Source: Candidatus Undinarchaeales archaeon (lineage in GTDB: Archaea > SpSt-1190 > JASMDC01). From it: a stretch of 20,519 nt of DNA. The position numbers and the translations under genes are program-made. A model generated the notes under the pieces. That model was not told the DNA's origin and made no database searches. It saw only the letters and a list, made by a program, of their open reading frames with translations. Positions 1 to 20,519 of the stretch are shown piece by piece. The first letter of the stretch is position 1. Each line of letters begins with the position of its first letter. The DNA lies in the NCBI GenBank assembly GCA_030753015.1, contig JASMDC010000054.1, positions 1 to 20,519 of the forward strand, in the 5' to 3' direction.

Positions 1-296
1 TTCTTTGTCCACTCGCTGTAGCCCTTAGGGTGGCGTTCGATCCTCCCCATGAGTGCTTCGATGTCGGCCTTGTTCGCCGCGTCGAAGTCCATCGCCAGGA
101 TCTGGGCCAAGGTCTTAAGGGTGTACACGTACTTGACCGTTCGCGCCAGGCTCAGGCCCTCGGCAGTGCAATGGTCGGCGAAGCTCCGGATGGCCTTCTT
201 GTTGCGCTCGGTGACATCCTCGGCCTTCTCCAGGCCCTTCAAACCGTCCTCGAGCCTCCCTGCATACCCATAGAGCTGCTCCCCTCGCACCGTCAT
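1..296 (-). CDS. Tyrosine recombinase/integrase, N-terminal part (runs off left edge)
   Basis: Reading leftwards from ATG at 296 the frame stays open to the window edge, giving about 98 residues, and an in-frame TGA lies 12 bases upstream of the start. The protein is rich in charged helix and contains stretches such as NKKAIRSFADHC, LARTVKYVYTLKTLAQIL, ADIEALMGRIE and YSEWTK. This is the pattern of the N-terminal SAM-like core-binding domain of archaeal phage-type integrases (XerC/D-like). The catalytic R-H-R-Y domain would lie outside the window and cannot be checked. The gene starts 58 bases from the 3' end of a tRNA-Glu gene and is read in the same direction, typical of elements inserted at tRNA 3' ends. 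A possible TATA box (rc of gtttattta) lies near 318-330. The family assignment comes from sequence resemblance only. Confidence 0.75.
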   Translation of the reverse strand, partial: MTVRGEQLYGYAGRLEDGLKGLEKAEDVTERNKKAIRSFADHCTAEGLSLARTVKYVYTLKTLAQILAMDFDAANKADIEALMGRIERHPKGYSEWTK

Positions 297-354
297 GGAA
301 TAACCTAGTCATTCCGGGTAAATAAACATTGTGGCTTCTATTAAATAAGTCGGG

Positions 355-429
355 TGCCCCTGCCGGGATTTGAACCCGGGTAATTGGCTCGAAAGGCCAA
401 CATGATTGACCGGACTACACCACAGGGGC
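355..429 (-). tRNA. tRNA-Glu (anticodon UUC)
   Basis: The reverse complement folds as a full cloverleaf. The acceptor stem is GCCCCUG with CAGGGGC. The anticodon stem UUGGC/GCCAA encloses the seven-base loop CUUUCGA, so the anticodon is UUC. The T arm is CCGGG-UUCAAAU-CCCGG and the discriminator base is A at 355. No intron is seen and CCA is not encoded (the following bases read CCC). The integrase gene starting at 296 lies just beyond its 3' end, so this tRNA is a likely attachment site. Confidence 0.95.
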
Positions 430-451
430 AGCCCACGTTTGTGCTGAAGGT

Positions 452-460
452 CTTTTAAAC
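452..460 (-). promoter_or_regulatory. TATA box of the tRNA-Glu gene
   Basis: On the minus strand GTTTAAAAGA lies about 25 bases before the first base of the tRNA, the usual distance for an archaeal TATA box. Confidence 0.6.
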
Positions 461-469
461 CTAACGCCG

Positions 470-580
470 CCGGGGACCGGGAGGTTACTGAAATTTATTT
501 CAGTAACAGTGGTACGACCTGCCACCCCACCCTTTCTCTTCGACCCCCATGGACCACGGAGGGGCACCCACGTCAGATGA
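470..580. repeat. Island repeat, copy 1 (right half only)
   Basis: This is the first of the diverged intergenic repeats that separate the cassettes of the island. It carries a perfect 22-base palindrome at 485-506 (arms TTACTGAAAT and ATTTCAGTAA around TT). A conserved tggtacgacctgc stretch follows, then a C-run/G-run dyad at 544-565 (cccccatggaccacggaggggc) ending in acgtcag. The left half of the repeat (the TACCCC...GGGGTAC hairpin) is absent here. The palindrome is identical to that of the copy at 903-1100, so the two bracket the 608-907 gene as direct repeats. Confidence 0.8.
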
Positions 581-607
581 CCGTCCACCGGTACCACCGC
601 AGGGCCC

Positions 608-907
608 TCACCCGCCCCCGAGCTTTCCTTCGTCCTCCGACGCCAGCACGACCTCCCGTGCGAACACTTGCGCCCCGTAGCGCTCCAAAAGACCGATGAC
701 CGTACCGGCTCGATCGCTCGCGACCACCAGCACCGACCGTACGGGCCGCAGGTGCGACACCCTGTGGAGGAGGCCGTCACGCTCGTAGGTGTATCGGCCG
801 TTGTTGGACCTGTCCGTCCAGCCGTAGAGCTCGCGGTCGAGCCTGGTCCTGGCCCTGTCGGAGAGACCGGCGGACGCCAGATCGTAGCAGATGATCGTTG
901 CAAGCAT
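608..907 (-). CDS. Small protein, possibly Cas2/VapD-like (tentative)
   Basis: A 99-residue protein begins MLATIICYDL, a hydrophobic strand ending in a Tyr-Asp pair. It continues with an R/L-rich helix, GWTDRSNNGRYTYERDGLL, a second strand SVLVVAS and a final strand near residues 80-90 (AQVFAREVVL). A first strand ending in Asp followed by a helix and further strands resembles the ferredoxin-like fold of Cas2/VapD ribonucleases, with Asp9 where the metal-binding Asp would be. No cas1 or CRISPR array is in the window, so a CRISPR role is not supported. It is the leftmost cassette of the repeat-separated island, and its start codon lies in the conserved gcatctctac edge of the neighbouring repeat. 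The frame is convincing, but the family is a guess from pattern alone. Confidence 0.55.
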   Translation of the reverse strand: MLATIICYDLASAGLSDRARTRLDRELYGWTDRSNNGRYTYERDGLLHRVSHLRPVRSVLVVASDRAGTVIGLLERYGAQVFAREVVLASEDEGKLGGG

Positions 908-1100
908 CTCTACAGTAGTATAGTGCGGTGATAGTATGAGAAGCTCTGTATACCCCCCGGCGGGGTACCAGTAACATATAAGTCGGAAAGGGACATCGAG
1001 GATTACTGAAATTTATTTCAGTAATAATGGGACGGTCCGCCAGAGCATGACGCCCCTGCCAGCCCCCATGGACCACTCAGGGGCACCAACGTCAGTTGAT
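903..1100. repeat. Island repeat, copy 2 (nearly full length)
   Basis: Reading + strand, the parts in order are: gcatctctac; gtgcggtgatagtatga; a GC hairpin at 948-968 (gtataccccccggcggggtac); cataagtcgg-like spacer; a perfect palindrome at 1003-1024 (TTACTGAAAT-TT-ATTTCAGTAA); and a C-run/G-run dyad (gcccccatggaccactcaggggc) ending in acgtcag. The same order recurs at 3349, 4299, 5014 and 5731. It separates the minus-strand 608-907 gene from the plus-strand 1194-2027 gene. Confidence 0.85.
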
Positions 1101-1149
1101 CGTACGTACAACAGAACGCCCGCCCGCACCCCGCCCCCCAACAGCAAAC

Positions 1150-1158
1150 CATAAATAC
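1150..1158 (+). promoter_or_regulatory. Possible TATA box for the 1194 gene
   Basis: The AT-rich ccataaatac lies in a GC-rich stretch 36-43 bases before the ATG at 1194. The following leader is short and has no obvious ribosome binding site. Confidence 0.45.
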
Positions 1159-1193
1159 CGCCTTCTGCGCCGCCGGTCCACAGGACGGCCCAC

Positions 1194-2027
1194 ATGATCG
1201 ACGGAGAAGAGCTCGAAGGGTACTCGGCAGGCATCGTGCCCCCGTACATCGAGCAGGCCCACGACGAGATGGCCTTCAGCTGCAAGCTGGAGTACACCGA
1301 CCTCCTCAGCCCGCAGAGGTACGAGTATCATACCAAGGCCCAGAAGCAGCTCGTGGAAAAATGCCACGAGTACGTCGCCCAACGCCTCGGCGGCACGAAC
1401 GGCGACGGGTCCGGAAAGGCCCTTCTGATGGTCACCCACCCCTTCTACGAGGACGCCATGCGCGAGGCGGGCGAGCGTGACGAGGCCGAGGGCACCTACC
1501 AAGAACGCCTTGCGGCCTACGAGGATAACCTCCAAAAGCTCCTTTCAGAAATAGACCGGGACCGGTTCGACGTGGTGCTGCTGGAGGTACCCGAGCACTT
1601 CGCGTACCCGGGCTCGCGCTCCCGCCAGCTGGTCGACGAGCATCTGGTGGACGACGTGGTGTTCACACACTACTCCGAGGGCTCGCTGCTAAAAGACGAG
1701 GTAGAGCGTGTTGTCTCCGGATACGACGCCTACCTGGTGGCCGGCGCTTACGGGGAATACTGCGCCCAAGCGTCGCTCGACACCGTGCCCCCCGACGGCA
1801 CTGACCGCAGGTACGCCGTCACCGACGCGCTCCTCTCCTACGAGCATCTGCACAACGACGAGGATCCCCTGAGGTCCATGGCCCTCTCCTACGACGACAC
1901 CGAAGGCTTCACCTGCGTGGACGAGGTCTTATCCGATAAGCTCGACCTGGACACCGGGAAGGTCACCGGCCGCGAGCGGGGGTTCGCACGAGCGCTGAAG
2001 AAGGCGCAGGAGTGGGCAGAGGACTGA
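1194..2027 (+). CDS. Hypothetical protein, 277 aa, unrecognised
   Basis: The frame is intact from ATG to TGA, and codon use is GC-rich with strong G/C third positions, like the chromosomal genes and unlike the AT-richer toxin-antitoxin cassettes around it. The protein is acidic (many Asp/Glu) and soluble, with no signal peptide or membrane segment. Two strand-like stretches (ALLMVTHPFYEDAM near residue 75 and RFDVVLLEVPEHFAYP near residue 120) and a later YDAYLVAGAYGEYC suggest an alpha/beta fold. I cannot name a family. It is the only plus-strand gene in the island and lies between two island repeats (903-1100 and 2031-2128), so it may be a cargo gene or a resident gene around which repeats accumulated. 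Confidence 0.85.
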   Translation: MIDGEELEGYSAGIVPPYIEQAHDEMAFSCKLEYTDLLSPQRYEYHTKAQKQLVEKCHEYVAQRLGGTNGDGSGKALLMVTHPFYEDAMREAGERDEAEGTYQERLAAYEDNLQKLLSEIDRDRFDVVLLEVPEHFAYPGSRSRQLVDEHLVDDVVFTHYSEGSLLKDEVERVVSGYDAYLVAGAYGEYCAQASLDTVPPDGTDRRYAVTDALLSYEHLHNDEDPLRSMALSYDDTEGFTCVDEVLSDKLDLDTGKVTGRERGFARALKKAQEWAED

Positions 2028-2030
2028 CGG

Positions 2031-2128
2031 GGATCACTGAATTTTAGTTCAGTAACAATGGTACGATCAGCAGATTCTGGTGTCCCAACAGCCTCCATGG
2101 ACGCGAAAGGGGCACCCACGACCGTCCC
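2031..2128. repeat. Island repeat, copy 3 (right half only)
   Basis: It starts four bases after the stop of the 1194-2027 gene. The palindrome is partly decayed (ACTGAA...TTCAGT arms around ttttag). It is followed by caatggtacgatcagcag, ctggtgtcccaacagcc, tccatggacgcgaaaggggcaccc. The stretch from about 2064 nearly matches 3511-3562 at the other side of the HEPN-MNT pair, so this cassette is bracketed by direct repeats of one subtype. Confidence 0.8.
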
Positions 2129-2147
2129 TTTTCCCGTGATGTCGTGA

Positions 2148-2729
2148 TCATGATAACATCTTTCGGGCCTCTTCATTGAACCGCTTCGCCCGCTCAAGAG
2201 AGGTCCGGGCCTTGTTCCGCATCGCCGTTATCCCCAGCTCATATGTGAACCTGCCCCGTTTCCGTTTCTCATGATAATAATCATCGATGAGCTCTTTGGC
2301 CTTCTCCCTTCCGAGCAGGTCCGCCGAATCGTCCTTCGCGTCCTCGAGATCCTGAACGAGCGTCCTCTCCAGTCTGCCCGTACAGTAGAAATACTGGACA
2401 AGGGTGTCGAACACGACCGCATGGACCGACATCTGCGTCCTTACCCTGATACCATCACTTTCAAGCAAGGCCCTGGCCATGTAGAACATGGAATAGTAGC
2501 TTGAATTGATCACCCACAGGAAACCGTTGAAGCCCGGACGACCGGTCCGTTCCCTCAGCTCCTCGCTCGTTGACACGTCATACAATAATCCTGCTGAGTC
2601 AAGGGAATCCCGTGCGTTCTTCATAAAGAACGGCACGTATCGTGCCGCTTCCCCTTTGACGATGATCCCTTCCTTCAGGAGCCTCGGCACCCTTTTCTGG
2701 ATCTCCTTGATCCGCTTTTCATCGAGCAT
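2148..2729 (-). CDS. HEPN-domain toxin of a HEPN-MNT pair
   Basis: A 193-residue, mostly helical protein. Residues 97-103 read RTQMSVH, an R-x5-H match to the RX4-6H motif of HEPN ribonucleases, after the helix VINSSYYSMFYMARALL (about 73-89) that is typical of the HEPN core. In characterised HEPN-MNT systems the HEPN protein is the RNase toxin and the MNT protein neutralises it, by nucleotidylation where this has been shown; applying that here is inference. The start at 2729 lies inside the upstream MNT gene (11-base overlap), implying one transcript and coupled translation. The C-terminal third is very basic (HEKRKRGRF and onwards). Island repeats lie on both sides of the pair. Confidence 0.85.
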   Translation of the reverse strand: MLDEKRIKEIQKRVPRLLKEGIIVKGEAARYVPFFMKNARDSLDSAGLLYDVSTSEELRERTGRPGFNGFLWVINSSYYSMFYMARALLESDGIRVRTQMSVHAVVFDTLVQYFYCTGRLERTLVQDLEDAKDDSADLLGREKAKELIDDYYHEKRKRGRFTYELGITAMRNKARTSLERAKRFNEEARKMLS

Positions 2730-3315
2730 GTGACAACACCCGATAATAGTTCTCTGCTCCGAACACGATTACGTGATTGGTGAGGCTTTCGTTCATGACG
2801 TTGAGCTCATCCCTGTTCTTCAGCATCTCGATCATGCTCGTGACGGGGAGAACGGTGATATCGAAAGGAACACTGAAGGCATCGGCGATGTTGTACATCG
2901 TCTTCTCGAGAGGTCCGACGGAGCCCTCGTCCTCGATGATGACCAGGACGTCGACGTCCCGCGGTCTCTTCGCGTTCCCAACGACCGATCCGAAGAAGAG
3001 GAGAATGAAGAAATCCGTTGACAGCCTCTCAAGGATGTCATTGACGAACAGACCGACCGTCCTGTTGCTCTCAAGGAAATCCCTCTTCCGGAGACCTTCT
3101 GCATAGCAGAGCGCAAAATGGTTCATCCTGTGATCGAGCGAGAGATAGTTCTGCTTGTCCTTGACCAGAAATCCCTGGTCAAGGAGCCCTTGTATCGAAC
3201 GGTGGATCAGAGGATACGGTTTCTCCAGTTCTTCAGAGACCTGCTTGATGCTCAAGCGCTCGCCGATCTGGGATGCAAAGAGCTTCAATATCTTCAGCTG
3301 GGTCTTTGTCAACAT
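2719..3315 (-). CDS. MNT nucleotidyltransferase antitoxin with N-terminal winged helix
   Basis: A 198-residue protein. Residues 1-60 look like a winged helix-turn-helix (TQLKILKLFASQIG, then LSIKQVSEELEKPYPLIHRSIQGLLDQGFL). Residues 105-127 hold the minimal nucleotidyltransferase signature: FFGSVVG with Gly109-Ser110, then RDVDVLVII with Asp120 and Asp122. It is the first gene of the pair with the downstream HEPN gene and probably also represses the promoter through the winged helix. The start ATG at 3315 has GGTGATATC just before it and a TATA box at 3349-3362. The whole unit is AT-richer than the chromosomal genes, suggesting acquisition. Confidence 0.85.
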   Translation of the reverse strand: MLTKTQLKILKLFASQIGERLSIKQVSEELEKPYPLIHRSIQGLLDQGFLVKDKQNYLSLDHRMNHFALCYAEGLRKRDFLESNRTVGLFVNDILERLSTDFFILLFFGSVVGNAKRPRDVDVLVIIEDEGSVGPLEKTMYNIADAFSVPFDITVLPVTSMIEMLKNRDELNVMNESLTNHVIVFGAENYYRVLSHAR

Positions 3316-3348
3316 GATATCACCTTTTAGATATACCTCTATACCTTT

Positions 3349-3362
3349 TTAGTTATATATAT
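3349..3362 (-). promoter_or_regulatory. Promoter of the HEPN-MNT pair
   Basis: On the minus strand CGGAGGATATATATAACT forms a BRE-like purine run plus TATA box about 35-45 bases before the start at 3315. The same cggaggatat... box stands at the edge of the island repeat before the RelE pair, and a relict lies at 6014-6035. Confidence 0.6.
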
Positions 3363-3570
3363 CCTCCGACAGCCGTCCGAGAGCATCCTGTTCCCCGTCC
3401 TCGCGCGCATCTCTACAGCATCATGGTGCGGTGATAGTATGAACAGTTCTGTACACCCCCGGGCGGGGTACTTCTGTGATCACGAACGATAAATCAGTAA
3501 CAATGGGGAAGATCAGCTGATCCTGGTGTCCCAACAGCCCCCATGGACGCGAAAGGGGCACCCGCGATCT
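3349..3570. repeat. Island repeat, copy 4 (full length)
   Basis: The copy begins with the promoter edge (agttatatatatcctccgacagccgtccga), followed by ccccgtcctcgcgcgcatctctac, catggtgcggtgatagtatga, the hairpin gtacacccccgggcggggtac, a shortened palindrome region (aaatcagtaacaatgg) and gatcagctgatcctggtgtcccaacagcc with the cccccatggacgcgaaaggggc dyad. With the next two entries it fills the roughly 370-base gene-free stretch between the MNT gene and the vapC remnant. Confidence 0.85.
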
Positions 3571-3625
3571 GCTGTCTGATATGTTATACAACTGTATAAT
3601 CTATTCTACACTTGTGCAAATAATT
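3571..3625. other. Probable deleted-cassette scar with operator-like palindrome
   Basis: This 55-base AT-rich spacer sits between two island repeats exactly where a gene cassette would be expected. It contains the perfect 16-base palindrome TTATACA-AC-TGTATAA at 3584-3599. Its 7-2-7 shape, with AC as centre, matches the operator-like palindrome before the vapBC genes (4266-4281). I see no coding remnant, and infer that an operator survived when the gene was lost. Confidence 0.45.
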
Positions 3626-3722
3626 TACTATACCCCCGTGCGGGGTACTGATACGTGTCGGCCTGATGGGGACACGGAGGTCTACTGTACTTTAGTTCAG
3701 TAACAATGGTACGATAAGCAGG
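3626..3722. repeat. Island repeat, copy 5 (partial, fused into vapC)
   Basis: It contains the hairpin tatacccccgtgcggggtac, then gatacgtgtcgg, ggggacacggag, a palindrome variant (tactgtactttagttcagta) and caatggtacgataagcagg. It lacks the final C-run/G-run dyad. Its right end runs straight into the vapC coding sequence, so the last codons of that gene are repeat-derived. Confidence 0.8.
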
Positions 3723-3916
3723 TCCTTCTTCCTTGTCACGTCCCCATCAGAGAAGACGACCCGCCCGAGATAGGATCTGAAGAAGTCCGTTCCCCTTATC
3801 TCCTCCAGTACCGCTCGCGGGACGACAAGGGACCTGCATTCGAACAGTCTAAAGACCAGGTCAAGTCTACCGATCTTGGAAAACGAGCTCAGGAAGTCGG
3901 TATCAACGATGATCAT
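3692..3916 (-). pseudogene. Truncated VapC-like PIN-domain toxin
   Basis: The 74 residues start MIIVDTDFLSSFSKIG, with the first PIN-domain Asp at residue 5, and include the conserved Glu region VVPRAVLEEI (about residues 32-41). PIN toxins usually have about 120-140 residues and need further acidic residues in the second half, which are missing. The last codons (LLIVPLLLN) are encoded by the island repeat, whose caatggtacgataagcagg block is read through on the minus strand. The gene therefore seems cut off near residue 62 by the repeat and is probably inactive. The start overlaps the antitoxin stop by four bases (ATGA), as in an intact vapBC pair. Confidence 0.75.
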
Positions 3917-4257
3917 ATTGGTTTCCGTCCGATCTGCTCCATGACCTCCTTGGCCGTTCTCTCCATCTCCTCGGCCGATCCGCCCACCTTTCTCGCGATC
4001 CCCCTCTCGTGGAGCATCCTCTTCATCTCCTCGATGTTCACGTCGGCGATCTCCGAGGCCTTACCGAGGGATATCTCCTCCCTGTCGTAGAGCGCGCAGG
4101 CCAGGGCGGACCGGACGTCGCGCCTCGCCGCGAGAAGGGTGCGGATCGCATCGCGGATGAACTCGCTCTTGTTGTCGTAGTAGCCTGTGCTCGCGACAAC
4201 GTCCAGTTCCTTCTTCATCAGCGGGGGGAGCGTGAAGCTCACGGTCATGCTTGCCAT
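3913..4257 (-). CDS. Ribbon-helix-helix antitoxin (VapB-like) with UPF0175-like C-terminal part
   Basis: The chosen start is ATG at 4257, giving 114 residues beginning MASMTVSFTLPPLMKKEL; a longer frame upstream would read through the promoter. Residues 1-45 fit a ribbon-helix-helix DNA-binding domain: one strand, then YYDNKSEFIRDAIRTLLA. Residues 57-88 (DREEISLGKASEIADVNIEEMKRMLHERG, in part) resemble the UPF0175 segment found in several archaeal antitoxins. It lies directly upstream of the truncated PIN toxin with an ATGA overlap. Autoregulation through the palindrome at 4266-4281 is likely. The 5312-5650 protein is its close relative in layout. Confidence 0.8.
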   Translation of the reverse strand: MASMTVSFTLPPLMKKELDVVASTGYYDNKSEFIRDAIRTLLAARRDVRSALACALYDREEISLGKASEIADVNIEEMKRMLHERGIARKVGGSAEEMERTAKEVMEQIGRKPI

Positions 4258-4265
4258 CAGATCAC

Positions 4266-4298
4266 CAATACTACAGTATTGTTGTGGTACTATATTAA
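4266..4298 (-). promoter_or_regulatory. Operator palindrome and TATA box of vapBC
   Basis: A perfect palindrome CAATACT-AC-AGTATTG lies at 4266-4281, nine bases before the antitoxin start, and a minus-strand TATA box (rc of tatatta) at 4292-4298. Ribbon-helix-helix antitoxins commonly bind such palindromes to repress their own operon. Confidence 0.65.
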
Positions 4299-4513
4299 CC
4301 TGTCGGCCACCGTCCGATGACGTCCGTGCCCCCGTCCTTGCGCGCATCTCCAATCATACCCTGGTGCAGCGATAGTATGAATTGCTCTGTACACTCCCCG
4401 GCGGGGTAACATGAACGTATAAGTCGGACACAGCAGATCACGGGTTCTTAGTTCAGTAACATGTTGACGCTCCCGTAAGCCCCCATGGACGCGGGGGGGG
4501 CGACAACGTCAAC
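4299..4513. repeat. Island repeat, copy 6 (full length)
   Basis: The order is: gtcggccaccgtccgatgacgtccgtgcccccgtccttgcgcgcatctc (in part), gtgcagcgatagtatga, hairpin gtacactccccggcggggta, gaacgtataagtcggacaca, half of the palindrome (cttagttcagtaac), and the agcccccatggacgcggggggggc dyad ending in acgtcaacgg. Its last bases overlap the stop codon of the RelE-like toxin (TGA = complement of 4509-4511). Confidence 0.85.
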
Positions 4514-4793
4514 GGTCCATCCCCTCATATGCATCGTCCCGGTGCGAGATGCGGGCGATCCAGAGCGTGTCCTTTTCAGCCTGGAAGATGACGCGATGGT
4601 CACCGGAACGTAGTCTGAAGATGCGTTCTTTCTTTGCCGTGCCTTGAAGTTTCTTGATATCGAGCCGGCATGATGGGGATAGGAAGGTGCGGGCGAGCTC
4701 GCGGATATCCTCGATGATCTTGTCCCGGATCGACCCCCGGACCCGGTCGAGCTCCTTGAGGGCCTTGGGATGGATACGGACGCGCAGGCTCAT
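4509..4793 (-). CDS. RelE/ParE-family toxin
   Basis: A 94-residue basic protein of the expected RelE/ParE size. It begins RVRIHPKALKELDRV, then has the helical DKIIEDIRELA, the strand IKKLQG, and the C-terminal core IFRLRSGDHRVIFQ followed by ARISHRDDAY. The R-x-G-x-H-R-V-I and I-x-H-R-D stretches are the typical core of this fold, which in the family cleaves mRNA on the ribosome or poisons gyrase; which applies here cannot be told. It starts at 4793 with an ATGA overlap with the upstream antitoxin. The stop lies in the neighbouring island repeat. Confidence 0.88.
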   Translation of the reverse strand: MSLRVRIHPKALKELDRVRGSIRDKIIEDIRELARTFLSPSCRLDIKKLQGTAKKERIFRLRSGDHRVIFQAEKDTLWIARISHRDDAYEGMDR

Positions 4794-4978
4794 ATCGCCT
4801 CATCGAGGTCCACGAACTCCTTCTTGGCATCAAGGCGACGTCGGACCTCCTCGATATACGTCTCCCGGTCCACGATGTCGAGGATGCGTGCAAGGATCTC
4901 GTCGTAGGTATCACCCTTCGAGCCCAGGCTCTTGAGTCGGTCACGTACAGCCTCGGAGACGGCGATCGTCGTCGACAT
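4790..4978 (-). CDS. Antitoxin partner of the RelE-like toxin
   Basis: The chosen start is ATG at 4978, giving 62 residues beginning MSTTIAVSEAVRDRLKSLGS; the longer open frame upstream covers promoter and repeat and is unlikely to be translated. The T-T-I-x-V-S-E-x-x-R-D-R-L-K opening and the following GDTYDEILARIL are characteristic of short archaeal antitoxins encoded just before RelE-type toxins (VapB/DUF7557-like). Its C-terminal part (ETYIEEVRRRLDAKKEF) would wrap the toxin. Upstream are direct TATAAC/ATAAC elements and a TATA box, likely the regulated promoter. Confidence 0.82.
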   Translation of the reverse strand: MSTTIAVSEAVRDRLKSLGSKGDTYDEILARILDIVDRETYIEEVRRRLDAKKEFVDLDEAI

Positions 4979-4984
4979 TATAGT

Positions 4985-5015
4985 TGTTATGGTCGTTATA
5001 TCTATTATATCCTCC
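4985..5015 (-). promoter_or_regulatory. Promoter of the RelE pair
   Basis: The minus strand reads CCGGAGGATATAATAGATATAAC followed by ATAACAACTATA before the ATG at 4978. The GGAGGATATA box matches the promoter edge of the island repeat at 3349. The repeated ATAAC elements are candidate operator half-sites. Confidence 0.55.
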
Positions 5016-5294
5016 GGTCCGTCACATGGGTTTTCGCCCGTCACCTTGCGCTCATCTCTACCGTTCCATGGTGCGGCGATAGTATGAAAAGCTCTGTATA
5101 CCCTCTTGAGAAGTACTGGATACGTATAAGCGGGACGGGGACACAGAGATTTACTGTACTTTAATTCAGTAATCCCCAACGGATCCGGGACACAGAAAAG
5201 TACTGTACTTTAATTCAGTAATATCGGGATGACCTGCTGCTATGGCTTTCCTTACAACGATCCCGGACCACCGAGGGGCGCAAATGTCCGTGGA
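5014..5294. repeat. Island repeat, copy 7 (full length, with internal 49-bp duplication)
   Basis: The order is ttgcgctcatctctac, catggtgcggcgatagtatgaa, gtataccctcttgagaagtac (the hairpin has lost its G/C runs but keeps the GTA...TAC ends), acgtataagcggg, then a segment present twice. gggacacag...tactgtactttaattcagtaat occurs at about 5138-5173 and again at 5187-5222, exactly 49 bases apart. The tail gacctgctgctatggctttccttacaacg ends in a weak cccggaccaccgagggg dyad. This fills the gene-free stretch 4979-5311. Confidence 0.85.
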
Positions 5295-5311
5295 TCAGGT
5301 ATCGACTATGA

Positions 5312-5650
5312 TCAGACGATCTGCCCTTTCAATTCCTCGATGTTCCGCTCGTTCATATCCTTCTTCTTCCCGATACCGGCCTTCCCCCTTCGAATGATAC
5401 CTTCGTCGATGAGGATGTTCTTCATCTGTTCGAAGGGGATCCCCGCGATCTCGGCAGCACGGGATATCGTGATATCTACGGTCCGATATCTCTTCAGAGC
5501 GATGACGAGCCGTTCCTTGGACTTCTGGGAGAGGAAGGAACGAATGGCATCACGGAACAGCTCGGAGCGATTATCATAGTAGCCTTCATCGATAAAGGCC
5601 TGGATATCCTCGCTCATCTTCTTTGGTATCGTTATGGTCACCATGAACAT
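5312..5650 (-). CDS. Orphan ribbon-helix-helix antitoxin with UPF0175-like part
   Basis: A 112-residue protein beginning MFMVTITIPKKMSEDIQAF; ATG at 5650 or the third codon could be the start. The first 45 residues match a ribbon-helix-helix domain (strand VTITIP, then YYDNRSELFRDAIRSFL). The middle (VDITISRAAEIAGIPFEQMK) resembles UPF0175. It has the same architecture as the 3913-4257 antitoxin, but no toxin gene follows: within about 20 bases of its stop the sequence becomes the island repeat. Either the toxin was lost or the protein acts alone as a regulator. Confidence 0.82.
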   Translation of the reverse strand: MFMVTITIPKKMSEDIQAFIDEGYYDNRSELFRDAIRSFLSQKSKERLVIALKRYRTVDITISRAAEIAGIPFEQMKNILIDEGIIRRGKAGIGKKKDMNERNIEELKGQIV

Positions 5651-5700
5651 TCACTATTAATTATTAACATTAACAAATACTAATAACTTTCTATTAGTCT
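5651..5700 (-). promoter_or_regulatory. Promoter/operator region of the orphan antitoxin
   Basis: This is a very AT-rich stretch with a perfect inverted repeat ACTAATA-N6-TATTAGT (5679-5685 and 5692-5698) and overlapping TTAAT/ATTAA elements near 5655-5675. It is a plausible autoregulatory operator beside a minus-strand TATA region. Confidence 0.5.
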
Positions 5701-5730
5701 ATAGGATATCTCCCCCTGACGCGGGAAAGG

Positions 5731-5934
5731 GCCGTCCGATGGCGTCCGTGTCCCCGTCCCTGCGCTCATCTCCACGGTATCATGATGCGCTGATAGTATG
5801 AATAATACTGTATACCCTTGCGCGGGGTACATCTGGATCTACTGAACAATTGTACCGTAGGAATGGGACGACCTGCTGTGATGGCTTCCCTTACAACGTC
5901 CATGGACCACGGAGGGGCCGCTACGACAGCCGGA
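5731..5934. repeat. Island repeat, copy 8 (full length)
   Basis: The order is gccgtccgatggcgtccgtgtccccgtccctgcgctcatctcc (in part), gatgcgctgatagtatgaa, hairpin gtatacccttgcgcggggtac, a degraded palindrome (actgaacaattgtaccgta), gggacgacctgctgtgatggcttcccttacaacg and the ccatggaccacggagggg dyad. Its tail is of the same subtype as the 5014-5294 copy, so the orphan antitoxin is bracketed by matching tails. Confidence 0.85.
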
Positions 5935-6045
5935 CCAATGCTGGACGATCATCCGTATCAGGTAATATCTGAATGTCAAGATGATGTCATCGTTTTGATA
6001 TGGTCCTGTATCTTATTAGTTATATGAATCCTCCGACGGCCGTCC
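5935..6045. other. Gene-free remnant at the right edge of the island
   Basis: No coding sequence is recognisable. The right part (6014-6044, attagttatatgaatcctccgacggccgtcc in part) matches the promoter edge of the repeat at 3349-3379, including the TATA box and the cctccgac block. The rest of the repeat does not follow. This looks like the promoter of a lost minus-strand cassette and the point where the island ends and chromosomal sequence starts. Together with the repeat at 5731 and the gap leader it makes up the roughly 590-base stretch between genes. Confidence 0.5.
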
Positions 6046-6150
6046 CCACGCGTCCCGACACCCGGTTGGCCCGGCCCTTTCTCTGGAACACCTCCGCCCG
6101 TATGGTCGTACCACAAACGGTCGGATGACACCGGTGTGACAGGCAGCGAC

Positions 6151-6173
6151 CCGATAAATGAAAGGGATAAAAG
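6151..6173 (+). promoter_or_regulatory. Promoter region of gap
   Basis: Two AT-rich boxes, ccgataaatg and gggataaaag, stand in GC-rich sequence 70-95 bases before the ATG at 6245, leaving a leader of roughly 50 bases. A GGAGGG ribosome binding site lies at 6231-6236, nine bases before the start. Confidence 0.5.
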
Positions 6174-6244
6174 CGTTCGCCCTTCGTGCGGGAGGACTTG
6201 TGGGCGGTCGACTGTCGGCCCGCCCTGTCCGGAGGGAACATCAC

Positions 6245-7258
6245 ATGAGCGTACAGGTCGCGATCAACGGTTACGGGACGATCGGAAAGAGGGTGGCGGA
6301 CGCCGTGTCGGCCCAGGACGACATGGAGGTCATCGGCGTCACGAAGTTCAGGCCCACCATCGAGGCGGAGATCGCCATCGAGGCAGGCTACCCGCTCTAC
6401 GCGGGCGCCCCGGAGAAGAAGGCCGCGTTCGATGCCGCCGGCATCAGCGTGGATGGGACCATCAACGACCTTCTTCCGGCAGCGGACATAGTCGTGGACT
6501 GCGCCCCCGAGCGCTTTGGCGCGGCGAACAAGAGGATGTACGAGAAGGCCGGTGTCAAAGCGATCTTCCAGGGCGGGGAGAAGCACGAGAGGACCGGTGT
6601 ATCGTTCAACTCCTTTGCCAACTACGCCCAAGCCCTGGGACAGCAGTTCGTCCGGGTCGTCTCGTGCAACACCACCGGCCTGTGCCGGACGTTGCACCCG
6701 CTCTCGGAGAAGTTCGGGATAGGGAACGTCAAGTCCGTCATCGTGCGACGGGGCGTGGACCCGCACGACTCCGAGAAGGGTCCTGTTAACGCGATCATAC
6801 CCGTGCTCAAGGTCCCCTCCCATCACGGACCCGATGTCCGGACGTGCATGCCGGGGCTGGACATCCAGACCATGGCCGTGGCCGTTCCCACCACATTGAT
6901 GCACCTTCATTCCAACATCGTGGAGCTGGCAGTAGAGGTGGGCCCCAAAGAGGTGCTTGCGGCCTGGGAGGACATGCCGAGGATCAAGATCGTGGACCAC
7001 GCCAAGGGCATCACCTCGACGGCGCAGGTGATGGAGCTCGCCCGTGACCTGGGGAGGAAGAGGGCGGACCTGAACGAGATCGCCGTGTGGCGGGAGGGCG
7101 TCCACGTGGTGGGGAGCACCCTGTACTACTATCAGGCGATCCACCAGGAGTCGGACGTGATCCCCGAGAACATCGATTGCATCAGGGCCATGATGGAGCT
7201 CGAGACGGACAACCGGGCGTCCATCCGCAGAACGAACAGGGCACTGAGGATCACCTAG
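6245..7258 (+). CDS. gap: Archaeal type II glyceraldehyde-3-phosphate dehydrogenase
   Basis: A 337-residue protein, the usual length for archaeal phosphorylating GAPDH (EC 1.2.1.59 type). It interconverts glyceraldehyde 3-phosphate and 1,3-bisphosphoglycerate with NAD(P) in cytoplasmic glycolysis/gluconeogenesis. The Rossmann motif is INGYGTIGKRVADAV (residues 7-21). The catalytic Cys141 lies in SCNTTGLCR. Further family stretches are RRGVDPHDSEKGPVNAI and VPTTLMHLH. An in-frame ATG 87 bases upstream would add a tail with no family counterpart, so ATG at 6245 with its ribosome binding site is preferred. It lies outside the island and is single-gene in this context. Confidence 0.97.
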   Translation: MSVQVAINGYGTIGKRVADAVSAQDDMEVIGVTKFRPTIEAEIAIEAGYPLYAGAPEKKAAFDAAGISVDGTINDLLPAADIVVDCAPERFGAANKRMYEKAGVKAIFQGGEKHERTGVSFNSFANYAQALGQQFVRVVSCNTTGLCRTLHPLSEKFGIGNVKSVIVRRGVDPHDSEKGPVNAIIPVLKVPSHHGPDVRTCMPGLDIQTMAVAVPTTLMHLHSNIVELAVEVGPKEVLAAWEDMPRIKIVDHAKGITSTAQVMELARDLGRKRADLNEIAVWREGVHVVGSTLYYYQAIHQESDVIPENIDCIRAMMELETDNRASIRRTNRALRIT

Positions 7259-7377
7259 CCCGCTGGAGGGCGGAGGGCATAGCCGGTGTCCGGCGGACGT
7301 TCGTGCGGCAGGGACCGGACGACGTCCTGAAGAAGGCTCGTCCTGCAGCGTCCATGGGCCACGGAAGGGCGACCATC

Positions 7378-7419
7378 GTGGTTCCCCTCGGTAGCCCCGT
7401 CCCGGCCCACGGGAACCAC
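7378..7419. other. Inverted repeat between gap and the 7481 gene
   Basis: Perfect 9-base arms GTGGTTCCC (7378-7386) and GGGAACCAC (7411-7419) enclose a 24-base GC-rich spacer. It could fold in the RNA downstream of gap. Just before it, cgtccatgggccacggaaggg (7350-7370) resembles the dyad of the island repeat, perhaps by chance or as an old remnant. Confidence 0.35.
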
Positions 7420-7436
7420 CGCCGTGGTGCCAAACG

Positions 7437-7445
7437 CTATAATAA
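7437..7445 (+). promoter_or_regulatory. TATA box of the 7481 gene
   Basis: gctataataacc lies 36-44 bases before ATG at 7481. A gggagagg ribosome binding site follows at about 7469-7476. Confidence 0.6.
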
Positions 7446-7480
7446 CCACCCCTCCCGCCCACGCGTCCGGGAGAGGAACC

Positions 7481-8218
7481 ATGGACATCGAGATCTACGA
7501 GGTACCCGGGACCGGGCACTATGTCTGCACGAGCCACGCGGCCGACGCGTCGTGGGTGGAGCGCTTCGCGGGCAGGGACGTGAACTACGACCTGTTCACC
7601 TCGCTCAACGATGAGCTTGATTACGCTAACGACGACCTGGGCACCGCTGGCATCGCCCTCTACACCGCATCGGACCGGGAGGCCGGGTTCTCGGGCCTCG
7701 TGGACGACCTGCAGGACCTGGAGCGGGGCCTTGGCAACGAGCTCAAGGTCACCGGCGGCCTTGCTGCCTGGTGCTGCTATCTCATGGCCACCAACCCATC
7801 GCCCGTGGGGATCCCCATCACGGCCCTCTCGAGCATCTACGCGCTCAACACCCACACCGCGCTCTCGGAGGTGCGCGAGTTCGCCGGACGTCTGCGCGAT
7901 GGCGAGGTGTCGGCCGACGACGCTCTCACCGAGCTGCGGGGGCTCTACGACGAGCGGGGAGTGGACCGGACCCGCTCCGAGCTCGACGGGGTACGGGGCG
8001 AGCTGGGCCTCTTCCGCCGGCTGTTCCCCGGGAAGGGGACGGCAGAGCGCATCGAGGGGCTCGAGCAGGAGCTGGCAGCCTCCTACACCGCGCTCAAGGA
8101 CCGCGCCCACGAGCTCGCCGAGGAGCTTGATGCGCCCTCGCTCAGGCAGGTGGGCGACGTGTACGGGAAGCTGGCCACGGGGGCGACCGTGCCGCTCGTC
8201 AGCGCGAGGAAGGGGTGA
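7481..8218 (+). CDS. Hypothetical protein, 245 aa, coiled coil in C-terminal half
   Basis: The start at 7481 is chosen because it follows a ribosome binding site and lies 36 bases from a TATA box; an in-frame ATG at 7424 lies before the TATA box. Residues 1-90 are acidic and mixed. Residues 92-123 (GGLAAWCCYLMATNPSPVG, then IPITALSSIYAL) are hydrophobic and could be a buried or membrane-associated segment. Residues 128-220 are rich in Leu, Glu and Arg with heptad-like spacing (ELRGLYDERG, IEGLEQELAASYTALKDRAHELAEEL in part), predicting helical coiled coil. I recognise no family. Codon use is like the host genes. It is not evidently in an operon. Confidence 0.85.
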   Translation: MDIEIYEVPGTGHYVCTSHAADASWVERFAGRDVNYDLFTSLNDELDYANDDLGTAGIALYTASDREAGFSGLVDDLQDLERGLGNELKVTGGLAAWCCYLMATNPSPVGIPITALSSIYALNTHTALSEVREFAGRLRDGEVSADDALTELRGLYDERGVDRTRSELDGVRGELGLFRRLFPGKGTAERIEGLEQELAASYTALKDRAHELAEELDAPSLRQVGDVYGKLATGATVPLVSARKG

Positions 8219-8318
8219 GCCCGGGCCGTCTCGAGGAGTGAGCGTGCCTTCTGTGAATCGGGGGTTATGTGCCGGGATGTTGCCTGATGGATACAATCAT
8301 CCCATGACGAAGGCCGAA

Positions 8319-8849
8319 TCAGAGCACCTCTACGAATCCGTTGAGGGTGATGCCGTTGACGATGTTGTTCGCTAGGCGCTCGTTCTCCACCGATCGAATG
8401 CTCGTGTGCACGAAGGATTGGATCCTCCGTCCCAGCCGCTCCTCGAAGGGCGCCAGGTCACCGACCTTCTTGTGAGCTGTCTCCACATAGATGTCGATGT
8501 CGCTCGTCTCGATGTCCTCCCCGCGTGCATAGGAGCCGAACACCACTAACGTCGGATTGTCGTACATGCGACGGAGGTGCTCGATCAGTCCCGATCCATG
8601 AAGTGAGCGCAGGTTGTACAACAACTTCTCCAGCAGATAGCTCGTGGACGTCCTACCGGCGATGAAGAAGGTGGTGTCGCCGATGATCTCCTTTCCGAGG
8701 AACCCCTCATCCACCAGCTCGCCCGTGTAGCGGATGACGGACGGAAGCGCGAGCCCAAGCTCCCGCTCCAACTGACGGACGCGGTACCTTCCGGTGGGAT
8801 TCTGGAAGAAGTGCTCGAGAAGGCGATGCTTGACGTTCCGCTGCCGCAT
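8319..8849 (-). CDS. Winged-helix MNT nucleotidyltransferase
   Basis: A 176-residue protein. Residues 1-65 look like a winged helix (RLLEHFFQNPTGRYRVRQLERELGLALPSV in parts, then ELVDEGFL). Residues 101-122 carry the nucleotidyltransferase signature: FGSYARG (Gly105-Ser106), then SDIDIYVE (Asp117, Asp119). It lacks a HEPN partner next to it, though HEPN genes lie further right at 9094 and 10209. Its promoter carries a conspicuous operator (8850-8889), so autoregulation is likely. It matches the MNT antitoxin class; a role without a HEPN toxin is unclear. Confidence 0.85.
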   Translation of the reverse strand: MRQRNVKHRLLEHFFQNPTGRYRVRQLERELGLALPSVIRYTGELVDEGFLGKEIIGDTTFFIAGRTSTSYLLEKLLYNLRSLHGSGLIEHLRRMYDNPTLVVFGSYARGEDIETSDIDIYVETAHKKVGDLAPFEERLGRRIQSFVHTSIRSVENERLANNIVNGITLNGFVEVL

Positions 8850-8907
8850 ATGATAACTTATGTTATCAACTGATATTTATAGTTATCATTACCCCGCGGA
8901 GGAGTAC
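8848..8907 (-). promoter_or_regulatory. Operator/promoter with TGATAAC repeats (copy 1)
   Basis: Directly before the start at 8849 are ATGATAACT (8850-8858) and its exact inverse AGTTATCAT (8881-8889). An inner perfect palindrome TGATAAC-TTAT-GTTATCA spans 8851-8868. After it comes taccccgcggaggagtac. About 60 bases recur at 10045-10104 with the same 40-base outer spacing, so this is a conserved regulatory unit. Confidence 0.7.
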
Positions 8908-8981
8908 CTACAGCTTCCTCTTCACGCCCTTCGCCCGCGAGAGCAGCATGGATGGCTCCACGCTCATGTTGAACAGCGCGC
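8908..8981 (-). pseudogene. Detached 3' end of a CDP-alcohol phosphatidyltransferase gene
   Basis: The minus strand encodes ALFNMSVEPSMLLSRAKG then VKRKL and a TAG stop. This matches the last residues of the phosphatidyltransferase ending at 11338 (ALLNMSVELSMLLSRAKG, AKKRL). By my count the two 74-base stretches align without gaps with 11 differences. There is no matching sequence further right. The fragment marks the left boundary of the segment 8982-11337. Confidence 0.85.
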
Positions 8982-8998
8982 CGTGGTACCGAAGGACT

Positions 8999-9069
8999 TG
9001 TTGTCAAGACAACAGTTAATGTAATATTTCAGGTAATTGTTGAATAATACAACAACGAAATCTTTATTA
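8999..9069 (+). promoter_or_regulatory. Promoter/operator of the 9094 HEPN-MNT unit
   Basis: Two inverted repeats share a TTGTTG/CAACAA theme: TGTTGTC-AA-GACAACA (8999-9014) and TTGTTG-N7-CAACAA (9037-9055). A TATA box ctttatta follows at 9062-9069, 25-32 bases before ATG at 9094. This looks like a typical autoregulated toxin-antitoxin promoter. Confidence 0.6.
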
Positions 9070-9093
9070 CCCTAGAACGTTATACTATACAAC

Positions 9094-9431
9094 ATGTCCG
9101 TCGAGGAGGTGCTGGTCCGCAACCTCGCCCAGTACCGGCGATGGGGCGACAAGGCGTACGACGCGAACGACCTCAATACCGCGTCACCCTCTACTACAAG
9201 GCACTGGTCGCGATCTCGGACATCATTATCTATCGCAAGACGGGGCTCGTCCCCTCCAACCATTCCGAGCGGTTCAGGCTCATGCGCAGGGAGTACCCCT
9301 AGCTCTACGAGGTCCTCGACCGGGACTTCGCGCACTATCGGGACAGCTACCATCTCGAGATACGACGCGAGGTGGTCGAGGTGGTGAGAAAGGATGTGGA
9401 AAGGTTCGTTGGTATCGTTCACATCAGCTGA
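9094..9431 (+). pseudogene. Broken HEPN-domain gene
   Basis: The first about 29 codons (MSVEEVLVRNLAQYRRWGDK, then AYDANDLNTA) are in frame with the ATG. Near 9175-9185 the HEPN pattern jumps to another frame: VTLYYKALVAISDIIIYRKT, then GLVPSNHSERFRLMRREYP. A TAG at 9300-9302 interrupts this second frame, after which it continues LYEVLDRDFAHYRDSYHLEI to TGA at 9431. A single lost base and one nonsense change explain it. The GLxPxxH stretch replaces the classical RX4-6H motif. It precedes the 9394 nucleotidyltransferase with overlap, as an ordinary HEPN-MNT pair would, so the toxin half appears inactivated while the partner stays intact. Confidence 0.75.
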
Positions 9432-10035
9432 GCTCGAGCGGATCAGGGCCTTCGCCCGGGAGCACTCGGACAGGATCCTAGACATCCTCGTCTATGGTTC
9501 CACGGTGCGCGGGAGGAGGGCCCCTGGCGACCTGGACGTCCTCGTCGTCCTCCGGGACGTGACCTCACAGGAGTACGTCGATATCCCCTACCGTCTCAGA
9601 AAGGTACTGGAGAAGGAGCGGGGGGAAGGGCAGCTCGACGTAAAGGGCGTGAAGACCGAGGAGTTCCTCGACCCGAACTACCTGGCGCGGACCAGGGTCC
9701 TCATCGAGGCGTACTCGCTCCTGCACGACGACTTCCTCTGCAAGCGGTTCGGGCTCGCTCCTCATGCGCTCTTCACCTTCGACCTGAAGGGCCTGACGCG
9801 CTCCGAGAAGACCAGGTTCCACTATGCCATGAAGGGGCGCTCCGGTGAACCCGGTGTGCTCGATGAGCTCGGAGGCGTCCACCTGGGCCGCGGTGTGGTC
9901 CTCGTGCCGATCAACGCAGCCGGCGACTTCTGTGACCTCCTGGAGCTGTGGAACGTCGGGTACGAGGTCTTCTACGGGATGGCCGAGGAGAGGATCCTCG
10001 AGCGCAAGCGGTCGCCGGGAGCGCGCCCGGCCTAA
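9394..10035 (+). CDS. MNT-type nucleotidyltransferase
   Basis: A 213-residue protein. Residues 31-54 hold ILVYGSTVRG (Gly35-Ser36) and GDLDVLVVL (Asp46, Asp48), the nucleotidyltransferase signature. There is no N-terminal winged helix, unlike the other MNT proteins of the window. The second half (FTFDLKGLTRSEKTRFHYAM and onwards, then LGRGVVLVP) is extra and may be a substrate or partner domain. The start ATG at 9394 lies inside the end of the broken HEPN frame; later starts are possible. The downstream end is followed by a copy of the TGATAAC operator. Confidence 0.82.
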   Translation: MWKGSLVSFTSAELERIRAFAREHSDRILDILVYGSTVRGRRAPGDLDVLVVLRDVTSQEYVDIPYRLRKVLEKERGEGQLDVKGVKTEEFLDPNYLARTRVLIEAYSLLHDDFLCKRFGLAPHALFTFDLKGLTRSEKTRFHYAMKGRSGEPGVLDELGGVHLGRGVVLVPINAAGDFCDLLELWNVGYEVFYGMAEERILERKRSPGARPA

Positions 10036-10044
10036 AGCTGCTGA

Positions 10045-10104
10045 ATATGATAACTTCTGCTATCAACCGATATCCCGAGTTATCATACTCCATGGAGAAG
10101 TACT
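10045..10104 (+). repeat. Second copy of the TGATAAC operator unit
   Basis: Outer arms ATGATAACT (10047-10055) and AGTTATCAT (10078-10086) are 40 bases end to end, exactly as at 8850-8889. The flanks also match (atatgataactt...ggagaagtact against ggaggagtacc). The inner palindrome is damaged (GCTATCA instead of GTTATCA). No minus-strand nucleotidyltransferase gene follows on its left, so it may be a relict promoter or a second binding site of the same regulator. Homology rests on about 60 aligned bases. Confidence 0.65.
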
Positions 10105-10172
10105 TGGCCTACGTACTACACGACCATAACTATCCTGACACGGGATAGTACTACTGCGGGTAGGGGCAAACG

Positions 10173-10198
10173 CTTTTATATTATTGAAAACAATAATA
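10173..10198 (+). promoter_or_regulatory. TATA box overlapped by an operator-like palindrome
   Basis: cttttatatt is a TATA box about 27-36 bases before ATG at 10209. It overlaps the perfect inverted repeat TATTATTG-AAAA-CAATAATA at 10179-10198, so a bound antitoxin would block the promoter. Confidence 0.6.
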
Positions 10199-10208
10199 GT
10201 TATTACGG

Positions 10209-10727
10209 TTGATGATAATAATGAAGATGAGCTCCGTCAGGGCAATGCTCCCCCGGGAGGAAGGTCCCATCAACAGGTTCTTCGACAACTGCATGAAGCG
10301 CAAACGGCTCCTCGATGACGTGCCCGACCATCACAGAAAGCATCTGCTGAAAGCTAAGCACGACCTAGCAAGGGCCAGGGCGGAGTTCGATGACGAGTGC
10401 TGGGATTGGACGGTGGTCATGGCCTACTATGCCATCCATCATGCAGGCAACGCGCTCCTGTCACGGGAAAAAGGTCTGTTCTCCAAGGACCACTCATGTC
10501 TCATCATCGCCCTGCAGCGGTGGGACCTCATCACCGCGGACTTCATGGGAGAGATGGCACAGGTCCATCAGCGGTTCGCCGATGCGGTCGATCTGGACCT
10601 CACGTTCCAGTTGAGGAAGATAAGCCAGTACAGCGTGGACGAGTGGGAGGATATCACCCGTGAGGACGCCGGGGCCATCCTCGAGGTCGCCGCCAGGCTC
10701 GTGCGCTTCGTGGAGCGGGGGACATGA
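10209..10727 (+). CDS. HEPN-domain protein
   Basis: A 172-residue helical protein. The core helices are HLLKAKHDLARARAEF (about 45-60) and DWTVVMAYYAIHHAGNALLS (66-85), followed by GLFSKDHSCLIIAL, the GLxxxxH form seen in many minimal HEPN proteins. A strict RX4-6H motif is not present. Several in-frame ATGs occur (10209, 10212, 10221, 10227); the TATA box at 10173 favours a nearly leaderless start at 10209. Its stop overlaps the start of the next gene by ATGA, making a HEPN-MNT operon, here with the HEPN gene first, the reverse of the 2148-3315 pair. Confidence 0.83.
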   Translation: MMIIMKMSSVRAMLPREEGPINRFFDNCMKRKRLLDDVPDHHRKHLLKAKHDLARARAEFDDECWDWTVVMAYYAIHHAGNALLSREKGLFSKDHSCLIIALQRWDLITADFMGEMAQVHQRFADAVDLDLTFQLRKISQYSVDEWEDITREDAGAILEVAARLVRFVERGT

Positions 10728-11335
10728 TCGAGGGTATCGTGCCCGGGACGAGGGCCCGGCTGGCGGTGCTGCGTGCAGTGCTCGAGAACGAGGGGACCAC
10801 CATCACGGGACTCATACAGAGGACAGGCGTATCGCCCAACACCGTCATCGCCTATGTCGACCGTCTCGTCGCTGCCAGAGTACTGCGCGAGGATCGGATA
10901 GGTGGGGTGCGGAAAACGCATATCCGCCAGCTCTACGTGCGCACGGACAGTGAGTTCGCACGTTCGATCATCGCACTTGTCGAGCTCGACCGACGGCTCG
11001 CGCTCTTCGAGACCTATCGATATCTTCGCTCGATCATGGAACACCTGGTCGATGTGCTCGGTGAGAGGGCGATGTTCGTCCTTGTGTACGGCAGCCATGC
11101 CCGACTCGCCGCCACGCCGGAGAGCGACCTCGACCTGCTCGTCGTTGGAGGTCCCGGTATCGCGCGGACGCGCGGGCTTGCCGACGTGTTCGTGACGCTG
11201 GAGGCCGAGCACTCGCTGCGGACCATGTCGCCGGAGGAGTTCCGGGAGAAGAGAGGGACGCCTTTTCTCCAGACGATACTGCGCGACCATGTCGTCATCG
11301 CAGGGATGGACGCCTTCCTCAAGGAACTCGTGTAG
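10724..11335 (+). CDS. Winged-helix MNT nucleotidyltransferase
   Basis: A 203-residue protein. Residues 8-60 are a winged helix (RLAVLRAVLENEGTTITGLI, then VSPNTVIAYVDRLVAARVL). Residues 118-141 hold FVLVYGSHARLA (Gly123-Ser124) and SDLDLLVVG (Asp135, Asp137), the nucleotidyltransferase motif. In the family such proteins counter HEPN toxins and bind their own promoter, here probably the palindrome at 10179-10198. The TAG stop lies two bases from the stop of the convergent phosphatidyltransferase gene, exactly at the right edge of the inserted segment. Confidence 0.87.
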   Translation: MIEGIVPGTRARLAVLRAVLENEGTTITGLIQRTGVSPNTVIAYVDRLVAARVLREDRIGGVRKTHIRQLYVRTDSEFARSIIALVELDRRLALFETYRYLRSIMEHLVDVLGERAMFVLVYGSHARLAATPESDLDLLVVGGPGIARTRGLADVFVTLEAEHSLRTMSPEEFREKRGTPFLQTILRDHVVIAGMDAFLKELV

Positions 11336-11337
11336 CC

Positions 11338-11411
11338 TTACAGCCGCTTCTTGGCGCCCTTGGCCCGCGAGAGCAGCATGGACAGCTCCACGCTCATGTT
11401 CAGCAGCGCGC
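11338..11411. repeat. Right copy of the 74-bp boundary repeat (3' end of the phosphatidyltransferase gene)
   Basis: These bases, the last 24 codons plus stop of the gene at 11338-11991, match 8908-8981 in the same orientation without gaps. The pair forms direct repeats 2.4 kb apart and could be attachment-site-like ends of an insertion. Confidence 0.75.
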
Positions 11412-11991
11412 ACAGGGCCACGGCCCCCACCGCCTCGGGCGTATAGCCGGAGAGCAGACCCACCACCACAAGCTCGCGCCGGGGCGTCCGCGTCACATCG
11501 AAGCCCTCGATGCCCAGCGCCTTGCCGTGCACCCGGTTGAACACGATGAGCGTGCCCGCGAACAGCGCCGTGATGCACATCTCCGGCGGTGCCAATTTCG
11601 CCACCGCCACAGCGCCCAGGATGAGGAACTCGCTCATCCGGTCCACGGCGAAGTCCAGCACCGCACCGCGCTCGGTCTCCATGTGCTTGGCCCGGGCCAG
11701 CAGGCCGTCGAGCGCGTCGAACCCGGCGGCCAGTACGAAAAAGACCGCTCCCAGCTCAGGACGCTGGTTCCAGATGAAGTACGCGCCCATCACCGACGCC
11801 CACAGGTCGATGAGCGTAGCGCCGTTGGGAGAGAGCGGGATGCGCTCCACCAGGCCGCCGAACCGGATCAGGGTGTCCTGCTTGATGGCGCCGAGCGTGG
11901 CCCTGCTGCCGCCGCGCAGGAGGTACAGGGGCACCCAGAACAGTCCAGTCGTGCAGAACAGGCCCAGAACGAGATCATCCAATGGTCTCAC
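11338..11991 (-). CDS. CDP-alcohol phosphatidyltransferase (second of two)
   Basis: A 217-residue membrane enzyme. The CDP-alcohol phosphatidyltransferase signature is complete: Asp92-x2-Asp95-Gly96-x2-Ala99-Arg100-x8-Gly109-x3-Asp113-x3-Asp117. Hydrophobic segments lie around residues 8-25, 80-92, 118-135 and 165-200. The family transfers an alcohol phosphate or alcohol onto a CDP-lipid; in archaea candidates are archaetidyl-inositol-phosphate or -glycerol/serine synthesis, and the substrate cannot be read from the sequence. The start is GTG at 11991, overlapping the PHP gene by 17 bases. It is the last gene of the operon, and its 3' end is the boundary of the 8982-11337 insertion. Confidence 0.88.
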   Translation of the reverse strand: MRPLDDLVLGLFCTTGLFWVPLYLLRGGSRATLGAIKQDTLIRFGGLVERIPLSPNGATLIDLWASVMGAYFIWNQRPELGAVFFVLAAGFDALDGLLARAKHMETERGAVLDFAVDRMSEFLILGAVAVAKLAPPEMCITALFAGTLIVFNRVHGKALGIEGFDVTRTPRRELVVVGLLSGYTPEAVGAVALCALLNMSVELSMLLSRAKGAKKRL

Positions 11992-12709
11992 CCATCAACC
12001 AGTAGCGCGTGTTCACCCGCAGCTTTGTGACCCACTCGTTCATATAGCTGAGCACTCCGATGCGCCGGGTCCGCAGGGCGAACCTGCCCTTGTGCACCGC
12101 ATCCAGCACGTCGTCGGTCGAGCCGGCATCGTCCTCGCTGAACAGCGTGACCCCGAGGGCCAGCTGGTCGAGCAGGTGTGCGTCGCTGCCCGCGACCCCC
12201 GGCAGTCCGGCCTTGCGTGCCAGGCGTGCCGCGGCCGAGTTGATCGGCGGGATCAGGGCGCAGTGCGAGTTGTAGACCTCCACGGCGTCGAACGGCACGG
12301 ACAGCGGTGCCCAGAGCACGCTGGCGCCCCAGAAGCCCGCGTACGGGTGTGCTGCAATGGCGATACCGCCCTCGTCGTGGACCCTGTCCACCAGCTCGGC
12401 GGGCGACAGCCGGTCGGTGTGCTCGATGGTCTCGGCGATCCCCAGCACCACCACGTCGCCCCGCGAGCACCGGGCCTCCTGTGCGGGGAGCGCGAGCATG
12501 TCGATTCCCTTCTCCGCAACGACCCTGGCCGCCTGCTGGCTGCCCGCAGCGCTGTTGTGGTCGGCGATGGCGATGCCCCGGAGCCCAAGCCGCGACGACT
12601 CGGCCACGATCTCGGGGACGGTGGGGAAACCGTCGTACTTCCACATCCGGATGCCCGAGTAGCACGAGTGGACGTGCAGGTCGAACGGGACGGTGAACTC
12701 GTCACCCAT
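11975..12709 (-). CDS. PHP-domain metal-dependent phosphoesterase
   Basis: A 244-residue protein with all the PHP-family metal motifs: DLHVHS (residues 10-15), ADHN with Asp50-His51, the Glu in PAQEA (Glu78), AAHPY with His121, and GSDAH with Asp176 and His178. PHP enzymes hydrolyse phosphoesters using two or three metals. The substrate is unknown; between two phosphatidyltransferase genes a lipid or nucleotide phosphate is conceivable but only inferred. It is soluble with no signal peptide. The start overlaps the DUF362 gene by eight bases, so it is translated as part of the operon. Confidence 0.9.
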   Translation of the reverse strand: MGDEFTVPFDLHVHSCYSGIRMWKYDGFPTVPEIVAESSRLGLRGIAIADHNSAAGSQQAARVVAEKGIDMLALPAQEARCSRGDVVVLGIAETIEHTDRLSPAELVDRVHDEGGIAIAAHPYAGFWGASVLWAPLSVPFDAVEVYNSHCALIPPINSAAARLARKAGLPGVAGSDAHLLDQLALGVTLFSEDDAGSTDDVLDAVHKGRFALRTRRIGVLSYMNEWVTKLRVNTRYWLMGETIG

Positions 12710-13838
12710 CCAGAAGCCACCTCAGCGAGCGGGTGTACCCCGCAGCGCCCTCCACGGGGCAGACGTTCCAGCAGATGCCGCAGCACAGGCACGTCGAGGA
12801 GTCGGTCCGGGGCGGCTCTCCCTTCGTCAGCGCGTCGACGGGACACGCATCCACGCAGTCGCCGCACCCGGTGCACTTGGCGGTGAACCGCGGGTACTGG
12901 AGGATCAGCCCGCCCGCGTTCTTGTTGATACTGCGCAGGTCGATGCCGAACCGGCGGACCAGGAAGTACTGCACCCGGGTCCAGTACTGCTGGATGAGGA
13001 GCGAGGGCGTGATGAACCGCGCACGTGCGAACCGCCGCGGCTCGGGGGCGTCACCCTCCACCGCGTACTCGAGCTGGCCCAGGCCCGCGTCGTGGGCGAG
13101 CACCAGGTGCCGCACGTCCTCCGGCTCGTACCCGGTGAGATGGGCGATGAAGGCGTCGATGGCCACCGGATCCAGGCACGCCGCCACCGCGTCCAGCGGT
13201 ACCGGGTCGCCCGTCATGGGCCCGTGGCCCTCCAGGCACGTGGTCATGTCCAGCACCGACAGGTCGGGCCGGGCCGCCTGTGCGATGTCGACGATGGCCT
13301 CGTTCACACCGGAGAGGTGGGTGCGCCACTTCTCGGTGTCGGGCACGGTACCGTGCATGTTCTTCACGGCGCCCGTGATGGTGGTGACGTTGTGGGTCTT
13401 TGCCACCGGGACGGAGATGACCGAGTCCACCTCGTCCAGCAGGGACGTCAGGTGTACGGTGTCCAGTGTCTGGGGCCGGGGTACCTCGTAATCCTTGGCA
13501 GGATAGGTGTCCAGGTCCACCAGCCGGACGTCCAGCTTCTTGGCCAGCGCGTCGACGCCCAGGGCGGAGAACACGTCGGCCGTCCTGAACGGCACGCCGC
13601 AGGACTCGCCGATCACCGGGGTAGCTCCCAGGGAGCGCACCACATCGACGATCCCCTCGACGACCTCGAGATTGGTTGTGACGCCGGTAGCGCTCACCGC
13701 CGGTCGCACGAAGTTGGGCTTCACGAGCACGACATCGCCTTCCGCCACCACCTCGCGCACGCCCGCGGCCTCCATGACCTCTCGCACCATGATGGGCACA
13801 AGACCGCCCTTGCGGACGCATATGGTGGGGAGGGTCAC
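12702..13838 (-). CDS. DUF362 protein with C-terminal two-cluster ferredoxin domain
   Basis: A 378-residue protein. GTG at 13838 is the preferred start, since it overlaps the previous stop as GTGA; the longer frame upstream is out-of-frame shadow of the phosphatidyltransferase. Residues 1-250 match DUF362 proteins (VVLVKPNFVRP, SVPVAKTHNVTTITGAVKN, CLEGHGPMTGDPVPLD). The C-terminus carries two [4Fe-4S] motifs: CTGCGDCVDACPVD (Cys322, 325, 328, 332) and CLCCGICWNVCPV (Cys350, 353, 356, 360). It is probably a cytoplasmic redox protein. Its position among isoprenoid and phospholipid genes hints at a role in lipid synthesis, such as electron supply to a lipid-modifying step, but this is inference. 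Confidence 0.9.
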   Translation of the reverse strand: MTLPTICVRKGGLVPIMVREVMEAAGVREVVAEGDVVLVKPNFVRPAVSATGVTTNLEVVEGIVDVVRSLGATPVIGESCGVPFRTADVFSALGVDALAKKLDVRLVDLDTYPAKDYEVPRPQTLDTVHLTSLLDEVDSVISVPVAKTHNVTTITGAVKNMHGTVPDTEKWRTHLSGVNEAIVDIAQAARPDLSVLDMTTCLEGHGPMTGDPVPLDAVAACLDPVAIDAFIAHLTGYEPEDVRHLVLAHDAGLGQLEYAVEGDAPEPRRFARARFITPSLLIQQYWTRVQYFLVRRFGIDLRSINKNAGGLILQYPRFTAKCTGCGDCVDACPVDALTKGEPPRTDSSTCLCCGICWNVCPVEGAAGYTRSLRWLLDG

Positions 13839-14431
13839 GCGGCCAGCTCCTTGCGCAGGGTGTTGGCCTGGAGGACCAGCAGTGCCACGTAGATGATGAT
13901 GATAGCGTAGAATGCCAGGTCGAACCTGCCCAGGACCCACCCGAGCAAGACCACGGCGCGGCCGCCGGTGGCCTCCACGGTGTCGATGTCCCAGTCGAGC
14001 TTGAGCCTCAGGCGCACGTAGTCGATGAGCATGAACAGGAAGAGCGCTGTAAGCGCCAGGATGGGCTCCACGCGGTTTGTGGCGGCCAATGCTGCGAACA
14101 GGGCGAACACAGTAACCCGGTCCACGAGCCGGTCGAGCAGCGCGCCGCTCTTCGATGTGGTGCCGGTGAGCCGGGCGAGCGAGCCGTCGAACCCGTCGAG
14201 CACCCACGAGAGCACCACCAACGCCATGGCCAGGTCGAGCTCGCCACGTGACACGAGGACGTGGACCGCCGCCGCCGTGACCAGCAGCGAGAGCAGCGTG
14301 ACGGTATTGGGCGTGACGCCCAGACGGGCCAGCACCCGGCAAACAGGGGTGAGGTACGGGTCGAAGAACGACACGCGCAGCTCCTCGCCCCCGCCCGGGG
14401 CGCCCATGAGCCTGACGGCTAGATCAGCCAT
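13835..14431 (-). CDS. CDP-alcohol phosphatidyltransferase (first of two)
   Basis: ATG at 14431 is chosen because it overlaps the DUF35 stop by eight bases; this gives 198 residues. The signature is complete: Asp79-x2-Asp82-Gly83-x2-Ala86-Arg87-x8-Gly96-x3-Asp100-x3-Asp104. Hydrophobic segments lie at about 45-60, 66-78, 106-135 and 160-185. The start SFFDPYLTPVCRVLARLGVTPN resembles the N-terminal helix of the family. It makes a phospholipid head group on a CDP-activated lipid; which one is not visible. A paralogue closes the same operon, and the two differ enough to suggest different substrates. Confidence 0.9.
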   Translation of the reverse strand: MADLAVRLMGAPGGGEELRVSFFDPYLTPVCRVLARLGVTPNTVTLLSLLVTAAAVHVLVSRGELDLAMALVVLSWVLDGFDGSLARLTGTTSKSGALLDRLVDRVTVFALFAALAATNRVEPILALTALFLFMLIDYVRLRLKLDWDIDTVEATGGRAVVLLGWVLGRFDLAFYAIIIIYVALLVLQANTLRKELAA

Positions 14432-14816
14432 TATCAACGCGGAACTTGTAGCCGTAATGTATGATGCCGGTCTTCCCGTCCTCACAGATCTTGCGGAAGG
14501 TCATTGCGACCCTGTCGCCGATCTTGATGGTCTCGGGATCGGTACCGACGACCTGTGCGGTGATCATGGGACCCTCGTCCAGTTTCACCACGGCCACGGC
14601 GTACGGTGCGTCCTTCCCGAAGCCCGCCGGGGCCACACGGACCACTGTGTTGGTGTACACCTCGCCCTTACCCGAGAACGTGAAGTCCTCGATGTTGGTG
14701 GAACCGCAGTCGCAGAAGGTGGTCCGCGGGAAGTGGAGCTTCTTGCACTTCTCGCACTTGGAACCGGTCAGGTTGTACTTGCCGAACTTCTCTCTCCAGA
14801 GGCTTGCAACGCGCAT
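14424..14816 (-). CDS. DUF35 OB-fold/zinc-ribbon protein of the thiolase-HMG-CoA synthase complex
   Basis: A 130-residue protein. The N-terminal helix (ASLWREKFGKYNL) is followed by a zinc ribbon with Cys21-x2-Cys24 and Cys35-x-Cys37, then an OB-fold (EVYTNTVVRVAP, YAVAVVKLDEGP, IGDRVAMTFRKI). In methanogenic archaea a protein of this family holds acetoacetyl-CoA thiolase and HMG-CoA synthase together and lets the intermediate pass between their active sites. The gene follows the thiolase gene by one base, exactly in that context. Confidence 0.93.
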   Translation of the reverse strand: MRVASLWREKFGKYNLTGSKCEKCKKLHFPRTTFCDCGSTNIEDFTFSGKGEVYTNTVVRVAPAGFGKDAPYAVAVVKLDEGPMITAQVVGTDPETIKIGDRVAMTFRKICEDGKTGIIHYGYKFRVDNG

Positions 14817-14817
14817 C

Positions 14818-15978
14818 TTAGTCCCTCCCCATGATGTTCACGATCGCTGTTCCGCCCGACCCACCGACGTTGTGGATCATGGCGCGGGTGGCGCCGTCGA
14901 CCTGACGGCCGCCGGCCTCGCCACGGAGCTGTAGCATGACCTCGTAGATCTGGGCGATGCCCGTGGCGCCCACCGGGTGGCCCTTGGACTTGAGGCCGCC
15001 GGAGGCGTTGACCGGGATCCTGCCGTCCCGGGCCGTGACGCCCTCCTCGGTGGCGGGTCCTGCCTTGCCCTTCTCGATGAACCCGAGGTCCTCGATAGCG
15101 AGCAGCTCGGCGATGGTGAAACAGTCGTGCACCTCGACCAGATCGATGTCCTTGGGGGTGAGCTTGGCGTTCTTGAAGGCCATCTTCCCCGCGGCCACCG
15201 TGGCCTCGAGCGTGGTGAGAGTGACCCTGTTGTGGAGGGCGATCGAGTCCGAGCCCTGCCCGGAGCCCTGGAAGTAGACGGGCGTGTCGGTGAGCTTCTT
15301 GGCGATGGACTCCTTGGAGATAACCACGGCCGCTGCACCATCGGAGATGGGCGAGCAGTTAAGGAGCCTGATCGGGTCGGACACCAGCGCTGACTTCAGC
15401 ACCTTCTCGATGGAGAGGGGGAACCGGAACTGCGCATTAGGGTTGAGCACCCCATTGTCGTGGTTCTTCACCGCGACCGCGGCCATCTGCTCCTCGGTAG
15501 TGCCGAACTCGTGCATGTGCCGTCGCGCCAGCATGGCGTAGAGGGCGGGGAACGTCACGCCGAAGTACGCCTCCCAATCACCGTCGGCGGCCATGGCAAG
15601 GCCGCTGGTGACGTTCTCTGGGGGCAGGTCGGTCATCTTCTCCACGCCCACGCACAGCACGGTGTCGTACGCGCCAGCGAGGATCGAGAGGTGGCCCATG
15701 CGCGCGGCCAGGCCGCCGGAGGCGCACGCGGCCTCGACCCTCGTCGAGGGCTTGGGGGCCAGGTGCAGTTCGCGGGAGATCAGGGAGGCCAGGTGCTCCT
15801 GACCGTTGAAGTACCCTCCCGCCATGTTGCCGATGAACAGGGCGTCCACGTCCTTGGGGCCGATGCCGGCATTCTTCATGGCCTTGCGTCCGGCCTCCAC
15901 GGCAAGCTCCCTCAAAGAGAGGTTCCAGTGCTCGCCGAAGCTGGTCATGGCACCGTCCACGACTGCGACTCGTTCCAT
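14818..15978 (-). CDS. Acetyl-CoA C-acetyltransferase (archaeal thiolase)
   Basis: A 386-residue thiolase, typical of the archaeal SCP2-type family. It condenses two acetyl-CoA to acetoacetyl-CoA, the first step of the mevalonate pathway. The nucleophile is Cys85 in EAACASGG. HDCF is at residues 284-287, the catalytic His334 in GHPVGATG, and the end reads NVGGSGGTAIVNI where other thiolases have a Cys-Gly-Gly loop, as usual for this subfamily. The start lies two bases after the HMG-CoA synthase stop and the stop one base before the DUF35 gene, so the three are co-translated. Confidence 0.95.
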   Translation of the reverse strand: MERVAVVDGAMTSFGEHWNLSLRELAVEAGRKAMKNAGIGPKDVDALFIGNMAGGYFNGQEHLASLISRELHLAPKPSTRVEAACASGGLAARMGHLSILAGAYDTVLCVGVEKMTDLPPENVTSGLAMAADGDWEAYFGVTFPALYAMLARRHMHEFGTTEEQMAAVAVKNHDNGVLNPNAQFRFPLSIEKVLKSALVSDPIRLLNCSPISDGAAAVVISKESIAKKLTDTPVYFQGSGQGSDSIALHNRVTLTTLEATVAAGKMAFKNAKLTPKDIDLVEVHDCFTIAELLAIEDLGFIEKGKAGPATEEGVTARDGRIPVNASGGLKSKGHPVGATGIAQIYEVMLQLRGEAGGRQVDGATRAMIHNVGGSGGTAIVNIMGRD

Positions 15979-15980
15979 CT

Positions 15981-17036
15981 TCAGTCCTCCATCATCAGGA
16001 GCTTCCCACGGTTCTTGGTGTACATACCATAGGAGACATACTCCTTGTTGTCTATGTAGCTGCGCACCGTCGGTGCGAGATCGCGCTTCGCTTCGATGCC
16101 GTCGAGCACTTCAATGGAGAAGGCGTCGCTTCCGGCACCCGAGCCGAAGCTGGTGACAAGGATGCGGTCGCCGGGCTTGGCGACGTCGAGCACCGCGGCA
16201 AGCCCCAGGATCGAGGCGCCTGAGTAGGTGTTGCCGATCTCGCCCACGAGGATACCGGGCGCGATCTGCTCCTTGGTGAATCCGAGCATCTTGGCCACGT
16301 TCCGGGGGAACTTGCCGTTGGGCTGGTGGAACACCGCATAGTCGAAGTCCTTGGGTCCCACGTCGAGGTCCTCGAACAGGCCCTGGGTGGCGGATACTAT
16401 GTGGTTGAAGTACGCGGGTTTTCCCGTGAACCGGAACCCGTGCCGCGGGTATGGCACGTTCTCCCGGCGCCAGAAGTCGGGAGTGTCGGTGGTGTACGAG
16501 TGGACGCCATGGAACTTGGCGATGGTGTTCTTGTTGACCTTGCCGATGATGAACATTGCGCCACCGGAGGCGGCTGTGTACTCAAGGGGGTCGCCGGGCG
16601 CGCCCTGTGCCGTATCGGCACCGCCGCCCAGACCGTACTCGATCATACCCGAGCCCACCAGGCCGATGCATGTCTGGATCGCGGCCGTACCGGCCTTGCA
16701 CGCGAACTGGTAGTCCGCGGAGGTGAGGTCCGGGGTGGCCCCCACGGCCTCGGCCACGATCGTCCCGCTGGGTTTCACCGCGTACGGATGGGACTCGCTT
16801 CCCACGAACACGGCACCGATGAGCGTCGGGTCGATACCCGCCCGCGCCATCGCGTTCCTTGACGCCTCCACGGAGATGGTGACAGTGTCCTCGTCGGAGT
16901 CGGCGACCGCCTTCTCCTTCACGAGGAGGCCCTTTGAGAGCACATTGGAATCCTGGCCCCACACCGCGGCGATCGAATCTACCGTGATGCGGGAGCGCGG
17001 GATATAGATGCCATAACCTTCGATTCCTACGTTCAA
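15981..17036 (-). CDS. Hydroxymethylglutaryl-CoA synthase (archaeal)
   Basis: A 351-residue protein, standard archaeal length. It condenses acetyl-CoA with acetoacetyl-CoA to HMG-CoA, the committed supply for archaeal isoprenoid lipids. The catalytic triad is visible: Glu81 in VGSESHP, Cys113 in FACKAGTAA, and His237 in FHQPNGKFP. The N-terminus ([15 protein letters not shown]) and [11 protein letters not shown] fit the family. It follows the 52-codon ORF by 27 bases, and the thiolase and DUF35 genes come directly after. The promoter is most likely the one at 17243-17258. Confidence 0.96.
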
Positions 17037-17063
17037 ATCGATCCGCCTCTTGTTGATGATATC

Positions 17064-17222
17064 CTAGACGTTCTCGAGCGACAGGTCGCATATCTGGACC
17101 TTCTCTGCCAAGAACCGCTCCTGGATGGCACACTTCACGTCATCATCGATCCACAGGGCCGCAGTATCGAGGTCCTCGCGTGCGTTTTCGATGTACGCCT
17201 CGATGATGAGCTTAATGGCCAT
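17064..17222 (-). CDS. Small ORF (52 aa) leading the mevalonate operon
   Basis: ATG at 17222 to TAG at 17064 encodes MAIKLIIEAYIENAREDLDT, then AALWIDDDVKCAIQERFLAE, and KVQICDLSLENV. It is acidic, helical in outlook, with two cysteines. The start is 21-30 bases from the shared TATA-like box at 17243-17252, as expected for a leaderless message, and the HMG-CoA synthase starts 27 bases after its stop. I recognise no family. Composition and position support a real gene, but conservation in other genomes is not known to me. Confidence 0.5.
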   Translation of the reverse strand: MAIKLIIEAYIENAREDLDTAALWIDDDVKCAIQERFLAEKVQICDLSLENV

Positions 17223-17242
17223 GTCTGTGAGGGGAGTACGTT

Positions 17243-17258
17243 GCTTTTTATCTTTATC
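17243..17258. promoter_or_regulatory. Divergent promoter region between the mevalonate operon and the 17280 gene
   Basis: The AT-rich gctttttatctttatccc lies 21-36 bases before both starts (17222 minus, 17280 plus). A single box, read on both strands (GATAAAGATAAAAAGC on the minus), could serve both directions; a second box cttaaaag lies at 17264-17271. Confidence 0.5.
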
Positions 17259-17279
17259 CCGTGCTTAAAAGACGGTACC

Positions 17280-17828
17280 ATGGCGTTGAGCGAGTCCCTG
17301 GCCCGGCGGTTACACCCTGACGTGTTCAAGGCATTGGAGCAGTCCAGTTCAAAGGCTGAGGAGCTGGAGACAGAGCTTGCCGCCGCGAAAGAGGAGGGCG
17401 GACGTCTCTCCGAGCGCGTGGCGGACCTGGAGGGACAGGTCGCGACGCTCACGATGGAGATGAACGGCGTCGCAGTCTACGTCTGGCGCTCATCCGACCT
17501 CAACGAGGTGGACCGCATCATCCTCTCCAAGATCCATGCTGCGGGGGGCACGCTCCACACGGGCGAGATCCTGCGCGACATAGCCGCCACCAAGTCACTC
17601 ACTCTGGGGACGCTGGACAAGCTCTTCAGGCTGGGGTTGCTGTCCGAGAAGGAAGAGGACGCCAAGCTCTCGCCCTGGGCCAAGCGCCTCATGGACCTCT
17701 CCGCCGACTACCGCGCAGCCGTGGGCACCGGTGTGGGCGGGAAGGAACAGGACGAGGCCGCTGAGGACGAGGATGGGACGGACGAGAAGCCGGAGGAAGA
17801 ACCGACCATCACCGTTCCCGGCGCCTAG
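17280..17828 (+). CDS. Coiled-coil protein with winged-helix-like domain
   Basis: The start at 17280 is chosen over an in-frame ATG at 17241, which would lie before the TATA region. It has 182 residues. Residues 20-65 are a coiled coil (QSSSKAEELETELAAAKEEG, then RLSERVADLEGQVATLTMEM). Residues 75-140 look like a winged helix (EVDRIILSKIHAAGGTLHTG, then EILRDIAATKSLTLGTLDKL, FRLGLLS). The tail from about 155 is very acidic (EDEDGTDEKPEEEP). It could be a DNA-binding regulator with a dimerising coiled coil, perhaps of the adjacent operon, but no family is recognised. It ends 12 bases from the convergent lipoprotein gene. Confidence 0.85.
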   Translation: MALSESLARRLHPDVFKALEQSSSKAEELETELAAAKEEGGRLSERVADLEGQVATLTMEMNGVAVYVWRSSDLNEVDRIILSKIHAAGGTLHTGEILRDIAATKSLTLGTLDKLFRLGLLSEKEEDAKLSPWAKRLMDLSADYRAAVGTGVGGKEQDEAAEDEDGTDEKPEEEPTITVPGA

Positions 17829-17840
17829 CACGGCGTCGTT

Positions 17841-18308
17841 CTACCGTCGGCACCGGCCGCTGGAGAAGTACATGTGCTCGCTCTGCTCCGTAAGCTCCTT
17901 CTTCGTGGCCAGGTCGTAGAGGTTACGTGTCTTCTGGAGAGCCGCGATGGCGTCGTTGCTGAAACACTTGCCATCGTCCCAGCCCCACCCACGCATGACA
18001 CAGCAGGCGCACTTCAGGCCCTCGTCCTCGGAGAGCTTGTAGCAGTCACCCCACTTGCTGTACCCGTTGTCGAGGTGCACGTACAGGGTCTTGGGATTGC
18101 CCAGGACGTTCAGGTCCTTCTTCTCGAGGCACCATTCCTGCTGTCCGGAGCGTTCGAGGATCTGGTAGCACTTGTCGCACGAGGTCGATACGTCGAGGCC
18201 CATGCTCTTCACACCCTTGCAGACCTCGTTCTCCACGTTGTGGAGGCAGCCTGCCAAAAGGATGGTGGCGAGCCCCAGGAGCACGAGCAGCATCTTACGT
18301 TCTACCAT
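17841..18308 (-). CDS. Secreted cysteine-rich lipoprotein
   Basis: The start at 18308 gives 155 residues beginning MVERKMLLVLLGLATILLAG with Cys21 completing a lipobox (LAGC). A positively charged n-region and hydrophobic core precede it, so it should be exported and anchored by lipid outside the cell. The mature part holds about 11 further cysteines, several paired as CDKC, CACC and KC, which suggests disulfides or metal binding. I recognise no family. A TATA box (rc of tcatatacta) at 18331-18340 fits the start. The longer frame upstream covers the promoter of the divergent adenylate kinase and is not used. Confidence 0.85.
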   Translation of the reverse strand: MVERKMLLVLLGLATILLAGCLHNVENEVCKGVKSMGLDVSTSCDKCYQILERSGQQEWCLEKKDLNVLGNPKTLYVHLDNGYSKWGDCYKLSEDEGLKCACCVMRGWGWDDGKCFSNDAIAALQKTRNLYDLATKKELTEQSEHMYFSSGRCRR

Positions 18309-18330
18309 GTCAGATCCACGTCCGGGCCTT

Positions 18331-18340
18331 TCATATACTA
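18331..18340 (-). promoter_or_regulatory. TATA box of the lipoprotein gene
   Basis: TAGTATATGA on the minus strand stands 23-32 bases before the ATG at 18308. Confidence 0.55.
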
Positions 18341-18399
18341 TCTGTACACTGCATTTGAAATAGATTGCCCCTTGTCGAACGTTTCGGCCCACCGCAACC

Positions 18400-18407
18400 T
18401 TAATATA
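18400..18407 (+). promoter_or_regulatory. TATA box of adkA
   Basis: ttaatata lies 26-33 bases before ATG at 18433, indicating a leaderless transcript. Confidence 0.65.
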
Positions 18408-18432
18408 CCCCCTCGCCCGCTCGACCTCTCCA

Positions 18433-19059
18433 ATGCCCGTTATATGTGTCGGTGGAGTCGCCGGCGTTGGCAAGAGCACGATCATCGACGAGGCACGGGA
18501 CCGGCTCGAGGCCGACGGGTACAACGTCTACAGCGTGGGCTCTTTCATGTTCGAGGAGGCGGAGCGAAGGGGACTGGTGGAGGACCGGGACCAGATGCGC
18601 TTTCTGGACGAGGGCGTCCAGGACCAGTTGAAGGACTACGCCGTGGACCAGCTCATCGAACGGTCGGCGGAGGGCGAGAACATCGTGCTCGACTCGCACT
18701 ATGTCATCCCGACGCCCGACGGGTACCTGTCGGGACTGCCTGACGAGGACCTGGAACGTATCGGCGTGGACGCCTACGTGCTCCTGTGCGCGGACCCCCA
18801 AGTGATCTCCGAGCGGCGGGTGAGCGATCCCTCCCGCCAGCGGGACATGGACCCCCTCGACGAGATCGAACGGGACCTGTACAACGAGAGCGAGAAGGCG
18901 CACGAGGTCGCTGCGAAGACCCACGTCCCGCTCTACGTCATCGATACCACGCACGACGATCCGAGCGGGTACGGCGAGCGGTTATCTGCGGTCATCGACG
19001 ACATCGGCGGGCGGACCGGGTACGACGCCGGTGGAACGGACGCCTACGCCCTGTCCTGA
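18433..19059 (+). CDS. adkA: Archaeal adenylate kinase
   Basis: A 208-residue protein of the archaeal AdkA type, interconverting ATP + AMP and 2 ADP in the cytoplasm. The P-loop is GGVAGVGKST (residues 7-16). Further family marks are VGSFMFEEAERRGLVEDRDQ (about 34-53), the Walker-B-like NIVLDSHYVIPTPDGYLSGL in the middle, and RRVSDPSRQRDMDP where AdkA has its lid arginines. The last about 15 residues (GYDAGGTDAYALS) are an unusual tail. The gene stands alone, read divergently from the lipoprotein gene. Confidence 0.93.
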   Translation: MPVICVGGVAGVGKSTIIDEARDRLEADGYNVYSVGSFMFEEAERRGLVEDRDQMRFLDEGVQDQLKDYAVDQLIERSAEGENIVLDSHYVIPTPDGYLSGLPDEDLERIGVDAYVLLCADPQVISERRVSDPSRQRDMDPLDEIERDLYNESEKAHEVAAKTHVPLYVIDTTHDDPSGYGERLSAVIDDIGGRTGYDAGGTDAYALS

Positions 19060-19090
19060 CCGGGCCTACTACCTGACCCCGTCGTTCAAC

Positions 19091-19205
19091 GATATATACC
19101 AAAGGGGGGTGGCTTGCCAGTATCCGAGTTTGCCTCTTACCTATCGGATCTGGTTTCCCTCCGGGAAACAAGGTCTTCATACCACGCCTGAAGGAGGTGG
19201 ATTTT
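19091..19205 (+). ncRNA. Possible small structured RNA
   Basis: A TATA box (gatatatacc) at 19091-19100 has no start codon after it. The expected transcript from about 19120 contains two stems: ATCCGA/TCGGAT (19122-19127 with 19144-19149) and a longer one 19147-19158 with 19164-19175 (GTTTCC/GGAAAC, plus GATCT/AGGTC around one mismatch). The stems share three bases, so they may alternate. A run of T with flanking A/C (attttct) at 19201-19207 could end it. Further pairing between GGGGTGG (19106) and CCACGCC (19182) exists but would lie partly before the transcript start. No coding frame in it is convincing. The class is unknown. Confidence 0.35.
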
Positions 19206-19216
19206 CTAACTCAAAC

Positions 19217-19226
19217 CCTTTATAAT
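19217..19226 (+). promoter_or_regulatory. TATA box of the M20 peptidase gene
   Basis: ccctttataatatta lies about 24-33 bases before ATG at 19250, suggesting a leaderless message. Confidence 0.6.
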
Positions 19227-19249
19227 ATTACCATCGGTCCCTGTGCACC

Positions 19250-20338
19250 ATGGCCCTCTCGCCGCTCTACCGGGCCCTGGCAGAGCTGGTGCGCATCCCC
19301 AGCGTGTCGGGCGATGAGGGGGCGATCGCCGATTATGTCTGTGTCCGGCTCAAGGACGCAGGAGCAGTCTTCGAGCGCGACGCTGACAACAACGTCATCG
19401 CCTTCCTGGGTCCCGATGGGGACGACCCGCTCTGCCTGTGCGGCCACTTGGACACGGTGCCCGCAGGGAAGGGCTGGGACCACGACCCTCTCGAACCGCG
19501 TTTGGCCGACGGCGTGATGACCGGACTGGGTGTCTCGGACATGAAGAGCGGGCTGGCACTGATGCTCGATGCCGTCACTTGGGACCTGGAGGTGCCCGTT
19601 GTGCTGGCCTTCATCACCAACGAGGAGGAGGGGACCCACGAGGGAAGCGACGGCGTCACACCGTTCCTGGCGCGGTACCGGCCGCGGGCCGCCGTTGTGC
19701 TGGAGCCCACCGTCGTGGATGGTCGTCTCCTTGTCGAGGCGGGGTGCCAGGGCGACCTGGTGGCACGGTACGTGTTCGAGGGACGTGCTGCTCATTCGTC
19801 CCGGCCCGAGCTTGGCGACAACGCCATCACCAAGGCCGCCCGGCTCATGGCCGATGTGGAACACCGCGCTAACGGGCTGCGGCCCATTCCCCTGCACTCC
19901 GGGATGACCGTGGATCCCTCGCTCGCGGTGACCATCGTCGACGCCGGCATCCGGTCCAACATAATCCCCGACCGCGCCACGGTGACCGTTAACCGACGCG
20001 TCGCCCCCGTCGAGAACATGGATGCGGTGATGGAGGATCTGGCGGCACTGGGACCGGCCGAGTTCCCAATGGTGTGCCCTGGCTACATCCTGCCCGAGGG
20101 CGATGCCTTCCTCGAAGAGATGCTCGACGTCTGCCGGAGGACGCTGGGGTACGCCCAACCGTACTGCGCCCGTGGGTGGGGCGATGCAGCGGAGTTCACG
20201 GCGGCCGGCATCCCCGCGGTCTCACTGGGGCCGGGCATCCTCCGGGCGTGCCATGAGCCCAACGAGCCCTGTGTGCTCGCCGATCTGGACCGGTGCAAGG
20301 CAGTGCTACAACGGTTGCTCGGCGGGACCGCGCGATAG
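19250..20338 (+). CDS. M20-family metallohydrolase (ArgE/DapE/CPG2 type)
   Basis: A 362-residue two-domain enzyme. Metal ligands and catalytic residues are visible: His66 and Asp68 in GHLDTVP, Asp97 in GVSDMKSG, the Glu cluster ITNEEEG (125-127), Glu152 in LEPT, and a late His in RACHEPNE. AAHSSRP marks the dimerisation/lid domain. The family hydrolyses acyl-amino acids, succinyl-diaminopimelate or small peptides with two zinc ions. The GVSDMKSG form is nearest to DapE/ArgE-like desuccinylases and deacetylases, but the substrate cannot be fixed and no amino-acid synthesis genes are adjacent. It is not in an operon. Confidence 0.9.
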   Translation: MALSPLYRALAELVRIPSVSGDEGAIADYVCVRLKDAGAVFERDADNNVIAFLGPDGDDPLCLCGHLDTVPAGKGWDHDPLEPRLADGVMTGLGVSDMKSGLALMLDAVTWDLEVPVVLAFITNEEEGTHEGSDGVTPFLARYRPRAAVVLEPTVVDGRLLVEAGCQGDLVARYVFEGRAAHSSRPELGDNAITKAARLMADVEHRANGLRPIPLHSGMTVDPSLAVTIVDAGIRSNIIPDRATVTVNRRVAPVENMDAVMEDLAALGPAEFPMVCPGYILPEGDAFLEEMLDVCRRTLGYAQPYCARGWGDAAEFTAAGIPAVSLGPGILRACHEPNEPCVLADLDRCKAVLQRLLGGTAR

Positions 20339-20355
20339 TCGCAGACGCTTGTGAA

Positions 20356-20519
20356 CTACCCCTCTCCAAGTAGAGGAGCTTCCCGCTTCGACGCTGTTTC
20401 CAGCTCCACGGGCGCATCGGGTGGTCCCCACCCTGAGCGATTCTGAATGTTGATCGTAGCGTTCTTATAAGCATCCATCACCCTGCCCCTGAAAAATCCC
20501 TACTTCAACCGATCAGCCA
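20356..20519 (-). pseudogene. C-terminal remnant of an IS200/IS605 TnpB
   Basis: The minus-strand frame ending in TAG at 20356 reads GRVMDAYKNATINIQNRSGW, then PVELETASKREAPLLGEG. This is the tail of archaeal TnpB proteins: an N-A-x-x-N-I helix, then a short variable part and a KxEAPxLxxG end. The usual D-R-D before NATINI is degraded, and an in-frame TAG lies about nine codons upstream, so this is a decayed copy. The + strand gtgaactacccctctccaag...agaggagcttcccgc (20351-20381) is the hairpin typical of the right end of these elements, which overlaps the guide RNA in related systems. The upstream part lies outside the window. Confidence 0.7.

Follow-up and report, generated by a model that had tools for sequence, protein, structure and literature searches.

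The locus described here looks like a local, partly broken toxin-antitoxin (TA) array that was shaped by recombination. It lies in a contig of a Candidatus Undinarchaeales archaeon (GCA_030753015.1, JASMDC010000054.1), of which the stretch of 20,519 nucleotides analysed is called the window in the following. The array comprises at least eight units that point in the same direction and have a head on the 5' side and a tail on the 3' side. It is built around one diverged intergenic repeat of about 200 bp that is present in eight copies or part-copies (R1 to R8, spanning 463-5940), all in a single orientation (Table 1). Three units have no recognisable gene and two have a lost or truncated toxin. 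The traces of decay consist of a truncated vapC, a lone RHH gene, a relic of an MNT unit and the tails R2, R4 and R8, which have no gene of their own. A further possible relic at 7317-7370 is less certain than that at 5974-6045.

The original prediction had placed eight copies or part-copies of a repeat with a full length of about 200 bp in this region, with constant orientation and order, and all of them were found at the expected places. Each copy was recovered by a profile from which this very copy had been excluded, with E-values from 4e-14 to 1e-21 for the heads and from 4e-4 (R6, the weakest) to 3e-23 for the tails, and the top match that is not a copy scored about 1e-3. The order of the modules is common to all eight copies, some of which carry internal deletions (R4, R8, R6 and R5). 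R5 has lost most of its head, and in R7 the dyad module is duplicated in tandem with a period of 49 bp. It had also been claimed that the HEPN-MNT unit and the RHH unit are each bracketed by tails of one subtype, and the alignments agree with this: the tails of R3 and R4 (2060-2121 and 3506-3567) share 90% identity over 62 nt, and those of R7 and R8 around the lone RHH gene share 66% and are mutually nearest. Altogether there are three reciprocal-best tail pairs, all of them neighbours (R1-R2, R3-R4, R7-R8), an outcome that is expected by chance in 4 of 105 pairings (0.04, by hand arithmetic).

The head has the layout GCATCTC...GATAGTATGA...CTGTAYAC...hairpin, and the heads precede the TA promoters by similar distances. 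Their conservation is clustered in blocks, including a run of ten invariant letters (P 0.012; P 0.0045 for the clustering), as is expected of bound sites rather than of even decay. Short leader peptides starting from GAGATG in the head are homologous in R4, R6 and R8; since the frame is interrupted in R7 and the changes are not mostly silent, we do not call them coding.

Table 1. Repeat copies, genes and relics in and next to the array (positions in the window)
Feature	Position	Strand	Description
Putative tyrosine recombinase (archaeal-looking), N-terminal fragment	3..296	-	98 aa; read by eye; cut by contig end
tRNA-Glu (TTC)	352..430	-	left array border; ARAGORN; Rfam tRNA 64.5 bits
R1	463-584	+	tail, without head; dyad 485-506 = TTACTGAA ATTTAT TTCAGTAA
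Protein possibly of Cas2/VapD-like ferredoxin fold	608..907	-	99 aa; start codon within R2 head
R2	899-1103	+	full repeat; head 899-971, dyad 1003-1024, tail up to 1103
Protein of unknown family	1194..2027	+	277 aa; strand opposite to other units; stop codon abuts R3
R3	2010-2125	+	tail, without head; dyad 2034-2055
HEPN-like putative toxin	2148..2729	-	Pfam HEPN E 7e-4, below cut-off
Winged-helix and MNT nucleotidyltransferase-like partner	2719..3315	-	Pfam HTH_IclR 2e-4, Polbeta 0.014; PADLOC PDC-M05A 3e-5
R4	3402-3570	+	full repeat, without the spacer carrying a TATA-like sequence
R5	3619-3738	+	middle part: hairpin, spacer, dyad 3682-3703, tail start; overlaps vapC end
VapC/PIN-like toxin, truncated	3692..3916	-	74-aa ORF; PIN N-terminus by eye; stop codon inside R5
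UPF0175/RHH antitoxin	3913..4254	-	Pfam UPF0175 1.4e-10
R6	4339-4520	+	full repeat; tail without ~20 bp just after the dyad
ParE/RelE toxin	4509..4793	-	Pfam ParE_toxin 2.5e-10; PHROG RelE-like 1.5e-11
DUF7557 antitoxin-like, RelE partner	4790..4978	-	Pfam DUF7557 2.7e-9
R7	5047-5300	+	full repeat; dyad twice, 5151-5172 and 5200-5221
Lone RHH/UPF0175-like antitoxin, without toxin	5312..5644	-	Pfam RHH_8 5e-6, UPF0175 2.6e-5
R8	5761-5940	+	full repeat, without TATA-bearing spacer; dyad 5839-5860 altered, still roughly symmetric
MNT unit relic	5974..6045	+	aligns with MNT start codon region, promoter and upstream edge at 3307-3378; local alignment score 71

Spread of the repeat over the whole genome, which the original prediction had named as speaking against it, was not what we observed. 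In the 3.85-Mb genome the repeat is restricted to this locus, and all copies lie within 5.5 kb. It was not found in the 60 relatives searched or in IMG/VR and has no match in 23 genomes from the phylum of one further genome (G010); the exact head core has no match in 84,980 GTDB genomes, among which the record of this genome itself is perhaps not included. A weak head match of 24 bits occurs in one other genome (G056). The lone IMG/VR sequence that matches the head core does so by chance, given its low model score and the lack of supporting context, and a head motif with one mismatch on another contig (C36) sits in the coding region of a cysteine-rich protein. The GAPDH relatives, at 45-62% identity, are too far removed to allow the locus to be compared. 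A MITE- or REP-like repeat that was inserted again and again into a TA island between its genes, so that the repeat moves and the genes do not, would explain why the same sequence with dyads and a hairpin inside occurs between unrelated genes. This explanation is weakened by the confinement of the repeat to the locus. Moreover, the orientation is constant with respect to the genes, with the head always 5' and the tail always 3' of the units, and among the inverted pairs reported none joins the ends of one copy. We consider this explanation quite improbable.

As in a type II TA cluster, toxin genes lie next to antitoxin genes, and the families are known ones. The putative HEPN-MNT pair, the RelE toxin with its antitoxin and the lone RHH gene are present as predicted. 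Of the predicted VapBC pair, the antitoxin belongs to UPF0175/RHH, and VapC is recognisable only as the truncated ORF, which has no Pfam match. The labels integrase and Cas2 have no backing from the family searches. The fragment read as an integrase has no match in Pfam, PHROGs and other family searches and occurs in one copy in the genome; the 99-aa protein has no Pfam match, and its likeness to Cas2 is a weak fold match (top Foldseek matches, E 0.04-0.08, with a predicted model of pLDDT 65). For the 277-aa protein no family was found in Pfam, PHROGs, NCBIfam or PADLOC and no relatives in phages or IMG/VR, and its structure prediction (pLDDT 46) is unusable. The MNT protein and the integrase fragment likewise have no relatives in IMG/VR.

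Integrons are characterised by attC cores, by the folding of single-stranded attC into an imperfect hairpin and by an IntI protein with an extra domain whose gene adjoins attI. A true integron or a CALIN, i.e. an attC array, served by the integrase beside the tRNA would account for the layout, the TA cargo and the small genes in one direction. The integron-like layout that had been noticed is real insofar as the TA units follow each other with one repeat per gene, the plus-strand gene at 1194-2027 being the exception, but the resemblance does not extend to the attC cores, the fold and the position of the integrase. In agreement with the original prediction, which saw no clear core sites, no RYYYAAC...GTTRRRY core is present on either strand of the eight copies or in the whole window, and by RNA folding energies and covariation there is no attC-like fold. 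Between the 3' end of tRNA-Glu and the start of the putative integrase fragment lie 55 bp; the fragment is separated from the array by the tRNA gene, and its element would therefore run away from the array. The genes do read towards the integrase, as had been stated, but the plus-strand gene runs against all others. A search for a displaced 3' end of tRNA-Glu as attR led back to the tRNA gene and otherwise gave just three weaker matches resembling other tRNAs. We attach hardly any credence to the integron explanation. Sedentary chromosomal integrons as well as archaeal integrons and CALINs (PMC9668308) share with our locus the small genes in one direction, the repeat at each gene and the richness in TA genes, but here neither IntI nor attI was recognised, the genes face the putative integrase and each unit has a promoter of its own.

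The conserved blocks and the GC hairpin in the head would also be expected if the repeat were the gene of a structured non-coding RNA, for instance an RNA antitoxin, one for each unit. This is very improbable, since on either strand the RNA folding energies equal those of shuffled sequences (z from -2 to +1.7) and there is no Rfam match. The alignment of the repeats, named in the original prediction as the basis for a covariance model, revealed neither covariation or compensatory changes nor a conserved fold.

The central dyad of the repeat, TTACTGAA-N6-TTCAGTAA, consists of two 8-bp arms around a variable 6-bp centre, and the conservation among the copies amounts to 95% in the right arm, 83% in the left arm and 75% in the centre. 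New here is its recurrence at other intergenic sites of the genome. The exact dyad occurs outside the array at one site in this genome (C20:20385) and in none of 100 other archaeal genomes; with one mismatch there is one further site here (C32) and one each in three of the 100 genomes. The reversed pattern, used as control, has no site here and three sites among the 100 genomes. Neither head nor tail was found beside the two outside dyads, so that their genes are linked to the array by the shared motif only. Because of this recurrence at intergenic sites, the dyad is probably a protein-binding site, and from sequence it is predicted to be an operator or, alternatively, the core of a dif-like recombination site.

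If the dyad were the core site of an Xer/dif-like or another tyrosine recombinase acting in trans, the units could be archaeal cassettes that move as circles. This explanation is modelled on the dif modules of Acinetobacter plasmids; by analogy, direct copies of the dyad would bound the excised or inserted units. The two arms around a variable 6-bp centre resemble dif in geometry and variability, TA pairs are a known cargo of dif modules (PMC6449649), and R1 and R2, which have identical centres, flank the Cas2-like gene as direct repeats. In addition, six of eight rearrangement junctions lie no further than ~25 bp from the dyad (hand count; ~0.31 expected for each, P about 0.01), namely the left ends of R1 and R3, the tandem duplication in R7, the deletions in R4/R8 and R6 and the join of R5 and vapC. 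However, no recombinase could be tied to the dyad, both outside dyads are in ordinary intergenic regions and there is no clear turn of the GC skew at C20:20385. The explanation appears rather doubtful. A related reading, a non-integron archaeal system in which a chromosomal tyrosine recombinase would insert and remove TA units in direct orientation at a dif-like dyad within a long frame, is unlikely. In the pdif/XerCD modules (PMC6449649, PMC13141974), as in our locus, discrete small units including TA pairs are separated by short two-armed dyads with a variable 6-bp centre. The flanking repeats of dif modules, homologous to dif, are described as inverted (PMC6449649), whereas the copies in our array are all direct and the shared sequence extends over about 200 bp. 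Furthermore, the arms TTACTGAA/TTCAGTAA are not Xer arms, and the array lies in an archaeon, beside a tRNA gene.

The explanation to which we give an even chance is a partly decayed local array, whose units are framed by head and tail, with a dyad for a predicted regulator between the two and with recombination between the frames. A unit begins with the upstream head, continues with a promoter of its own and one small gene or TA pair, and closes with the downstream tail; at the junction of two units, the 200-bp repeat is made up of the tail of the first and the head of the second. The head would most likely be a shared upstream element with a regulatory role, and a dimeric protein, most probably a regulator whose gene lies elsewhere, would bind the dyad between head and tail. 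Since every unit carries the shared frames, recombination at or near the dyad could duplicate, swap and delete units, which would account for the mixed TA families, the neighbouring tails of the same subtype, the loss of toxins and the emptying of units. We infer the protein binding at the dyad, the regulatory role of the head and the origin of the array by recombination between the frames from these patterns. A formal test for mosaic repeats between the copies was not significant (P 0.28-0.84), and recombination between copies therefore rests on the gene content, the pairing of the tails and the junctions called by hand. The other possibility put forward in the original prediction, regulatory repeats spread by recombination, fits the data at least as well as cassettes do. 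Unrelated TA families in identical frames require the insertion or replacement of genes, something that plain tandem duplication does not provide.

The available part of a survey of archaeal TA systems describes mobile, patchy loci and the tandem duplication of DUF104/PIN clusters in A. fulgidus (PMC2701414). The clustered type II TA and HEPN-MNT modules in that part belong to the same protein families as those found here, but it describes no common intergenic frame, whereas in our locus unrelated TA families share one. Early genes of archaeal viruses possess a conserved upstream regulatory (promoter) sequence (PMC11065993); in the available part of that work, many small defence-related genes each have their own upstream copy, as is the case here. 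Unlike the viral sequence as presented there, the frame described here additionally comprises a 3' tail, forms a diverged unit of 200 bp and is situated on an apparent chromosome.

The presence of unrelated TA families within one 5'/3' frame, together with decayed units that are still recognisable, makes this locus a test case for whether a shared frame helps such genes to be captured and lost. To our knowledge, the accumulation of TA genes in archaeal chromosomes is poorly understood. The locus is also a place to ask whether such TA genes answer to one regulator. If the dyad should prove to be a recombination core, the array would be the archaeal equivalent of an integron or a dif module.

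The repeat array is a real, local and unusual arrangement, in which unrelated toxin-antitoxin (TA) families share one frame that is partly decayed. From left to right, the window, a complete 20.5-kb contig from a 3.85-Mb archaeal assembly, carries a probable recombinase fragment, a tRNA-Glu gene, small genes alternating with the repeat copies R1 to R8 up to position ~6045, and finally GAPDH and housekeeping genes (see table). Read with the TA genes, on the minus strand, each gene is followed by tail, dyad, spacer, hairpin, head and promoter edge, and then by the next gene; heads therefore form the 5' side of the genes and tails the 3' side. The stop codons of the Cas2-like, HEPN, RelE and RHH genes are located within ~40 bp of a tail end. 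Counted from the tRNA, the array reads as eight units. A tail-like stretch just past GAPDH (nhmmer E 0.003-0.04, plus alignment) may be one further relic beyond the apparent end.

Features of the array and of related sites
Feature	Position	Strand	Remark
Probable tyrosine recombinase, fragment	296-3	minus	cut by contig end
tRNA-Glu	430-352	minus	
HEPN-like		minus	Pfam E 7e-4, under Pfam's cut-off
HTH-nucleotidyltransferase (MNT), HEPN partner		minus	Pfam search
UPF0175/RHH antitoxin		minus	Pfam 1.4e-10
ParE/RelE toxin		minus	Pfam 2.5e-10
DUF7557 partner of ParE/RelE		minus	Pfam 2.7e-9
Lone RHH antitoxin		minus	Pfam 5e-6
277-aa gene	1194-2027	opposite to other units	no family in Pfam, PHROGs, NCBIfam or PADLOC
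Unit 1			Cas2-like
Unit 2			emptied; plus-strand gene now inside
Unit 3			HEPN-MNT
Unit 4			emptied
Unit 5			vapBC, toxin truncated
Unit 6			RelE pair
Unit 7			antitoxin alone
Unit 8	5974-6045 (persisting start region and promoter)		emptied MNT unit
11-bp inverted repeat	3663-3673 / 3740-3750		perfect
Tail-like stretch	7317-7370		
Second HEPN/MNT cluster	8319-11411		four genes
73-nt direct duplication	8909-8981 / 11339-11411		84%
Palindromic sequence	8841-8907 / 10038-10103		
Exact dyad	C20:20385-20406		
Single-mismatch dyad	C32:35507-35528		
Cys-rich region	C36:27500-33500		

The expected VapBC unit was borne out for its antitoxin, whereas the vapC-like ORF comprises just 74 aa, ends inside R5 and has no Pfam match, and its PIN identity, judged by eye, is putative. 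Both the dyad and the point where R5 meets the truncated vapC lie between the arms of the perfect inverted repeat (CTGATGGGGAC). Cas2 ranks top for the Cas2-like protein in Foldseek, albeit weakly (E 0.04-0.08; model pLDDT 65), whereas no sequence match was found. The GC content of the TA genes is mostly 51-59% (vapB 61%) compared to 63-68% in the flanking housekeeping genes, which fits an acquisition from outside; it is host-like for the Cas2-like gene (66%) and the 277-aa gene (64%).

That the eight copies form one family, as originally predicted, was confirmed with profiles built without the tested copy, which recovered heads with E 4e-14 to 1e-21 and tails with E 4e-4 (R6, the weakest) to 3e-23, the top non-copy background lying at ~1e-3 (mostly an extra R7 dyad module). 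Within the genome, both halves were found in the array only; a genome-wide occurrence had been named as contrary evidence. No convincing copy was detected in 60 relatives or in 23 genomes from another archaeal phylum. The exact head core is absent among 84,980 GTDB genomes, and two tail patterns had no match in IMG/VR. The reach of these negatives is limited, as the sets searched may lack the record of this genome and of its nearest kin, and covered just nine other genomes of the class, all outside its genus and family. The single exact head-core match in IMG/VR was dismissed as a chance match; another chance match, to the head motif, lies in a long, repetitive, Cys-rich protein-coding region of the same genome (contig C36). 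The assembly is large (3.85 Mb vs 0.6-1.1 Mb in the other class members compared), and its HMG-CoA synthase is closer to other archaeal phyla (67%) than to its own class (50%), which leaves the placement or binning of the assembly somewhat in doubt.

The alignment of the five heads has 75 columns, of which 36 never vary; these form blocks (the longest run spans 10, with P 0.012, and P is 0.0045 for clustering). Judged by eye, ~75-90 bp separate the GATAGTATGA block from the likely TATA boxes of MNT, vapB, relB and RHH downstream of it, a placement that would fit an upstream regulatory element. RNA structure was not detected in the repeats, as folding energies do not differ from those of shuffled controls on either strand and paired positions lack compensatory changes. 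The most similar tails belong to neighbouring units (R1-R2, R3-R4 and R7-R8; chance 4/105 by our own arithmetic), which agrees with the proposed shared subtypes around HEPN-MNT (R3-R4) and RHH (R7-R8) and is what local duplication or exchange would give. Since a formal mosaic test of the full copies was not significant, we infer exchange between copies rather than regard it as shown.

Each copy contains a dyad between head and tail, with the best form TTACTGAA-N6-TTCAGTAA; leaving aside R4, which has a deletion there, conservation within the array is 95% in the right arm, 83% in the left arm and 75% in the centre. Beyond the array, the genome holds one exact and one single-mismatch site (contigs C20 and C32), and the reversed-pattern control none; 100 other archaeal genomes yielded no exact and three one-mismatch sites. 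Both outside sites are intergenic, lie in unrelated regions and have neither head nor tail. From this recurrence, a trans-acting protein that binds the dyad is likely. This predicted protein may be a regulator, to which the two scattered intergenic sites point, as does a TATA-like box that follows the C20 dyad after a few tens of bases, or a recombinase, as suggested by the dif-like geometry, the identical centres in R1 and R2 flanking the Cas2-like gene, and rearrangement junctions near the dyad (six of eight within ~25 bp, hand-called).

The second HEPN/MNT cluster is bracketed by a direct duplication of the 3' end of a CDP-alcohol phosphatidyltransferase gene, as if the segment had integrated at this gene end. 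A palindromic sequence particular to this cluster (ATGATAACTT..TATCA) is repeated beside its genes and followed by a hairpin-like stretch, in a layout resembling that of the first array.

An integrase beside a tRNA 3' end belongs to the element on that side, and the element of the putative integrase would thus run leftwards, off the contig. Since the array genes also face this integrase, and neither attC cores nor an attC fold were found at the array, the integron-like reading of the original prediction was rejected. The dif modules of Acinetobacter (PMC6449649) are a closer likeness, but their site orientation differs and no recombinase could be tied to the array. Between an undescribed archaeal cassette system and regulatory repeats spread by recombination, the former is only possible; the most fitting description of the locus is a variant TA island with units that would have regulatory and recombining flanks in common.

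Follow-up and report, generated by a model that had tools for sequence, protein, structure and literature searches.

In the reading that we favour and hold with about even confidence, a repeat found between the toxin–antitoxin (TA) modules of an archaeal genome is spacer and leader DNA private to one locus, which was copied repeatedly as the modules were inserted there. The window, i.e. the whole stretch of DNA analysed, is contig C67 (20,519 bp), one of the 117 contigs of an archaeal genome of 3.85 Mb. When this genome was searched with sequence models of the repeat, copies were confined to positions 473–6070 of the window, with E-values down to 1e-23, which excludes chance. The case bears on how TA modules can move when no transposase is involved: a genome in which several of them lie between locus-specific copies of host DNA, at least five of them in series at one locus, provides a test case for insertion with target duplication in Archaea.

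Organization of the repeat and of the array

The repeat is longer than the stretch first singled out (948–1100), its full form measuring ∼210–230 bp. Alignment of the intergenic regions defined five modules, given here on the + strand. M1 reads CCGTCCGATGACGTCCGTGCCCCCGTCC; M2, which contains a GC hairpin, reads CATCTCTACAG..GGTGCGGTGATAGTATGAA..GCTCTGTATACCCCCCGGCGGGGTAC; M3 reads ..ATATAAGTCGG..GGGGACACGGAG; M4 consists of a palindrome plus CAATGGTACGACCTGC; and M5, with a C-run/G-run dyad, reads CCCCCATGGACCACGGAGGGGCACC.ACGTC. A short form of ∼110 bp takes in the end of M3 and all of M4 and M5, carries the palindrome and the C/G-run dyad, and occurs at eight sites (A, B, C, D1, D2, E, F and G, of which D2 is truncated). 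Next to the start of a minus-strand gene, the copy additionally has a leader module of ∼130 bp that contains the GC hairpin. M2, mostly together with M1, is present in B, D1, E, F and G only, D2 having just the hairpin part, and M3 is missing from both D1 and G.

The copies alternate with genes in an array that runs from tRNA-Glu to the glyceraldehyde-3-phosphate dehydrogenase gene. Copy A (473–584, + strand), a short form made up of the end of M3, the M4 palindrome and the M5 C/G dyad, leads from tRNA-Glu to a 99-aa gene (608–907, − strand). It is followed by copy B (899–1105, +; M2-M3-M4-M5), the copy described in the earlier note, and by a 277-aa gene (1194–2027, +), the sole plus-strand gene of the array, with no family match above cut-off. 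Copy C (2019–2125, +), again a short form, is flanked by the 277-aa gene and the HEPN gene of a HEPN + HTH-MNT toxin–antitoxin pair (2148–3315, −; HEPN 2148–2729, HTH-MNT 2719–3315). Two copies come next, D1 (3360–3574, +; M1-M2-M4-M5) and D2 (3619–3726, +; partial M2, M3 and M4), the latter entering the 3′ end of a truncated PIN-like toxin gene (3692–3916) that is paired with an RHH/UPF0175 antitoxin gene (pair at 3692–4275, −). The remainder comprises copy E (4297–4516, +; M1–M5), a ParE toxin + DUF7557 antitoxin pair (4509–4978, −), copy F (5016–5296, +; M1–M5, with a 49-bp tandem duplication of the palindrome region), a lone RHH antitoxin-like gene (5312–5650, −), copy G (5713–5937, +; M1-M2-M4-M5) and, before the dehydrogenase gene, a remnant (5974–6064, +) that holds an MNT gene start with its promoter and a piece of M1 and matches 3307–3397 at 74%.

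Two of these genes deserve comment. The PIN-like gene is cut short at the edge of copy D2 and, being truncated, probably leaves the PIN/RHH pair without a working toxin. The 99-aa gene is not assigned to a family: its product had no match of note in Pfam, NCBIfam or PDB, and no homologues were present in viral contigs. The protein has paralogues in the genome, one of which forms the C-terminal portion of a nucleotidyltransferase-like protein, so that the 99-aa gene is probably to be counted among the TA genes as well. A by-eye reading of it as Cas2-like was supported by no library searched.

Confinement of the repeat to the locus

Sequence models of M4–M5 and of M1–M2 found no further genomic copy above noise, and a pattern search for the core had no hits in the genome collection or in IMG/VR. 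Among 40 relatives, none of the same family, there was one weak match to the repeat. An M5-like match at 7302–7375 of the window (E 0.009) was not counted, because chance matches elsewhere reach a similar level (0.04).

This confinement bears on the idea that the repeat is a miniature transposable element (MITE or REP-like) that inserted repeatedly. The repeat is short and intergenic and has inverted repeats, and M1 of copy E is similar to the reverse complement of its own M5 (p 0.04). However, no copies occur beyond the 6-kb locus, all of them share one orientation, and the terminal inverted repeats are not above shuffles in D1 (p 0.28), F (p 0.12) or G (p 0.50), so that we regard a transposable element as a highly improbable source of the copies.

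Relationships among the copies

Among the short forms, copies C and D1 are sisters, with 86% identity and a tree support of 99; A and B share 74% identity, and F and G 67% with a tree support of 85. There is a tendency for the two copies that border a module to be most closely related to each other, which is the outcome expected of target duplication at each insertion. Against a duplication reading, A–B and F–G are mutual best matches in only 58% and 36% of bootstraps, respectively. Unequal crossing-over or gene conversion would make neighbouring copies alike as well. The copies are mosaic, because M1–M2 and M4–M5 have different closest relatives; in M1–M2, G is nearest to D1.

In the scheme that we propose, TA modules would have been inserted one after another into the interval bounded by tRNA-Glu and the glyceraldehyde-3-phosphate dehydrogenase gene. 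The duplicated target would be the short form (end of M3, M4 and M5), which now spaces successive modules, and the M1–M2 part would be a leader 5′ of the minus-strand modules. That the target was duplicated at each insertion we infer by analogy with what is reported for restriction–modification genes, and the recombination route may have been homology-driven or illegitimate integration. The dyads would be passengers or old cis-elements of the spacer, free to decay in most copies.

Other TA loci between direct repeats

A module between direct repeats of host DNA was found at the array and at four other TA loci of the genome, where the repeats are unrelated to that of the array. A HEPN/MNT locus on contig C106 is flanked by copies of a coding stretch (208 bp, 83%), a UPF0175 gene on C52 by 44-bp copies (84%), and a HEPN gene on C84 lies inside repeats of 155 and 192 bp. 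In the window itself, HEPN genes at 9.1–11.3 kb lie between 8909–8981 and 11339–11411 (73 bp, 86%). This repeat corresponds to the last 24 codons and the stop of a CDP-alcohol phosphotransferase gene (11338–11991, minus strand), the end of which is duplicated 2.4 kb away, around two HEPN/nucleotidyltransferase modules. With the array excluded, 4 of 13 TA anchors were enclosed by repeats versus 4 of 100 random control positions drawn from 20 stretches of 15 kb (p 0.006); with the array and the whole of contig C67 excluded, the count was 3 of 12 (p 0.026). PIN anchors elsewhere were enclosed in 0 of 7 cases. This result counts against the duplication reading, and the repeat-flanking habit is therefore not common to all TA genes.

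Several further repeats were seen near genes of this kind. An 82% repeat in the window (8840–8889 and 10037–10086) contains a TGATAAC...GTTATCA dyad and precedes the start of an MNT gene as well as a HEPN gene, for which it may serve as a common operator. At L084, copies of a mutL 3′ end (4487–4540 and 6089–6142; 54 bp, 80%) flank a pyruvate kinase-like gene that a HEPN/MNT-like pair adjoins, perhaps the same kind of insertion with other cargo. The small contig C87 (L055) has a GC content of 46%, compared with about 60% elsewhere, and is rich in TA-like genes; a 44-bp, 98% intergenic direct repeat (2321–2364 and 3890–3933) surrounds a RelE-like gene on it.

Comparison with known insertions

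Restriction–modification genes insert with long, variable duplications of the target that measure on the order of 100 bp (PMC3874152, PMC3031569), as reported by Nobusato 2000 and Furuta 2010, which both papers cite. To the extent that those insertions are outlined there, the likeness lies in selfish gene pairs between ∼100-bp variable target repeats with no transposase. The present modules differ from the insertions so outlined in being archaeal TA modules, in having been inserted repeatedly at one site and in the divergence of the copies (mostly 60–86% identity), and here, as set against the target duplication in those accounts, the duplication is read from repeats within one genome. The locus fits insertion with long target duplication, repeated at one site.

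Two TA loci offer further parallels. In Microcystis aeruginosa, a ParE-type TA pair is fenced by 152-bp direct repeats with internal inverted repeats (PMC7935541). Both loci have a TA pair between direct repeats of the same orientation, each with an inverted repeat; the Microcystis locus has one module and identical repeats, whereas here an array of modules is separated by diverged, mosaic repeats. The vapBC loci of Sulfolobus islandicus are likewise archaeal TA genes flanked by repeated DNA, in that case degenerate insertion sequences that are thought to have moved them (PMC3718332). Unlike those loci, the array has no transposase gene between the copies and shows no dispersal, and the terminal inverted repeats are not significant in three of four copies.

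The dyads and their decay

The earlier note had ascribed three separate dyads to the repeat. In copy B, the GC hairpin of M2 is present at 948–968 just as described (GTATACCCCCCGGCGGGGTAC), and so is the C-run/G-run dyad, at about 1062–1086. What had been called a perfect 22-base palindrome, TTACTGAAAT-TT-ATTTCAGTAA, is found at 1003–1024 and, identically, at 485–506, and its arms are indeed perfect, with 11 bp each (1002–1025 in M4 of copy B, 484–507 in copy A). The TT centre, however, is not self-complementary, and the element is an inverted repeat with a 2-base spacer; we retain the word palindrome for brevity. Its outermost (eleventh) pair is G-C in copy A and A-T in copy B. Since arms of at least 10 bp with a loop of at most 6 are expected only ∼0.2 times per dinucleotide-shuffled window, the palindrome is not due to chance.

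The statement that all three dyads recur in each full copy was too strong: only in copy B are they all intact. The GC-hairpin module is wholly missing from copies A and C. Decay of the palindrome in some copies, which had already been remarked upon, affects the left arm in D1 (3480–3500) and E (4438–4459), and copy G (5839–5860) keeps 8 of 10 pairs. The C-run is weak in copy C and gone in F and G. Copy F has lost the GC arms and kept the GTA...TAC ends, in agreement with the earlier observation; 5096–5116 reads GTATACCCTCTTGAGAAGTAC. Real and non-random as they are, the dyads are best read as parts of the duplicated spacer. A similar dyad, TTACTGA-N8-TCAGTAA, lies in an AT-rich intergenic region of contig C32 (35507–35528) and may be due to chance.

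RNA structure and termination

A stable RNA in the minus-strand transcripts had been suggested, with covariance analysis as the check. Judged against shuffles on 6–9 copies from one locus, a sample of low power, no dyad showed a compensatory excess: paired cells amounted to 77.2% versus 75.3% in shuffles for the palindrome, 90.5% versus 91.3% for the GC hairpin and 84.4% versus 84.7% for the C/G dyad. Double changes in the palindrome numbered three in copy G, among ten counted pairs, plus the eleventh pair in A versus B, and 120 of 500 shuffles likewise yielded three or more double-change pairs. Single copies can form hairpins on the minus strand, best of all copy B (z-score −1.9), but the remaining full copies showed no gain over shuffles (E, −0.4; D1, +1.7; G, −0.35), and there is no consistent excess of stability. 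In an Rfam search, tRNA was the sole match and the repeat was unmatched. Runs of at least four T, as in an archaeal terminator, are absent from the minus strand of every copy except for an isolated TTTT in copy F.

With covariation, fold stability and T-runs all lacking in these tests, the repeat can hardly be a stable structured RNA or a terminator of minus-strand transcripts. The proposal that it is more than a terminator is borne out, given the missing T-runs and its position at the junctions of an array of inserted modules. A caution follows for similar loci: repeated hairpins around TA genes can be spacer copies and not conserved RNA structures.

A possible promoter in M2

The longest invariant run of the repeat lies outside the dyads. 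GATAGTATGA (929–938, + strand) is invariant in 5 of 5 M2 copies, with p 0.018 for a run of such length. On the minus strand, TCATACTATC begins 32 nt upstream of the 99-aa start codon, and GATAGTATGA falls where a TATA box would be expected for a leaderless transcript of this gene, which makes M2 a plausible, though only putative, promoter.

More broadly, the repeat might be made up of cis-regulatory modules, with M2 serving as promoter and leader and M4 as the operator of an antitoxin or regulator, and with selection maintaining them at every TA operon. The invariant stretch agrees with this, and so does the finding that wherever a minus-strand module has a full copy, M2 lies on its 5′ side. 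However, the other start codons are 105–151 nt away from M2 and have AT-rich promoter-like sequences of their own, and the palindrome, which shows no covariation, has degenerated in D1 and E. On balance, we consider regulation by these modules unlikely as the explanation of the repeat, and continue to prefer duplicated spacer and leader DNA.

Recombination sites and recombinases

A recombination site was another function suggested for the repeat. This idea stands in so far as the repeat marks the junctions of inserted modules, but it loses ground where the sites and enzymes of integrons are concerned. In an integron-like cassette array, TA modules would be captured by a tyrosine recombinase acting on the short form as its private site. 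Sites and modules alternate with the order and polarity of cassettes, most genes run in the same direction, short copies A and C begin at about the same place in M3, and the genome has XerA-type recombinases, remnants of which adjoin TA genes on contigs C76 and C53. Integrons of Archaea (PMC9668308) are similar in that they are arrays of small modules, commonly TA genes, with a repeated dyad-bearing site between modules; they differ in having the attC core boxes and the full integron integrase that were not found here. The core boxes RYYYAAC and GTTRRRY are absent from all copies on both strands. In a scan that covered all but one of the paralogues for an integron integrase with its extra domain, the best candidate, the recombinase on C31, scored 220 bits versus the TIGR02249 cut-off of 265, and its best stretch ends at 177 of 315. 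The window itself is without a recombinase, and the site has no copy elsewhere in the genome. A cassette array of the integron kind is accordingly quite doubtful.

A variant in which an archaeal cassette-capture locus gathers TA modules at the private ∼110-bp site by means of a XerA-type recombinase, with neither attC nor integron integrase, seems to us very unlikely. The C31 recombinase passes the archaeal XerA model, and two paralogues are broken; the recombinase at C76 is interrupted by a stop and that at C53 is internally deleted. The XerA-type remnants directly beside TA genes lie at L066 (630–1991) and L067 (4866–6063), one of them interrupted by a TAG codon and one internally deleted.
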